A DNA stretch of 64,000 nt from Flavobacteriales bacterium. Its GTDB lineage: Bacteria > Bacteroidota > Bacteroidia > Flavobacteriales > UBA7312. Shown here piece after piece: positions 1-64,000 of this stretch. The notes under the pieces are model-generated. The model had not been told where the DNA came from and searched no databases. It saw only the letters and a program-made list of their open reading frames with translations. Every line of letters begins with the position of its first letter. Positions within the stretch are counted from its first letter, which is position 1. The DNA lies in contig JAQWJZ010000030.1 of NCBI GenBank assembly GCA_029248105.1, positions 62,001-126,000 of the forward strand, in the 5' to 3' direction. The position numbers and the translations under genes were made by a program.

Positions 1-581
1 TCAACAACTTTTGCAGATTCTGTAATAACTTTCCTTGTATAAGTTGCTGTTTGTGAGTTAATAGGCTTTCTATTTACAATAGCATTTTTATCTAACTTTT
101 TAATATTTACCATTTTAAATTCAGCAGGATATTCTTTGTAGCACCAAATTTTACAATCATTAGGATTGTTAGATTCACAATCTGGATTTGAATCTCCCAT
201 TTCCCATTGAGCATATTTTGGTTTAATCTCAATGGTTTCAACATCATTTTTAAATTTTGCTACTGTTGGAGTAAGTACAGAAGAGCCATCTTTCTTTACG
301 TATTCGATAACTTCTTTTCCCCATTTAGCAGGAACAACTTTTAATTTTTTCTCTTCTGCTTTTAAAAGAACTTTTTCGGTTCTTTTTTCAAATTTAGCAG
401 GAATAGTTTTGATGATTTTGTAAGAGGGTTTAATTTGAATTTTTACCTCTTCATTGACGTATATGTCAGGAGTGGTACATCTTACATAACATTTACCTGG
501 TTCTGGATTTTGTGGCAAGTCTTGAGCTATTAAAGCAAAAGAGCCGAATGCCATAAGGCATAGGAGTAGAGTTTTTTTCAT
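1..581 (-). CDS. OmpA-type envelope protein, N-terminal part (runs off the window)
   Basis: An open frame begins at the ATG at 579-581 and runs leftward off the window, giving about 193 residues with no stop. It starts with a Sec-type signal peptide (MKKTLLLCLMAFGSFALIAQ). A mature region follows with GKCYVRC near residue 30, then repeated segments of the kind ...IPAKFEKRTEKVLLKAEEKK..., and a second cysteine cluster (DCES, DCKIWC). This GKCY.(K/R)C start with repeated 'PA.(F/Y/W)' beta segments resembles the N-terminal part of Bacteroidota OmpA-family proteins that end in a peptidoglycan-binding OmpA domain. The C-terminal domain is outside the window, so the family call comes from resemblance of the N-terminus only. 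Predicted location: periplasm or outer membrane. Confidence 0.6.
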   Translation of the reverse strand, partial: MKKTLLLCLMAFGSFALIAQDLPQNPEPGKCYVRCTTPDIYVNEEVKIQIKPSYKIIKTIPAKFEKRTEKVLLKAEEKKLKVVPAKWGKEVIEYVKKDGSSVLTPTVAKFKNDVETIEIKPKYAQWEMGDSNPDCESNNPNDCKIWCYKEYPAEFKMVNIKKLDKNAIVNRKPINSQTATYTRKVITESAKVV

Positions 582-644
582 GATTTTTATTATTTATTAA
601 GGCTGTAAATATATAACAACTTAACTATTAATAAACCAAATCAA

Positions 645-2108
645 TCATTTATTTGCTTCTTTAAGTACAACTTCTGATAACTGCTCTACACCAATATTTC
701 CTTTTATTGCATTAACAAGAATTTTCTTCTCATTATCTAATAGGTAAACCTTTGGAGTTCCATTGATATCGTACAGTTGCTTAATGTAGGGGAAAGGGGT
801 AACGTAAGGGTCATTTTGTCGATTGTATTCACCATCAACATAGGTTTTAAATTCAGCAACATTTGTCCAATCACCAATATCATATGTGTTGATGAAGTCA
901 GTCCATTTGCCTCTATCAAGTTCAACACTAACAGCCACTACTTCTATACTAATGCCATCTTTTAACCATTGGTCATAGTTTTGCTTGATTACAGGGATTT
1001 CTTTCTTACAATGTCCGCAATCGGGGTCATAGAAAATCACCATTGTCAAATCTTTATCAATTTGATGTAAGTTGTGAATGACATCGGAAGAGTCTCTTAA
1101 AATCAAGTTAGGGGCTTTTGAACCAATCATTAATGGTTCAATCGTTTCTGCTCTATCTACAATCTTGAACATTTGAGTATCATCGACCCAAGTAACCTCA
1201 TTTGTTTTGTAATATTTATTTACTAAATGAACAAAAACCTTTTCTAGGCCCATTATTTTAGATCGTTCATAATTAGATGTCAGATAAGAAACAACATATC
1301 TGAATACGACCGGATTTGCTCTTGATTTTTCAATCAAATAGTCGCATGATACAATAATAGAATCAGGCACTTTTGAAGTTAGGTTTTCAAGATAAGTATT
1401 AATCTTACTATGAAAAACAGGAGTTCTTATTAAGCGATCATCAGAAAAATCAAATGTGTCGAAGAAATGTGCTTTATAATATTTAAATTGAAAATCCTTA
1501 TCTGGAGTGCCATCTTCTAAAAGTGGGGCATCTGGAATCTCTACCTCTTTACTTGCGTTCAATATTTTGCTGAATAAAATATCAGGGTTATTGGTTGTGA
1601 AATTCTCTTGAAAATCCATTACAATTTTACCCATTTCTTCAATTTGAATATCTATATTTTTCGCATCATTTTCATTAGCATTTTCTTTTGAGCCTTGTAA
1701 TTCTTTCAATGCTTTTTGTTTTTTGGAAATAAACTGAATATAACCATAAAACTTTTCATTTTCATATGAATTGCTAAATTTCATATTTCCAATTAAATCA
1801 TCAATAGAAGTAGAAAATGAAAAACGTTCTTCTGTAACTACCATTTCAAAATAATTACCATCAGGTAATACAACCATATACATACCATGGTCAAGTGTAT
1901 CAGTTCCACTAAAAACAAATCTACCATCGTTGTCTATGTCTGCTGTATCCTTAGCGTATTGTTTATCACCATAATAATAAGCTAACATACAAGTAGTATC
2001 TTTTATTCCCTTTACTTGACCTTCAAATCGAAAGGTCTCTTGTGCAATAGAAATGTTACTTGTAATAATTGCTAAAAATAATAGGGCGCAAGACAAATTT
2101 TTTCTCAT
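645..2108 (-). CDS. DUF4369/TlpA-like thioredoxin-fold protein
   Basis: 487 residues with an N-terminal signal peptide (about 1-22). Residues 25-100 form a beta-rich DUF4369-like region (FRFEGQVKGIKDTTCMLAYY). A mostly helical middle region follows, and then a thioredoxin/TlpA-like domain from about residue 330 to the end. The active-site motif is DPDCGHCKKEIP, a CxxC pair at about residues 365-368, preceded by a strand (MVIFY). Proteins of this architecture are common in Bacteroidota and are thought to be periplasmic or membrane-associated thiol oxidoreductases. The substrate is unknown. It is transcribed away from the DMT transporter and toward the OmpA-like gene. The fold call is strong and the physiological role is open. 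Confidence 0.85.
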   Translation of the reverse strand: MRKNLSCALLFLAIITSNISIAQETFRFEGQVKGIKDTTCMLAYYYGDKQYAKDTADIDNDGRFVFSGTDTLDHGMYMVVLPDGNYFEMVVTEERFSFSTSIDDLIGNMKFSNSYENEKFYGYIQFISKKQKALKELQGSKENANENDAKNIDIQIEEMGKIVMDFQENFTTNNPDILFSKILNASKEVEIPDAPLLEDGTPDKDFQFKYYKAHFFDTFDFSDDRLIRTPVFHSKINTYLENLTSKVPDSIIVSCDYLIEKSRANPVVFRYVVSYLTSNYERSKIMGLEKVFVHLVNKYYKTNEVTWVDDTQMFKIVDRAETIEPLMIGSKAPNLILRDSSDVIHNLHQIDKDLTMVIFYDPDCGHCKKEIPVIKQNYDQWLKDGISIEVVAVSVELDRGKWTDFINTYDIGDWTNVAEFKTYVDGEYNRQNDPYVTPFPYIKQLYDINGTPKVYLLDNEKKILVNAIKGNIGVEQLSEVVLKEANK

Positions 2109-2163
2109 AATATTATAAAATTGAAGTTCAAAAATATAGAGTTATAACGAATTAAACTAATTT

Positions 2164-3057
2164 CTATTTTATAGATTTTTTATCTCCCTTTTTCTTTAGG
2201 TATCCATCTAAAAATACTGTGCCTATTATTATCACAGCTCCTAAATAGAAAGAAAAATTCATGTTTTCAGACTCACCAAACAATAATAATGCCAACAAAA
2301 TACTGTATACCGGTTCAAGGTTAACAGCCATTATAACATTAAAAGGAGATAAAAACTTCATGACTTCTACACTCACAACAAAGGCAAAACTAGTACATAT
2401 TCCGCCTAATATAATGAGGTAAAGCACATCAGTCCAATCGATAATTAAATCTTGAAATGTAAATGAATCTGAAAATAACATGTATATACATACGAACAGG
2501 AAACCCCCTAACATCTCAATTGAAGTTATTTTTTCAGATTCAACTTTATCTACATATAAAGCATTTAAGATTGTAAATAAAGTAGCTAAGAAAGCAGCAA
2601 TAATACCATATATATAACCTGTTAAATAGGAAAAGTCAGCATTCATTGCCATACCGATTGCTATTAGAACCAAAACACCTAAAATAATTTCTCTTAAATA
2701 TATTTTCCTTCTAATAATTAGAGGCTCTAAGATTGAAGAAAATAGGGAAGAAGTACCCATACAAACTACAGCAACAGAAACATTCGAAACTTTTATACTC
2801 TCAAAAAAAAATAACCAATGAGCAGCAACTATACATCCAATACCAAATATCTCTACAAAATGCTTCTTTGAAACTTTTAAAGAATCTGACTTAAAATAGA
2901 TGTATGCAAACAAAAATAAAAAAGCAATTAACATTCGATACCAGACTAATATAGTAGAACCAGTGGTAATAAGTTTACCAAGCACACCTGTCAGCCCTAA
3001 CAAAACTACTATAAGGTGCATCGTTAATAAACTATGCTTATGTATAAAGTTTCTCAA
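2164..3057 (-). CDS. EamA/DMT-family transporter
   Basis: 297 residues, about ten hydrophobic segments, ending in a lysine-rich tail (YLKKKGDKKSIK). The length and two five-helix halves (about 10-140 and 155-285) fit the drug/metabolite transporter superfamily, EamA type. The second half has the typical run NVIMAVNLEPVYSILLALLL. It is an inner-membrane protein and its substrate cannot be read from sequence. It is divergent from yaaA with only 61 bp between the starts, so the two promoters must be close or overlapping. Confidence 0.88.
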   Translation of the reverse strand: MRNFIHKHSLLTMHLIVVLLGLTGVLGKLITTGSTILVWYRMLIAFLFLFAYIYFKSDSLKVSKKHFVEIFGIGCIVAAHWLFFFESIKVSNVSVAVVCMGTSSLFSSILEPLIIRRKIYLREIILGVLVLIAIGMAMNADFSYLTGYIYGIIAAFLATLFTILNALYVDKVESEKITSIEMLGGFLFVCIYMLFSDSFTFQDLIIDWTDVLYLIILGGICTSFAFVVSVEVMKFLSPFNVIMAVNLEPVYSILLALLLFGESENMNFSFYLGAVIIIGTVFLDGYLKKKGDKKSIK

Positions 3058-3118
3058 AATTGTCTAATTTTAGCCTGCAAATGAAATCGATTGTTTTTAA
3101 TAATGCAAATACTATTAT

Positions 3119-3892
3119 ATGATATGTATCCTTTCACCAGCAAAATCTTTAGATTTTGATAATAAAGCACCTATAAAAAAACATAGTCAGTCTTCTTTTT
3201 TAAACGATAGTCAGAAAATAGTTGACAAACTAGCAGACTATTCACCTTCTGAAATTTCAGAATTAATGAATATCAGTGCCGATTTAGGTTTATTAAACGC
3301 TAATAGATATCAAAATTGGAGTCTTCCGTTCAACATGAATAACGCTAAACAAGCCATTTATGCTTTTACTGGCGATGTTTATAAAGGTTTGGATGCTATT
3401 TCATTAACCGACGATTCTATCAGCTATGCTCAAAGTAATTTAAAATTATTATCAGGATTATATGGGGTTATTAAGCCATTGGATTTAATACAAGCATATA
3501 GACTTGAAATGGGCACCAAGATTAGTATTGGAGATAAACGTACTCTTTATGATTTTTGGTCCAACATTATTACTACAGAGTTAAATAAAGAATTAAGAGC
3601 TACTAATTCTAGCATATTATTAAACTTGGCATCTAATGAATACTCTAAGTCAATTGTTTTTAAAAATTTAAATGCTGAAGTTATATCTCCCGTATTTAAA
3701 GATTGGAAAAATGGAAAGTTTAAGATTATTAGTTTTTATGCCAAAAGAGCTAGGGGGCTTATGGCTCGATTCTTTTTAGAAAATCAAATAAGCAATGTTA
3801 AAGATTTGAAGGGTTTTCAAAGTGATGGCTATATATATAACGAAGAAATGTCGTCTGCAAACACTCCTGTTTTCACAAGAAATACCCAATGA
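3119..3892 (+). CDS. yaaA: YaaA (UPF0246) peroxide-stress protein
   Basis: 257 residues, close to the usual length. The N-terminus MICILSPAKSLDFDN is the family signature ('ISPAKTLD'). Other conserved pieces are FTGDVYKGLDA, YAQSNLKLLSGLYG, LYDFW, NLASNEY and a C-terminal ARGLMARF. In Escherichia coli YaaA limits intracellular iron during peroxide stress and binds DNA. The protein is cytosolic. The start is the ATG at 3119, directly followed by ATA TGT; no earlier in-frame start is plausible because the intergenic space is short. It stands alone and is followed by a long non-coding stretch. Confidence 0.93.
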   Translation: MICILSPAKSLDFDNKAPIKKHSQSSFLNDSQKIVDKLADYSPSEISELMNISADLGLLNANRYQNWSLPFNMNNAKQAIYAFTGDVYKGLDAISLTDDSISYAQSNLKLLSGLYGVIKPLDLIQAYRLEMGTKISIGDKRTLYDFWSNIITTELNKELRATNSSILLNLASNEYSKSIVFKNLNAEVISPVFKDWKNGKFKIISFYAKRARGLMARFFLENQISNVKDLKGFQSDGYIYNEEMSSANTPVFTRNTQ

Positions 3893-4385
3893 TATATATA
3901 TTTTCGACTTATTTTTTCTTTTTTTATATCAGAAAATTCGATATAAATTGATTTTATCTGTTGATAACTTTTAAATTTAATCTAATTAGGATTGTATTTC
4001 TTCTATAGTTAATCCAATTTTCATCTTGATTTCAGATATATGTGAAATCAATTTTTTTATCAATCATAAGATAATAAAGGCGCTAATTGTATTATTTACA
4101 CCTATTCGATGTAAAAATCTGATTATCAGTACTTTGTGTTTTAATATTTATTATCCGCTTGATTAGATATGACTATTTTATAATTTTAATCTAGTAATTA
4201 ATGAATTGATAAATTATTGACTAGAAGAGTCTTAAAAAAGTATATGAATTTAAAATCTAAAAGATTGGATTTAAATTGTCAATAATTTTTTTCTGAAAAA
4301 TAATGAATAAACATCTAGTAGAATCATTTTTTTTATAAATTGAACCTCGATTATAAAACAAATTTTTAATTTAAAAACTTTAATT
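3893..4385. other. AT-rich 493 bp intergenic region
   Basis: I find no convincing gene, tRNA or structured RNA here. Small signals are visible. There is an 11-bp palindrome (CTGATTATCAG) at 4119-4129, immediately followed by TACTTTG at 4130-4136, a sequence also seen at the clpC promoter (18490-18496). A TGTTGATAA word lies at 3959-3967, one mismatch from a DnaA box read on the minus strand. Several AATCTA words are scattered through it. It could hold a long leader for the downstream 66-aa gene or a small RNA, but neither is shown by the sequence alone. Confidence 0.5.
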
Positions 4386-4586
4386 ATGGCATTTTCGCAT
4401 ACAAATAGTAAAGGAACAACTTATTACCTTAACTCAAAAGACGTTACTTTAAAATCTACAGGAAGAGTACAAACTATCTATTATTTCTCAAAAGACGAGC
4501 GTAGCACTGGTTTAGATGCAGTTCCTGCTGGAAAAACAGTTGTTGAAAACCCAAAAACTGGTCTTCCTTTCCTAAAGAAAGCATAG
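4386..4586 (+). CDS. 66-residue conserved-type hypothetical protein
   Basis: A complete small gene with ATG start and TAG stop, followed 23 bp later by a strong terminator. The protein is soluble, with no signal peptide and no cysteine. It looks like a compact beta-strand protein: HTNSKGTTYYLNSKDVTL, then VQTIYYFSKDE, and a basic end (GLPFLKKA). I remember similar very short proteins sharing 'NSKG..YYL' and 'TIYYF..D.R' in unrelated bacteria, but cannot name a family. Its isolation between a 490 bp gap and a terminator suggests a monocistronic transcript. The function is unknown. Confidence 0.8.
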   Translation: MAFSHTNSKGTTYYLNSKDVTLKSTGRVQTIYYFSKDERSTGLDAVPAGKTVVENPKTGLPFLKKA

Positions 4587-4609
4587 TTTTTTAGATATTT
4601 CTATCTAGA

Positions 4610-4637
4610 AAGCCTCTTCATTTGAAGAGGCTTTTTT
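4610..4637 (+). terminator. Intrinsic terminator after the 66-aa gene
   Basis: An 11-bp perfect stem (AAGCCTCTTCA / TGAAGAGGCTT, 4610-4620 and 4623-4633) with a tiny loop is followed by a T-run. Confidence 0.9.
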
Positions 4638-4676
4638 GTTTTATACATATTATAGTCTCCTAGAGATAAAAAAGAG

Positions 4677-4684
4677 TACTTTTG
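4677..4684 (+). promoter_or_regulatory. Bacteroidota -7 element before the DEAD-box helicase
   Basis: TACTTTTG matches TAnnTTTG and lies about 28 bases before the TTG start at 4713. No well-spaced -33 TTG is visible. Confidence 0.55.
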
Positions 4685-4712
4685 CAAACTATTAAAACAA
4701 CCTATTTATACT

Positions 4713-6431
4713 TTGAAAAGTTTCTCAGAATTAGGACTTTCAAAACCATTAATGCAAGTTCTTCCTGAACTAGGTTTTGAAAATCCATCTCCAATACAAG
4801 AACAAGCCATTCCTTTACTTAATGAAAAACCACAGGATTTTATTGGTTTAGCGCAAACTGGAACCGGTAAAACAGCTGCTTTTGGCTTACCATTACTTGA
4901 TTGGATAAACCCAGATCAAAAAGATACACAAGCTCTAATCTTAGCGCCTACTAGAGAGTTGGGTCAGCAAATAGCTGGTCAATTAGAGATTTTCGCTAAG
5001 TATCTACCAAATATTCGAATCCAATCTGTTTATGGTGGTGCTTCTATTGTTGTGCAAATGAAGGATATCAAACGCCGAACTCCTCAAATTGTTATTGCCA
5101 CACCAGGTCGATTACTAGATTTAATGAGGAGAAAGGTTCTTGATTTAAGCACTATTAGGTTTGTCGTTCTTGACGAAGCTGATGAAATGCTTAATATGGG
5201 TTTTAAAGAAGATTTGGATGATATTCTAGCATATACTGGAGATACCAAAAACACATGGTTATTTTCTGCTACTATGCCTAAAGAAATTAGACATATAGTA
5301 AAAAGCTATATGTCTAAGCCTGTTGAAGTTAAGGTTTCTACTGGCAATCAAGTCAATGAAAATATAGAGCATCAGTATGCTGTTGTTAAGTCTTCAGACA
5401 AATTTGAAGGATTAAAAAGAGTATTAGATGTTGAAGAGGGTTTTAGAGGGGTAATATTTTGCCGTACTAGAATCAAAACTCAACAATTGGCTGATGACTT
5501 AAATAAAAGTGGTTATCAATCAGAGGCGCTTCATGGCGATTTATCGCAAGCGCAAAGAGATAGGGTGATGAAACGCTTTAAAGACCATTCCTTACAAGTA
5601 TTAGTTGCAACAGATGTAGCAGCAAGAGGAATTGATGTGAATGATTTAACCCATGTTATTCATTATGCTTTGCCTGATGACCCATCTTATTATACACACA
5701 GAAGTGGTCGTACAGCCAGAGCAGGCAAAAAAGGAATTTCATTATCTCTATTGACTAATAGAGATATGCGTAAGCTAGACGGCTTGGAAAGAAGCCTAAA
5801 ACTTAAGATTGATAAAATTAGTATTCCTTCTGTTGAAGATATACTAACTATTCGATTAGGTAAGTGGGCACAAAACATTTTAGAGCTTCCAATTAAAAAG
5901 GATTTAAATGGAAAGCTACTAACAGATATTCAAATGCTTTTAGGCTCAATGACTTTTGAAGAGTTAGTTGAAAAATTAGTTTCAAAAGAAATAGACTCTT
6001 TAAACTACACTAAAAAAAGTAAAGACCTTAACGAAAGCAGTAGAGCTTCTAAACGTTCTTCTAGAGATTCTGACAGAAGATCTAAAGGTCGGGACAGAAA
6101 AGGAGATAGAAAATCTGAAAAAAGAGATCGCTCTAAGTCTGACTTTAAAAGAAAAGATAAATCAGAAAATAGAGATAGAAAATCCTCTGCTAAAAAGGGG
6201 AATCGTTTTTTCATTAATGTTGGGAAATCTGATGGTGTAAGCAAATCAGATATGGTCGATTTTATTGCAGAAACAGTTAAAATACGTAAATCAGAAGTTG
6301 GTGATATTGATTTACAAAAAAACTGTAGCTTCTTTGAAGTAGATAGTCGTCATTCTAAAAATGTAGCTAACAGCTTTAAGGGAATATATATAGACGGAAG
6401 AGAATTAAGAGTAAATAGAGATTCAAGATAA
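4713..6431 (+). CDS. DEAD-box ATP-dependent RNA helicase with DbpA-like RNA-binding domain
   Basis: 572 residues. The Q-motif region is PSPIQEQAI (about 26-33), Walker A is AQTGTGKT (47-54), DEAD is at 154-157 and SAT at 185-187. Motif VI is HRSGRTARAGKKG. Residues about 435-500 are a very hydrophilic linker made almost only of Lys, Arg, Ser, Asp and Glu. A C-terminal DbpA/CsdA-like RNA-binding fold follows (FFINVGKSDGVSKSDMVDFI to the end). Family members remodel structured RNA, typically in ribosome assembly or cold adaptation. The start is TTG at 4713, since no in-frame ATG fits the family N-terminus (MKSFSELGLS). The stop abuts the typA start, so the two are probably co-transcribed. Confidence 0.93.
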   Translation: MKSFSELGLSKPLMQVLPELGFENPSPIQEQAIPLLNEKPQDFIGLAQTGTGKTAAFGLPLLDWINPDQKDTQALILAPTRELGQQIAGQLEIFAKYLPNIRIQSVYGGASIVVQMKDIKRRTPQIVIATPGRLLDLMRRKVLDLSTIRFVVLDEADEMLNMGFKEDLDDILAYTGDTKNTWLFSATMPKEIRHIVKSYMSKPVEVKVSTGNQVNENIEHQYAVVKSSDKFEGLKRVLDVEEGFRGVIFCRTRIKTQQLADDLNKSGYQSEALHGDLSQAQRDRVMKRFKDHSLQVLVATDVAARGIDVNDLTHVIHYALPDDPSYYTHRSGRTARAGKKGISLSLLTNRDMRKLDGLERSLKLKIDKISIPSVEDILTIRLGKWAQNILELPIKKDLNGKLLTDIQMLLGSMTFEELVEKLVSKEIDSLNYTKKSKDLNESSRASKRSSRDSDRRSKGRDRKGDRKSEKRDRSKSDFKRKDKSENRDRKSSAKKGNRFFINVGKSDGVSKSDMVDFIAETVKIRKSEVGDIDLQKNCSFFEVDSRHSKNVANSFKGIYIDGRELRVNRDSR

Positions 6432-8192
6432 ATGATGCAATCCATTCGTAACATTGCTATTATAGCACACGTTGACCACGGTAAAACTACTTTAGTCGAC
6501 AAAATTATTCAAGAGTGTGAAACACTAGATAATAGGAAAGATACTGGCGAACTAATACTTGATAATAATGATTTGGAAAGGGAAAGAGGAATTACTATCC
6601 TTTCTAAAAATGTATCAGTAATGTACAAAGATGTTAAAATCAATATTATTGATACTCCGGGTCACGCCGATTTTGGTGGAGAAGTAGAGAGAGTATTAAA
6701 AATGGCTGATGGTGTACTATTATTAGTCGATGCTTTTGAAGGACCTATGCCACAAACTCGTTTTGTTCTTGGAAAAGCTATTGAATTAGGATTAAAGCCT
6801 ATCGTTGTAGTGAATAAGGTTGATAAGGAAAACTGTACACCTGATATAGTTCATGAAGCGGTATTTGATTTAATGTTTAATCTTGATGCTTCAGAAGAGC
6901 AATTGGATTTTGAAACCATTTATGGATCTTCTAAAATGGGTTGGATGAATACCGATTGGAAAAAACAAAACGATAATATTATCCCATTACTGGATGCTAT
7001 TTTAGAAAATATTCCAGAAGCACCTTATCATGAAGGTTCTCCTCAGATGCAAATTACCTCATTAGATTATTCATCATTTAAGGGAAGAATTGCTATTGGT
7101 AGAGTTTTTAGAGGAGATTTATCTGTTGGTAAAGATTATATGCTTTGCAAAAAAGATAGTCAAAAGAAAGTGCGTATTAAAGAATTATATGTCTTTAGTG
7201 GTCTGGGTAGGGAAGAAGTGAAAACTGTTCGTAGTGGTGATTTATGTGCTATTATTGGGCTTGATGATTTTGAGATTGGTGACACTTTAGCTGACTTCGA
7301 AAATCCAGAAGCTATGCCAAGAATTGAAGTTGATGAGCCAACAATGAGTATGTTGTTTACTATTAACAATTCTCCATTTTTCGGAAAAGAAGGCAAGTTT
7401 GTTACTTCAAGGCACCTGAGAGATAGGTTATATAAAGAAACAGAGAAGAATTTAGCTCTTAGAGTAGATGCAACAGATACAGAAGATAAATTTAATGTGT
7501 ATGGAAGGGGAATTCTTCACTTATCTGTACTTATTGAAACCATGCGTCGAGAGGGTTATGAATTACAAGTTGGCAAGCCACAAGTAATAATAAAAGAGAT
7601 TGATGAAGTAAAATGTGAGCCTTATGAAACTCTTGTTATAGATGTACCTGAAGAATTTTCAGGAAAAGCTATAGAGTTAGTCACAATGAGAAAGGGCGAT
7701 TTATTAGTTATGGAACCTAAAGGTGACCTTCAGCATCTTGAATTTGATATTCCTTCAAGAGGATTAATTGGTTTGAGGAATAATATGCTAACATCGACAT
7801 CTGGTCAAGCCGTAATGACACACCGATTTAGAGAGTATAAGCCATTCAAAGGAAATATACCATCTCGATTAAAAGGATCTTTAATATCATCTGAGCAAGG
7901 GCCTGCAACCCCTTTTGCATTGAATAGGTTGCAAGATAGAGGCCGATTCTTTGTTGGACCAGCTGATGTTATTTACAAAGGTCAAGTTATTGGCGAACAT
8001 TCACGAGATAACGATCTAGAAGTTAACTTAGTTAAAGGAAAACAGTTGACTAATATGCGTAAATCTGGAACCGATGATGCTATGAAAATAGCACCTAAAA
8101 CACAATTTTCATTAGAAGAAGCTATGGAGTATATAGCAGAAGATGAATATTTAGAAGTAACACCAGAAAGTCTTAGAATGAGAAAAATCTAA
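6432..8192 (+). CDS. typA: Ribosome-associated GTPase TypA/BipA
   Basis: 586 residues, near the usual family length of about 600. G1 is AHVDHGKT (12-19), the switch II region contains [12 protein letters not shown] and G4 is NKVDKE. Elongation-factor-like domains follow, ending in the TypA-specific C-terminal domain ([19 protein letters not shown]). TypA binds the ribosome and is needed for efficient growth and large-subunit assembly under stress or cold. ATG at 6432 directly follows the TAA of the helicase; a second ATG lies at 6435. Pairing with an RNA helicase suggests a shared ribosome-assembly task. Confidence 0.97.
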
Positions 8193-8215
8193 ATATCACT
8201 AGATAATACTCTTGA

Positions 8216-8247
8216 AAAATGACGAGTAATTCTCGTCATTTTCTTTT
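8216..8247 (+). terminator. Intrinsic terminator after typA
   Basis: A stem AAAATGACGAG / CTCGTCATTTT (8216-8226 and 8232-8242) with a five-base loop is followed by a T-rich run. Confidence 0.85.
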
Positions 8248-8255
8248 TATATTTG
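8248..8255 (+). promoter_or_regulatory. -7 element (TATATTTG) just before the flavoprotein gene
   Basis: This is an exact TAnnTTTG match seven bases before the ATG at 8263. The transcript would have almost no leader. It follows the typA terminator, so the flavoprotein/ABC-F pair is a separate transcription unit. Confidence 0.6.
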
Positions 8256-8262
8256 AGCTTAA

Positions 8263-9468
8263 ATGAGAATAGCAGTAATAGGCGGAGGGGCAGCCGGATT
8301 TATGGCAGCCATAACAGCACAGTCATCTGATCCAAAGTCAGATGTTATTCTATTCGAAAAATCAGACAAAGTTTTATCAAAGGTCAAAATATCTGGTGGA
8401 GGGCGTTGTAATGTCACAAATGCTTGTTTCAGTATTGCAGAATTAACTAAGCAATACCCAAGAGGGGGAGCTTTTCTTAAAAAATCCTTTTCACATTTTT
8501 TTACTAAAGATACCATAGGTTGGTTTAATGAAAAAGGAGTAACCCTAAAAGCCGAAGAGGATAACAGAATGTTTCCTACTTCAGATGATTCACAAACTAT
8601 TATAGATTGCTTGATAAGCGAACTCAAGTCATTAAATATAAAGTTATGTTATCAAAGTGCAATTAAAAAAATATCACCACATTCAAATAAGGGCTGTACA
8701 CTAGAAGTAAATAGTCAAAATATAAAAGTAGATAGATTAATCATTGCTACTGGCGGAAGTCCAAAAATACAAGGCTTGCAATGGTTGATGGATTTGGGAT
8801 ACAAAGTAGAAAAGCCTGTACCATCACTTTTCACTTTCAATATGCCAAATGAGGATATAAAAGAACTCATGGGGGTTGTTGCTCAAAACACAAAGGTTCA
8901 TATACAAGGAAGTAAATTAAAACATAGCGGACCTTTATTAATTACTCATTGGGGTATGAGTGGACCTGCCATATTAAAATCATCGGCTTGGGGAGCAAGA
9001 AAGCTAGCCGAAAACAACTACCAATTTACTGTTCATATTAATTGGGCAAATTTGAATGAGATAGACTATATCGATTATATAAAAGAAAATAAAAACAGCA
9101 ATAGAATTATAGGAAATAAAAACCCATTTAATTTACCTAATCGACTATGGCTATACCTACTCAAAAAAATAGGTGTTGATAGTAATATTGAATGGAATAA
9201 ATTGGATAAAAAAAGCGGGAATAGATTGTTAAACGTTTTATTTAACGATTCATATAAAGTAAATGGAAAAACAACTTTTAAAGAAGAATTTGTTACTTGT
9301 GGAGGTGTTTCATTAGATCAAGTAAACCCTAACACTCTGGAGAGTAAAATTCACAAAGGGATGTTTTTCTGTGGTGAAATATTAGATATTGATGGAGTAA
9401 CAGGGGGCTTTAATTTTCAATCCGCATGGACCACTGGGTATTTAGCTGGTAAAAACAGTACATTATGA
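8263..9468 (+). CDS. HI0933/YhiN-family flavoprotein (NAD(P)/FAD-dependent oxidoreductase)
   Basis: 401 residues. The N-terminal dinucleotide-binding motif is IGGGAAGFMAA (about 6-16), followed by EKSDKVLSKVKISGGGRCNVTN, the HI0933-family signature. The C-terminal end has CGEILDIDGVTGGFNFQ, which closes the FAD site in this family. The physiological reaction of most members is not established. The protein is cytosolic. The stop TGA overlaps the start of the next gene (ATGA at 9465-9468), indicating translational coupling. I am confident of the family and not of the substrate. Confidence 0.93.
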   Translation: MRIAVIGGGAAGFMAAITAQSSDPKSDVILFEKSDKVLSKVKISGGGRCNVTNACFSIAELTKQYPRGGAFLKKSFSHFFTKDTIGWFNEKGVTLKAEEDNRMFPTSDDSQTIIDCLISELKSLNIKLCYQSAIKKISPHSNKGCTLEVNSQNIKVDRLIIATGGSPKIQGLQWLMDLGYKVEKPVPSLFTFNMPNEDIKELMGVVAQNTKVHIQGSKLKHSGPLLITHWGMSGPAILKSSAWGARKLAENNYQFTVHINWANLNEIDYIDYIKENKNSNRIIGNKNPFNLPNRLWLYLLKKIGVDSNIEWNKLDKKSGNRLLNVLFNDSYKVNGKTTFKEEFVTCGGVSLDQVNPNTLESKIHKGMFFCGEILDIDGVTGGFNFQSAWTTGYLAGKNSTL

Positions 9469-11345
9469 ATTATTTATCGGTAGAAAATTTAGGTAAAAAT
9501 TATGGAGAACGTGTTTTGTTTGAAGGTTTAACCTTTGGACTAAGTCAAGGTGATAAAATGGCACTTATTGCCAATAATGGCACAGGTAAATCTAGTATGT
9601 TAAAAATAATAGCTGGTGCAGATGTATCAGATGAAGGAAGTGTAACCTTGAGAAATGGTATTAGAACTGGATATCTTTCTCAAGAACCAAACTTTGATAA
9701 CTCTTTAACTATTGAAAAGCTAATTACTGAAAGTCAGACTGAAATAACCAAACTAATTAAAGAATATGAACAAGCACTTATCAATATAGAAAAGGAGCAT
9801 AACTCTCACAATAACAAGTCTTTAGAAGAGTTAACTGCTAAAATGGATAAGGTTAATGCCTGGGACTATGAACGAAGGATTAAACAAATACTATCTAAAT
9901 TTAATATCAATGATTTATCTCAAGAAGTAGGTGACCTTTCCGGTGGACAGAAAAAACGATTATCTCTCGCTTTACTATTATTAGATGAGCCTGAATTGCT
10001 TCTACTTGATGAACCAACTAACCATCTTGATGTAGAAATGATAGAATGGTTAGAAAAATACCTCCAACAACAGAAAATCACATTACTTATGGTTACCCAT
10101 GACAGGTATTTTCTAGATAGAGTATGTAATCATATATTAGAATTAGAAGACGGTAAACTTTTTCATCATTCAGGAAATTACGCCTATTTTCTTGAAAAAA
10201 GAGCTGAAAGAGAAGCGATTTACGACACTGATTTATCAAAAGCGGGAAAGCTAATGAAAAAGGAATTAGAATGGATGAGAAGATCTCCAAAAGCCCGTAC
10301 AACAAAATCTAAGGCTAGGATAACTAATTTTGAAATTATTAAAGAGAAAGCAAGTAATAAAAAGGTAAAACATGAATTAAACCTTGAAATTAAAATGAGT
10401 AGGATAGGAGGTAAAATCCTTGAACTCAAAAAGGTTTATAAAAGCTATGATGATCTCAAAATATTAAACGGTTTCGACTACACCTTTAAAAAGGGTGAAC
10501 GCATTGGTATAGTTGGTAAAAATGGAGTTGGAAAGTCAACTTTTTTAAATATTCTTACAGGTTTAGAAAAACCAGATAGTGGAAAAGTAAATATTGGCGA
10601 AACGATAGTTTACGGATATTTTTCTCAAAAAGGAATTCAACTTAAAGAGGATAAAAGAGTTATTGACTCATTAAAAGAGATAGCTGAAGTAATCATTATG
10701 GCTAATGGCTCGAAAGTTACAGCATCACAAATGCTAACTCATTTCATGTTTCCGCCAAAGACACAACATACTTTTGTATCAAAACTCAGTGGAGGAGAAA
10801 AGAGAAGATTATATTTACTTATGGTCCTCATGAAAAATCCTAATTTCTTAATCCTTGATGAACCTACAAATGATTTGGATTTATTAACTCTTAATAAACT
10901 TGAAGAATTTTTATTACAATTTAGCGGTTGTTTAATAATCGTTTCACATGATAGGTATTTCATGGATAAACTTACCGATCACTTGTTTGTGTTTAAAGGT
11001 GAGGGCATAATAAAAGATGAATATTGTAGCTATTCAGAGTATAGGGAAAAACAACTTATTGAAGAAAAAAAGAATAAAGATCAAGCAGCTCAAATTAAGT
11101 TAGCAACTGTTGATAAAGAAGTAAAAAAAACCAAAAAAATTAGCTTCAAGGACAAATTTGAATATGAACAGTTAGAGAAAGAGATTGAGCTTCTAGAAAT
11201 GAGTAAAAAGAAATTAGAAGAAGAGTTAGTTGTCGAAGGCTTATCATTTCAAGATATTAATAAGAAAAGTGATGAACTAGGAAAGGTTATTCTTGAGTTA
11301 GATGAAAAAACAATGCGTTGGTTAGAGCTCGATGAATTGATGTAA
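9465..11345 (+). CDS. ABC-F ATPase, Uup-like
   Basis: 626 residues with two ABC domains in one chain and no membrane segments. The first P-loop is ANNGTGKSS (about 36-44), with signature DLSGGQKKRLSL and LLLLDEPTNHLD. The linker contains the ABC-F 'RRSPKARTTKSKARI' element. The second P-loop is VGKNGVGKST, with KLSGGEKRRLYL and LILDEPTNDLD. A Lys/Glu-rich C-terminal coiled coil (about 535-626) is the Uup-type extension. ABC-F proteins act on the ribosome, and Uup also influences DNA intermediates and ribosome assembly. It is translationally coupled to the upstream flavoprotein. ettA at 44278-45963 is the second ABC-F protein here and lacks this tail. Confidence 0.92.
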   Translation: MNYLSVENLGKNYGERVLFEGLTFGLSQGDKMALIANNGTGKSSMLKIIAGADVSDEGSVTLRNGIRTGYLSQEPNFDNSLTIEKLITESQTEITKLIKEYEQALINIEKEHNSHNNKSLEELTAKMDKVNAWDYERRIKQILSKFNINDLSQEVGDLSGGQKKRLSLALLLLDEPELLLLDEPTNHLDVEMIEWLEKYLQQQKITLLMVTHDRYFLDRVCNHILELEDGKLFHHSGNYAYFLEKRAEREAIYDTDLSKAGKLMKKELEWMRRSPKARTTKSKARITNFEIIKEKASNKKVKHELNLEIKMSRIGGKILELKKVYKSYDDLKILNGFDYTFKKGERIGIVGKNGVGKSTFLNILTGLEKPDSGKVNIGETIVYGYFSQKGIQLKEDKRVIDSLKEIAEVIIMANGSKVTASQMLTHFMFPPKTQHTFVSKLSGGEKRRLYLLMVLMKNPNFLILDEPTNDLDLLTLNKLEEFLLQFSGCLIIVSHDRYFMDKLTDHLFVFKGEGIIKDEYCSYSEYREKQLIEEKKNKDQAAQIKLATVDKEVKKTKKISFKDKFEYEQLEKEIELLEMSKKKLEEELVVEGLSFQDINKKSDELGKVILELDEKTMRWLELDELM

Positions 11346-11350
11346 TTGCT

Positions 11351-11358
11351 TACTTTTG
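11351..11358 (+). promoter_or_regulatory. -7 element (TACTTTTG) before the M48 remnant
   Basis: An exact TAnnTTTG match lies 16 bases upstream of the ATG at 11374. It suggests the remnant still has its ancestral promoter. Confidence 0.5.
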
Positions 11359-11373
11359 CATATACTTAAAGCA

Positions 11374-11583
11374 ATGCTGAGATATTTTTATTTCATCATA
11401 ACCAACTTAAATTCATCATGCAAAAACACTTCTCAAAATTCCGAAAAAATATTAAGTGGTGGTTCAACACCAGAATTTTTAAGTACACATCCATCAAACG
11501 ATACAAGAATTGCTAATCTTACAAAATGGGCACCATTAGCTAAAGCTGAAGCTAAAAAGTTTGGTGTGACATCTTTTAAATAA
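11374..11583 (+). pseudogene. Remnant of an M48-family metalloprotease (C-terminal tail only)
   Basis: The 69-residue frame ends with GGSTPEFLSTHPSNDTRIAN, which closely matches the extreme C-terminus of M48 (LoiP/YggG-type) lipoprotein peptidases ('PPEFLSTHPS..RI..L..W.P.A'). The start of the frame (MLRYFYFIITNLNSSCKNTS) looks like a degraded lipoprotein signal. The catalytic HExxH helix, the third zinc ligand and the rest of the roughly 200-residue domain are absent. The simplest reading is a large in-frame internal deletion that joined the signal region to the tail. An exact -7 promoter box is retained upstream, so the short product may still be made. A start at the TTG at 11356 would overlap that box, so I use the ATG at 11374. 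Confidence 0.7.
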
Positions 11584-11748
11584 TTTTTTTATTTATCGTA
11601 TTTATTTTCAGCTTGTTTTCAAATATGCGATTCTCAGCGTTTTGAGCGTGAGAATTATAATAACAATACCAGTGCATTTGGTCTTTTCAGATAACTAGCA
11701 TCTTTTGAACGATAATTATTATTATGTTAAGTAAGAATTTTAATAATA

Positions 11749-11773
11749 AGGGGAATACCACAAATATTCCCCT
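11749..11773 (-). terminator. Intrinsic terminator of the TPR/M16 operon
   Basis: A 9-bp stem (AGGGGAATA / TATTCCCCT) with a seven-base loop lies just past the TPR gene stop. Read on the minus strand it is followed by a T/A-rich tract. Confidence 0.75.
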
Positions 11774-11780
11774 ATTGTAT

Positions 11781-12941
11781 TTACTTTAGTTTGGTTATGA
11801 TGTTTTTGTATTTTTCATCATCACCGTTTCTATAATATAATTCCTTAAGAACTAAAAGGATGTTTTTATCATCTGAATCGATATTATAACAACTCTCAAT
11901 AAATGGTAATCCTTTAAGCATAGTTTGTTCTGCGTTATTTTTAGCTATATCGTATTTTTTAAAGTCTTTAATATTATTAGCCTCTTTAAGCATATCTCCA
12001 CCTTTATTATAATACATAACTCCTAAATTATATAAAGCATCATAAAAATCGGGCTTTATATCGACAGCTTCAAGATATGCATTTTCTGCTTTTTCAAATT
12101 CACCAAGATTATCATAACTGCTTCCCAGAGCAAAAAATAAATTGTGGTTATTTGGATCTTCCTCAACAGCTAAAGTTAAAAGTTCTTCTGCTTTGACAAA
12201 GTCTTCTTGTGCTAGGTAATAATTTAACTCTGCAATAATTAAATTTACATCTGTTTCAAAAAATTCACGTCCGTATTTAATGATTTTTAAAGCACCCTCA
12301 TTATCTTTTTCTTCTATTAATATGTTAGCCATGTATGAATAAATCTGAGGATCTTGGTAATTAACATCAATCAAATTCTGTAAGTATTTCTTAGAGGCTA
12401 CATTATCTTTTTCAGCAGATGAAACATAGAATAGATTTAACCAGATACTTTCTTTAGTAACATTACTTCTTTCTAGATTATTTTTTTCATCGTAACTAAA
12501 CAATTCAAAGATTTTGTTAAACATTTTCTTAGAAGATGCGTAATCTTTAGAGTTATAAAACGATATAGCCTTATTGAAAAGCCCTACTCCAGATTTAGTA
12601 ATATTAGAACTTAGTTCATCTTTATCAAACCATTTTTTTGCTTTAGGATGATTATAAACGGCAACCCAACTTTCAGCACACTTCATAATAGCCATATCAT
12701 CTAAAGAACTAAATTCAGAGTTTGAATATATTTCATAATAAATTTTACCTCTGTAATTATGCATTTTCACATCATTAGCTGTACTTGAGTTAGCCGCCGC
12801 TAATTCTATGTAATCAACAGCTTCTTGCAAATTTTTCTTTTCAAGAGATCTATATGCATTTTGCACATTACTTTTTTGTGCATTAACACTAATACTTGAG
12901 CAAAGAATTAGTGAACAAATTATAATCTTAGATACTTTCAT
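11781..12941 (-). CDS. Secreted tetratricopeptide-repeat protein
   Basis: 386 residues with an N-terminal signal peptide ending near ISVNA/QKSN (about residue 21). Several TPR units are visible, the clearest being NHNLFFALGSSYDNLGEFEK and DFYDALYNLGVMYYNKGG at about 270-320. A final unit around SCYNIDSDDKNILLVLKELY completes the array. There are no catalytic motifs, so it is probably a periplasmic scaffold. It begins immediately after the M16 protease stop (12941/12942), so it is co-transcribed and likely made together with that protease. Its partner is unknown. Confidence 0.85.
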   Translation of the reverse strand: MKVSKIIICSLILCSSISVNAQKSNVQNAYRSLEKKNLQEAVDYIELAAANSSTANDVKMHNYRGKIYYEIYSNSEFSSLDDMAIMKCAESWVAVYNHPKAKKWFDKDELSSNITKSGVGLFNKAISFYNSKDYASSKKMFNKIFELFSYDEKNNLERSNVTKESIWLNLFYVSSAEKDNVASKKYLQNLIDVNYQDPQIYSYMANILIEEKDNEGALKIIKYGREFFETDVNLIIAELNYYLAQEDFVKAEELLTLAVEEDPNNHNLFFALGSSYDNLGEFEKAENAYLEAVDIKPDFYDALYNLGVMYYNKGGDMLKEANNIKDFKKYDIAKNNAEQTMLKGLPFIESCYNIDSDDKNILLVLKELYYRNGDDEKYKNIITKLK

Positions 12942-15746
12942 TTATTTAATTTTTAATTCTGTGACTTTTCCAAATTTCTGTAACTTATCTTTCAAAGCAT
13001 ATTTATTACCTACCACAACTACTACATGGTTGTCTTTATCTAAATATGTATTTGCCAAATTTTTAATATCGTTAACAGTCATTGCATTTAATATTTCTTT
13101 TTGTTTGTTAGGATAATTACCATCTAGTCCATAACGTTGAATTCGAGCTAAAAATCTTGATTTCTGAAAGGCAGTTTCATACTTTAAAGCATCGGAATTA
13201 GCTATTGAACTCTTAGTAAACGCTAATTCTTCATCATTTATTCCTTCAGTGATATAATTTTCGAACTCTTTATAAATCTCTGTCATTGCACTATCGGTAG
13301 CTTCAGAACGAACAGATGTACTGATACTGAACATACCGTCTGTATCGTTTCCACTAAAGCCTGAACGGATTCCATAAGTAAATCCTTTATCTTCTCTAAG
13401 GTTAAGATTTAAACGACTACTGAAAGCTCCACCCAAACAGAAGTTCATCACACCAGCTTTATAATAATCACCATCAACATCGTATTTTATACCTTTATGA
13501 GCTAAAGTGATAATTGATTGCGGACCTGGTTTATGTACTAAATAAATAGTTTTTCCTTCAATTTCTTCCAAAGGTAGATTCTTGTTTATGGTAACCTCAC
13601 TTCCCTCCCATCTATTTAAAAATTGAAGTCTTGGTAACATTTCTTCTTCGGTTAAATCGCCTACTACAACCACACTAGCTAATGTTGCATTATATTGTTT
13701 TTTATAGAACTCTCTAACCTCGGATAGTTTAATTTTTTCAACACCTTTTACAGATGGCATTGTACCCCTAATAGTATTTCCATACATTAACTCCATCACG
13801 GCTTGTCTAGCCATGTTTTGAGCAGATTTCTTACTGTTGTTTATGGATTCTTTGTACTGCTTGTTAATACGCTTATAATCCTCTTCGTTAAATGCAGGGT
13901 TAAACATTTTCTCTTCAAGTAATGAAATAGTCTCATCAATATTACCAACTAAACTAGAGACAAAAATTGAAGAGGTTCTGTCGCTAGAATTGAAAGTAAT
14001 TGAACTTCCTAAGTTGTCTAACTTTGAACTCATTTCTTCCGTAGTGAAATTTTTAGTTCCCTCGTTAAGCATCATTGCAGTTAGGTCCGATATACCTGCT
14101 TTTTTAGGGTTATCAATCAATAGGTCTCCTCCCTCAAGAGTAATGAGTATATTAACCTTAGGAACTTCATTATTTTCTGCTCCAATTACAGGAATACTAT
14201 TTTTATTCTCACCAGCTAATTGATTTATATTTGTTTGATAATATACGGGCACTTTTACAGATTTAGCTGCTGGTGCCGTAGGTCTAACTGAACGATCAAA
14301 TGAATCCGTTGGCTTTGTATAAGTTAAACCTTCATACTGTGCATCTTTTTTATATGGAACATGAGCATATGGGTTTATACTCTGAACAGAATCTTCGGAA
14401 AAGGGTGGTAATGGAAAATAATCAATTCCGACCGATTTCTTATTTTTAATATACTTGAAATAAACCTTTAAAACATCTTCTTTAGTTACAGCTTCATACC
14501 TTTCAATTTCTTTACTAAAATTGTGAGGTTCATCTAGAAGATACGACCATGATGTCAATTGAGAAGCTTTACCGGCAACACTTGACAGACCATCAATAAT
14601 ATCAGAACGCATGGTTGATTTAAAACGTTCTAGGGCTTCATCAGTAATGTATTCTTCGAAATTATTTATTAGGCTATTGATTTTTTCTTCGGTTTCTGCA
14701 AATGTATATTCAGGATAAGAAATGATTTGAATCAAAAATTCACCCGATAACTCAGAACAAGGATGAGATACAGATGCTTGTACTGCCTTTTCAGTTTTAA
14801 CAAATTCTTTGTAAAATAATGAATTGTTCCCTCCACCCATCATATCGGATAATGCATCTAAAGCAGCTTCATCTTTATGATGGTTTCCAACTGTTGGATA
14901 AACAAAAGCAGCCATAGGGAAATAAATTCTGTCGGCAAATTTTCTGTATTTATTTTGCGGTAAGTTTACTCTAGGAACTCTTAAATCTCTTACTTCTTGA
15001 CCTCTTGGAATTGAACCAAAATATTTTTTAGAAAGTGCAATAACATCTTCTGTTTTAACGTCACCTGCAACAACTAGATAAGCATTGTTAGGTCCATACC
15101 AGCGCATAAAAAAATCTTTAAGGTCATCTACTGTAACTCGGTCTAAATCATCGACATAACCAATTGTAGGCCAAGAATAAGGGTGTCCTTCTGGATATAA
15201 TGTTTGGTCTTTAATTTCCCAAAACATTCCATAAGGTCTATTGATTTGGTTTTGCATTTTTTCATTCTTTACTGCATCTCGTTGATTTTCAAATTTTACA
15301 ACGGTTACAGCATCTAACAAAAACCCCATTCTATCCGCTTCTAACCATAAAGCAGTTTCAAGTTGATTACTAGGTATAGTTTCAAAATAATTAGTCCTGT
15401 CTCTATTGGTAGTTCCATTCATTGTTCCACCACTTTCAGAAATAATTTTAAAATGTTCATCATCTCCTACATTATCTGAACCTTGAAACATCATGTGTTC
15501 GAAAAAGTGGGCAAAACCAGTGATACCGATTTGCTCCCTATTTGACCCAACATGATAGGTTACTTCAACGTGTACCATTGGGTCGGAGTTGTCTTCATGA
15601 ACAATAATTGTTAGACCATTGTCAAGCTCCCACACTTCATAAGCAATATCATAATTATTTGCAGGTGTAATTTTATGTTTTAATGTCTGTGAATACAACA
15701 ACGATGATGTAAACAAAGTGAAAACTAGAAATAATAAATTCTTCAT
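12942..15746 (-). CDS. M16-family zinc metalloprotease (two-domain, secreted)
   Basis: 934 residues. A signal peptide (about 1-20) precedes a first M16 domain with the inverted zinc motif HFFEH at 80-84. The second half (from about 510) is a second M16 pair carrying RLNLNLREDKGFTYGIRSGF, a typical inactive-half signature. M16 proteases enclose and cut short, unstructured peptides. The length and double architecture are those of Bacteroidota/proteobacterial periplasmic 'pitrilysin-like' proteins. The downstream TPR protein is immediately adjacent. The gene is preceded by a gap containing the gyrA terminator. Confidence 0.95.
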   Translation of the reverse strand: MKNLLFLVFTLFTSSLLYSQTLKHKITPANNYDIAYEVWELDNGLTIIVHEDNSDPMVHVEVTYHVGSNREQIGITGFAHFFEHMMFQGSDNVGDDEHFKIISESGGTMNGTTNRDRTNYFETIPSNQLETALWLEADRMGFLLDAVTVVKFENQRDAVKNEKMQNQINRPYGMFWEIKDQTLYPEGHPYSWPTIGYVDDLDRVTVDDLKDFFMRWYGPNNAYLVVAGDVKTEDVIALSKKYFGSIPRGQEVRDLRVPRVNLPQNKYRKFADRIYFPMAAFVYPTVGNHHKDEAALDALSDMMGGGNNSLFYKEFVKTEKAVQASVSHPCSELSGEFLIQIISYPEYTFAETEEKINSLINNFEEYITDEALERFKSTMRSDIIDGLSSVAGKASQLTSWSYLLDEPHNFSKEIERYEAVTKEDVLKVYFKYIKNKKSVGIDYFPLPPFSEDSVQSINPYAHVPYKKDAQYEGLTYTKPTDSFDRSVRPTAPAAKSVKVPVYYQTNINQLAGENKNSIPVIGAENNEVPKVNILITLEGGDLLIDNPKKAGISDLTAMMLNEGTKNFTTEEMSSKLDNLGSSITFNSSDRTSSIFVSSLVGNIDETISLLEEKMFNPAFNEEDYKRINKQYKESINNSKKSAQNMARQAVMELMYGNTIRGTMPSVKGVEKIKLSEVREFYKKQYNATLASVVVVGDLTEEEMLPRLQFLNRWEGSEVTINKNLPLEEIEGKTIYLVHKPGPQSIITLAHKGIKYDVDGDYYKAGVMNFCLGGAFSSRLNLNLREDKGFTYGIRSGFSGNDTDGMFSISTSVRSEATDSAMTEIYKEFENYITEGINDEELAFTKSSIANSDALKYETAFQKSRFLARIQRYGLDGNYPNKQKEILNAMTVNDIKNLANTYLDKDNHVVVVVGNKYALKDKLQKFGKVTELKIK

Positions 15747-15774
15747 TTTTATATAAATTTTAAAGTCGTAAATT

Positions 15775-15804
15775 TAAAACAAAAAACGGCACTCAGTGCC
15801 GTTT
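15775..15804 (-). terminator. Intrinsic terminator of gyrA
   Basis: Stem AAACGGCAC / GTGCCGTTT (15784-15792 and 15796-15804) with loop TCA. On the minus strand it is followed by a T-tract, as expected downstream of gyrA. Confidence 0.88.
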
Positions 15805-15831
15805 AATTGTTGATATTGATTAATATTTTAA

Positions 15832-18345
15832 TTAATCTTCGGATGAAGTATTTTCAACGGAATCGTTAGATTCTGTTTGCCCTTCATTTAATTCCTCTTC
15901 TTCATTACTTACAGCAGGAACTTTAGCAACTGCTGCAATGGAATCCTTTTCTCTAAGTTTAATGATTCTAACTCCTTGAGTAGCTCTTCCCATTTGACGT
16001 AAATCTGCAACAGAAATTCTAATTGTAACACCAGACTTATTTACGACCATTAGGTCGTTTTCATCCGTAACATTTTTAAGGGCTATCAGACTACCTGTCT
16101 TTTCAGTTACATTAATAGTCTTAACCCCTTTTCCACCTCTGTTAGTAATTCTGTAATCTTCAATGCTTGAACGCTTACCGTAACCATTTTCAGAAACAAC
16201 TAACACATCAGATTCAAAGTCATTGACACAAATCATCCCTACAACTTCATCTTTATCATTAGCTAAAGTAACTCCTCTAACTCCAGATGCAGTCCTACCC
16301 ATTGGTCTTACCTTTTCTCCTTCAAAACGAATTGCTTTACCCGATTTTACAGCTAACATAATTTGTGAATTACCAGTCGTTAATTTAGCTTCTAGTAATT
16401 GATCTCCTTCTCTAATAGTAATAGCATTTATACCATTCTGTCTTGGTCTTGAATAAGATTCTAAAGAAGTCTTTTTAACAACACCTTTTTTGGTACACAT
16501 TACCACACAATGACCATTAACATATTCTTCATCTTTCAAGTCTTTGGTATTAATAAATGCCATAACCTTGTCATCAGAAGGTATATTAATCATATTTTGA
16601 ATAGCTCTACCTTTAGTAGCCTTAGCTCCTTCTGGAATTTCAAAAACTCTTAGCCAGAAACATCTTCCTTTTTCTGTGAAGAATAACATATAATCGTGGT
16701 TATTAGCTACGAACATATCTTCTAAGAAATCGGCATCTCTTGTAGTAGCGCCTTTTGACCCTACTCCTCCTCTATTTTGGGATTTATATTCTGTCAGTTT
16801 GGTTCTTTTTACGTATCCTAAGTGAGAAATTGTAATAACGACTTCTTCGTCAGGAATCATATCTTCAATTCTGAAGTCACCACCACCATATTCAATAGTA
16901 GATCGTCTTTCATCACCGTATTTTTCTTTTACCTCAGAAAGCTCAGTTTTGATAATGTCCATTCTCACATCTTCATTTTCTAAGATATTTTTCAAGAAGG
17001 CAATCGTCTTCATTAATTCATCGTACTCTTCTTTCAGTTTATCTCTTTCTAAACCTGTTAGCTTTTGCAGTCTTAAATCTAAAATTGCTCTTGCTTGAAT
17101 TTCAGATAATTTGAACGATGTCATTAATCCATTTCTAGCATCTTCAGGTGTTCTAGAACTTCTAATCATTTTGATTATGGCATCTAAATTATCTAAGGCT
17201 ATAAGGAGTCCCTCTAAAACATGTGCTCTTTTCTCAGCTTGCTCTAGCTCATATTGTGTTCTTCTAACAACAACTTCGTGTCTGTGATCTACAAAATGAC
17301 CAATGATTTGCTTCAGATTTAGCTGTTCAGGACGACCATTAACTAGTGCAATGTTATTTACACTGAATGAGGATTGTAACTGTGTGTATTTAAAGAGTTT
17401 ATTTAAAACAATGTTAGGAATAGCATCTCTTTTAAGTTCATAGACGATACGCATTCCTTTTCTATCAGATTCATCTCTAATGTCATGAATGCCATCTATT
17501 TTTTTATCGTTGATTAAATCCGCTGTTTTCTTAATCATATCAGCTTTATTAACCATGTATGGTATTTCCGAAACAATAATTGCTTCTCTATTTCCTACTT
17601 CTTCAAAAGAAGTTTTAGCACGCATCACTACTTTTCCTCGACCGGTCTCGAATGCATCTTTAACTCCTTCATAACCATATATGATACCTCCTGTTGGAAA
17701 ATCAGGTGCTTTAATGTGTTGCATCAAGCCTTGAATTTCTATATCTCTATTGTCAATGTATGCAATAGTAGCATCAACAACTTCAGATAAATTATGTGGC
17801 GCCATATTGGTAGCCATACCTACTGCTATACCAGAAGTACCATTACATAAAAGGTTAGGAATTCTAGCAGGTAATACAACAGGTTCTTTTATAGTATCAT
17901 CAAAATTCAATTGATAATCAACGGTATTTTTGTCGATATCGGAAAGTAATTCTTCGGCAGTTTTTCTTAAACGTGCTTCTGTATAACGCATAGCTGCAGG
18001 GCTATCACCATCGATAGATCCGAAGTTACCTTGACCGTCAACCAACATGTAACGAAGCGACCATTCTTGAGCCATCCTAACCATTGTATCATAAACTGAA
18101 GTATCACCATGTGGGTGGAACTTACCGAGGACCTCACCAACAATACGTGCTGACTTTTTATATGCTTTAGTTGAAGTAACACCTAATTCGTGCATTCCAA
18201 ACAATACTCTACGATGCACAGGTTTAAGCCCGTCTCTTACATCAGGTAACGCCCTAGAAACAATTACAGACATCGAGTAATCGATGTATTTTGACTTCAT
18301 TTCCTCTTCTATATTAATAGGAATGATTTTCTCTCCGTCAGCCAT
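15832..18345 (-). CDS. gyrA: DNA gyrase subunit A
   Basis: 837 residues. The N-terminal topoisomerase domain has [18 protein letters not shown], the [17 protein letters not shown] block and AMRYTEARL with the catalytic tyrosine at about residue 122. The C-terminal beta-pinwheel carries [13 protein letters not shown], the GyrA-box-like motif that separates gyrase from topoisomerase IV. An acidic tail (EEEELNEGQ to the end) closes the protein. The residue equivalent to E. coli Ser83 is Thr, which is the natural residue in some Bacteroidota. It is transcribed alone, and its upstream region is shared with divergent clpC. Confidence 0.97.
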
Positions 18346-18424
18346 AAAATTGAATTTTATTGTTTATATTTAATTGACGAATTTAACTAATCACTCTTTG
18401 TTGAGCCTTAAAAAAAATCAATAA

Positions 18425-18449
18425 TTATCAACACAATAAATGTTGATAA
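18425..18449. promoter_or_regulatory. 25-bp perfect inverted repeat between gyrA and clpC
   Basis: TTATCAACA - seven bases - TGTTGATAA. Each arm is one base away from a consensus DnaA box (TTATCCACA). The site lies 80-104 bp upstream of gyrA and 76-100 bp upstream of clpC, so it could act as an operator for either gene or as a DnaA-binding pair. Confidence 0.55.
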
Positions 18450-18465
18450 ATCTAAGTATGATTTA

Positions 18466-18496
18466 TTGTTAGATTCTTAATCTAATCATTACTTTG
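18466..18496 (+). promoter_or_regulatory. clpC promoter with an embedded palindrome
   Basis: A TTG (18466-18468) and a TACTTTG (18490-18496) make an approximate Bacteroidota promoter. A 17-bp palindrome TTAGATT-CTT-AATCTAA (18469-18485) fills the spacer. That position is where a repressor would block RNA polymerase. Start codon at 18525. Confidence 0.5.
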
Positions 18497-18524
18497 TGAA
18501 GTATAAGTAAACCCTTTACACGAT

Positions 18525-21095
18525 ATGGATTCAAAATTTTCACCCCGATTGAATGAGGTTCTTAGTTTTAGTCGAGAAGAAGCCCTTCGACTAGGTCATA
18601 ATGCTATTGGACCAGAACATTTTTTACTTGGAATATTGAGAGAAGGTAAAGGCTCAGCAGCCCTTATTCTTAAAGCTCTTGATGTCGATTTGTCTGCCTT
18701 AAGAAAGGTCGTTGAGAGCTCAATTGTCAATAATGAAAAAAGTGAGTATTCAAATTCTAGCAATTTAGAGTTAAAAAAACAAGCTGCTAAAGCTGTTAAA
18801 CTTGCCCATTTAGAGTTAATGATATTCAATAGTGTAGAAATAAAAACCATACACCTACTTTTATCAATGCTTAAAGACGACGATAGTATCGTAACGCTGT
18901 CATTAAAACAATTTAACGTTAATTATGATACGGTGAAAAATGAATTTGCTTCTATGATTGATAGTAATGGCGATGATTCTGAAGAAGATATTTCCGATTT
19001 CTCTTCTAGTCCAAGTGCTGAATTAGGTGGTTCTGACCAAGAAGATGAAGAACTATTCTCAAATAAACCTAAACGACCAAGTGGAAATACCAAATCTTCG
19101 ACTCCTGTATTGGATAATTTTGGAAGAGATCTAACCAAAATGGCGTCAGACGACAAGTTAGATCCAATTGTTGGAAGAGAAAAAGAAATTGAACGTGTTT
19201 CTCAGATTTTAAGCCGTAGAAAAAAGAACAATCCAATTCTTATTGGTGAACCTGGTGTAGGTAAATCGGCGATTGCAGAAGGTTTAGCACTCCGAATAGT
19301 ACAGCGCAAGGTTTCACGTGTATTATTTAATAAAAGAATTATTTCTTTAGACCTAGCAGCTCTTGTAGCAGGGACAAAATACAGAGGGCAGTTTGAAGAG
19401 CGAATGAAGGCAATCCTAAACGAATTAGAAACAAATAGCGATATCATCTTATTTATTGATGAAATACACACTATTGTTGGTGCAGGTGGCGCTTCAGGAT
19501 CTCTAGATGCTTCGAATATGTTTAAACCCGCTTTAGCTAGAGGAGAACTCCAATGTATTGGTGCTACTACTTTAGACGAGTATAGACAAAATATAGAAAA
19601 AGATGGCGCACTAGAAAGGCGTTTTCAAAAAGTATTAGTAGAACCTACTTCTATTGAAGAAACTTTACAAATACTACAAAATATCAAGGAAAGGTATGAA
19701 GAACATCATAATGTATCATACACCGATGAAGCTTTAGAATCTTGTGTAGCATTAACTAATCGCTACATGAGTGATAGACACCTTCCAGATAAAGCAATTG
19801 ACGCATTGGACGAAGCTGGTTCTAGAGTACATATCAATAACATCAATGTTCCAGAAAATATTCTAAAACTTGAGAAAGAACTGGACGCTATAAAATCTCA
19901 AAAAGGTCAAGTTATAAAAAAACAACGCTTTGAAGAAGCCGCTAAGCTTAGAGATGAGGAAAGAAAGATTGAAAATAGCCTCAAACAAGCTAAGGCAGTC
20001 TGGGAAGAGGAATTAAAGAATCAAAGAGAAACTGTGACTGAAGATAACGTAGCTGAAGTAGTCGCTATGATGACCGGTGTACCCGTTCAAAGAATTGCTG
20101 AACAAGAAAGTAAAAAACTCGTTCAGATGGAAAGCGATCTTCAAAAACGTGTTATTGGACAAGATGAAGCTATCGGTAAAATTGTAAAAGCAATAAGGAG
20201 AAATAGAGTTGGCTTGAAAGATCCAGACAAACCTATTGGATCATTTATTTTCCTTGGGCCTACTGGTGTTGGTAAAACACAATTAGCTAAAGAATTGTCA
20301 AAACTGATGTTTGATACTAATGACTCACTTATTAGGATTGATATGAGTGAATACATGGAAAAATTTGCAGTTACTCGATTGGTTGGTTCACCTCCTGGCT
20401 ATGTTGGTTATGAAGAGGGCGGACAATTAACCGAAAAGGTTAGAAGAAAGCCCTACTCTATTATATTGCTAGATGAAGTTGAAAAGGCACATCCTGATGT
20501 ATTTAACTTATTATTACAAGTATTAGATGATGGCTACATGACTGATAGTCTAGGAAGAAAGATAAACTTCAAAAACACTATAATTATAATGACTTCAAAT
20601 ATTGGCTCTCGTCAGCTCAAAGATTTTGGTCAAGGTGTAGGTTTTTCAACAACAGCTAAAAAAGAGTCATATCAATCAGACGCAAAAGGTGTTATTGCTA
20701 AGGCTTTAAAGAAAGCATTTGCACCAGAATTTTTAAATCGTATTGATGATGTTGTTATGTTTAACTCTTTGAGCAGTGAGCATATTCATGAGATTATAGA
20801 TATCGAATTGAAAGCTTTATTTAACAGAATAACTCAGCTTGGATATTCTTTAAAACTTGGCAGTAAGGCCAAAGATTTTATTGCTGATAAAGGTTATGAC
20901 TCTCAATTTGGGGCAAGACCACTAAAAAGGGCTATTCAAAAATATTTAGAGGATATCATTGCTGAAGAAATTGTTAACTCAAATCTCGATGAAGGGGATA
21001 CTATTAAGATTAGTCTAGATGAAGAAAAAGCAGAACTGAAGATAAACATTAATAAGGCTAAAAAAGACAAACCCAAAAAGCCTAAAGGAGAATAA
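18525..21095 (+). CDS. clpC: ClpC-type AAA+ unfoldase of the Clp protease
   Basis: 856 residues. An N-terminal double Clp repeat (about 1-145) is followed by a variable acidic linker. AAA domain 1 carries GEPGVGKS and FIDEIHTIVGAG. A UVR-like middle segment (KQRFEEAAKLRDEERKIE) marks ClpC rather than ClpA. AAA domain 2 has GPTGVGKT and LLDEVEKAHPDVF, followed by the D2-small domain. It feeds unfolded substrates to ClpP. No ctsR, mcsA or mcsB neighbour is present, so control must differ from that in Firmicutes. Two palindromes lie upstream. A strong terminator follows. Confidence 0.95.
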   Translation: MDSKFSPRLNEVLSFSREEALRLGHNAIGPEHFLLGILREGKGSAALILKALDVDLSALRKVVESSIVNNEKSEYSNSSNLELKKQAAKAVKLAHLELMIFNSVEIKTIHLLLSMLKDDDSIVTLSLKQFNVNYDTVKNEFASMIDSNGDDSEEDISDFSSSPSAELGGSDQEDEELFSNKPKRPSGNTKSSTPVLDNFGRDLTKMASDDKLDPIVGREKEIERVSQILSRRKKNNPILIGEPGVGKSAIAEGLALRIVQRKVSRVLFNKRIISLDLAALVAGTKYRGQFEERMKAILNELETNSDIILFIDEIHTIVGAGGASGSLDASNMFKPALARGELQCIGATTLDEYRQNIEKDGALERRFQKVLVEPTSIEETLQILQNIKERYEEHHNVSYTDEALESCVALTNRYMSDRHLPDKAIDALDEAGSRVHINNINVPENILKLEKELDAIKSQKGQVIKKQRFEEAAKLRDEERKIENSLKQAKAVWEEELKNQRETVTEDNVAEVVAMMTGVPVQRIAEQESKKLVQMESDLQKRVIGQDEAIGKIVKAIRRNRVGLKDPDKPIGSFIFLGPTGVGKTQLAKELSKLMFDTNDSLIRIDMSEYMEKFAVTRLVGSPPGYVGYEEGGQLTEKVRRKPYSIILLDEVEKAHPDVFNLLLQVLDDGYMTDSLGRKINFKNTIIIMTSNIGSRQLKDFGQGVGFSTTAKKESYQSDAKGVIAKALKKAFAPEFLNRIDDVVMFNSLSSEHIHEIIDIELKALFNRITQLGYSLKLGSKAKDFIADKGYDSQFGARPLKRAIQKYLEDIIAEEIVNSNLDEGDTIKISLDEEKAELKININKAKKDKPKKPKGE

Positions 21096-21104
21096 TCCTG
21101 ATAT

Positions 21105-21133
21105 AAAAAAAGCTCCTAAATGGAGCTTTTTTT
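21105..21133. terminator. Bidirectional terminator between clpC and fabI
   Basis: Stem AAAAAAGCTCC / GGAGCTTTTTT (A-run from 21105; T-run to 21133) with loop TAAAT. A- and T-runs on both flanks let it serve both convergent genes. Confidence 0.9.
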
Positions 21134-21149
21134 GCTTAATTTTTATTGG

Positions 21150-21962
21150 TTATTTTAAAAAATTCTCTAAAACTTCTTCACTAACTCCTGTGTTAGAAAA
21201 ACCACCGTCATGGAATAGGTTTTGCATAGTAACAGATTGAGTAAAATCAGAAAATAAAGAAACGCAATACTTAGCACAATCATCAGCAGATGCATTTCCT
21301 AATGGTGATATTTGCTCAGCATATTTAAAAAATCCTTCAAAACCTTTAACTCCACTACCAGCAGTTGTGATCGTCGGTGACTGAGATATAGTATTAACCC
21401 TCACATTATTTCTTTTTCCAAAATGATAACCGAAGCTTCTTGCTATACTTTCAAGAAAAGATTTGTTATCAGCCATATCGTTATAATCAGGAAAAGTCCT
21501 TTGAGCTGCGATGTATGACAAGGCTAAGATAGAACCATAATCATTCATGGCTTCTAATTTCCAAGCCGATTGCATTACTTTATGAAACGACATTGCAGAA
21601 ACGTCTAAACCCTTTACGGTAAAGTCATAATTTTGATCTGTATAATGTCTACCTTTTCTAACATTAACAGACATACCTATAGAGTGTAAGATAAAATCGA
21701 TTTTACCTCCTAAAATTTCCATTGACTTCGTAATGAGGTTGTCAATATCTTCAACAGATGTTGCATCAGCAGGAATAATTGTAGAATTAGTTTTTTCTGC
21801 TAAATCATTGATTGTTCCCATTCGCATAGCTATTGGGGCATTAGTCAAAACAAACTCTGCGCCTTGTTCTTTGCAATGTTCTGCAACTTTCCAAGCAATT
21901 GATTTGCTATCTAAAGCACCAAAAATTATACCTCTTTTTCCTTTTAATAAATTATTTGACAT
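21150..21962 (-). CDS. fabI: Enoyl-[acyl-carrier-protein] reductase FabI
   Basis: 270 residues, SDR fold. The N-terminal nucleotide-binding region is GIIFGALDSKSIAW. The catalytic pair has the FabI spacing: Tyr160 and Lys167 in DYNDMADNK, with SYIAAQRTFPDY just before. The motif TISQSPTITTAGSGV is the substrate-loop region. It catalyses the last reduction in each cycle of type II fatty-acid synthesis, cytosolic, NADH-dependent in most relatives. The upstream -7/-33 promoter overlaps the 3' end of recN, so it has its own transcript. Confidence 0.96.
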   Translation of the reverse strand: MSNNLLKGKRGIIFGALDSKSIAWKVAEHCKEQGAEFVLTNAPIAMRMGTINDLAEKTNSTIIPADATSVEDIDNLITKSMEILGGKIDFILHSIGMSVNVRKGRHYTDQNYDFTVKGLDVSAMSFHKVMQSAWKLEAMNDYGSILALSYIAAQRTFPDYNDMADNKSFLESIARSFGYHFGKRNNVRVNTISQSPTITTAGSGVKGFEGFFKYAEQISPLGNASADDCAKYCVSLFSDFTQSVTMQNLFHDGGFSNTGVSEEVLENFLK

Positions 21963-21984
21963 TGTATAAATATTTTATGAATTG

Positions 21985-22013
21985 CAAATATAAACGATTT
22001 ATCAAGTATTCAA
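21985..22013 (-). promoter_or_regulatory. fabI promoter (TTG-N18-TATATTTG)
   Basis: On the minus strand an exact TATATTTG (plus 21985-21992) is preceded after 18 bases by TTG (plus 22011-22013). It overlaps the end of recN (stop at 22002-22004). Confidence 0.65.
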
Positions 22014-23660
22014 TAAATCTCTAGCGTTACTCAATGAAGATTCAGTAATTGATTTACCACTTAACATTTTTGCAAGTTCATCAACTCTCTCCTCTTCTTT
22101 CAATTCTTTTATAACTGTTTGAGTTCTATTTGTCGATTCTGCTTTAGACACTAAAAGGTGTACATTTCCTTTTGCAGCAACCTGTGGAAGATGAGTAATA
22201 CCAATAACCTGCATAGATTTTGACATTTGACTCATTAAACCTGCCATCTTATGAGCTATTTCACCAGAAACACCAGCATCTATTTCATCAAAAATAATAG
22301 TTGGAAGGTTTGTTTTTTGAGCCAAAACATATTTGAAACATAGCATTAAACGAGACAACTCTCCACCTGACGCTATTTTTGAAATTTCCATTGGATCAAC
22401 CCCTTTATTTGAAGAAAAACAAAAAGTGAAATCTTCATAGCCTTTTATAGTTAAGTCATCAAACGAATTAGTATTAATTTTAAGCTTTGCGCTTGGCATA
22501 CCTAAATTAGAAAGTAGTGATATCAATTCTTTTTCTAAAACAGGCAAAATAGCCAATCTGTTCTTACTTAACTTTTTGGCTGAATCTGAGGCTTTAATGA
22601 AAGTATTTTTGCAATCTTTTTTTAAAGATTCAATAGAAGAGTCAATGGTGTGAAATCTTTCTAATTCTTTAGATAAATCAGAGTGCAATTCCATTAATTG
22701 TTCAATAGTCTGAACATTATGCTTTTGAAACAATTTATTCACAAGGTTAAATCGCTCTTGAAGAAATAAAAATTGTTTTACATCAAAATCAATACTATAT
22801 GAAGATGCAATACTTTCTAATTCGGAAAGACAATCTTTAAATTCGATCCACAAACTATTTAACCTATCATTTATCGGAACTAGATTTGAGTCTTTCTCTT
22901 TAATACTGTCTATTGACATAACTATAGATGACAACAATGAACTTACTGATGACTCCTCGTTATCAGAAATGGAAATAATTTGATTTAGCTTATGCTGAAT
23001 TTCTTCAAAATTCTCAAGCTTACTAAGTTCATCTTCTATCTTACTATCTTGTTTAGTAAGTTTAGCACCTTCTAATTCGTCAAATAAAAATTGTTTGTAA
23101 TCCAGCTCTCTAGAAATTTGCTTTTCTTTTTCTAATAATTCGTCAAGCTCCGTCTGCTTAGAAAGGTAAGATTGATAGTCATTCTGAAACTGAGAGAGCT
23201 CATTCTTATGGTTACAAAAAACATCAACTATTTTAAGCTGATAATTTTGAGAATTTAACAATAATGTTTGGTGTTGGGAATGTATATCAATGAGATATGA
23301 ACCTAATTCTTTTAGTTGATTAAGGCTTACTGGAGTGTCATTTACAAAAGCTCTGCTCCTGCCACTTGGAGCAATTTCTCTGCGAATCAAAGTTGGATTT
23401 AAATAATCTAAATCATGAATTTCAAAAAATGACTGTATATCATATTTATCAATAATAATTTCACCTTCAACAACACACTTTTTGTTTGCATCAGCAATAG
23501 CCTTCAATTCTGCTCTCTCACCGAGTATAAGACCTAAAGCAGAGAGCAAAATAGATTTACCAGCTCCAGTTTCTCCAGTTATTGTGGTAAATCCTTTTTT
23601 AAAATCGATGGATAACTCATCAATAAGCGCATAGTTATTAATGGACAAACGATTAAGCAT
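22002..23660 (-). CDS. recN: DNA repair ATPase RecN
   Basis: 552 residues, SMC-like architecture. The N-terminal P-loop is GETGAGKS (about 30-37) in TITGETGAGKSILLSALGLI. Long central coiled coils follow. The C-terminal half holds the ABC signature KIASGGELSRLMLCFK and the Walker B region PTIIFDEIDAGVSGE. RecN acts in double-strand-break repair. It is the last gene of the bamD-rpoZ-coaBC-DUF4835-recN cluster, with only a few bases between genes. Confidence 0.96.
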   Translation of the reverse strand: MLNRLSINNYALIDELSIDFKKGFTTITGETGAGKSILLSALGLILGERAELKAIADANKKCVVEGEIIIDKYDIQSFFEIHDLDYLNPTLIRREIAPSGRSRAFVNDTPVSLNQLKELGSYLIDIHSQHQTLLLNSQNYQLKIVDVFCNHKNELSQFQNDYQSYLSKQTELDELLEKEKQISRELDYKQFLFDELEGAKLTKQDSKIEDELSKLENFEEIQHKLNQIISISDNEESSVSSLLSSIVMSIDSIKEKDSNLVPINDRLNSLWIEFKDCLSELESIASSYSIDFDVKQFLFLQERFNLVNKLFQKHNVQTIEQLMELHSDLSKELERFHTIDSSIESLKKDCKNTFIKASDSAKKLSKNRLAILPVLEKELISLLSNLGMPSAKLKINTNSFDDLTIKGYEDFTFCFSSNKGVDPMEISKIASGGELSRLMLCFKYVLAQKTNLPTIIFDEIDAGVSGEIAHKMAGLMSQMSKSMQVIGITHLPQVAAKGNVHLLVSKAESTNRTQTVIKELKEEERVDELAKMLSGKSITESSLSNARDLLNT

Positions 23661-23663
23661 AAA

Positions 23664-24605
23664 TTATTTTAAGTTTGGCATTCGGTCATCTGGAAAGTTG
23701 TTTGAGCTTTCCTCTTTTATCTTATTGTACTTGCTGATATTTCCTGGATCTAACTCAGAAAGCAACTTATAAATTCTATTCTTTTCATCTTGAAAGGCAT
23801 TAGAATAAATACTTGCTATTTCGTCTGCCTTAGCATTAAAGAATAATTGCAGAATAAAAGCTGTAGGGTTTAGCTGTTTTACCTTACGCATATTTTCAAT
23901 ACTTTCAGAAACATAACCTCTACCCTTTTCATTATCATCATGCATTATATCCAAACCACTTCTGTGGTAACTATATAATACGGATTGAAAAGCACTGTAC
24001 TTGGCATCTAACAATTCTTCAGCCATCCAATATCTATTTTTATTACTTTCAAAAGCTTTCCACCCATTTTCAGGTGCGGATTGGGCATTTTCAACAATTT
24101 TTTTGGCTTTTTGAAAATAAAAATTACCACCATTATTACTAAATGTAGAATAGTCTAACCCAATAATGAGATAAGTGTAAAAAGATAATATAGCTGATAG
24201 ATTAGAACTATGTGTGTTTTCGTTGTATTCAAGAGGTTGAGTTTCTATGTAGTCAAATTCAATTTCTTTATCAAGATAATTTAATATAGGTGAATAATAT
24301 GAACTGTTGAATATCGGTCTAGAAAATTGTACCTGAAGTGTTCCTTCATACCTATCTGTGGAAACTTTTTTCAAAATATTGAATGAAAGGTTAAATTCTA
24401 TACGCTCATCTTCTTTAAATACTTCGTTAGTCCATTTTCTATTATTGATAAACTCCCTAGCTGATTTTTGAAGTGTTTGTAGCTTTTGACGATCACTTAT
24501 TGGAATGTCATTTTTAGGAATTACTCTAATGTTGCACAATACTTCTTGTGCTTGTAAACTACAAGAAAAAATAAGGAGCGAAAGAGTAAGAAATAATTTA
24601 TTCAT
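23664..24605 (-). CDS. DUF4835-family (PorD-like) secreted protein
   Basis: 313 residues with a signal peptide (MNKLFLTLSLLIFSCSLQAQ). The body has the DUF4835 hallmarks: an early VLCNIRVIP strand, LQKSAREFINNRKWTNEVFKEDERIEF at about 45-70, and a repeated LSFYTYLIIGLDYSTFSNNGG block near 140. Relatives in Bacteroidota are annotated as type IX secretion/gliding accessory proteins. I place that name on the family, not on this gene by direct evidence. Its stop lies three bases before recN, and its start overlaps the coaBC stop by one base, so it belongs to this envelope-linked operon. Confidence 0.86.
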   Translation of the reverse strand: MNKLFLTLSLLIFSCSLQAQEVLCNIRVIPKNDIPISDRQKLQTLQKSAREFINNRKWTNEVFKEDERIEFNLSFNILKKVSTDRYEGTLQVQFSRPIFNSSYYSPILNYLDKEIEFDYIETQPLEYNENTHSSNLSAILSFYTYLIIGLDYSTFSNNGGNFYFQKAKKIVENAQSAPENGWKAFESNKNRYWMAEELLDAKYSAFQSVLYSYHRSGLDIMHDDNEKGRGYVSESIENMRKVKQLNPTAFILQLFFNAKADEIASIYSNAFQDEKNRIYKLLSELDPGNISKYNKIKEESSNNFPDDRMPNLK

Positions 24606-25810
24606 TAGAGTTTATCTATCAGATAGTTAATGATATCATCAGCGACATCTTGCTTTGATTTCAACTCAAATTTATGCAATTTATTGTTGTTATCAATGAT
24701 AGTTATCTTATTAGTGTCGTGTTTAAAACCTGCTCCATCATCATTCATTGAATTTAAGACAATGAAATCTAGGTTTTTGTCTTTTAATTTCTTTTTAGCA
24801 TTAACAATTTCATCATTAGTTTCTAGAGCAAAACCAATAAGTATTTGTTTATGGTTTTTAATTTGACCTAAGCTTTTGAGAATGTCTTGAGTTTGTATAA
24901 ACTCAATAGTAAGATTTTCAGTCTTTTTCTTCATTTTAGTAGCTGACACCAATTTAGGAGTATAATCAGATACAGCAGCGCTCAAAATAGCTATATCCGA
25001 TGATTTAAAAGACTTATGACATTCATCAAACATCTCTTTAGCACTAACCACATTGATAAGCTTTATGCTATTATTCTGAATTTGTTGGTGAGTTGGCCCA
25101 GCTATTAGAGTAACAATAGCACCAGCTTTAGCCGCTGACTCAGCAACAGAAAACCCCATTTTTCCTGATGAATGATTACCAATAAATCTTACTGGGTCAA
25201 TGGCTTCAAATGTTGGTCCAGCAGTTATTAGTACCTTTTTACCCTTCAATGGAAGATTATTGAATAGCTCATCTTCAATAGCTAAAATAATATCTTCAGG
25301 TTCTGCCATTCTTCCCTTTCCACTTAGTCCACTTGCTAATTCTCCATCACCCGGAGGAATATATGTGTTACCAAAAGAAATTAGTTTTTCAATATTTTCT
25401 TGAGTAGATTGGTGTTTAAACATATCTAAGTCCATAGCAGGAGCAAAAAATATTGGGCATTTAGCAGAGAGATAGGTGGTTAATAATAGGTTATCACATT
25501 CGCCATTCGCCATCTTAGATAGAGTTTTGGCAGTTGCAGGAGCAATAACAAACAAATCGGCCCAAAGACCGATATCTACATGATTATTCCAAACGCCTTT
25601 ATCCTCTTGTTTGACTAAACCTGTCAGAACAGGGTTTTTGGACAAGGTAGATAACGTTAGCGGAGTTATAAATTCTTGAGATTCTGGAGTTTGAATGACT
25701 TTAACATTGGCGCCATATTTTACAAATTCTCTTACTAATAGAGCAGATTTGTAGGCTGCAATACTTGCAGTGACACCAATAATTACATTTTTACCCCTTA
25801 AAAAAGACAT
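24605..25810 (-). CDS. coaBC: Bifunctional phosphopantothenoylcysteine decarboxylase/synthetase
   Basis: 401 residues. The N-terminal CoaC flavoprotein domain (about 1-180) starts with GKNVIIGVTASIAAYKS and has VIAPATAKTLSKMANGECDNLL and PAMDLDMF. The C-terminal CoaB domain opens with KKVLITAGPTFEAIDPVRFIGNHSSGKMG and contains VSDYTP and a late NKITIIDNNN strand. Together they convert 4'-phosphopantothenate to 4'-phosphopantetheine in CoA biosynthesis, in the cytosol. It abuts rpoZ (stop at 25810), and the next gene overlaps its end by one base. Confidence 0.96.
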   Translation of the reverse strand: MSFLRGKNVIIGVTASIAAYKSALLVREFVKYGANVKVIQTPESQEFITPLTLSTLSKNPVLTGLVKQEDKGVWNNHVDIGLWADLFVIAPATAKTLSKMANGECDNLLLTTYLSAKCPIFFAPAMDLDMFKHQSTQENIEKLISFGNTYIPPGDGELASGLSGKGRMAEPEDIILAIEDELFNNLPLKGKKVLITAGPTFEAIDPVRFIGNHSSGKMGFSVAESAAKAGAIVTLIAGPTHQQIQNNSIKLINVVSAKEMFDECHKSFKSSDIAILSAAVSDYTPKLVSATKMKKKTENLTIEFIQTQDILKSLGQIKNHKQILIGFALETNDEIVNAKKKLKDKNLDFIVLNSMNDDGAGFKHDTNKITIIDNNNKLHKFELKSKQDVADDIINYLIDKL

Positions 25811-26154
25811 TAGATATTGCCTTCTTCGCTATTATCTAACTTAGCGTTCCTGTGGTAAATGTTTTCTTCTAGAAATTCTTGTACAGCAATAAGTGTTCCT
25901 TTTGGTAGTCTTTCATAAAACTTAGAAACTTCAATCTGTTCACTGTTTTCAAAAATTTCTTCTATTGACTCACTAGGAGTAGCAAATTCTGCTAATTTAG
26001 AAAGTAATTCTTCTTTAATATCTTTATTGATTTGAACAGCACGCTTTGACATTATAGCTACAGCTTCGTACATATTTCCTGTACGCTGAGCCATTTGCTT
26101 AACATTTCTTGTTTCTGTTGTATTAGCTGCTTTTGATTTTTTAAAATCTGTCAT
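25810..26154 (-). CDS. rpoZ: RNA polymerase omega subunit (Bacteroidota type)
   Basis: 114 residues. The region RTGNMYEAVAIMSKRAVQINKDIK is the omega/RPB6 core, and the C-terminal half (EEIFENSEQIEVSKFYERLP) is the extension typical of Bacteroidota. Omega helps assemble RNA polymerase by binding the beta-prime subunit. The gene sits between bamD and coaBC. Its ATG overlaps the bamD stop by four bases, which implies translational coupling. Confidence 0.9.
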   Translation of the reverse strand: MTDFKKSKAANTTETRNVKQMAQRTGNMYEAVAIMSKRAVQINKDIKEELLSKLAEFATPSESIEEIFENSEQIEVSKFYERLPKGTLIAVQEFLEENIYHRNAKLDNSEEGNI

Positions 26155-26942
26155 TGTTGAAACTTTTCTAGTTGTTTAATTGATTTTTCATAAATGTTCT
26201 GTGCATCTTTTAACTTCTCGTCTTCAGGGAAATTTTTGGAAAAATATCGATAAGATGCTATCGTATTATTTAATCGCTCTATTTTTTTATTTGTCACACT
26301 ATTTATTGCTAATTTATAATTAGCATCTAAAATTAAAAATTGTATTTCAGATTGATTGTCAATAGTAGGATAATCAGTTATAACATTATTTAAGGCTGTA
26401 ATTGCAGCATTGTAATCTTCAATGTCATAATATAGCTTTGCAATACCGTAAACTTTTTTATGAACTTTTTCTGTCAAATCATCAATTAGGGCGTTGCATT
26501 CTGCAACTTTATCACTTTCAGGATAATTATTAATAAAAGTTTGAAGCTCTTGTATGGCTTTTATTGTATTCGTTTTGTCTAAAGAATATTTTGGAGATTC
26601 TAAATAATAGCAATAAGCTGCCATAAACGACAATTCTTCATTATGCTTACTTGATGGATAGGTTAAAGTAAATATTTTGAATTTATAACTAGCTAACATA
26701 TTGGCACCTAAACCATAATGAGTGTACGCCAGTAAATAATCTACTTCTTCTGCTTTCTTTGTTCCCTTAAACAGAGTATGTAACTCATCAAGAAGTGGTA
26801 ATGCCTTGAAGTACTCATCCTCTTCGTAGTACTTTTTGGCCATGATATACTTTAACTCAATATCATTGCTCTTAACTATTTTCTGATAGCCATTACAAGA
26901 GAATAACACTGCTAATAAAACGATATATAAGTAATTTTTCAT
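26151..26942 (-). CDS. bamD: Outer-membrane assembly lipoprotein BamD
   Basis: 263 residues. A lipoprotein signal ends at Cys16 (LLAVLFSC). TPR-like repeats follow, including MAKKYYEEDEYFKALPLLDEL, the BamD first repeat. BamD is the essential lipoprotein of the BAM complex that inserts beta-barrel proteins into the outer membrane. It heads the cluster bamD-rpoZ-coaBC-DUF4835-recN. A TATCTTTG -7 box lies 17 bases upstream. Confidence 0.93.
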   Translation of the reverse strand: MKNYLYIVLLAVLFSCNGYQKIVKSNDIELKYIMAKKYYEEDEYFKALPLLDELHTLFKGTKKAEEVDYLLAYTHYGLGANMLASYKFKIFTLTYPSSKHNEELSFMAAYCYYLESPKYSLDKTNTIKAIQELQTFINNYPESDKVAECNALIDDLTEKVHKKVYGIAKLYYDIEDYNAAITALNNVITDYPTIDNQSEIQFLILDANYKLAINSVTNKKIERLNNTIASYRYFSKNFPEDEKLKDAQNIYEKSIKQLEKFQQ

Positions 26943-26958
26943 CTAAAATAATCAGTTG

Positions 26959-26966
26959 CAAAGATA
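26959..26966 (-). promoter_or_regulatory. -7 element (TATCTTTG) for the bamD operon
   Basis: An exact TAnnTTTG match on the minus strand, 17 bases before the bamD ATG. No clear -33 TTG. Confidence 0.55.
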
Positions 26967-27071
26967 GTAATTGGAACGACTTTTAAAATATTTTATTTTA
27001 CATAGTTTAAAATGTATTTTGTAAGATAAATACTATTGATTATTTTAGCCAACTTAAACGAACAAGTTAGT

Positions 27072-28313
27072 ATGGATCTTTTTGACAAGATAAGAAATAA
27101 TAGAGGACCTTTAGGCAAACATGCAAAAGATGCGCATGGTTATTTTACATTCCCAAAGCTAGAAGGAGAAATATCCAATAAGATGGTGTTTCGTGGTAAA
27201 GAAGTTTTAGTATGGAGCATCAATAATTACATTGGTCTATCAAATCAAGAAGAAGTCAGACGTGCTGACGAAGAAGCTGCTAAAAATTGGGGATTAGGTT
27301 ATCCTATGGGTTCCAGAATGATGTCAGGTAACACTAACTATCATGAAGAATTAGAACACAATCTTTCTGCATTCATGAAAAAAGAAGATACTATCCTTCT
27401 TAATTTTGGATATCAAGGTATGGTATCCTCTATCGATGCTTTGGTAGACAGAAAAGATGTAATTGTATATGACAGTGAATGCCATGCTTGTATTATAGAT
27501 GGTGTTCGTTTACATCAGGGAAAACGTTTTGTTTTTCCTCACAACAACATTGAAAACTTTGAAAAACAATTACAAAGAGCTCAAAAAATAACAGATGAAA
27601 CTGGTGGTGGAATTTTAGTTATTACCGAAGGCGTTTTTGGTATGTCTGGTGATTTAGGAAAACTAAAAGAAATTACTGCATTAAAGCCAAAATATAACTT
27701 CCGCTTGTTTGTAGATGATGCTCATGGTTTTGGTACTATGGGAGAAACGGGTTACGGAGCTGGAGAACACTTAGGTTGTCACGATGAAATAGACGTTTAT
27801 TTCGGAACTTTTGCCAAGTCTATGGCTAGTATAGGTGCCTTTATTTCGTCTACCGAAGATGTTGTAGAATTTCTAAGATACAATATGCGTTCTCAGATAT
27901 TTGCAAAATCATTACCTATGCCAATTGTCATTGGTGCTATCAAAAGGTTAGAGTTGTTGCAATCTAGACCTGAGTTAAAAGCTGGTTTATGGAATATTGC
28001 TAATAATTTACAATCTGGTCTTAAAGAAGCTGGATTTAACCTTGGCAATACTGAGTCGGCAGTTACTCCAGTTTATCTTACAGGTGGTGTTGGAGAAGCA
28101 ACTAACTTGACGCTAGATTTGAGAGAAAACTATGGTATTTTCTGTTCTATCGTTACTTATCCGGTTGTTCCTAAAGGCGTAATTTTACTTAGACTTATTC
28201 CTACAGCTATTCATACGTTAGAGGATGTTAGGTACACTATTGATTCATTCAGCGCTATTAAGAACAAGTTAGAAAAAGGTGAATATGTATCTGAGAAACT
28301 TGCTAGTTTCTAA
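27072..28313 (+). CDS. Serine-palmitoyltransferase-like PLP enzyme (alpha-oxoamine synthase)
   Basis: 413 residues from the ATG at 27072. An upstream TTG frame exists but the family begins MDLFDKI. PLP-binding elements are DDAHGFG (215-221), the Schiff-base lysine K249 in TFAKSMASIGAF, and TEGVFGMSGDLG. The 'SNNYIGLS'-type region reads SINNYIGLSN. The overall set matches bacterial serine palmitoyltransferase, which condenses L-serine with acyl-CoA to start sphingolipid synthesis, a Bacteroidota trait. 2-Amino-3-ketobutyrate ligase or BioF are alternatives. Its stop overlaps the dapA stop on the other strand. Confidence 0.82.
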   Translation: MDLFDKIRNNRGPLGKHAKDAHGYFTFPKLEGEISNKMVFRGKEVLVWSINNYIGLSNQEEVRRADEEAAKNWGLGYPMGSRMMSGNTNYHEELEHNLSAFMKKEDTILLNFGYQGMVSSIDALVDRKDVIVYDSECHACIIDGVRLHQGKRFVFPHNNIENFEKQLQRAQKITDETGGGILVITEGVFGMSGDLGKLKEITALKPKYNFRLFVDDAHGFGTMGETGYGAGEHLGCHDEIDVYFGTFAKSMASIGAFISSTEDVVEFLRYNMRSQIFAKSLPMPIVIGAIKRLELLQSRPELKAGLWNIANNLQSGLKEAGFNLGNTESAVTPVYLTGGVGEATNLTLDLRENYGIFCSIVTYPVVPKGVILLRLIPTAIHTLEDVRYTIDSFSAIKNKLEKGEYVSEKLASF

Positions 28314-29191
28314 TTCAATTTTTCTAATTCTTTACTGATAATTTTTCTAAGATTTTTTGAAGATTTCACTAATGGTAGCCTTACTTCATCTTGGCAAATA
28401 CCTAGTATGTTAAGTAAGGTCTTCACTCCTGCTGGATTCCCTTCTACAAATAATGGTTTAACGAAGCTCAATATTTTATAATGTATTGTATTTGATGATT
28501 TAACATCGCCATCAATAGCAAAATTGACCATTGATGAAAATTCATTTGGTAGAGCTTGTCCTAAAACAGATATTACACCCTTACCACCTAATAAAATTAT
28601 AGGTAAAGTAATAGCATCATCACCAGAAAGGACCAAAAAATCATCTGGTTTTTTGGCAATGATTTCCATAATTTGCTCCATATCTCCACTAGCCTCTTTT
28701 ACTGCAACGATATTATCAAAATCGTGAGCTAATCTTAATGTTGTTTCGGCAGTCATGTTTGATGAGGTTCTACCAGGGACATTGTATAATATGATAGGTA
28801 AAGGTGATTTTTCTGAAACAGCTTTAAAATGCTGATAAATCCCTTCTTGAGTAGGCTTATTATAAGCCGGTGAAACAGAAAGAATTGCATCTACACCACT
28901 TAAATCAAATGATGAAAATGACTGAATCACATTATCGGTATTATTACCTCCTATACCTAATACAATAGGGAGTCTATTATTATTAGCTTTTTTAACGCAA
29001 TCTAAGACTGTGTTTTTTTCTTCTAAGGAAAGTGTCACACTTTCGCCCGTTGTTCCCATCACAACAAGAAAATCGACATTTCCATCAACACAATGATTTA
29101 CCAAAGCTGCTAATCCATTGTAATCTATACTTAAATCCGAATTGAAAGGAGTTACTAAAGCTACTCCAGTACCACTTATCTTAGGATGCAT
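28310..29191 (-). CDS. dapA: 4-Hydroxy-tetrahydrodipicolinate synthase
   Basis: 293 residues, TIM barrel. GTTGES (46-51) binds the pyruvate carboxylate. Tyr136 (ILYNVPGRT) and Lys165 (VAVKEASGD) are the catalytic pair; K165 forms the Schiff base with pyruvate. It performs the first committed step of lysine/diaminopimelate synthesis, and dapF is encoded at 54898. It is the last gene of prmC-ligA-DUF6913-dapA, overlapping DUF6913 by 11 bases. Confidence 0.96.
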   Translation of the reverse strand: MHPKISGTGVALVTPFNSDLSIDYNGLAALVNHCVDGNVDFLVVMGTTGESVTLSLEEKNTVLDCVKKANNNRLPIVLGIGGNNTDNVIQSFSSFDLSGVDAILSVSPAYNKPTQEGIYQHFKAVSEKSPLPIILYNVPGRTSSNMTAETTLRLAHDFDNIVAVKEASGDMEQIMEIIAKKPDDFLVLSGDDAITLPIILLGGKGVISVLGQALPNEFSSMVNFAIDGDVKSSNTIHYKILSFVKPLFVEGNPAGVKTLLNILGICQDEVRLPLVKSSKNLRKIISKELEKLN

Positions 29192-29737
29192 TTCTCTTGT
29201 TAATTAGGTTAAGATAATGTTTAACTTCAGTCACTAAGGCGGAAAGAGTGTCTTTCTTGACATCAATCATCATATCATAGATAGACAAGTCTTCTTCATA
29301 CTTACCAACCTTAAATTTAGCTTTTGATCCACCAGCCAAATATTTGACAGGCACACAATTACTAGTACACAAATTGATTAGAATATCGTAATCCTTCTCT
29401 AAAAAATTCTTGATAATATAGTTCTGTGGCTTATAATACCAATTCAAATCTTTAAGAAAGAAAAAATCAAATTGAAGCATTGGCATATGATGATGCGTTA
29501 GCTCATTTCTATTAACGAAACCTAAGGCTTTAACATCTTTTTTAGTTTTAAAAAGCTCATTTGCAAATTCACTCACAAGCATCATATCTTTCAAGTCAGT
29601 AGCATCATAAAGAATACCAATAGATTTAGCCGTATGTAAGTTATGTACTTCACGAGTTCTATCGTTGTACTTTAAATCACGCTTAAAAACGTAATCGCCA
29701 ACCTTTTGCTTAATATTTTCTACAAATTGAATGTGCA

Positions 29738-29738
<1 letters not shown>
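29181..29738 (-). CDS. DUF6913-like hypothetical protein
   Basis: 185 residues, soluble, no signal peptide. Recognisable stretches are RTREVHNLHTAKSIGILYDA, VKALGFVNR, FFFLKDLNWYYKPQNY and NLCTSNCVPVKYLAGGSKAKFKVG. These match the uncharacterised Bacteroidota family called DUF6913, as far as I can tell. The gene lies between ligA and dapA. Its ATG overlaps the ligA stop by one base. Nothing in the sequence suggests an enzyme. Confidence 0.75.
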
Positions 29739-31741
<2,003 letters not shown>

Positions 31742-32581
31742 TTACAATTTCCTAACGGCTTTTACCATCCTATTTTTACCTTGCATATCTTTTTTTATTA
31801 AGATGTCAGCAAAACCATTGTTCTCTAGCATTTCTTTTATTTCAACTGATTTTTGTTCATTTATTTCAAAAAACAATAAGCCTTCTTTTTGTAAATGGAC
31901 TTTTGAAAATTCAATTATACGCTGATAGTACCGTAAGGCCTCATTGTCTGTTACGAACAAAGCCAAATGTGGTTCGTAATCCAAGACGTTTTTATTCATC
32001 CAAATCTTTTGGCTTTCTAATACATAAGGTGGGTTACTAACTATCAAATCAAAAGACTTATCTAAATCAATATCATTAAAAATATCGTGCTCTATAAAAT
32101 CGACTTCTACATGATTATATTTTGCATTTTCTTGAGCTACTAGTAAAGCTTCAGATGAAATATCAAAAGCTGTTATATCAGCATTTGAATGTTTGGCAAC
32201 AGCAATAGGAATGCATCCACTTCCTGTACCAATATCAGCAATATTCTTGAAATTATGTTCAAGTATCCACTGCACTAGCTCCTCGGTTTCTGGACGAGGA
32301 ATTAAGCAAGATGGATTAACTTTTAATGTTAATCCATAAAAGTCGCATTTACCCAAAATGTATTGTAATGGTTCATAGGTCTTAAGTCGCTTAATTATAT
32401 TTTTGTAGACAGTAATATCTTGTTCTGACAATGGGCTATTAGACGACAAAAGGTATTCCGAACGATTTAGATTAGACACAGAATCTATACACCAAAAAGC
32501 CATACTTTCAAGCTCATTGTTAGAGTAAAATGAGTTCAATTCCTTAGTGAAATATGGCATAATATCTTTAGTCATTTTCAT
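31742..32581 (-). CDS. prmC: Release-factor glutamine methyltransferase PrmC
   Basis: 279 residues. An N-terminal helical region leads to the SAM site IADIGTGSGCIPIAVA (about 114-129) and catalytic NPPY at 183-186. PrmC methylates the Gln of the GGQ loop in release factors RF1 and RF2. The gene is divergent from ribD with 31 bp between the ATGs. The two -7 boxes there nearly coincide. An alternative ATG lies two codons in (MKM-TKD). Confidence 0.94.
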   Translation of the reverse strand: MKMTKDIMPYFTKELNSFYSNNELESMAFWCIDSVSNLNRSEYLLSSNSPLSEQDITVYKNIIKRLKTYEPLQYILGKCDFYGLTLKVNPSCLIPRPETEELVQWILEHNFKNIADIGTGSGCIPIAVAKHSNADITAFDISSEALLVAQENAKYNHVEVDFIEHDIFNDIDLDKSFDLIVSNPPYVLESQKIWMNKNVLDYEPHLALFVTDNEALRYYQRIIEFSKVHLQKEGLLFFEINEQKSVEIKEMLENNGFADILIKKDMQGKNRMVKAVRKL

Positions 32582-32586
32582 CCGAG

Positions 32587-32603
32587 CAATTTAATTAAAT
32601 TTG
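32587..32603. promoter_or_regulatory. Overlapping divergent -7 elements of prmC and ribD
   Basis: CAATTTAATTAAATTTG is nearly self-complementary. Read forward it holds TAAATTTG (32596-32603), an exact plus-strand match; read backward it holds TTAAATTG for prmC, one base off. Both ATGs lie within about 12 bp of the boxes. Confidence 0.6.
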
Positions 32604-32612
32604 TGCGTGTTG

Positions 32613-33623
32613 ATGGATAAAAAATACATGCAAGTTTGTATCGATTTAGCTATAAAGGGCTTTCCTATGGCAATGCCTAATCCGATGGTGGGTTGCGTTA
32701 TTGTTCATAAGGATAAAATTATCGGACAAGGATATCATAAAGAATACGGCTCGTACCATGCAGAAGTAAACGCTATTAATAGTGTTGAAAACGCTGAATT
32801 ACTAAAAGAATCGACCCTGTATGTTAGCCTCGAACCCTGTGCCCATTATGGCAAAACACCACCATGTGCAAACTTGATAATAGAAAAAGGAATTCCTAGA
32901 GTTGTTATTGGCAGTTTAGATACTTTTTCTGAAGTGAATGGCAAAGGTATTCAACGTTTAAAAGATGCTGGTATTGAAGTCATCACTTCTATATTAGAAA
33001 AAGAGTGTAGAGCAATCAACAAAAGATTCTTTACATTTCATGAGAAAAAGCGCCCATATATTATTCTTAAATGGGCTCAAACATCGGATGGTTTTATTGC
33101 TCCTTTAGACCAAAAAGAACCGTTATGGATAAGTTCTTCTGAATCCAAAATATTAGTACACCAATGGCGTAGTGAAGAACAAGCCATTTTGGTTGGACGC
33201 AAAACAGCTGAACTAGACAACCCTCGGCTTACTACAAGAGAAGTAAAGGGTAAGAATCCTATTCGTATAGTGTTAGATAGAAAACTAAGCTTGAAAATGG
33301 ATTTAGCTCTGTTTAATAATGAAGCTCCTACTCTGATTGCAAATGACACTATCTCTTCAGAAAACCATATAAAAGTTGATTTTAATAACCTTGCATCATC
33401 CTTAATGAACCAACTTCATAATCGTGATATTCAGTCTGTGATAATTGAAGGAGGATCACAAACATTAAATACATTTATTGAGTCTAATATTTGGGATGAG
33501 GCTAGAGTATTTACATCAAGCAAATTATTAGAAGAGGGGGTTCAATCACCTACAATACAGTCTGTTATAAGCGGTTCGGAAACTATTGGAAAAGACACCT
33601 TAACCTATTTCATAAACACATGA
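32613..33623 (+). CDS. ribD: Bifunctional riboflavin-specific deaminase/reductase RibD
   Basis: About 336 residues from the ATG at 32613; the longer frame from 32601 would begin inside the -7 box. The N-terminal deaminase has the zinc ligands in YHAEVNAI and PCAHYGKTPPC. The C-terminal reductase begins PYIILKWAQTSDG and carries SVIIEGGSQTLN. It performs the second and third steps of riboflavin synthesis. It opens the plus-strand run ribD-DMT-YigZ-M42. Confidence 0.95.
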   Translation: MDKKYMQVCIDLAIKGFPMAMPNPMVGCVIVHKDKIIGQGYHKEYGSYHAEVNAINSVENAELLKESTLYVSLEPCAHYGKTPPCANLIIEKGIPRVVIGSLDTFSEVNGKGIQRLKDAGIEVITSILEKECRAINKRFFTFHEKKRPYIILKWAQTSDGFIAPLDQKEPLWISSSESKILVHQWRSEEQAILVGRKTAELDNPRLTTREVKGKNPIRIVLDRKLSLKMDLALFNNEAPTLIANDTISSENHIKVDFNNLASSLMNQLHNRDIQSVIIEGGSQTLNTFIESNIWDEARVFTSSKLLEEGVQSPTIQSVISGSETIGKDTLTYFINT

Positions 33624-34459
33624 TAGAATTAACTTTATCAATTTTATTTACGATTTGTCTGTTTTTATTCTTCAAAGAATTCGATAGACGAAAAGTAGAC
33701 ACTTTAGAGGCAATTACTTTTAATTATCTTTCAGCTGGACTACTTTCCATTGCTTTTGGCAGTTCAGGTTATTCTCTAGAAAGCACCCTATATACAGATT
33801 GGTTTATTCTTACTGTTTTCTTGGGAATATTTTTCATAGTCATGTTTAATATAATGGCTTTAACTACTCAGAAATTGGGGGTTACTATTGGTTCATTAGC
33901 AAGTAAGATGTCCCTCATCATACCTGTAATTTTTGCTCTACTCTTTCAAGGAGATTCTTGGACTGCGCTAAAAACAATAGGTATTGTAATAGCACTATTG
34001 TCGGTTTATCTTACTGTTAAGAAATATGAAGAAAAAAATGGACCTATTTATTTAGCTATACTTTTATTTGTTGGTGCAGGCTTGCTAGATACTGTTTTAT
34101 CACATATTCAATTCAAATACTTAGATTCACAAGCGTTAAAAGACTATTTCACCACTACTGTTTTTCTAGTGGCTTTTTGTGTTGGCTTTCTCATGCTAAT
34201 TATCAAAAAACAGAAGTTTAAAATTAGAAATATAGTTTTTGGTCTATCACTAGGAATACCCAACTACTTAAGTATTTTGTTCGTATTGAAAAGCCTAAAC
34301 AAAATGGATTCTAGCTTAGTCTTTCCTATATTGAATATTGGTGTAGTGGTACTATCTGCTCTTGTTGGCTGGGGTTATTACAAAGAGCAATTATCAAAAT
34401 TAAATTGGCTAGGAGTCATTCTAGCTATTGTCTCAATATGTATTCTGATTTACTCATAA
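33620..34459 (+). CDS. EamA-like DMT-family membrane protein
   Basis: 279 residues with nine or ten hydrophobic spans and the internal duplication of DMT transporters. The motif GIPNYLSILFVLKSLNKMDSS at about 215-235 resembles EamA-type core loops. The substrate is not visible. Its ATG overlaps the ribD stop by four bases, so translation may be coupled. Being joined to ribD hints at, but does not prove, a link to flavin or precursor transport. Much weaker is the possibility of a general exporter. Confidence 0.75.
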   Translation: MIELTLSILFTICLFLFFKEFDRRKVDTLEAITFNYLSAGLLSIAFGSSGYSLESTLYTDWFILTVFLGIFFIVMFNIMALTTQKLGVTIGSLASKMSLIIPVIFALLFQGDSWTALKTIGIVIALLSVYLTVKKYEEKNGPIYLAILLFVGAGLLDTVLSHIQFKYLDSQALKDYFTTTVFLVAFCVGFLMLIIKKQKFKIRNIVFGLSLGIPNYLSILFVLKSLNKMDSSLVFPILNIGVVVLSALVGWGYYKEQLSKLNWLGVILAIVSICILIYS

Positions 34460-35074
34460 ATGCTTTTTGAAGATTCATATCAAGAGGTGGTGGCCTCATC
34501 TGAAGGTCTTTTTAAAGATAAGGGCAGTAAGTTTATTGCCTATGCTTTTCATGTCAAAGATGAGGATGAAGTAAAATCTCGTATAGCAGAAATTAAAAAG
34601 AAGGAGTACGCCGCTCGTCATCATTGTTATGCCTACATACTGAATCCAGATAAATCGGCACAACGAGATAGTGACGATGGCGAACCATCCAATACGGCTG
34701 GAAAACCCATTTTAGGACAAATACTCTCTAATAATTTGACTAATACGCTTATCATAGTTGTGCGTTATTTTGGTGGTGTAAAACTCGGTGTAGGAGGTCT
34801 TATCAACGCTTATAGAAATGCTGCTGCTGCTGCTCTAGAAAACATCGTTATTGAGCAACGCTTTGTTAAGGAAGTCTTTAGTGTTTATTTTCAATATCCA
34901 GAAATGAATAATGTGATGCGAATAGTTAAAGATTTGAATCTAAATGTTATCGAGCAAAACTTTGAATTGGAATGTCAACTCACTTTTAGTATCAGAAAAA
35001 GTCAATCCGAAAAAATGCAAAGTAAATTTGCTCTCAATCATAAAGTAAAATTAGCCTATCAAAAAACAATATAA
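34460..35074 (+). CDS. YigZ/IMPACT-family protein
   Basis: 204 residues. The core KGSKFIAYAFHVKDEDEVKS and, later, SDDGEPSNTAGKPILG followed by VVRYFGGVKLGVGGLI are the IMPACT N-terminal domain hallmarks. A second small beta-alpha fold forms residues about 140-204. Eukaryotic IMPACT inhibits the GCN2 kinase; the bacterial function is not settled. The ATG directly follows the TAA of the transporter. Confidence 0.93.
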   Translation: MLFEDSYQEVVASSEGLFKDKGSKFIAYAFHVKDEDEVKSRIAEIKKKEYAARHHCYAYILNPDKSAQRDSDDGEPSNTAGKPILGQILSNNLTNTLIIVVRYFGGVKLGVGGLINAYRNAAAAALENIVIEQRFVKEVFSVYFQYPEMNNVMRIVKDLNLNVIEQNFELECQLTFSIRKSQSEKMQSKFALNHKVKLAYQKTI

Positions 35075-35995
35075 ATGGAACTATTAAAAACACTTTGCCA
35101 AATAGAAGCACCTTCTGGTTCAGAACAGAAAATGACCGATTTTGTGTTAAACTACATTCAGAATAATCAAAAGCACTGGAAAGTTCAACCTGAACTGTAT
35201 TATGGCGAAGGTTTTCAAGATTGTATAGTAATGGTTTTTGGCAAACCGACTACAGCTATTTTTGCTCACCTAGACAGTATCGGCTATACCGTAAAGTACA
35301 ACAATGAGGTGATTAAAATTGGAGGCCCTACTACCAAAGAGGGCATCGTATTAGTGGGTCAAGATAGCCTAGGAAGAATTGAAGAAAAACTACAGCATAA
35401 AGAAGATAATAACGGCAACAAAACCCTCTATATAGGTGGTAGAGAAGTTGAAAGAGGTACTACACTCACTTTTAAAGTCGATTTTAGAGAGACTGATGAC
35501 TTTGTTCAGTCTTGTTATATGGATAACCGTTTGGGTGTGTGGAATGCGCTTAAAGTGGCTGAAAATCTAGAAAATGGCATTATTTGCTTCTCCACATGGG
35601 AAGAACACGGTGGTGGTTCAGTAGGCTATTTAGCCAAATTTATTTATGAAAAATACGGGGTTAAACAGGCTCTTATTTCTGATATCACATGGGTAACGGA
35701 AGGTGTAAAACACGCTGAAGGGGTAGCCATTTCTATCCGAGATAGTGGTATTCCAAGAAGAAGTTATATCAATAAAATTATATCATTAGCTAAAGAAAGC
35801 CAAATCCCTTTTCAACTGGAAGTAGAAAGTGCTGGAGGTAGTGATGGAAATGCGCTACAGCGTTCGCCCTACCCTTTTGATTGGTGTTTTATTGGTGCTC
35901 CCGAAGACTTTGTACATACACCAGATGAGAAAGTACATAAGTCAGATATAGAATCTATGGTTAAAATGTATAATTATCTGATGATTAATCTTTAA
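35075..35995 (+). CDS. M42-like zinc aminopeptidase/deacylase
   Basis: 306 residues. The N-terminus [13 protein letters not shown]-like ([17 protein letters not shown]) and the metal ligand in [14 protein letters not shown] (about 67-80) fit co-catalytic zinc peptidases of the M42/M20 clan. [14 protein letters not shown] holds the catalytic Glu, and [14 protein letters not shown] a late ligand region. It is shorter than usual M42 enzymes and has diverged, so the substrate is uncertain. It shares the run with ribD and its 3' end overlaps the aquaporin stop. Confidence 0.75.
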
Positions 35996-36620
35996 TCAAT
36001 TTTACTGCAAAAACAGAAGCCACAGCTCCTAAAGTTGTAGAAACGACATATAACCACAGATGAGCTAAATGTCCTGATACAACTGCTGGAGCAATAGAAC
36101 GAGCTGGATTCATAGACGCTCCCGATACAGGCCCTGCAAAAATAGCTTCAAAAGCTACTACCGAGCCTATCACTAAACCCGTCATTACGCCTACTTCTTT
36201 GCTTCCTTCAGAAAGAAGTAAAATGACAAACATTAGAATAAAGGTTAAAATAAATTCCAATACAAACGATTGTTGCCAAGTATCTACTGGCAAAGTAGCT
36301 CCTAATAATTCATGTTCTGGGAACATAACTTTTAAACTCAGACTAGCCACAAAAGCACCCATTAACTGAAAACTTATATATGGCAATAATTCTTTACCTT
36401 CAAAACGTTTGGCTACCCAAAAAGCAATACTAACTGCCGGATTTATATGTGCTCCTGAAATACTTCCTATAGAATAAATAACAGCCATAACGACCAAGCC
36501 AAAAGTTAAGCCAATACCCAAATGAGAAACACTACCGTAAAGATCATTTATGACCATAGCACCAGTACCCGCAAATACCATCATGAAAGTACCTAAAAAC
36601 TCTGCCCAATATCTTTTCAT
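35985..36620 (-). CDS. Aquaporin (MIP family)
   Basis: 211 residues from the ATG at 36620, chosen because it forms a four-base ATGA overlap with the thioesterase stop. A longer frame starting at 36668 would overlap that gene by 52 bases. Six hydrophobic helices and both NPA half-helices are present (NPA at 60-62 and 171-173; the second is followed by ARS). The protein is likely a water or small-solute channel in the inner membrane. The selectivity-filter residues cannot be deduced with certainty. Confidence 0.92.
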
Positions 36621-37024
36621 AAACCGAAATGTTTTAATTGTGTGATTAACTCTTGAGGTGCTGAACAAGGCTTGTTTTTTGCCATATCAACAAAGACGAG
36701 TACAACTTCAGCCTCATTAATTTTAACTGATGATTCGTTATAAGTTTCAAAATGAAAATGAATTCGTGCCTTGGGCATTTCTTTAATGAATAGCTTAATA
36801 GTTAATTCTTCATCGTAAAATGCTGGTTTGAAAAATTTGGTAGAATAAGAAAGAACAGGTAGCATTACCCCCTTATCTTCCATTTCTTTATAGTTAATAC
36901 CCAAACTCCTAAGGGCTTCTACCCGAGCCACTTCAAAGTAAGTAGCATAATTGCCATAATAGACGTAACCCATTTTGTCCGTTTCAGCATAACGAACTCT
37001 TAAGCTTGTTTGAAAGGTGAACAT
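36617..37024 (-). CDS. Hotdog-fold acyl-CoA thioesterase (YbgC/FadM type)
   Basis: 135 residues, single hotdog domain. The signature is RYAETDKMGYVYYGNYATYFEVARVEALRS, with the catalytic Asp in 'ETDKMG' and conserved Tyr residues. The start leaves five bases to the upstream SPFH gene and the stop overlaps the aquaporin ATG by four bases. YbgC relatives hydrolyse acyl-CoA and associate with the envelope Tol-Pal region in other bacteria. No tol genes are here. Confidence 0.92.
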   Translation of the reverse strand: MFTFQTSLRVRYAETDKMGYVYYGNYATYFEVARVEALRSLGINYKEMEDKGVMLPVLSYSTKFFKPAFYDEELTIKLFIKEMPKARIHFHFETYNESSVKINEAEVVLVFVDMAKNKPCSAPQELITQLKHFGL

Positions 37025-37029
37025 GTACT

Positions 37030-37959
37030 TTATTCTGATTTTTTATCTTTTCTCTGATCTTGTTTCTTCATTGCCTCACCAATCTGATTACTAGCCGTAA
37101 AAGAAGCTACCATATTATTCAGCATATCCGAACCGGCTTGTGGCGAATTAGGTAATAAAATAAGATTACTATTAGTGTCAGCACCAACAGCTTGTAAGGT
37201 ATCGTAATGTTGAGTAACAACAATCAGTGCAGAAGCTTCCTGCGAATTGATCCCAACCTTATTTAACACTTCAACAGATTCTTCCAAGCCTCTCGCTATT
37301 TCTCTTCTTTGATCGGCAATACCTTGTCCTTGCAAACGTTTACTTTCTGCCTCTGCTTTAGCTTTCTCTACAATTAAAATACGAGCAGCATCCCCTTCGT
37401 ATTGAGCAGCAACTTTTTCACGTTCAGCAGCATTAATACGGTTCATCGCATTTTTAACTTGAGCGTCTGGGTCAATATCAGTAACAAGAGTCTTAATAAT
37501 ATCATAACCGTATTCTATCATAGCGTCATTAAGCTCAGACTTAACCGCTATTGCGATATCATTTTTCTTCTCAAATACATCGTCTAACTTCATCTTAGGA
37601 ACTTCCGCTCTAATAACATCAAAAACATAAGAAGTAATTTGGTCGTGAGGATAGTCGAGTTTATAGAAGGCGTCATACACTTTTGTTTTTATAACTTGAA
37701 ACTGTACCGATACTTTAAGCTTAACAAATACATCGTCTTTAGTTTTGGTTTCAACAACAACATCTAATTGCTGAATTTTCAAACTGAGTTTTCCTGCAAT
37801 TCTATCAATAACAGGTATTTTAAGCTGTAAGCCTGAATGACGTATTGAAGTGAATTTACCGAAACGCTCAATAACAGCTGCTGTTTGTTGTTTTACCACA
37901 AAGAATGTTAGGGGTAAAAGAATGATAACAAGAGGTAAGAGAAAGATTAATTTATTCAT
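37030..37959 (-). CDS. SPFH/band-7 membrane protein (stomatin-like)
   Basis: 309 residues. One N-terminal membrane segment (about 3-24) is followed by the SPFH domain (AAVIERFGKFTSIRHSGLQLKIP) and a long Ala/Glu-rich coiled coil (EREKVAAQYEGDAARILIVEKAKAEAESK region). Such proteins form oligomeric rings in membranes and often act with an NfeD protein or FtsH; neither is adjacent here. The gene heads SPFH-thioesterase-aquaporin. A TAAATTTG box lies upstream on the minus strand (37990-37997). Confidence 0.93.
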   Translation of the reverse strand: MNKLIFLLPLVIILLPLTFFVVKQQTAAVIERFGKFTSIRHSGLQLKIPVIDRIAGKLSLKIQQLDVVVETKTKDDVFVKLKVSVQFQVIKTKVYDAFYKLDYPHDQITSYVFDVIRAEVPKMKLDDVFEKKNDIAIAVKSELNDAMIEYGYDIIKTLVTDIDPDAQVKNAMNRINAAEREKVAAQYEGDAARILIVEKAKAEAESKRLQGQGIADQRREIARGLEESVEVLNKVGINSQEASALIVVTQHYDTLQAVGADTNSNLILLPNSPQAGSDMLNNMVASFTASNQIGEAMKKQDQRKDKKSE

Positions 37960-37989
37960 GATTGTTTTAATTTAAATTATTATTGACTT

Positions 37990-37997
37990 CAAATTTA
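37990..37997 (-). promoter_or_regulatory. -7 element (TAAATTTG) of the SPFH gene
   Basis: An exact TAnnTTTG on the minus strand 30 bases before the SPFH ATG. No -33 TTG at the expected spacing. Confidence 0.5.
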
Positions 37998-38075
37998 ATG
38001 AATTAGATTCGTTAACTTATTTTTGTAATCGTTAATTAATCAATAATTTTTTAACAATAATTAAAGTATAAACTT

Positions 38076-38083
38076 TAGATTTG
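38076..38083 (+). promoter_or_regulatory. -7 element (TAGATTTG) of the 5'-nucleotidase pair
   Basis: An exact match ending four bases before the ATG at 38088, so transcription would begin at or next to the start codon. Confidence 0.5.
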
Positions 38084-38087
38084 TGTC

Positions 38088-38765
38088 ATGCAGTTCATTT
38101 ACTTTTTATTAGCCCTTGCGGTATTCAATCAATCCAATAGTGACTATTCATCAGTTAGCCGTGTGGTTTATGATGTCCAATCTACAGAAGTAGATAGCAG
38201 TATTTATTATACTATCCTACCCTACAAAACCGAATTAGATGCACAGATGAATACTGTTTTATGTTATTCGTCTAAAGACATGAGAAAATCAAAACCTGAG
38301 AGTTTACTCGGTAATTGGACTTCCGATGTATGTTTAGAAATGGCACAAGAATTATATTCAGATGATATAGACCTTAGCTTTTTCAATACTGGAGGTTTAA
38401 GAAGTCCATTACCACAAGGCGATATTACAAAACGTGACTTATTTAAGCTTATGCCTTTTGAAAACGAATTAGTGGTATTGGAATTGAACAAAGTAGAAAT
38501 GCTTGACCTCAAAAGTTATTTCAACATCACTGAAGGGCAACCTATCGCTTTTGCTGATAACTTTACATTAAACGACACCTTATTTCTAGTGCTTACCACA
38601 GACTATTTAGCCAATGGTGGAGATAAAATGAAGTTCTTCAAAGATAAAACACAACATAAAGTTGGAGTTAAAATGAGAGATGCCCTTATTAATTACTGTA
38701 CAAGACAGGATACTATTTCATCAAATTTAGATGAAAGACATTTAATTTTATTTGATGAAAACTAG
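38088..38765 (+). CDS. 5'-nucleotidase C-terminal (UshA-like) domain protein
   Basis: 225 residues with an apparent signal peptide (MQFIYFLLALAVFNQSNS). It contains LLGNWTSDVCLEMAQELY, FFNTGGLRSPLPQGDITKRDLFKLMPFEN and TTDYLANGGDKMKFF, all characteristic of the 5_nucleotid_C domain that binds the nucleotide base in UshA-type enzymes. The metal-binding catalytic domain is missing here and encoded by the next gene. Overlap with that gene is 11-14 bases, so the pair is co-translated and probably assembles. Confidence 0.9.
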   Translation: MQFIYFLLALAVFNQSNSDYSSVSRVVYDVQSTEVDSSIYYTILPYKTELDAQMNTVLCYSSKDMRKSKPESLLGNWTSDVCLEMAQELYSDDIDLSFFNTGGLRSPLPQGDITKRDLFKLMPFENELVVLELNKVEMLDLKSYFNITEGQPIAFADNFTLNDTLFLVLTTDYLANGGDKMKFFKDKTQHKVGVKMRDALINYCTRQDTISSNLDERHLILFDEN

Positions 38766-39684
38766 AAGAAAATTTATAAAACAAATTGGCTTAGGCACAA
38801 CATTATTAGGACTTGCGCCGTTTCAAGCATTCTCAACGCCTTCTCCAAAAAACGTAAAGCTTACCATATTACATACTAATGATATGCACAGCCATATAGA
38901 AGCTTTTTCATCTGGAAGAAATAAAGGATTAGGCGGTATGTTTCAATTATCTTCCTTAGTAAAGAAGATAAGACAAGAAGAGGAAAATATTCTTCTACTA
39001 GATGCAGGAGACATCTTTCAAGGCACCCCCTATTTTAACTTATTTGGTGGCGAATTAGAATTTAGACTAATGAGTGAAATGGGCTATGATGCTGTGACTA
39101 TCGGAAATCATGATTTCGATAATGGTATAGATGGCTTAGCAAATCAAATGCATCATGCTAACTTCCCATTTATATCATCTAATTACGACTTCAGTAACAC
39201 TATATTACAAGATAAAGTAATTCCACACAAAGTATTCAATAAGAGTGGTATTAAAGTAGGTGTTTTCGGCATTGGTATTGAATTAAAAGGCTTAGTTGAT
39301 CCTAATCTTTATGGCAACACCAACTACTTGGACCCTGTATCTACAGCTAATGAAAAGGCACGTTATTTAAAGAATACATTAAACTGCGATTTAGTAATAT
39401 GTCTTTCGCATCTTGGATTTAAATATAAATCCAATAAGATGAGTGATATGAAATTAGCTGTTCAAACAAAAAACATTGATCTAATCATTGGTGGCCATAC
39501 ACACTCATTTCTTAATGAGCCCGTAATTGTTCAAAACAGCGCTAATAAAGAGGTGTTAATCAGTCAAGTTGGATTCGGTGCAATTAAATTAGGGAAAATT
39601 GACTTTTATTTTGATGAAAATAAGTCAGAATTTCTTAATTTAGAACACTCTTTTAAGAGTAATACGTTAGATGTACGCTCCTAA
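38755..39684 (+). CDS. 5'-nucleotidase metallophosphatase subunit with Tat-type signal
   Basis: 309 residues from the ATG at 38755. The N-terminus MKTRRKFIKQIGLG has a twin-arginine motif and hydrophobic stretch, predicting Tat export. The calcineurin-like metallophosphatase is complete: HTNDMHSHIEAF (about 40-51), LLDAGDIFQG, GNHDFDNG and GGHTHSF. This is the N-terminal half of UshA-type 5'-nucleotidases without its C-terminal domain, which is the preceding gene. Product: extracytoplasmic phosphohydrolase for nucleotides. Confidence 0.92.
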   Translation: MKTRRKFIKQIGLGTTLLGLAPFQAFSTPSPKNVKLTILHTNDMHSHIEAFSSGRNKGLGGMFQLSSLVKKIRQEEENILLLDAGDIFQGTPYFNLFGGELEFRLMSEMGYDAVTIGNHDFDNGIDGLANQMHHANFPFISSNYDFSNTILQDKVIPHKVFNKSGIKVGVFGIGIELKGLVDPNLYGNTNYLDPVSTANEKARYLKNTLNCDLVICLSHLGFKYKSNKMSDMKLAVQTKNIDLIIGGHTHSFLNEPVIVQNSANKEVLISQVGFGAIKLGKIDFYFDENKSEFLNLEHSFKSNTLDVRS

Positions 39685-39868
39685 CAAAAAAGTTTTTAAT
39701 TCTGCTTTCTGATAAGAGTTATTAAAAGAATTGAAAAAAAGTACATCTGTAAAAAAAACATTAAAATCAAGAGCTAGAAATTTTTTTTTAAACTTTTTTA
39801 TTAACACATTTGTTTTTGAATTTTAACAATTAATAAAGGCGTATTTAATTTTTAATTTAACAAGTTAA

Positions 39869-41302
39869 ATGACAGAAGATAAAGTTTTCGAGATTGTATG
39901 GAATAATTGCCTTAGCATTATAAAAGATAATGTTAGCCCGCAATCTTTTAAAACTTGGTTTGAACCAATTAAACCAATCCGCTTGAAAGGTGACGTACTA
40001 ACAATACAGGTACCATCTCAATTTTTCTACGAGTGGCTTGAGCAACATTATATCGACTTACTTAAAAAGACCGTAAAGAAAGAATTAGGCGAAGATGGTA
40101 AGTTAGAGTATAGTATAGTAATGGACAACAACTACAATACTAAACCTTATGTAACAAAGGTGCCAAGTAGCGGCAAAGGCAATCTAAAGAACACACCCAT
40201 TCACATGCCTATCAATATCAATGAGACTTCAATAAGAAATCCATTTGTTATTCCTGGGCTTAAAAAGATACAAGTTGATCCACAACTAAATGCTAATTTT
40301 TCATTCAACACTTTTGTTGAGGGCGATTGCAACAGGCTGGCTCGTTCTGCAGGATATGCAGTAGCGCAAAAACCTGGTGGCACTTCTTTTAATCCCCTAC
40401 TTATTTATGGTAATGGCGGACTAGGAAAAACTCACCTTGCTAATGCCATTGGTATAGAGGTTAAAAATTTAGACCCTGAAAAGACGGTTTTATATGTATC
40501 AGCCGACAAATTCCAAACTCAATTTGTTGACGCCATAATGGACAACAAAAAGAATGACTTTATTCATTTCTACCAGTCTATAGATGTACTTATTATAGAT
40601 GATGTTCAGTTTTTTGCAGGAAAAGAAAAAACACAAGATGCGTTCTTCCATATTTTCAACCACTTGCACCAAAACGGAAAACAAATCATTTTAACATCGG
40701 ATAAAGCACCTGTAGATATGCAAGGTGTTGAACAACGTTTATTATCTCGCTTTAAGTGGGGATTATCAGCGGACTTGCAGTCTCCAGATTTAGAAACACG
40801 AATTGCAATACTGAAAAAGAAACTATACAACGATGGTATAGAAATGCCTTACGAAGTCGTTGAATATATTGCCTACTCTATCACAACCAATGTTAGAGAA
40901 TTAGAAGGCGCTTTGATATCTCTATTAGCTCAATCTTCACTTAACAAGAAGAATATCACTATCGATTTAGCAAAAGAAATGCTAGATAAATTTGTGAAAA
41001 ATACAGCAAGAGAAATTTCTATTGACTACATACAAAAAGTAGTTTGCGACTATTTCGATATTCCTATCGAATTGATGAAGTCAAAAACAAGAAAAAGAGA
41101 AATTGTACAGGCTAGACAATTAGCTATGTATTTTTCTAAACAGCTAACCAAAAACTCTCTTGCTAATATTGGTATTCATTGTGGTAATAAAGACCATGCT
41201 ACCGTATTACACGCTTGTAAAACTGTCAATAACCTCATTGATACTGATAAGCAATTCAGAGCTTTTGTGAACGATATTGAGAAGAAACTAACACTCAATT
41301 AA
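39869..41302 (+). CDS. dnaA: Chromosomal replication initiator DnaA
   Basis: 477 residues. Domain I (about 1-85) leads through a linker to the AAA+ domain with Walker A GNGGLGKTH (181-189) and Walker B VLIIDDVQFF. The C-terminal domain IV has the DnaA-box-recognition signature NKDHATVLHACKTV. It opens the double-stranded origin. Upstream (39685-39868) is AT-rich with a single DnaA-like word (39798-39806), too little to call oriC. The next gene follows after 21 bases. Confidence 0.98.
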   Translation: MTEDKVFEIVWNNCLSIIKDNVSPQSFKTWFEPIKPIRLKGDVLTIQVPSQFFYEWLEQHYIDLLKKTVKKELGEDGKLEYSIVMDNNYNTKPYVTKVPSSGKGNLKNTPIHMPININETSIRNPFVIPGLKKIQVDPQLNANFSFNTFVEGDCNRLARSAGYAVAQKPGGTSFNPLLIYGNGGLGKTHLANAIGIEVKNLDPEKTVLYVSADKFQTQFVDAIMDNKKNDFIHFYQSIDVLIIDDVQFFAGKEKTQDAFFHIFNHLHQNGKQIILTSDKAPVDMQGVEQRLLSRFKWGLSADLQSPDLETRIAILKKKLYNDGIEMPYEVVEYIAYSITTNVRELEGALISLLAQSSLNKKNITIDLAKEMLDKFVKNTAREISIDYIQKVVCDYFDIPIELMKSKTRKREIVQARQLAMYFSKQLTKNSLANIGIHCGNKDHATVLHACKTVNNLIDTDKQFRAFVNDIEKKLTLN

Positions 41303-41323
41303 TATTTTCTCAAACTCAGTACA

Positions 41324-41752
41324 ATGAAAATACTGTTTGTTTGTTTAGGAAATATATGTCGATCTCCTCTAGCTGAAGGTATTTTATCTCATATCAACCC
41401 TGATATTATTGTGGATTCTGCGGGAACGTCTAATTATCATATTGGTAACCCACCAGACTCAAGGATGATTGAAACAGCCAAAGCTTATGGAATAGACATT
41501 TCCAATCTTACTGCTAGACAATTTACTTCAAATGACTTTGATAAGTTCGATAAGATATTCGTAATGGACTCTGAAAATTATAATAATGTTGTGGCATTAG
41601 CACAAAACGAATCTCAAATGGAAAAGGTCTATCACACCTTATCTGACAACCGTAATGTTCCAGACCCTTATTTTGGTGGAAAAGACGGCTTTATACAAGT
41701 TTATGAATTAGTTTACGATGCTTGTCAAAAGATAAACCATGAAATCCAATAG
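41324..41752 (+). CDS. Low-molecular-weight protein-tyrosine phosphatase
   Basis: 142 residues. The phosphate loop is C7-LGNIC-R13 (VCLGNICRS) and the catalytic acid is in VPDPYFGG near residue 115. Enzymes of this family dephosphorylate tyrosine on proteins, often regulators of polysaccharide export. No such genes are nearby. It follows dnaA by 21 bases and overlaps the next gene by 14 bases. Confidence 0.94.
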   Translation: MKILFVCLGNICRSPLAEGILSHINPDIIVDSAGTSNYHIGNPPDSRMIETAKAYGIDISNLTARQFTSNDFDKFDKIFVMDSENYNNVVALAQNESQMEKVYHTLSDNRNVPDPYFGGKDGFIQVYELVYDACQKINHEIQ

Positions 41753-42455
41753 AGGAAAACTCATACTAATACCTTGTACATTAGGTGATACAGAAATAAA
41801 TTCGGTCTTACCTTCTGAAAATACACTTCAAATTAACAGTTGCTCCGAGTTTATTGTAGAAAATATACGTTCAGCAAGACGCTTTCTTATCAAGTCAAAC
41901 ATCAAAACTGCCATTGACGATTTAAAGTTCCATTTACTAAATAAACATACTAAAAATCTAGAGCTAACAAGTATGCTGAATAGTATTGAAGAAGGGGAAA
42001 ATATAGGACTTTTATCTGAAGCAGGTTGCCCCGGCATTGCAGATCCAGGAGCTGATATAGTAAAAATTGCACACTCAAAAAAGATAAAAGTTGTACCTCT
42101 TGTTGGTCCATCATCCATTTTAATGTCCGTAATGGCATCTGGACTCAATGGTCAGAACTTTGCTTTTAATGGTTATTTACCAAAAGATAAGGCTGAACGT
42201 AAAAAGCGCATACTATTTTTAGAAGATTTATCGTTAAGACATCAACAAACACAATTGTTTATAGAAACACCCTTTCGTAACAATCATATGCTTGAAGATT
42301 TATGCAAATATTGCCATCCTAATACTGTGCTAGTAGTAGCGACAAATATTAGTACAGAATCAGAAAATATAACAAGAGATACGATTAAAAATTGGAGAAA
42401 AAAGTCTCTAAACTTAAATAAAAAACCTAGTGTTTTTTTAATTCACAAATACTAA
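41739..42455 (+). CDS. Tetrapyrrole-methylase-fold SAM methyltransferase (RsmI-like)
   Basis: 238 residues. The SAM-binding pattern GLLSEAGCPGIADPGADIV and the glycine-rich KVVPLVGPSSILMSVMASG are those of the RsmI (16S rRNA 2'-O-methyltransferase) family. A ribosomal or other target is plausible. The protein is shorter than typical RsmI (about 280) and lacks the 'GTLY.VPTPIGNL' start, reading RGKLILIPCTLGDTE instead. The Bacteroidota variant is likely a paralog; the exact target is not certain. Confidence 0.83.
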   Translation: MKSNRGKLILIPCTLGDTEINSVLPSENTLQINSCSEFIVENIRSARRFLIKSNIKTAIDDLKFHLLNKHTKNLELTSMLNSIEEGENIGLLSEAGCPGIADPGADIVKIAHSKKIKVVPLVGPSSILMSVMASGLNGQNFAFNGYLPKDKAERKKRILFLEDLSLRHQQTQLFIETPFRNNHMLEDLCKYCHPNTVLVVATNISTESENITRDTIKNWRKKSLNLNKKPSVFLIHKY

Positions 42456-42513
42456 CTCTTGCAATTGCAAATTATTTGTATATATTGACAGCAAAGCTAA
42501 AAAACAAAAAAAT

Positions 42514-42888
42514 ATGCTATATCAACTAGAATATCCTTTACACTCCTCTATAAAAATACTATACGAACGCTTATCTACAATCAGTGGCTTATCCGAATGG
42601 TTTGCCGATGATGTAAACGTTAGTAGAGAAGGTATTTACACATTTACTTGGGAAGGAAGCTCTCAAGAAGCTGAACTAATCAGTAAGAAAAAAGGAGAAC
42701 ACATACGCTTTAGATGGTTAGACTCTGAAGATGATGAATACTTTGAATTTAGAATTCAAATTGATGAATTAACCTCTGATGTCTCTCTAATTGTTTCAGA
42801 CTTTGCTGAAGATGAAGAGGATAAAGAAGACGCTACTAACCTATGGGATGCTCAGATTGATAACTTGAAGCATTTGATAGGATCATAA
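42514..42888 (+). CDS. START-like (AHSA1-type) small protein
   Basis: 124 residues, soluble, no signal. Pieces such as LSTISGLSEWFADDVNV, YTFTWEGSSQEAELI and the C-terminal NLWDAQIDNLKHLIGS define a helix-grip START/AHSA1-like fold. Bacteroidota carry a conserved small protein of this kind; its ligand is unknown. It sits just upstream of the LptF/G permease with 16 bases between, suggesting a shared transcript. Confidence 0.82.
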   Translation: MLYQLEYPLHSSIKILYERLSTISGLSEWFADDVNVSREGIYTFTWEGSSQEAELISKKKGEHIRFRWLDSEDDEYFEFRIQIDELTSDVSLIVSDFAEDEEDKEDATNLWDAQIDNLKHLIGS

Positions 42889-42904
42889 TAAGAATTCTGA
42901 CCGA

Positions 42905-44281
42905 ATGAAAAAGTTACATCTTTTCATTATTAAATCATTTATCGGTCCATTCATTTTTACTTTTCTCATAGCAATTTTTCTATTGCTTATGCAGTTCTTG
43001 TGGAAATACATTGACGACTTAGTCGGTAAAGGATTGGATTTTATAATTATAGCTAAATTGCTTTTCTATGCCGCCGCTCGTTTTGTCCCTATGGCATTAC
43101 CTATATCTATTCTACTTTCCTCTATCATGACATTTGGTAATATCGCTGAGAAAAACGAACTCATGGCTATAAAATCTGCTGGTGTATCTTTAAGGAAATG
43201 TATGACGCCATTATTAGCTTTTATTATTGTTATTTCAATTTCATCATTTCTATTTTCTAATTATTTTATGCCTTATGCCAATTTGAAAGCGGGATCGCTC
43301 CTATACGATATTAGAAAACAAAAACCAGCCTTAAACATTAAGGAAGGTATGTTTTATAATGAATTGAGTGGATACAGTATCAAAATTGACAAAAAACTAG
43401 AAAACGGTATTGATCTAGAGGGTGTTATGATTTACGATCATACCTCCGAACAAGGCAACGACAAAGTAATTGTTGCCGAAAAAGGGCAAATGTATCTGTC
43501 AGAAAACGAAAATTACTTTATCATTTCACTAGAGAATGGCTACAGCTACTATGAGATGAATATTAATAAAAAGAAAGAAAAACGCCCACTTCAACGCAGT
43601 CAATTTAAACAAGATATTTTACGTTTTGACATGTCTGATTTTGGTATGAAACGCACCAGTGAAGAATTGTATCGCAATCACTATGCGATGATGAATAACC
43701 AACAACTAACAGTAGCAATAGACTCTATTTACTCTAAATCAGATACTAAACTACAACTATTCAAAAACAATATTTCAGATAAGATTGAGGTAAACTACTC
43801 ACAATTGGAAAGTAGTTTTGCTAAAAAAGACAAGAATATGGCATATTATCCCTCTAAGGTGTATAGCAATGCTATTTCCTCTGTCAAGTACTTAAAGTCG
43901 ATGCTTAGTAATACCATTAACGATCAAAACTACGCTAATAAAATTGCAATTAAACACAAAGTGGAATGGCATAGAAAATGGACACTTGCTGTTGCTTGTA
44001 TTATCTTTTTTTTAATTGGAGCACCACTTGGTGCAATTATTAGAAAAGGGGGCTTTGGAATGCCTGTGATTGTTTCTGTTGGATTTTTCATCACATACCA
44101 CATTGTTTCAGTAACAGCAGAAAAGATGGTTAAAGAATCTGAATTGTCTGTTACAGAAGGCATGTGGACTGCTAACCTTATCCTCTTGCCTGTGGGTATC
44201 TTTTTGAGCTTAAAAGCTAATTCGGACTCTCAAGTATTTAGCTTACCCTCGATCAAAAAATTATTGGTAAGAAAGAATTAA
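42905..44281 (+). CDS. LptF/LptG-type LPS-export permease (YjgP/YjgQ)
   Basis: 458 residues. Three N-terminal membrane helices (about 15-120) are followed by a large periplasmic beta-jellyroll segment (from LNIKEGMFYNELSGYSIK) and three C-terminal helices. The call rests on this topology and the KKLHLFIIKSFIGPFIFTFL start. It would form part of the LptB2FG machine that lifts lipopolysaccharide out of the inner membrane. I cannot decide between F and G from one gene. Its stop overlaps the ettA stop by four bases. Confidence 0.92.
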   Translation: MKKLHLFIIKSFIGPFIFTFLIAIFLLLMQFLWKYIDDLVGKGLDFIIIAKLLFYAAARFVPMALPISILLSSIMTFGNIAEKNELMAIKSAGVSLRKCMTPLLAFIIVISISSFLFSNYFMPYANLKAGSLLYDIRKQKPALNIKEGMFYNELSGYSIKIDKKLENGIDLEGVMIYDHTSEQGNDKVIVAEKGQMYLSENENYFIISLENGYSYYEMNINKKKEKRPLQRSQFKQDILRFDMSDFGMKRTSEELYRNHYAMMNNQQLTVAIDSIYSKSDTKLQLFKNNISDKIEVNYSQLESSFAKKDKNMAYYPSKVYSNAISSVKYLKSMLSNTINDQNYANKIAIKHKVEWHRKWTLAVACIIFFLIGAPLGAIIRKGGFGMPVIVSVGFFITYHIVSVTAEKMVKESELSVTEGMWTANLILLPVGIFLSLKANSDSQVFSLPSIKKLLVRKN

Positions 44282-45963
44282 CGAACAAGCTTTTTATACC
44301 TTATACGTGTAGGCCCTACATCACCTAATCTCTTTTTACGATTTTCTTCATAATCGCTGTACCCACCTTCAAAGAAATAAACCTGAGAATCGCCTTCAAA
44401 AGCTAGGATATGCGTACATACTCTATCTAAGAACCAACGATCGTGAGAGATAATAACAGCACATCCACCAAAGTTTTCTAAGCCTTCTTCCAAAGCACGT
44501 AAAGTATTGACATCAAGGTCGTTTGTAGGCTCATCAAGGAGTAATACATTACCCTCATCTCTTAATGTCATAGCCAAGTGAAGTCTGTTTCTTTCTCCCC
44601 CAGATAAAACCCCTACTTTTTTGTTTTGGTCAGAACCTTGAAAATTAAACTTCGCTACATAAGAACGTGAATTGACTTTTTTACCAGCCACTTCGAGCAA
44701 TTCATTACCACCTGTGACTTGTTCCCAAATGGTTTTTTCAGGGTCTATATCAGCATGTTGTTGGTCAACGTAAGAAACCTTAACCGTTTCACCAATACTA
44801 AAAGAACCACCATCAGCTTCTTCCTGTCCCATGATCATTCTGAACAGGGTAGTTTTTCCTGCTCCATTTGGTCCTACTATACCCACTATACCTGCTGGAG
44901 GTAATTTAAAGTTCAAATCTTCGTACAATAACTTATCATCAAAGGCTTTGGAAACACCATTAGCCTCAATTACATTAGTCCCTAATCGTGGTCCTGGCGG
45001 AATATATAATTCGATTTTTTCCTCTTGCTGTCTGTTTTCTTCACTCAAGAGTTTATCGTAATTACTCAAACGAGCTTTGGATTTGGACTGTCTTCCTTTA
45101 GGGCTCATACGTACCCATTCCAATTCTCTTTCTAGAGTTTTTCTTCGTTTGCTAGCTTGTTTTTCTTCTTGTGCCAAACGCTTAGATTTTTGGTCTAACC
45201 ACGAAGAATAATTGCCCTTCCAAGGAATACCTTCTCCTCTATCTAATTCCAATATCCATCCGGCTACATTATCTAAGAAATACCTATCGTGAGTAATGGC
45301 AATAACTGTTCCTTTATATTGTTGTAAATGCTGTTCTAACCAGTGTACGGATTCAGCATCTAAGTGGTTAGTTGGCTCATCCAATAATAAGATATCTGGT
45401 TCTTTCAACAATAATCGACAAAGTGCTACACGTCTCTTCTCTCCTCCTGATAATACAGAAACAGACTTTTCACCTTCAGGGCAACGTAAAGCATCCATTG
45501 CGATATTAAGCTTAGTTTCTAAATCCCAAGCTCCTGCAGCATCTATTTGGTCTTGCAGCTCACCTTGTTTTGCCATCAGTTTTTCCATCTTATCTGGATT
45601 TTCATAAACTTCAGGTAAAGCAAACTGATTATTGATATCGTTGTATTCTGCAATAAGGTCAACAGCTTCTTGCATACCTTCTTTAACGATGTCCATGACT
45701 GTCTTGGAATCGTCCATTTCAGGCTCTTGCGCTAGATATCCTATAGTATGATCTTTAGAAAAATGGACATCTCCTTGAAAAGATTTATCCAAACCAGCGA
45801 TTATTTTGAGTAAAGTAGATTTTCCTGAGCCATTAAGACCTATAATACCAATTTTAGCACCATAGAAAAAGGATAGGTGTATATCTTTTAAAACTTGTTT
45901 GTTATTGGAAGGGAAAGTCTTACTTACCCTGTTCATTGAAAATATGATTTGCTGGTCGGACAT
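44278..45963 (-). CDS. ettA: Energy-dependent translational throttle protein EttA
   Basis: 561 residues from the ATG at 45963 (MSDQQIIFSMNRVSKTF); a longer frame at 46047 adds an unlikely hydrophobic lead. Two ABC domains: P-loops GLNGSGKST and GPNGAGKTT, signatures VLSGGEKRRVAL and VLSGGERNRLHL, and LLLDEPTNHLD and LLLDEPTNDLD. The linker 'arm' RMSPKGRQSKSKARL is diagnostic of EttA, which binds the ribosomal E site and gates translation by ATP/ADP ratio. The upstream region is shared with divergent tag and contains a perfect palindrome. Confidence 0.96.
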   Translation of the reverse strand: MSDQQIIFSMNRVSKTFPSNNKQVLKDIHLSFFYGAKIGIIGLNGSGKSTLLKIIAGLDKSFQGDVHFSKDHTIGYLAQEPEMDDSKTVMDIVKEGMQEAVDLIAEYNDINNQFALPEVYENPDKMEKLMAKQGELQDQIDAAGAWDLETKLNIAMDALRCPEGEKSVSVLSGGEKRRVALCRLLLKEPDILLLDEPTNHLDAESVHWLEQHLQQYKGTVIAITHDRYFLDNVAGWILELDRGEGIPWKGNYSSWLDQKSKRLAQEEKQASKRRKTLERELEWVRMSPKGRQSKSKARLSNYDKLLSEENRQQEEKIELYIPPGPRLGTNVIEANGVSKAFDDKLLYEDLNFKLPPAGIVGIVGPNGAGKTTLFRMIMGQEEADGGSFSIGETVKVSYVDQQHADIDPEKTIWEQVTGGNELLEVAGKKVNSRSYVAKFNFQGSDQNKKVGVLSGGERNRLHLAMTLRDEGNVLLLDEPTNDLDVNTLRALEEGLENFGGCAVIISHDRWFLDRVCTHILAFEGDSQVYFFEGGYSDYEENRKKRLGDVGPTRIRYKKLVR

Positions 45964-45970
45964 AATTAGA

Positions 45971-45987
45971 ATATTTGCCACAAATAT
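45971..45987. promoter_or_regulatory. 17-bp palindrome between ettA and tag
   Basis: ATATTTG-CCA-CAAATAT. Each arm resembles a -7 element for one direction, so it may mark overlapping divergent promoters or a binding site. It lies 8 bases from the ettA ATG. Confidence 0.45.
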
Positions 45988-46049
45988 CGTTATTTTGAAA
46001 AAATATGTTGTTAGAAAAAGCAATAGTTTTGAACGAAATACGATCACTT

Positions 46050-46625
46050 ATGAAAAAACGATGTCAATGGCCTTCAACAGTAGAAATGGATTACCACGAT
46101 ACCGAATGGGGCGTTCCTGTTACAGATGACAAAAAATGGTTTGAATACCTCGTATTGGATACCTTTCAGGCTGGTTTGAGTTGAAAAATCATTTTGCAAA
46201 AAAGAGAAGGTTTTAGGAATGCTTTTTATGATTTCGATGTGCATAAGGTAGCTCAAATGACAGAGGAAGAAATGGCTAAACTCAAAGAGGACTCTAACAT
46301 CATTAGTAACCGATTAAAAATTAAAGCTACCGTAAGCAATGCCCAAGCCTTTATTGATATTCAAAAAGGATTTAGCAGTTTCAACACTTACATTTGGCAA
46401 TTTACAGATGGTAAGGTTATTCACAATCGTTATCAACATTTGTCTGAAATACCCACTACCACCCCCCTTTCTGATAAAATGAGTAAAGATTTAAAAGCTA
46501 GAGGATTTAAATTTGTTGTAAGTACTATTTGTTACGCTTTTATGCAAGCCTCAGGTCTAGTAAATGATCATACTATACATTGTTTCAGATATCAAGAAAT
46601 ACAAAAAATAAGTTTCGATAAGTAG
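46050..46625 (+). pseudogene. tag: 3-methyladenine DNA glycosylase I interrupted by an in-frame TGA
   Basis: Read through one stop, the frame gives a 191-residue protein that aligns across Tag: MKKRCQW, YHDTEWGVP, QAGLS-stop-KIILQKREGFR, SNRLKIKATVSNAQA, ARGFKFVVSTICYAFMQASG and VNDHTIHC. All four zinc ligands are present (C5, H16, and the H and C of VNDHTIHC). TGA at 46182-46184 replaces the Trp of the GLSW motif (TGG in relatives; Trp46 in E. coli). The Glu three codons after the FE.L start of that helix (Glu38 in E. coli) is Asp here. Both are base-pocket residues. TGA is used as a normal stop elsewhere here (9466-9468, 36617-36619), so recoding is unlikely. Recent loss or a sequencing error are the two readings. 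Confidence 0.85.
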
Positions 46626-46636
46626 TTCTTTATGCT

Positions 46637-46644
46637 TAAATTTG
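46637..46644 (+). promoter_or_regulatory. -7 element (TAAATTTG) of the peroxiredoxin gene
   Basis: Exact TAnnTTTG, 40 bases before the ATG at 46685. No TTG at the consensus -33 spacing. Confidence 0.55.
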
Positions 46645-46684
46645 CACCTTATTTAAAGTAACTCAATAAATTAAATTTAAAAAT

Positions 46685-47314
46685 ATGGTATTAGTAGGAA
46701 AAAAAGCACCAAAGTTCAACACTAAAGCTGTTGTTAATGGTGGAGAAATAGTTTCTGACTTTTCATTGGAACAATTCATAGGTAAAAAGCACGTGTTGTT
46801 TTTCTTTTACCCTAAGGATTTTACTTTCGTATGCCCATCAGAATTGCATGCTTTTCAAGCTAAATTAGACGAATTTAAGGCTAAAGGTGTTGAAGTAGTT
46901 GCTTGTTCAACGGATACTCCTGAAAGTCACTGGGGATGGTTACAAGTTGCTAAAGAAAACGGTGGTATCAAAGGCATCACTTACCCTATAGTTGCAGATG
47001 TTGCCAAGACAGTAGCCGAAAACTTCGGTGTATTAGCAGGTGACTACTTCGTTAATGAAAATGACGAACTAGAAGCTGATGGCCCAATGATTGCCTACAG
47101 AGGGTTATTCCTTATCGACAAAGAAGGTGTTGTGCAACACCAAATTGTCAATAATTTCCCTTTAGGGAGAAATGTAGATGAAGCTCTAAGAATGGTAGAT
47201 GCTTTACAGCATTTTGAAGAAGAAGGCGAAGTTTGTCCAGCTAACTGGTCAAAAGGTAAAGAGGCTATGAAAGAAAGTTTTGCTGGTGTAGCAGACTACC
47301 TTTCTAAGCACTAG
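46685..47314 (+). CDS. Typical 2-Cys peroxiredoxin (AhpC/Prx1 type)
   Basis: 209 residues. The peroxidatic Cys is C50 in FTFVCPSE, with resolving Cys at about 184 in GEVCPANW near the C-terminus. The enzyme reduces hydrogen peroxide and organic peroxides in the cytosol. The full-length 2-Cys arrangement with a C-terminal tail is present. It has its own promoter box and a strong terminator, so it is a single-gene unit. No ahpF partner is seen. Confidence 0.96.
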   Translation: MVLVGKKAPKFNTKAVVNGGEIVSDFSLEQFIGKKHVLFFFYPKDFTFVCPSELHAFQAKLDEFKAKGVEVVACSTDTPESHWGWLQVAKENGGIKGITYPIVADVAKTVAENFGVLAGDYFVNENDELEADGPMIAYRGLFLIDKEGVVQHQIVNNFPLGRNVDEALRMVDALQHFEEEGEVCPANWSKGKEAMKESFAGVADYLSKH

Positions 47315-47338
47315 ATAATTCGTAAAATATATTCAATT

Positions 47339-47369
47339 AAAAGCCCGAGCGTTTGCTCGGGCTTTTTTT
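47339..47369 (+). terminator. Intrinsic terminator after peroxiredoxin
   Basis: A 12-bp stem (AAAAGCCCGAGC / GCTCGGGCTTTT) with loop GTTT is followed by a T-run. It may also end the minus-strand DUF2141 transcript. Confidence 0.93.
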
Positions 47370-47380
47370 ATGGGATAACA

Positions 47381-47797
47381 TCAATTAACCGTATATGTAT
47401 AGGTATCTTTTTGCAGACTAAATTGACAATCCTTAAAAGATGGTTTTTTCAAAAAAGGTTTGTAATTATTTGAAAAACCAAAGGGTTCTTTAGGAATACC
47501 TGCAAAACTTAGATTACATACATTATCAGAATTAACATCTTGATATAAAGATATAGCATAATTGCCTTTAGGTATGTTTTTAAGGCGAAGAATTAAACTA
47601 TCGCTTTTAGCTTTTTTGGAATATTTTTTAAAGGATTTATTTTTTAAAAGGAATACTTCCGGATCATTAAAAATAGCGAGTTCTATACTTCCTTTTCGTT
47701 CAGAAACATTAGTAACCACTACTTCTATTTCGCACTTATTCTTTCTAGGAAAGAGAAAAATCACCAATAGGACAAGTACTATAAGTAAGTAACGCAT
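47381..47797 (-). CDS. DUF2141-family secreted protein
   Basis: 138 residues. A signal anchor (MRYLLIVLVLLVIFLF) precedes a beta-sandwich: IEVVVTNVSERKGSIELAIF, then LRLKNIPKGNYAISLYQDVNSD and the ending GIPKEPFGFSNNYKPFLKKP. These are hallmarks of DUF2141. The function is unknown. The gene follows the duplicated-domain lipoprotein by 13 bases and probably shares its transcript. Confidence 0.86.
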   Translation of the reverse strand: MRYLLIVLVLLVIFLFPRKNKCEIEVVVTNVSERKGSIELAIFNDPEVFLLKNKSFKKYSKKAKSDSLILRLKNIPKGNYAISLYQDVNSDNVCNLSFAGIPKEPFGFSNNYKPFLKKPSFKDCQFSLQKDTYTYTVN

Positions 47798-47810
47798 ACA
47801 ATCTCACTTT

Positions 47811-48575
47811 TTAGTTTTCCTCATAATCACCTAACCAAAAGACACCAACTGGAATAAGGTCATAAGAAACCAAACCTTCAGCCGTAAAAGGCAAACTATC
47901 GCAAAGGGCTCTAGCTTCATCTTTACTATCACTATTGATGAAAAAGACGAAATCTGTAATATTGTTATTTCTTCGTTTGTAAGCATCTTCTTCTCCAGAG
48001 AGTTCCCAATATACATTTTCTATACTGCCTTGCTGATATAGGGATTTAATGGAATTGGCTTGAGTTTGAATCATTTGCAGATTCTCTTCTTGCTTAATTT
48101 CTTCAAGTACTTTCCATACGGAAACATAAGATCTACGAATGCCGTTTGCTTGTATGGCTTCAGCGTTTCTACCAAACCACTTGCTTCCTACTGGAAAGAC
48201 ACTAAAAGTGGCTATTCCATTTTTAACTACTGATAATGAATTTAAGAATTCTCTAGCACTTTTGTAAGATTCTGCCTTCAAAAAATAACAGATATTAGGC
48301 AGATTCTCCACCACTGATATTTCCGAATCAGCGTTGTAGTAGGCATTTTCAATATCACCATTTCGCCACATGGCTAACATTTCTTCATTCATAGCAGGAA
48401 GATGCTTACGTATCATATCAGCATCATTAACTGCCCATTGCCATACTACGGCATAATTTTTAAGTTGTACATTAGAAATTACATTGTCAGAAGATTTTTT
48501 ACACTCCGAAGTAGAGCTGTTGCCACAGGCAAAAAATAGCACTAATGCTATAATGGAAAAGATCGTTTTTTTCAT
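47811..48575 (-). CDS. Lipoprotein with two tandem YCII-like (dimeric alpha/beta barrel) repeats
   Basis: 254 residues. A lipoprotein signal ends at Cys17 (LVLFFACGNS). The mature part holds two similar units. Unit 1 (about 38-140) runs from YAVVWQWAVND through NGDIENAYYNADSE to FSVFPVGSKWFG. Unit 2 (about 145-250) runs from RSYVSVWKVLEE through QGSIENVYWELSGEE to YDLIPVGVFWLGDY. The matched pieces 'GDIENAYY/GSIENVYW' and 'FPVGSKWFG/IPVGVFWLG' mark an internal duplication. The fold resembles YCII/muconolactone isomerase domains, which normally dimerise. A tandem pair on a lipid anchor is unusual. Catalytic residues are not evident. Confidence 0.75.
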   Translation of the reverse strand: MKKTIFSIIALVLFFACGNSSTSECKKSSDNVISNVQLKNYAVVWQWAVNDADMIRKHLPAMNEEMLAMWRNGDIENAYYNADSEISVVENLPNICYFLKAESYKSAREFLNSLSVVKNGIATFSVFPVGSKWFGRNAEAIQANGIRRSYVSVWKVLEEIKQEENLQMIQTQANSIKSLYQQGSIENVYWELSGEEDAYKRRNNNITDFVFFINSDSKDEARALCDSLPFTAEGLVSYDLIPVGVFWLGDYEEN

Positions 48576-48667
48576 CGTTTTAAGTTTTAAATAAGTTCAA
48601 ATCAATGTTATTAAAAACTCATTAAAATTTAGTTATAAATAAACTTTAATTGACAATAAATAAGCTA

Positions 48668-49933
48668 TTACCTTCTTCTGTTTCTATTAGAATTTGATGC
48701 GTTTTTTTTCTTCTTTCTATTGGCAAAGAACTCTTGTTTTCTCCTTTGCTTTTCTTTTTCTGCTTCTTTACGCTCTGCTGCAGTCATCGGTTTATCAGTC
48801 TGAGGAAATGGATTCTCATCGACAACATTAATCCTCTGTTTGGTTAGCTTTTCTATATCTTTTAAAAAAACTATTTCTTCGGGCTCACAAATAGAGATTG
48901 ATATACCCTCTTCACCAGCACGACCACAACGACCAATACGGTGCACATAGGTTTCTGATTCGTTAGGAATATCATAATTGATAACAAAACGTAATTTATC
49001 AATATCTATCCCTCGTGCTGCAATATCCGTAGCAACCAGCACTCTAATATGTCCTTCCTTGAAATTTTTAAGTGCTTTTTGACGTTGGTTTTGTCCCTTA
49101 TTACCATGGATAGCAGCGGAAGCAATGCCCTTCTTAGCAAGGTTTTTTACTATTTTATCTGCGCCATGTTTGGTCTTTGAAAATAATAGAACTTGCTTAA
49201 TCTCTTTATTGTCGAGGATGTGTAATAACAAACTACTTTTACAGTTTTTATTTGTCATATAAACAAACTGCTGTATGGTTTCTGCTGTTGAAGATACTGG
49301 ATTAACCACTACTTTCTCTGGATTATCTAATATCTGTCGAGATAAATCCAAAATGTTTTTAGGCATAGTAGCAGAAAAAAACAAAGACTGCCTTTTGTGT
49401 GGCAACATAGCTAAAATCTTCTTAATGTCGTGAATAAAGCCCATATCTAGCATTCTGTCGGCTTCATCTAAAACAAAGTATTTTACATTTTTTAAAGAAA
49501 TATAACCCTGATTAATCAAATCTAGCAAACGGCCTGGTGTGGCTACCAACACATCAACCCCATTGTTCAATGCTTTGACTTGTGCACCCTGACCAACACC
49601 ACCAAAGATGACGGTATTCTTCAGCTTAGTGTATTTCGAATAAGCTGTAAAACTTTCTCCAATTTGTATGGCAAGTTCTCTGGTTGGGGTTACTATTAAC
49701 GACAATACTTTTCTTTGCCCCTTTGAATGCTGTCGCATATTCTCAAGGTTTTGAACAATAGGGATAGAAAAAGCAGCCGTTTTTCCTGTTCCAGTTTGTG
49801 CACTTCCTAATATATCATTCCCACTTAGGATTAGTGGTATTGCTTTAGCTTGTATAGAAGTGGGCTCAGTGTATTTTTGATCCTTTAATGCTTGTAGTAT
49901 AGAAGGAATTAATTTTAAATCTTTAAAATTCAT
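48668..49933 (-). CDS. rhlE: DEAD-box RNA helicase RhlE type
   Basis: 421 residues. Motifs in order: PTSIQAKAIPLIL, GSAQTGTGKT, TPTRELA, DEADRMLDMGF, SAT, ARGIDIDKLRFVINYDIP and HRIGRCGRAGEEG. A short Arg/Lys-rich tail (RRKQEFFANRKKKKNASN) follows the helicase core, with no extra RNA-binding domain, unlike the helicase at 4713. RhlE-type enzymes help ribosome assembly and RNA turnover. The transcript has a hairpin close to the ATG. Confidence 0.94.
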   Translation of the reverse strand: MNFKDLKLIPSILQALKDQKYTEPTSIQAKAIPLILSGNDILGSAQTGTGKTAAFSIPIVQNLENMRQHSKGQRKVLSLIVTPTRELAIQIGESFTAYSKYTKLKNTVIFGGVGQGAQVKALNNGVDVLVATPGRLLDLINQGYISLKNVKYFVLDEADRMLDMGFIHDIKKILAMLPHKRQSLFFSATMPKNILDLSRQILDNPEKVVVNPVSSTAETIQQFVYMTNKNCKSSLLLHILDNKEIKQVLLFSKTKHGADKIVKNLAKKGIASAAIHGNKGQNQRQKALKNFKEGHIRVLVATDIAARGIDIDKLRFVINYDIPNESETYVHRIGRCGRAGEEGISISICEPEEIVFLKDIEKLTKQRINVVDENPFPQTDKPMTAAERKEAEKEKQRRKQEFFANRKKKKNASNSNRNRRR

Positions 49934-49946
49934 ATATATTGATTTT

Positions 49947-49979
49947 CGCCATATTTTAGGTCATATTAGTCCTAAGGCG
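49947..49979 (-). promoter_or_regulatory. Hairpin in the rhlE 5' leader
   Basis: On the RNA, CGCC pairs with GGCG (49976-49979 with 49947-49950) and TTAGG/CCTAA form an inner stem (49971-49975 with 49956-49960) around a ten-base loop. One side has a five-base bulge. It sits 14 bases upstream of the ATG at 49933. Confidence 0.5.
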
Positions 49980-49997
49980 CTAATTGATAGGAAAAAG

Positions 49998-50005
49998 CAA
50001 ATCTA
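49998..50005 (-). promoter_or_regulatory. -7 element (TAGATTTG) of rhlE
   Basis: Exact TAnnTTTG on the minus strand. It would give a leader of about 60 bases that includes the hairpin. Confidence 0.55.
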
Positions 50006-50105
50006 ATTGAATTTTAATAGAACAGGCTAAATATTATACAATGTTTGAACCTAAAGAAAAATAAGATTACGGATTTGCTTTTATTAAAAGATCAAAGCGT
50101 CAAAT

Positions 50106-51491
50106 CTAATCTAGTAGAGCTTGATGTACCTTTTTAAGAATCTCAAAACACTTAGCTTGATTTTTAGCTTCAGCATAGGTACGCAATACGGGTTCTGTTC
50201 CTGAAGGTCGTATCATTATCCAACTGTCTGCATCGAAGTAGTATTTAAAACCATCAATAGTTTCTGTTTTTACTATTGGCATATCGCCAAAGGCTGTATA
50301 AACACCTTTCTCGCAATTCTCTACTATTTCTAACTTTTTAGCTTCATCAAGGTGTAAGTCTATACGTTCAAAGGCAAATTCCCCTACTATATCGTACACT
50401 TCTTGAATAAGATCGTCTAAACTCTTACCTGTCTTTGCCATGTATTCCCAAATGACTAAGCCCATCCATATACCATCTCTTTCAGGAATATGCCCTTTGA
50501 TAGCGACACCACCAGACTCTTCACCACCTAGTAAAACATCTTCTTTGAGCATCACTCCTGCTACGTGCTTAAACCCTACTTTGACAATTTCGTGCTCCAA
50601 TCCATAATGCTTACACATTTGCTCTACCTTAACTGAACAAGAAAAGGCTGTAACAATCTTGCCATTCATTCCCTTATATTTTACCAAATAATGAATTAAC
50701 AACAAAATAATGTGATGAGAGTCAATGAAATCACCTTTGCTATTATAAAGCCCTATCCTATCGGCATCACCATCGGTAGCTAAACCGCAATCTATTTTGC
50801 CAGTAGTTTTGATATATTCTGAAAATTCTAAAAGATTTCTGTGTATAGGCTCAGGAGCAGTGCCTTTAAAACCGGGGTTATTAGTGCAATGGAATAAGGT
50901 CGTTTCAGGTAATAAAGCTGGAACAGCTTCTCTACCAGCACCATACATAGCATCATAACCCCAATTGAAATCTGAATTATTAATAGCCTCTAAGTCAAAA
51001 TTAGCTTTGGCCTTATCCAAATACATCTGAACCAAATCAGCCGTTTCTACTCCATCCATTGTTAGGCTTTTTAAATCCAAGCCATGAGTATCAGGGATAA
51101 TATCTTCTACCGCTTGTATATCGTCTGATAACAATGGACCTCCAAAATTCCCTTTAAGCTTGTAGCCGTTGTATTCTGGCGGATTATGACTAGCTGTAAT
51201 AACAACACCCAAATCAGCTTTAAGCTCTACAACACCCAAAGAAAGCATAGGCGTACTCACAAAACGGTCTGCCATAGTTACCTTAATACCAAAATGGTTA
51301 AATACCTTAGCCGCTGTTTCAGCAAATAAAGGCCCTGCAAAACGACAATCGTGACCAATAACTACCGATGGATTATCGAAATTATCATTTAACCATTGTG
51401 AGGCAGCTACGGTTACTCGTGCTACATTATCTACAGTGTAGTCTTGTGCTATTATAGCTCTCCAGCCGTCAGTTCCAAATTTAATTTTCAT
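50106..51491 (-). CDS. Phosphohexomutase (phosphoglucomutase/phosphomannomutase family)
   Basis: 461 residues. The phosphoserine is Ser101 in ITASHNPPEYNGYK. The metal loop is DGDADRIG, followed by GGEESGG (sugar recognition) and IRPSGTEP (phosphate binding). The enzyme interconverts hexose 1- and 6-phosphates. The exact sugar (Glc, Man or GlcN) cannot be separated from the sequence alone. It follows mltG by seven bases in a dapF-GNAT-cytochrome-mltG-mutase run. Confidence 0.93.
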   Translation of the reverse strand: MKIKFGTDGWRAIIAQDYTVDNVARVTVAASQWLNDNFDNPSVVIGHDCRFAGPLFAETAAKVFNHFGIKVTMADRFVSTPMLSLGVVELKADLGVVITASHNPPEYNGYKLKGNFGGPLLSDDIQAVEDIIPDTHGLDLKSLTMDGVETADLVQMYLDKAKANFDLEAINNSDFNWGYDAMYGAGREAVPALLPETTLFHCTNNPGFKGTAPEPIHRNLLEFSEYIKTTGKIDCGLATDGDADRIGLYNSKGDFIDSHHIILLLIHYLVKYKGMNGKIVTAFSCSVKVEQMCKHYGLEHEIVKVGFKHVAGVMLKEDVLLGGEESGGVAIKGHIPERDGIWMGLVIWEYMAKTGKSLDDLIQEVYDIVGEFAFERIDLHLDEAKKLEIVENCEKGVYTAFGDMPIVKTETIDGFKYYFDADSWIMIRPSGTEPVLRTYAEAKNQAKCFEILKKVHQALLD

Positions 51492-51498
51492 AAATGTT

Positions 51499-52551
51499 TT
51501 ATCTTTTAATGTTTCTGTTATTCAGGGCATTTCTATATTTAGCTGCATTAGCATAGTGTTGCAATCCAGATACGGCAAAATTATGAAATCCTGAAAAATC
51601 CTCTTTTGCACACATGTATAAATAATCATGCTTTTCGTAATTTAATACGGCATCTATAGCACGAATGGATGGTAAAAAGATTGGCCCTATAGGTAATCCT
51701 TTGTATTTGTATGTATTGAAAGGAGAATCGTATTTTAAATCTTTCTTCAGTACCCGTCTAATTGAAAAATCGCCAATGGCAAAAATCACGGTTGGATCGG
51801 ATTGTAATTTCATACCCTTTCTCAGGCGGTTAATGTATAATCCCGCTACTATTGGCTGCTCACTTTTTTGAAGAGTTTCTTTCTCTACTATAGAAGCTAA
51901 AGTAACCACTTCTTCAGGAGATAAATTTAATTGCCTAGCTTTTGCCCTACGGCTATTATTCCAAAAATGATGGTGTTCTGCAACCATACGTGAAAGAAAA
52001 TTCGTTACGGTAGTATTCCAATAAAATTCATAGGTATTGGGTATAAACAAACTACTGACATTAAAAGCATTTAACCCCACTTGATTTAAAAAAATGGTAT
52101 CTAGCATAGCATCCAAAATCTCTAAAGAGTCTAATTCTATCTGAGAGGCTATTTTACCAGCAAACTCTTCTTTAGTACGCATGTTATTGAAAACTACATT
52201 GACAGGTGTTTGACGTCCAGAACGAAGCAGATTAACTAGCTCATTATTGTTCATGCCATCTTTTAAAAGATAACGACCCGACTTGATGTTATTGGTATAA
52301 CGCTTCTGCTCCGAAATCCAACGAAAAGAAGACGAACTGATGATGACACCTTCATCTGAAAGTATCTGTAAAACATCCTCAAAACTAGCACCAGTAGGAA
52401 TATAAATATAAACGTCTTTTTGATACTCTAAAGATACATTGGGCTTATATATTCTGCCTAAAAAAACCGATGCCGTAATAGCGCCACTTAAAAAAAGAAC
52501 GCCTATTAAACTCCAAATAAATTTTGTAAAAAAACTTTTCTTCTTTCTCAT
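51499..52551 (-). CDS. mltG: Endolytic murein transglycosylase MltG
   Basis: 350 residues. An N-terminal membrane segment (about 10-30) precedes a LysM-like region and the YceG/MltG catalytic core. The catalytic Glu is in LASIVEKETLQKSEQP (about 225), followed by LQSDPTVIFAIG and SPFNTYKYKGLPIGPI. It cuts nascent peptidoglycan strands and sets their length. Its ATG overlaps the cytochrome stop by one base. Confidence 0.94.
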   Translation of the reverse strand: MRKKKSFFTKFIWSLIGVLFLSGAITASVFLGRIYKPNVSLEYQKDVYIYIPTGASFEDVLQILSDEGVIISSSSFRWISEQKRYTNNIKSGRYLLKDGMNNNELVNLLRSGRQTPVNVVFNNMRTKEEFAGKIASQIELDSLEILDAMLDTIFLNQVGLNAFNVSSLFIPNTYEFYWNTTVTNFLSRMVAEHHHFWNNSRRAKARQLNLSPEEVVTLASIVEKETLQKSEQPIVAGLYINRLRKGMKLQSDPTVIFAIGDFSIRRVLKKDLKYDSPFNTYKYKGLPIGPIFLPSIRAIDAVLNYEKHDYLYMCAKEDFSGFHNFAVSGLQHYANAAKYRNALNNRNIKR

Positions 52552-54398
52552 TAAAGTGTACTCAAAAGATACTCAACCTTGGCGTTATCAGGGTCTATAT
52601 CTAAAATTAGCTTCAAATATAACTTTCCTTTACTAATTTCACCTTTCAAAATCATTAAACTTGCTTTATTCAATAGAGATTGTATGTGTTGAGGGTTTAA
52701 ATCTAAAGCATTATTGTAACAGTCCAAAGCGGCTTGCTGTTGTCCTTGCTGTAGCAAAACATAACCCAAGTTACACCATGCGTTTTCATGCTTTGAAAAC
52801 TGCGCCAAAAGGGTTCTGTATTCTTTCTCCGCTTCTGGGTATAATAATAATGAGGAGTACATATCTGCTAACTTCAAGCGAAAATCTAATACATAAGGGC
52901 TCAAGTCCACTGATATCAGATAGAATGATAAACTTTGTTTACTCAACCCTTGATTTTGATAAGATTGCGCTATTCGATAAGCTGTCCAAGCATCAGAATT
53001 GTCATATGACTTCTTATCAAGAGATAAATCATCTAAAGAGTTACAAATATTTAAAATAGAAATATCATCTTCTTTAAGGTAGTAAAGGTGTATGCGTTCT
53101 TTAAAAGACTTTTCCAAAGAAATAGAATTTAATAAGCTAAGTGCTGAGTCGAGCAAATACGGTTGAGAATCAAATTTTTCGTACTGATATAAATAGGCTT
53201 TTGCTCTAGTTATTTTCGATGGATTAGAATTATTAACCGCCTCAAGTCCTATGAATTCACCCTTAGGATGGAGAGTGTCTTTAAGATTATGGATTCCTAT
53301 TTTATGATCGTGAATACTCACATGTGGAATGTCAATTGTAGATGATGACGGCATATGACATTCAACGCAATTATTATTTTCTCTAAACTCATCTTTACAA
53401 TCGTCATGACAAGACAAACATTTGTCGTTAAAGAAGTTTGGACTTTCTTTCTTAACCGAATGATGTGGGTTATGACAAGTAATACAATTCATTTCGGAAT
53501 TGGTGAAACAAGCACTTTGCTTAAATCTATCCACATGAGAAGCCATAATGAAAGTGTTATCGTCTTTGTACCTAGGCACAAAGACGGTCATTACATCTGA
53601 CAATTCCATTCCTGGCTTAAAATCCAAAAAGCTTTTACCTTCTTCTAAGACCGTATTTCCTTGAAGATGACAGCGCATGCAAATTTGAAATTGAGCCTCT
53701 AATGACAATTTTTTAGGGTTTACAATAGAGTAATCTATATGTTGTGAAGTATCTACTATTTCTCCGTTCATCATACGCTGAACGTGTAATTCACCGGGAC
53801 CATGACAGCGTTCACAATCTATACCTTGAGGGATAGAATTGTATTTGTTTTCAGAACCTAAAACAAAGTCAGGCATTGCATTATGACAACTCATGCATTC
53901 TAAGCCTATTTTTCTAGAGAAACGGCTATTATACCCACCTTCAAAACCGGGTGGGAAATCCAAGTGCCCATCTTGGGTATAGTAAGTAAAAGGCATTTGA
54001 TGAACATATCCATTTTCTTCCCACAAATGCGAATTAGTATGATGTCCTGAACCAACAATAAAATCCACATCTTCTATACGTTCACCGAAGTCATGTAACT
54101 CCTTTAATTTCAACACACTATCTTTCCAATATGGCTGATAATGAAAATTGTGAAAGGTGTCTTTTAATATAGATTTATCCGTAAAAATAGCTTCACTATT
54201 TGATGGCGTAGCTAAGGACATAGACTGTCCCATTCCAGTATGAATATAGGTTTGATAAATATCGTAATGACAAGCCATACAACTTTCCTTCCCTACATAG
54301 GCTACCGTATCATTATGATTGAGATAAGAGGTATAGGGCTCAACCTTGCTCGTACAACTGACTAAAGCAAAAAATATGTACACATAAACTAATCGCAC
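52551..54398 (-). CDS. Seven-heme c-type cytochrome lipoprotein with C-terminal TPR domain
   Basis: 615 residues. A lipoprotein signal ends at Cys15 (FFALVSC). Seven CxxCH heme sites follow: CMACH (40-44), CMSCH, CERCH, CMRCH, CITCH, CLSCH and CVECH (the last near 350). From about residue 390 to the end the protein is helical with TPR units (NAWCNLGYVLLQQGQQQAAL, then NPQHIQSLLNKASLMILKGE). The heme part resembles the cytochrome c554/NrfA-associated families. Electron donor and substrate are not visible. It is an extracytoplasmic lipid-anchored protein. No other respiratory gene is adjacent; the neighbours are murein and amino-acid genes. Confidence 0.93.
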   Translation of the reverse strand: MRLVYVYIFFALVSCTSKVEPYTSYLNHNDTVAYVGKESCMACHYDIYQTYIHTGMGQSMSLATPSNSEAIFTDKSILKDTFHNFHYQPYWKDSVLKLKELHDFGERIEDVDFIVGSGHHTNSHLWEENGYVHQMPFTYYTQDGHLDFPPGFEGGYNSRFSRKIGLECMSCHNAMPDFVLGSENKYNSIPQGIDCERCHGPGELHVQRMMNGEIVDTSQHIDYSIVNPKKLSLEAQFQICMRCHLQGNTVLEEGKSFLDFKPGMELSDVMTVFVPRYKDDNTFIMASHVDRFKQSACFTNSEMNCITCHNPHHSVKKESPNFFNDKCLSCHDDCKDEFRENNNCVECHMPSSSTIDIPHVSIHDHKIGIHNLKDTLHPKGEFIGLEAVNNSNPSKITRAKAYLYQYEKFDSQPYLLDSALSLLNSISLEKSFKERIHLYYLKEDDISILNICNSLDDLSLDKKSYDNSDAWTAYRIAQSYQNQGLSKQSLSFYLISVDLSPYVLDFRLKLADMYSSLLLYPEAEKEYRTLLAQFSKHENAWCNLGYVLLQQGQQQAALDCYNNALDLNPQHIQSLLNKASLMILKGEISKGKLYLKLILDIDPDNAKVEYLLSTL

Positions 54399-54904
54399 AA
54401 CAATTGAAACATCAATTCATCTTCCCAACCATTGGGAGATTTATTCCATTTTTTCTTTGCTCCAATCAACATAAAGTCTAATGAGCTGAATAGGTTTATA
54501 CTAGGCTGATTACTAGCTGATATATTGCAATACAACTGATTGAGTTGTAATTTGAAAAAAGCATACTCTATCATCAGTCTAAGAGCTTCTTTGGCATAAC
54601 CCTTTCTCCTATCTGACTCTTGAACAATCCATATACCCAAACCAGCTCTCATGTGAATAGGTTCAAAATCAAAAAGCTCTATGGTGCCAATAGAAACTCC
54701 ATCTTTTTCAATCATTAATCGAAGTTGCTTTGCTGTAAATATATCTTGATGTGCATTTTCTAGATATCTTGATAAAATATGCTTTGAAAAAGGAGCATAT
54801 GTTTGGCTTATTTTCCAAATAGTAGAGTCGTTTTCCCATTGGTAAAATAAATCTAAATCTTCTGGCTCTAAAGCCCTCAACTTAATATTTTCTCCTTCTA
54901 GCAT
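54389..54904 (-). CDS. GNAT-family N-acetyltransferase (RimJ/RimL-like)
   Basis: 171 residues. Core pieces are NIKLRALEPEDLDLFYQWEND, a central beta region (IGTIELFDFEPIHMRAGLGIWI), the acetyl-CoA loop QESDRRKGYAKEAL, and LNQLYCNISASNQPSINLF. It acetylates an amine, in relatives the N-terminus of ribosomal proteins or small molecules. It overlaps both neighbours (10 and 7 bases), so it is part of the same operon. Confidence 0.9.
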   Translation of the reverse strand: MLEGENIKLRALEPEDLDLFYQWENDSTIWKISQTYAPFSKHILSRYLENAHQDIFTAKQLRLMIEKDGVSIGTIELFDFEPIHMRAGLGIWIVQESDRRKGYAKEALRLMIEYAFFKLQLNQLYCNISASNQPSINLFSSLDFMLIGAKKKWNKSPNGWEDELMFQLLCD

Positions 54905-55671
54905 ATCGTTTCTCCTTTAAAAACACAGCGATATGGACCCATTAAATTTATAGCTGTATAATTTTTGTCTTTATCAAAAGTTACTTTTAAATCACCACCA
55001 AAGGCCTTAACTTCTATGGATTGTGTGCTTATTAATCCAGACTCAAAAGCCGAAAGAGCTGAAGCAACAATACCTGTACCACAAGCTAAAGTTTCATCTT
55101 CCACACCCCTTTCATAAGTTCTTATATACAATTTGTCATCATTAAACTCTACAAAATTGACATTCGTGCCATCATCCTTAAAACGTGTATTATAACGTAT
55201 CTTTTTGCCCTCACTAACTACATCTAAATCGTTTATTGAATCAACAAATTTAACATAATGCGGTGAGCCTGTATCTAAGAAGAAATACCCTTCACCAACT
55301 TCAATGTTATGAACATCTTGCATTCTTAAAGTAACCTCTGACTGACTCCATATCGCTTGATGAGCACCGTCACATGCTAAAAAATGACATTCTTTGTCAA
55401 ATAGGTTCAATTGTTTAGCAAAGTCCACTATGCACCTTCCACCATTGCCACACATAGAACCCAATTGACCGTCGGCATTGAAATAAATCATTTCAAAGTC
55501 ATAGTTTTCTACCGATTGTAATAAAATTAAGCCATCAGCTCCAATTCCTTTTCTTCGGTTACACAGGTGTTTGATAAGTTTATGATTTGAAGTATCGAAA
55601 CGCTTAGCCCGATTGTCAATCATAATAAAGTCGTTTCCAGCACCCTCATATTTGTGAAACTCTATTTTCAT
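54898..55671 (-). CDS. dapF: Diaminopimelate epimerase
   Basis: 257 residues. Two catalytic cysteines: C74 in MCGNGGRC and the one in LACGTGIVA near residue 196. The start MKIEFHKYEGAGNDF and the two mirrored domains fit DapF. It converts LL- to meso-diaminopimelate for murein and lysine. It opens the minus-strand run to the mutase. A TAAATTTG box (55676-55683) ends five bases before the ATG. Confidence 0.97.
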   Translation of the reverse strand: MKIEFHKYEGAGNDFIMIDNRAKRFDTSNHKLIKHLCNRRKGIGADGLILLQSVENYDFEMIYFNADGQLGSMCGNGGRCIVDFAKQLNLFDKECHFLACDGAHQAIWSQSEVTLRMQDVHNIEVGEGYFFLDTGSPHYVKFVDSINDLDVVSEGKKIRYNTRFKDDGTNVNFVEFNDDKLYIRTYERGVEDETLACGTGIVASALSAFESGLISTQSIEVKAFGGDLKVTFDKDKNYTAINLMGPYRCVFKGETIC

Positions 55672-55675
55672 GCTT

Positions 55676-55683
55676 CAAATTTA
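55676..55683 (-). promoter_or_regulatory. -7 element (TAAATTTG) of the dapF operon
   Basis: Exact match on the minus strand ending about five bases before the dapF ATG. Confidence 0.55.
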
Positions 55684-55730
55684 AGTAAAGCAAACGTATT
55701 TTGTACACTTTTCATTTTTCTAAAATTTTA

Positions 55731-55760
55731 TTGTTTGTGAATATCAAAACTGTAAATTTG
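55731..55760 (+). promoter_or_regulatory. Consensus promoter of GAPDH (TTG-N19-TAAATTTG)
   Basis: TTG (55731-55733), exactly 19 bases, then TAAATTTG (55753-55760), a textbook Bacteroidota promoter 38 bases before the ATG. Confidence 0.8.
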
Positions 55761-55797
55761 CCGAAACTAACTAACATACCTTTACACCTTACTTAAA

Positions 55798-57240
55798 ATG
55801 AAAACTGAAAATTACGATAACGAGTTATCCCTCTGGATAGAGAAAGAAAAAACAACATCTGAATTATCTAATGTTGTTAGCCGTTTAATTCTGGAGTGTT
55901 CTACTGAACTAGTTATGTTTAGAAACAGGATGACCCACTTAAGTATCAGTGAAATATTGAATCTTCATGATTATGCCGCTAAATTTGTTAAACAAAACAT
56001 TAGTGTGCATCAAACATTGCCATTAGCAAAAGCTATTTTAGAAATGGGCATCAAAAACACTAAAATAGATCTTGGGAAATTAGCCTATGAATGGAATAAA
56101 GAAAATAAATCCGATGACGAACTAAATAACTTTATTAAAGATAAGCTATCTATTTATAGCAATACTGATAATAACTTATCACCAAAAGATGTTATTCTTT
56201 ACGGTTTTGGTCGTATCGGTCGATTAGTAGCCAGAGAACTGTTCTTACAAGATAATGCTGGTGGTCAATTGAGACTGAGAGCCATTGTTACTCGAAGTAA
56301 TTCAGAAAAGGATATTACCAAAAGAGCTTCACTACTACGAACAGACTCTGTTCATGGTGTATTTACTGGAACAGTAAAGGAGGATTTTGAAAATAAAGCC
56401 TTGATTATTAATGGTCGTTCAGTAAAAATGATAGCGGCAAAGAGTCCTGATTCTATTGATTATACCGAATATGGAATCAATGACGCTTTAGTAATTGACA
56501 ATACGGGAGTATTTAGAGATAAAGAGGCTTTGAGCCTACATCTTAAATCAAAAGGTGTAGCTAAAGTTTTATTGACTGCTCCTGGAAAAGGTGTTCCTAA
56601 TATTGTCTTTGGCGTCAATCATAATGTAGATATTGACCATCAAGATATTTTTTCTGCTGCATCGTGTACCACCAATGCTATTACTCCAATATTAGAAGTC
56701 GTAGAAAAGAATTTAGGTGTCGTAAAAGGGCATTTAGAAACTATTCACGCTTATACCAACGACCAAAACCTAGTGGATAATATGCACAGCAAATACCGAA
56801 GAGGTCGTGCTGCAGCTTTGAATATGGTTATCACTGAAACAGGCGCTGGAAAAGCTGTTACTAAAGCAATACCATCATTAGAAAATAAATTAACATCTAG
56901 TGCAATTCGTGTTCCTACTCCCAATGGTTCATTAGCCATATTGAACTTAACAATAGAAAAAGAAACGACTTTAGAAGGTGTTAACAACTTAATCCACAAT
57001 GCCGCTTTTGACTCTGAATTGGTAGAGCAAATCCGCTTTTCAGTAAATAATGAACTCGTATCATCGGATATCGTTGGTGATAGTTGCCCTTCAATATATG
57101 ATAGTCCAGCAACACAAGTTTCAAATGATGGTAAATCTATTGTACTATACATATGGTACGATAATGAATACGGATATACCCGTCAAGTGCTTCGTCTAGC
57201 AAAACATATCGCTAAGGTGCGCAGAAATTGTTATTATTAA
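55798..57240 (+). CDS. Glyceraldehyde-3-phosphate dehydrogenase, long Bacteroidota form
   Basis: 480 residues, about 145 more than the common enzyme. The NAD site GFGRIGR starts at 136, and the catalytic Cys290 is in SAASCTTNAITP. The helical first 130 residues (ENYDNELSLWIEKEK... to ...KDKLSIY) are an extension seen in other Bacteroidota GAPDHs, of unknown function. It acts in glycolysis or gluconeogenesis; pckA at 60600 supports the latter in this region. It has a consensus promoter. The 192-aa membrane gene follows after three bases. Confidence 0.95.
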   Translation: MKTENYDNELSLWIEKEKTTSELSNVVSRLILECSTELVMFRNRMTHLSISEILNLHDYAAKFVKQNISVHQTLPLAKAILEMGIKNTKIDLGKLAYEWNKENKSDDELNNFIKDKLSIYSNTDNNLSPKDVILYGFGRIGRLVARELFLQDNAGGQLRLRAIVTRSNSEKDITKRASLLRTDSVHGVFTGTVKEDFENKALIINGRSVKMIAAKSPDSIDYTEYGINDALVIDNTGVFRDKEALSLHLKSKGVAKVLLTAPGKGVPNIVFGVNHNVDIDHQDIFSAASCTTNAITPILEVVEKNLGVVKGHLETIHAYTNDQNLVDNMHSKYRRGRAAALNMVITETGAGKAVTKAIPSLENKLTSSAIRVPTPNGSLAILNLTIEKETTLEGVNNLIHNAAFDSELVEQIRFSVNNELVSSDIVGDSCPSIYDSPATQVSNDGKSIVLYIWYDNEYGYTRQVLRLAKHIAKVRRNCYY

Positions 57241-57243
57241 TAT

Positions 57244-57822
57244 ATGCTATCTAATATTAACCTTAATCAGAAAGCTTTTATCCTATACAAATGGTTTAAC
57301 TCTCTGTTTTTAGGCCTTTCTATAGGTAGTGTGTTTACTATCTATGAACCTTTAGAACCATCGGTATATTCGCTTGGTGGTATCGTTTTAGCAGCTGCAA
57401 TGATAATTGTTGCTAAGTATTACTACAAAATTTTAAACGCCTATTACTTTTTTAGAATTTCTCTAGCTGTTGAAGTTATCGTATTGGCTATGCTAGTCGC
57501 TTTTTTGATTTTTTCTTATAGTTATCAAATAGCCCTTTTAATATACATTGGTTATCAGATAACTTTTGTCTTTGGCTCTTATTTGGTACGTGCCGAAACT
57601 TTAGTATTCAAAGAAGATAGTATGCTTACCAAAATAGATATGGCTAAACAAATTGGCTACCTAGTAGGTATGGCTGCCTCTTATACCTTTTACAAAAGCG
57701 TAGAGCACTTTGACCTATTGTCTGAAAAACAAGAACAAGTCTATTATATTCACTTTCTTTTAGTTGCTATTGAGCTAATGGTTATTATTTTACTCTGGAA
57801 AGCCTTTAATGATAAACGCTAA
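57244..57822 (+). CDS. Six-helix membrane protein, MFS-half-like
   Basis: 192 residues with about six hydrophobic segments (roughly at 12-30, 40-58, 62-90, 93-112, 130-150, 165-187). It resembles one half of a major-facilitator fold, with an RAETLVFKEDS loop in the middle, but has no second half and no strong motif. I do not recognise a family. It lies three bases after the GAPDH stop and one base before the trmN6-like gene, so it belongs to this operon. Confidence 0.75.
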   Translation: MLSNINLNQKAFILYKWFNSLFLGLSIGSVFTIYEPLEPSVYSLGGIVLAAAMIIVAKYYYKILNAYYFFRISLAVEVIVLAMLVAFLIFSYSYQIALLIYIGYQITFVFGSYLVRAETLVFKEDSMLTKIDMAKQIGYLVGMAASYTFYKSVEHFDLLSEKQEQVYYIHFLLVAIELMVIILLWKAFNDKR

Positions 57823-58524
57823 ATGACTTTTCATTTCAAATCGTTTAGCATTATTCAAGAGCAATCTGCTATGAAAGTGGGAACAGATGGAGTTTTACTT
57901 GGTGCTTGGGTAAATCCAACTTCATACCCACAAAAAATACTAGATATAGGCACAGGAACAGGCTTAATCGCTATAATGTTAGCGCAACGCTTTACTGATA
58001 GCCAAATACAAGCCATCGAAATTAATGAATTGGCAGCACAGGAAGCTGAGTTGAACGCACAGTCCTCACCATGGTCAGACAGAATTTCAGTAAAACATTG
58101 TTCACTACAGGATTATACTCATTCATCAAATTATGATTTGATTGTATGTAACCCACCCTATTTTAGAAACACTACCCAATCTCAAGACCTTGCTCGAGCA
58201 ACAGCCAGAAATAACGATAGTTTAAGTTTAGAGTATTTAATAGAGGCATGTCTTAATCTTTTAAATGAAAAAGGACAGCTTACTATTATTGTGCCAGTCG
58301 ATGAATATGAAAATATAAAAACAAAAGCCAAAAATGTAGGCTTTTACATTACTCAAATGTGTTGGGTGAAAGGAAATCATACTAGCCCAGTAAAACGCTT
58401 ACTAATTTCTCTAAGTAAGAAAAAAGTTCTCTTAAATGAATGCTATTTAACCATAGAAAACAGCCGACACAACTATACAGAGGACTATAACAAACTGTGT
58501 GAAGATTTTTATCTTAAGTTGTAA
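57823..58524 (+). CDS. tRNA1(Val)(A37)-N6-methyltransferase TrmN6-like
   Basis: 233 residues. SAM motif DIGTGTGLIAIMLA (about 41-54) and catalytic NPPYF at 110-114. The opening FHFKSFSIIQEQSAMKVGTDGVLLGAW is the TrmN6/YfiC signature. It methylates A37 of tRNA-Val1. It directly follows the membrane protein and its stop overlaps the saccharopine-dehydrogenase stop by 11 bases on the opposite strand. Confidence 0.92.
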   Translation: MTFHFKSFSIIQEQSAMKVGTDGVLLGAWVNPTSYPQKILDIGTGTGLIAIMLAQRFTDSQIQAIEINELAAQEAELNAQSSPWSDRISVKHCSLQDYTHSSNYDLIVCNPPYFRNTTQSQDLARATARNNDSLSLEYLIEACLNLLNEKGQLTIIVPVDEYENIKTKAKNVGFYITQMCWVKGNHTSPVKRLLISLSKKKVLLNECYLTIENSRHNYTEDYNKLCEDFYLKL

Positions 58525-59842
58525 ATTTTTCCTCTACAAAATCTATTCCAAATTCTTTTAATTTTTCGAGAACAGGCAAGTATATTTCTTTATCAATAGG
58601 TATCCTTACTCCCGTTAGAGAAATCTTACCATTTAGAATGAGTTCTGTAGCGATAGCTACCGGTAAACCTACTGTCATACTCATAGCGGTATGGGCTTGG
58701 TCTTTGCCTCTAAGAACCAAGGATGATTTTAAATGGTAGCTCTTCGCATTCAAGGTATAATCGAACAAATGCTGCATTACAATCATATCCTTATCATCGG
58801 ACTGCAAAGCCCATTTGTCTTCCAATAAATGTTGTAAAACTTGAGCAGGACTACCCTCCTCTAATCCTATCATTTTATCCTCAAACAAGCCTAGCCAAGC
58901 CAGTTTATCAAGTATGTTTTGGTCAACAGAAAAATAAGATTGTAATTTATCCTCTACACTCCTTACATCATCATACACTAAAAATGAATTGGTAAACTCT
59001 CTCCAAGTCATTTCTGACAAATTAGAAATTTTGAAAGAATCATCAGTCATGCCTAATTGCACAAAAACATCCCATGCTTCAGAAAAACCAGGTCTTCTTA
59101 GCGTTCCTCTAAACATAGTTGGAATATCCTTGAGGTTATAGGTTTCTCTGTAGGAAAGAGAATCTCTATTGGCGTAACCTTCAAATTGCCCCTCATCTAG
59201 AACTTCAATCAAATCTGTTCTACTGAATAATTTACCGTAAGGAATGTATTTAAGCTGTTTATTTCTTATGAATTGTGCTGTGCCCTGCCCTGCTAAAACC
59301 ACATTTCTAGGGTTCCAAGTAAACTTATAATTCCAAGGGTTGTTGTCGTATTCAGGGGCTACAAGTCCACCGCAGAAAGATTTGAAAAGTGTTATTTGAC
59401 CTCCTTGTTCTTGAATCTCATCAATGATTTTTTTTGCAGATAGGTGGTCTATTCCAGGATCTAAACCCATTTCATTAAGTAATAAGACCCCTTTTTCTTT
59501 AGCTTTTTCATCTAGAGTCTTTATTTGTTCAGACACATAAGATGCTGTAATCATATTTACACCTTGAATAACACAATCTTCAGCTAATAATACATGCATA
59601 CTTGCAGGTAACATAGACACGACTATATCAGCATCACGAATAGCATCATTACGTTGCTCGACATCAAAGACATCAAATTCTAAGGCTTTACCATTATGGT
59701 GGTTATTTACCTTTTGTAAAGCTAGATTATAATCATAATCAGCAACCGTAATTTGCCAATTATTAATATCTGATTTTTCTAGAAGGTAGTCTATTAAAGA
59801 TGTAGCGGACAATCCAGCACCAACAACCAATATTCGTTTCAT
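58514..59842 (-). CDS. Saccharopine-dehydrogenase-like (LYS9-type) oxidoreductase
   Basis: 442 residues. Rossmann motif VVGAGLSATSLIDYLL (about 5-20), VVSMLPASMHVLLAEDCV and the distal blocks EMGLDPGIDHLSAKKII and CGGLVAPEYDNNPWNYKFTWNP are typical of LYS9-type saccharopine dehydrogenase. Lysine-ketoglutarate reductase is not adjacent, so the pathway (lysine catabolism or a polyamine-related activity) is open. It is divergent from DUF423 with about 50 bases between starts. Confidence 0.9.
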   Translation of the reverse strand: MKRILVVGAGLSATSLIDYLLEKSDINNWQITVADYDYNLALQKVNNHHNGKALEFDVFDVEQRNDAIRDADIVVSMLPASMHVLLAEDCVIQGVNMITASYVSEQIKTLDEKAKEKGVLLLNEMGLDPGIDHLSAKKIIDEIQEQGGQITLFKSFCGGLVAPEYDNNPWNYKFTWNPRNVVLAGQGTAQFIRNKQLKYIPYGKLFSRTDLIEVLDEGQFEGYANRDSLSYRETYNLKDIPTMFRGTLRRPGFSEAWDVFVQLGMTDDSFKISNLSEMTWREFTNSFLVYDDVRSVEDKLQSYFSVDQNILDKLAWLGLFEDKMIGLEEGSPAQVLQHLLEDKWALQSDDKDMIVMQHLFDYTLNAKSYHLKSSLVLRGKDQAHTAMSMTVGLPVAIATELILNGKISLTGVRIPIDKEIYLPVLEKLKEFGIDFVEEKFTT

Positions 59843-59893
59843 ATCTTTATTTATTGAATGGCTAATATATGTAAATTAGCAGCAAATAAAATT

Positions 59894-60271
59894 ATGAACA
59901 AAAAGGTTATTTCAACAGCAGCTATTTTAGCAATACTAGCTATTATACTAGGAGCTTTTGGTGCACATACACTAAAAGATATAATTAGTGTTGATAAACT
60001 ATCTAGCTTCGAAACTGGAGTTAGATACCAAATGTATCAAGCCCTAGCACTCCTCATTATCGGCTTTAACTATGATAAACTAAAATTGAATTCGTTTATT
60101 ATCAGCCTAATTATAATAGGTATTATATGTTTTAGTTTTTCAATCTACTTTTTAAGCTTACAAGAATGGTTAAACTGGAATCTGTCTTTTCTAGGACCCA
60201 TTACTCCTATTGGAGGGGTTTTACTAATTATTGGGTGGCTAATGTTCTTAGTCAGAACTGTAAAGTCATAA
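59894..60271 (+). CDS. DUF423/TMEM256-family membrane protein
   Basis: 125 residues from the ATG at 59894; a longer frame from 59858 would start upstream of a possible -7 box (59872-59879). Four hydrophobic segments with the signature ILGAFGAHTLKD at the start and FETGVRYQMYQALALL, then GPITPIGGVLLIIGWL near the end. Function unknown; an inner-membrane protein. It is not coupled to neighbours. Confidence 0.9.
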   Translation: MNKKVISTAAILAILAIILGAFGAHTLKDIISVDKLSSFETGVRYQMYQALALLIIGFNYDKLKLNSFIISLIIIGIICFSFSIYFLSLQEWLNWNLSFLGPITPIGGVLLIIGWLMFLVRTVKS

Positions 60272-60599
60272 ATGCACTTGCTATAAAACTTGAGTTAATA
60301 TTAATATCAAATCTATAAAGACTTAACTTAGAGAGAAAGATTAATATAACATTCACATTTTATAGTGACACTTCCTATCAAAAAAATGTAAATACTCTAA
60401 ATTTCTACATTACACTTTTAATGCCGAACAATAGACATTTTAATAGCTATCAAAGTGTATTAAATACACCTTGTTTTTGATGTGAAAATTAAATTCTTAT
60501 CTAGTAATTAGGTTTTAAAAAATATCAAAATATAGTCATCTATTTTTTGTGAGTTAAGTATTAATTCTAATATTTGTCAGCCTAACTAATATCGTTGTT
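60272..60599 (+). other. Non-coding region upstream of pckA with a palindrome
   Basis: This 328 bp stretch has no gene or tRNA. It holds one clear regulatory-looking element, the near-palindrome at 60451-60473, and a weak promoter-like TAATATTTG about 35 bases before the pckA start. Confidence 0.6.
60451..60473. promoter_or_regulatory. 23-bp near-palindrome upstream of pckA
   Basis: CAAaGTGTATT-A-AATACACcTTG. Eleven-base arms with one mismatch around a central A, a typical footprint for a dimeric regulator. It is about 127 bases upstream of the pckA start. Confidence 0.55.
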
Positions 60600-62186
60600 A
60601 TGAATAATGAATTAAAAAGTTTAGGTCTTTTCGATGTTACTGCGCATTGGAATCTTTCACCCCAAAAATTAGCTCAACTATCACTGGACAAGAATCAAGC
60701 TAAACTAGCTAAATCTGGTGCTATATCTGTCAATACAGGAGAATTCACAGGCCGTTCACCCAAAGATAGATTTGTAGTGAAGGATAGCATAACCGAAAAT
60801 TCGGTCTGGTGGGGTGAAGTAAATATTCCTTTTAGTCCTGAAAAATATAACAAACTATATAATAAAGTAACTTCTTACCTCAAAGGAAAAGAAGTATTTG
60901 TTAGGGATGTGTATGCATGCGCTGACGATGATTTTAGACTTAATATCAGAGTAGTTAATGAATACCCATGGTCGAATATGTTTGCCTACAATATGTTCTT
61001 AAGACCTACCGACGATGAGTTAAGTAACTTCCAAGCAGATTGGACAATCTTAAATGTACCGTCATTTATGGCAAATGCTGAAGAAGATGGCACTCGTCAA
61101 CATAATTTTGCAATCATCAATTTTACAGAAAAAAATATATTAATTGGTGGCACAGGATATACAGGTGAAATTAAAAAGGGCATTTTCTCCGTATTGAATT
61201 TTATTTTACCTCATGAGAAAAATGTATTGTCTATGCACTGCTCTGCCAATGTCGGTAATGATGGTGATACTGCTGTCTTTTTCGGACTTTCTGGAACAGG
61301 AAAAACTACCCTTTCTGCCGACCCTAACAGAAAATTGATTGGTGATGATGAACACGGCTGGAGTGATGACAGTGTATTTAACTTCGAAGGGGGTTGTTAC
61401 GCTAAATGTATAGACCTTACTGCTGAAAAAGAACCCGATATTTTTGCTGCTATTAAAGAGGGCGCATTATTAGAAAATATCATATTCAAAGAAGGTACTA
61501 ACGAAGTGGACTTTGAAGACAGTACAATTACTGAAAATACAAGAGTAAGTTATCCTATTCATTACATTAAAAATACTGCAACTCCTTCGGTTGGTAATGC
61601 TCCAAAAAATATTTTCTTTTTGACTTGTGATGCTTTTGGTGTTTTACCTCCAATAGCTAAACTTAGTACTGGGCAAGCCATGTACCACTTTATTTCTGGC
61701 TATACGGCTAAGGTAGCAGGAACTGAAGAAGGTATTACTGAGCCAAGCACTACTTTTTCTGCTTGTTTTGGCGCTCCTTTTTTACCCTTACACCCTACCC
61801 GATACGCTGAATTACTAGGAGAAAAGATGGAAAGTAGTAATGTCAATGTATGGCTAGTCAATACAGGTTGGTCAGGCGGATCATACGGAGTGGGCGCACG
61901 ATTAAGCTTAAAATATACCCGTTCACTAATAACGGCTGTTCTAGAGGGTGATTTGAATAATGTCGAATACTCCACACATGAAATATTTGGACTTGCAATG
62001 CCAACTGAATGTAAAAATGTCCCATCAGAAATATTAAGCCCAAAGAATACATGGGAAGATAAAAGTGCTTACGATTCAAAAGCCAACGAGTTAGCACAAG
62101 CTTTTAATTCTAATTTTGATAAATATTCAGACTTTGCTAGTCAAGAGATGCTTGATAGTGCTCCGAAGCTAAAAGTTCTATCATAA
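60600..62186 (+). CDS. pckA: ATP-dependent phosphoenolpyruvate carboxykinase
   Basis: 528 residues. NTGEFTGRSPKDRF near the start, the kinase-1a P-loop GLSGTGKTTLS (about 235-245), kinase-2 region LIGDDEHGW, and late VNTGWSGGSYGVG. It decarboxylates oxaloacetate to phosphoenolpyruvate with ATP, the first step of gluconeogenesis. It forms a single-gene unit with a strong terminator and a palindromic site upstream, suggesting carbon-dependent control. Confidence 0.97.
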   Translation: MNNELKSLGLFDVTAHWNLSPQKLAQLSLDKNQAKLAKSGAISVNTGEFTGRSPKDRFVVKDSITENSVWWGEVNIPFSPEKYNKLYNKVTSYLKGKEVFVRDVYACADDDFRLNIRVVNEYPWSNMFAYNMFLRPTDDELSNFQADWTILNVPSFMANAEEDGTRQHNFAIINFTEKNILIGGTGYTGEIKKGIFSVLNFILPHEKNVLSMHCSANVGNDGDTAVFFGLSGTGKTTLSADPNRKLIGDDEHGWSDDSVFNFEGGCYAKCIDLTAEKEPDIFAAIKEGALLENIIFKEGTNEVDFEDSTITENTRVSYPIHYIKNTATPSVGNAPKNIFFLTCDAFGVLPPIAKLSTGQAMYHFISGYTAKVAGTEEGITEPSTTFSACFGAPFLPLHPTRYAELLGEKMESSNVNVWLVNTGWSGGSYGVGARLSLKYTRSLITAVLEGDLNNVEYSTHEIFGLAMPTECKNVPSEILSPKNTWEDKSAYDSKANELAQAFNSNFDKYSDFASQEMLDSAPKLKVLS

Positions 62187-62202
62187 AGAAAAACCAAATC
62201 AT

Positions 62203-62235
62203 AAAAAAACCCATTCGTATGAATGGGTTTTTTTT
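62203..62235. terminator. Bidirectional terminator between pckA and rpmE2
   Basis: Stem AAAAACCCATTC / GAATGGGTTTTT (ends 62216 and from 62221) with loop GTAT, A-run before and T-run after, so it serves both converging genes. Confidence 0.93.
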
Positions 62236-62251
62236 GTGGAATAAACTCTCG

Positions 62252-62506
62252 TTATTTAGAAAACTTAGAGTATTTATTCTTGAACTTATCGATACGACCA
62301 GCCGTATCAACTAATTTCATTTTTCCAGTATAATAAGGATGAGAATCTGAAGAGATTTCCATTTTAATTAATGGATATTCGTTACCATCTTCCCACTTGA
62401 TAGTCTCTTTGGTATTAGCTGTAGATTTAGTTAATACAGTGAAACCCGTTGAGATGTCTTGCAATACAACGTGTCTATAATTTTCTGGGTGTATACCTTT
62501 TTTCAT
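62252..62506 (-). CDS. rpmE2: 50S ribosomal protein L31 type B
   Basis: 84 residues from the ATG at 62506 ([17 protein letters not shown]). A longer frame from 62539 starts inside the promoter. The type B features are the HPENYR start, [10 protein letters not shown] and absence of the four zinc cysteines of type A. It is a single-gene unit with an excellent promoter. Type B proteins replace zinc-binding L31 under zinc shortage in some bacteria. Whether this genome has a type A copy cannot be seen here. Confidence 0.95.
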
Positions 62507-62526
62507 TATTCTAATAATTTGGAGTG

Positions 62527-62556
62527 CAAATATAAACACTTATCACAAACTAGCAA
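62527..62556 (-). promoter_or_regulatory. Consensus promoter of rpmE2 (TTG-N19-TATATTTG)
   Basis: On the minus strand TATATTTG (plus 62527-62534) is preceded, after 19 bases, by TTG (plus 62554-62556). The ATG is about 21 bases downstream. Confidence 0.8.
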
Positions 62557-62608
62557 ACCCACAATTATTTAATTTACTATACTATAAATTCCAAGTAGTC
62601 GTTTATGC

Positions 62609-62616
62609 TATATTTG
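62609..62616 (+). promoter_or_regulatory. -7 element (TATATTTG) of the beta-helix lipoprotein
   Basis: Exact TAnnTTTG seven bases before the ATG at 62624. No TTG at the consensus spacing. Confidence 0.5.
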
Positions 62617-62623
62617 CATCTCT

Positions 62624-64000
62624 ATGACAACAAGAAATCTTTTGATAGCTATTCTTATCTGCTTAGGCTTTAGTGCTTGTAGAAAAGACTTTTTTGCAGA
62701 TAGTGGTCCTGGATCATTATCTTTCTCTAATGACTCCATTCTTTTTGATACAGTCTTTACTAGTATCGGAAGTGCTACGAAAAAATTCATCGTTTATAAT
62801 AACAATTCTAACCCTGTTACTATTGAGAGCATTCGTCTAGCACAAAATAATACTTCTAATGTTTATAGAATTAATGTGGATGGTATGCCCATAGATCAAA
62901 GCCAAAACATTAAACTCGCTGCCCAGGATAGTCTTTTTGTATTTATTGAAGTGACAGTAAACCCCAATAATGAAAACACACCCTATATCGTAACTAATGA
63001 TCTAGAATTTACAACAAATGGTAAGAAGCAAAATATAAGTCTAGTAGCTTATGGTCAAAATGCTAATTTTTATACACCCAATGACAATCTATTTATTAGT
63101 GATTCTGATACTATTAATTTTCGTTACCACTCTATCTCACAAAATACAACATGGACTAACGACAAGCCCCATGTTATTTATGGCTATGTCATTGTTGAAC
63201 CCAACGCAACCCTTAGCATTGAAGAAGGTGCTCAAATTTATTGCCACGCCAATTCTGCTCTTATAATTGGCAATCCAATACTAGCCAATAACAATGGTGG
63301 AACTCTTAATGTAAATGGTACATTAGGCAATGAAGTTGTTTTTCAAGGAGATAGATTAGAGCAATGGTATCAGGATGCGCCCGGTCAATGGAGCCAGATA
63401 TGGTTAGCTCCTGGAAGTGTCAATAATAATATCAATTATGCTATTATAAGAAATGGAACTGTAGGAATCAAAATAGATACCCTTGGGCCATCTTCTGAAC
63501 CAACTCTAAAAGTAAACAATACCATCATAGAGAACATGAGTGATATTGGTCTTTTTGCTCAAGGCAGCTATGTAACAGGATACAATAATGTTATTAAAAA
63601 TTGTGGACGTTATAACCTAGTACTCAATATTGGTGGTCGTTATCGCTTTAATCACTGCACTTTTGCCAACTATTACAGTTATGGTAGTAGAAATACACCT
63701 GTTCTACTTATGAATAACTACTACGAAGATATCAATGAAAACATACAGACAAGAGCGTTAACCGAAGCTGATTTTACTAATTGTATCATTGATGGAAGTG
63801 CTGCCCATGAAATAGAATTACAGAATAATTCGAATAGCGAATTTAACTATCTGTTTGATCATTGTTTGATTAAACTCCACCCCGACTCTTCACTCTATAA
63901 TTTAACTCAAATAAACAGCCTTAAAATCAATAGTGGATCATATATTTTTGTAAACCCTCAAGAGCAAGACTTTCAATTGAGAGATAACTCTATCGCAATT
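62624..64000 (+). CDS. Parallel beta-helix lipoprotein (3' end outside the window)
   Basis: 459 codons are open from the ATG at 62624 to the window end, with no stop. A lipoprotein signal ends at Cys19 (ICLGFSAC). Residues about 30-145 form an immunoglobulin-like beta domain (ILFDTVFTSIGSATKKFIVYNN). Then comes a right-handed parallel beta-helix-like region of repeated turns such as GTLNVNGTLGNEVVF, VGIKIDTLGPSSEPT, LFAQGSYVTGYNNVI and FNHCTFANYYSYG. This architecture is common for Bacteroidota surface lipoproteins with unknown ligand. The gene is incomplete here. Confidence 0.8.
   Translation, partial: MTTRNLLIAILICLGFSACRKDFFADSGPGSLSFSNDSILFDTVFTSIGSATKKFIVYNNNSNPVTIESIRLAQNNTSNVYRINVDGMPIDQSQNIKLAAQDSLFVFIEVTVNPNNENTPYIVTNDLEFTTNGKKQNISLVAYGQNANFYTPNDNLFISDSDTINFRYHSISQNTTWTNDKPHVIYGYVIVEPNATLSIEEGAQIYCHANSALIIGNPILANNNGGTLNVNGTLGNEVVFQGDRLEQWYQDAPGQWSQIWLAPGSVNNNINYAIIRNGTVGIKIDTLGPSSEPTLKVNNTIIENMSDIGLFAQGSYVTGYNNVIKNCGRYNLVLNIGGRYRFNHCTFANYYSYGSRNTPVLLMNNYYEDINENIQTRALTEADFTNCIIDGSAAHEIELQNNSNSEFNYLFDHCLIKLHPDSSLYNLTQINSLKINSGSYIFVNPQEQDFQLRDNSIAI

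Follow-up and report, generated by a model that had tools for sequence, protein, structure and literature searches.

A seven-heme lipoprotein with a C-terminal TPR domain, here called CYT, is encoded between murein genes in the order dapF-GNAT-CYT-mltG-phosphohexomutase, and this synteny is a real, selected feature of the Flavobacteriales loci that carry it, beyond a chance neighbourhood. The protein belongs to an apparently uncharacterised heptaheme-TPR family, and we tentatively read it as a periplasmic oxidoreductase or relay of the c554/OcwA type that may be docked near MltG and co-expressed with the murein genes, without entering murein chemistry. Because several Bacteroidota families keep a multiheme cytochrome in place among their murein genes, a coupling of envelope redox to wall growth is directly testable, and at least one carrier is apparently a cultured aerobe.

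A heptaheme-TPR lipoprotein in a murein gene operon

The window, a 64-kb stretch of a Flavobacteriales genome (1.74 Mb, 99% complete), carries CYT at 52551..54398 on the minus strand as an open reading frame (ORF) of 615 aa with a GTG start, which is the only full match to CYT in this genome. The signal and lipobox (FALVSC), both read by eye, occupy residues 1-15; they are followed by a heme domain (about residues 24-376) with a beta region inserted at about 60-150, and by a helical TPR part (about residues 395-615), within which Pfam places the TPR domain at 509-613 and a comparison with TPR proteins of solved structure at 468-612. Pfam also matched Cytochrome_C554, C7, and paired-CXXCH domains in the protein. 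The ORF contains seven CxxCH motifs; a scan with the strict codon pattern returned 10 matches in the window, seven of them inside CYT, against 2.61 expected across the whole 64 kb, and 10 were reached in none of 100 shuffles. The first-pass annotation had placed seven CxxCH sites, a lipobox, and a C-terminal TPR domain at 52551-54398, and all three were borne out with the coordinates exact. AlphaFold models are good, with a mean pLDDT of 88.3 for the full length and 86.2 for the heme domain.

The lipobox Cys and the seven hemes are invariant in 30/30 and 52/52 aligned homologs, the rows of both alignments having been picked for seven CxxCH. In an unselected set, 78 of 80 homologs have seven CxxCH, and the two others contain an internal stop (L043) or unread letters (L090). 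The L043 gene (genome G150, 1256-3118) has a single TAG stop in a draft genome and may represent a pseudogene, recoding, or an assembly error. The libraries and literature searched (open-licence PMC) returned nothing on a characterised member of the family.

All five genes of the cluster are on the minus strand. Upstream of CYT are dapF (54898..55671), encoding diaminopimelate epimerase (TIGR00652, 207.5 bits; cut-off 114.65), and a gene for a GNAT N-acetyltransferase (54389..54904; PF13302). Downstream are mltG (51499..52551), encoding the endolytic murein transglycosylase (TIGR00247, 200.8 bits; cut-off 103.4), and a GlmM/PGM-like phosphohexomutase gene (50106..51491; PF02878-PF02880), which scores below the GlmM cut-offs. 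Non-coding sequence between these genes is nearly nil: dapF and GNAT overlap by 7 bp, GNAT and CYT by 10 bp, and CYT and mltG by 1 bp at the CYT stop codon (TAATG), and a gap of 7 bp separates mltG from the phosphohexomutase gene. The one-base and ten-base overlaps noted in the first-pass annotation are thus correct, and they support its proposal of a co-regulated link between electron transfer and wall synthesis as far as co-expression is concerned; a functional coupling of the two is hypothetical. CYT is probably co-transcribed with dapF, GNAT, and mltG, and its translation is probably coupled to theirs. A divergent intergenic region of 126 bp (55672..55797) lies between dapF and a GAPDH-like gene, and contains two matches to the promoter motif TAnnTTTG towards dapF (55676 and 55691); however, this motif is not enriched in the window (96 found versus 98.0 expected) and is uninformative.

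Conservation of the gene order in Flavobacteriales

Sixty loci were taken from the order, mostly with flanking sequence, of which 59 hold a long CYT and one a short paralog; the 59 long-form loci and the window made up the 60 loci scored. In 54 of the 59 loci with enough downstream sequence, mltG comes immediately after CYT, and the gap between the two genes is at most 25 bp throughout, the value of -528 in L089 being a start-codon artefact. Either dapF or GNAT is found upstream of CYT in 59/60 loci, with L052 the exception. By contrast, the outer neighbours of the same loci vary: the phosphohexomutase gene follows mltG in 24/56, and the divergent GAPDH-like gene adjoins dapF in 30/58. The inner genes are kept at high rates and the outer ones are not, indicating that a core is retained while its flanks change, and simple gene-order drift, which had been offered as the alternative explanation, is rejected by these counts. 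The five loci that lack mltG directly after CYT are L040, L046, L056, L059, and L066. Elsewhere in the genome, mltG was read in four of the genomes concerned, G021, G182, G083, and G032 (in the last about 7 kb downstream), and no mltG was found in the fifth, G013 (76% complete).

Distribution of CYT and the operon without it

In the family of the window, CYT is present in 9/10 genomes, its own included, and is missing from one that is 54% complete. Across the order sample, 101 of 296 genomes match CYT at E<=1e-30; in family f3, five of the matching genomes have only a short, TPR-less paralog, and some of the other matches are contig-cut fragments. The long form occurs in eight of the 16 families (f1, f5, f7, f8, f11, f13, f14, and f15) and is missing from the other eight. 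The order dapF-GNAT-CYT-mltG is kept among CYT carriers of the Flavobacteriales, but CYT itself is patchy there. In the phylum sample, 42/395 genomes match, including the genome of the window and seven short forms; the remaining matches are more distant and often present in two or three copies. Selection appears to hold the gene order in the CYT-bearing families of the order and in some neighbouring Bacteroidia.

Of the two observations that the first-pass annotation had named as speaking against its reading, one, mltG and dapF adjoining without the cytochrome, was made. Among the matches listed, and counting only genomes with both hits visible, mltG and dapF lie within 1.3 kb on one strand in 47 of 50 genomes without long CYT, as judged by eye (f3, 32/33; f6, 10/10; other families, 5/7); four of the 50, all f3, carry the short paralog. 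In G010, G025, and G240, the two genes are on different contigs. Ten loci (L142-L149, L152, and L153) were read as dapF-(GNAT)-mltG without CYT. Since the operon stands without it, CYT is an optional member. One short paralog, L091 (G108, family f3; 5902-7125), is a 407-aa TPR-less heptaheme protein that, by eye, is encoded among unrelated genes and has His at the position of the near-invariant M56 of CYT.

Dependence on Ccm was considered as a cause of this distribution and discarded: at E<=1e-8, a threshold at which a diverged CcmE could be missed, CcmE was found in 50/296 genomes of the order and in 0/10 of the window's family, and it is present in g55 and g61, two genera of f8 that lack CYT.

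Other gene neighbourhoods of CYT

A further set of 80 named loci (L161-L240) includes many Flavobacteriales, and four of its members (L161, L163, L166, and L176) duplicate order loci; it also holds a locus of Saprospira grandis (L219), a cultured carrier. In the 73 that were readable, mltG directly follows CYT in 28 and does not in 45; two of the latter (L179 and L239) have mltG one gene beyond the next gene. Eight non-duplicate loci (L170, L183, L185, L191, L194, L212, L221, and L222) keep CYT-mltG with neither dapF nor GNAT recognised within 4 kb upstream. None of the 20 phylum loci has mltG directly after CYT.

Upstream of CYT in 13 loci are genes for a PASTA protein and a T9SS-tail protein, accompanied by rhodanese in 11 and Ddl in eight; mltG is directly downstream in three of the 13 (L185, L191, and L194). 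This neighbourhood is possibly a second wall-linked context. The PASTA, T9SS-tail, and rhodanese genes all precede CYT in nine of nine loci (L204, L210, L218, L225-L227, and L231-L233), and Ddl occurs in six of these nine (about 900 aa; domains duplicated in L226). The tyrosyl-tRNA synthetase gene (tyrS) lies upstream of CYT in eight named loci, and in a Rhodothermaceae-like group a T9SS-tail protein is encoded downstream.

The other observation named in the first-pass annotation, the cytochrome standing with respiratory genes in relatives, was made only sporadically in a tally that covers the identified neighbours, a minority outside the order. CcmC-like and CcmE genes are located near CYT in L194 (1189-2441), as are CcmF and CcmE in L197 (11490-14440). 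In L226, a cytochrome b561-like membrane protein (9199-9795) is encoded directly after CYT and is a possible membrane partner in that one lineage. Tandem pairs of heptaheme-TPR genes in L123-L125, L128, and L216 are followed, with an overlap of about 18 bp, by a gene for a homologous protein of 683-685 aa, which has a T9SS tail by Pfam in L123 and is split over two frames in L216.

Phylogeny and conserved residues

The tree and the conservation counts were restricted to sequences that are 560 aa or longer and have seven CxxCH (153 rows, then 148 after removal of five near-duplicates). In the tree, built with FastTree only and marked by long branches, the sequences of the order fall in one 65-row clade (support 93) together with a few named loci. 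Adjacency to mltG needs at least 15 changes on this tree, which is compatible with its gain or its loss alike.

Eight His or Met residues are near-invariant: M56, H120, H124, H205, H288, H312, H359, and H365. Position 56, which lies twelve residues past the first CxxCH, holds Met in 147/148 rows; H288 is replaced by Q in 14/146, and H359 is changed in six. Counting ligands as a route to an open heme was abandoned, as these eight candidates suffice to ligate all seven hemes; one of the hemes may be open. An SGxHTxSH loop, a candidate active-site loop, is present in 59/60 order loci (the miss being the truncated L043) and in 18/20 phylum loci, a set not fetched by motif; three outgroup rows, L137, L140, and L238, lack it. 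Loci L161-L240 were fetched partly with the pattern SG[QH]HTNSH, so their share of the motif is not independent.

Possible roles of CYT

In our preferred reading, which we hold tentatively, CYT would be a lipoprotein of the cell envelope that most probably faces the periplasm, with an N-terminal half that acts as a seven-heme wire or oxidoreductase and a C-terminal half that acts as a TPR docking module. It could relay or take up electrons in the periplasm, presumably reducing or oxidising a small molecule at one heme, and its lipid anchor and TPR part may hold it close to MltG where the envelope grows; the murein genes and the cytochrome would be made together, with CYT taking no part in murein chemistry. 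Against this reading stand the eight families without a long CYT, the ten loci read as dapF-(GNAT)-mltG alone, the CYT genes that mltG does not directly follow (5/59 order, 45/73 named, and 20/20 phylum loci), the sufficiency of the eight His or Met residues as ligands, and the lack of a match to a NapC/NrfH-type donor in the genome. Nearly as likely, and the main rival, is operon inertia, whereby the gene of an ordinary periplasmic redox protein with no functional tie to murein was added to an ancient dapF-GNAT-mltG operon, or disappeared from it in other families, and persists in place since genes with such tight overlaps are not easily split apart. The CYT-less dapF-mltG operons (47 of the 50 genomes with both hits listed, with ten loci read) agree with such a history, as does the placement of CYT elsewhere in other lineages, next to tyrS (eight named loci) or the PASTA and T9SS-tail genes (13); however, within the same loci the CYT-mltG pair is much better conserved than the genes flanking the core, and the pair is found behind other upstream genes as well.

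Two further explanations were weighed. By analogy with NlpI, LpoA, and ActH, CYT could be a redox-gated regulator, a TPR lipoprotein that binds MltG or a synthase-MltG complex and whose heme state adjusts the release of glycan strands to respiration or nitrosative stress. The overlap and conservation of CYT-mltG, the TPR-lipoprotein precedents (NlpI, PMC7049810), the fold match to ActH (7tj4, Z 17.4), and the possibly wall-linked PASTA context, with Ddl upstream in part of the loci, all speak for this role, but half of the families lack CYT while retaining mltG, and many CYT genes do not adjoin mltG; we consider it unlikely. The corresponding picture of a heme-based redox or NO sensor-scaffold, in which CYT would read the redox state of the periplasm and its TPR part would switch MltG and tie respiration to glycan-strand length in Bacteroidota, is doubtful to a like degree. 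Very improbable is an OcwA-like cytochrome that serves respiration or carries electrons out of the cell, even though the closest solved fold is that of OcwA, described in PMC6703420 as a cell-surface terminal reductase. The genome has an ACIII-oxidase-like cluster, with cytochrome c, Fe-S, NrfD, and cytochrome oxidase subunit II by Pfam, but it is on another contig (C29, L241) than CYT; no donor of the NapC/NrfH type was matched in the genome; by eye, no surface-export signal follows the lipid Cys; and one carrier, apparently Owenweeksia hongkongensis, has been described as a strict aerobe.

Comparison with known systems

An outer-membrane TPR lipoprotein as a scaffold for murein enzymes is a known theme, exemplified by NlpI (PMC7049810). 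NlpI, LpoA, LbcA, and ActH all carry TPRs, reside in the envelope, in several cases as lipoproteins of the outer membrane, and are tied to wall enzymes. CYT shares with NlpI-like regulators the lipobox (read by eye) and the TPR domain, and its TPR half matches the folds of many TPR proteins, ActH (7tj4) being one of many such rows. The NlpI family NF008391 matches 10/52 CYT homologs (E<=1e-5), with the window CYT at 14.4 bits against a cut-off of 250. NlpI, LpoA, and ActH bind their enzymes, and none of these or LbcA is known to carry hemes; binding of CYT to a murein enzyme would be hypothetical.

Fold searches with the whole protein gave mostly TPR proteins, and the heme domain was therefore modelled alone. 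Its best match is OcwA (Z 15.9, 287 residues, rmsd 4.0, 20% identity), followed by an undecaheme cytochrome (6qvm, Z 10.8) and MccA (Z 8.2). The scores of NrfA (Z 5.7) and c554 (Z 4.4) are below that of an unrelated beta protein (2qmi, 6.2), so the case for kinship with these two comes from the sequence profile, in which OcwA (E 1.8e-14) leads 6r2q (4.6e-11), NrfA (2.1e-6), and c554 (3.3e-4). The 6r2q entry, labelled cystathionine beta-synthase in the table, is presumably the MtrA chain of an Mtr complex. Profile alignments to 6i5b, 3ubr, and 1bvb place the c-type hemes of CYT in the c554/OcwA core order. On these models and profiles, the heme half is a member of the c554/OcwA/NrfA superfamily and shares its fold with OcwA and MccA. 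The NCBIfam decaheme cytochromes GSU2203 and DmsE also match 52/52 CYT homologs (E<=1e-5), but the window CYT is far below their curated cut-offs (51.9 versus 325 bits and 42.1 versus 192.2 bits, respectively). The active-site heme of NrfA is bound by CxxCK, a motif found in 0/80 CYT homologs. CYT shares an aligned CExCHGPG motif with c554 and OcwA; at the position of M56 in CYT, however, both of these proteins have a His, which in c554 ligates a heme.

The closest of the known systems is OcwA of Thermincola potens (PDB 6i5b). The first four CxxCH of the two proteins align in order, and in both a beta region is inserted in the heme domain, described for OcwA as an extra beta-sheet domain in PMC6703420. 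The same paper reports weak, slow nitrite reduction and hydroxylamine activity, with hemes 2 and 5 open; the second heme of CYT aligns with the presumed second CxxCH of OcwA. However, OcwA has nine hemes rather than seven, which places CYT outside OcwA proper; it is located on a Gram-positive surface and ends in a three-helix bundle where CYT has a TPR domain.
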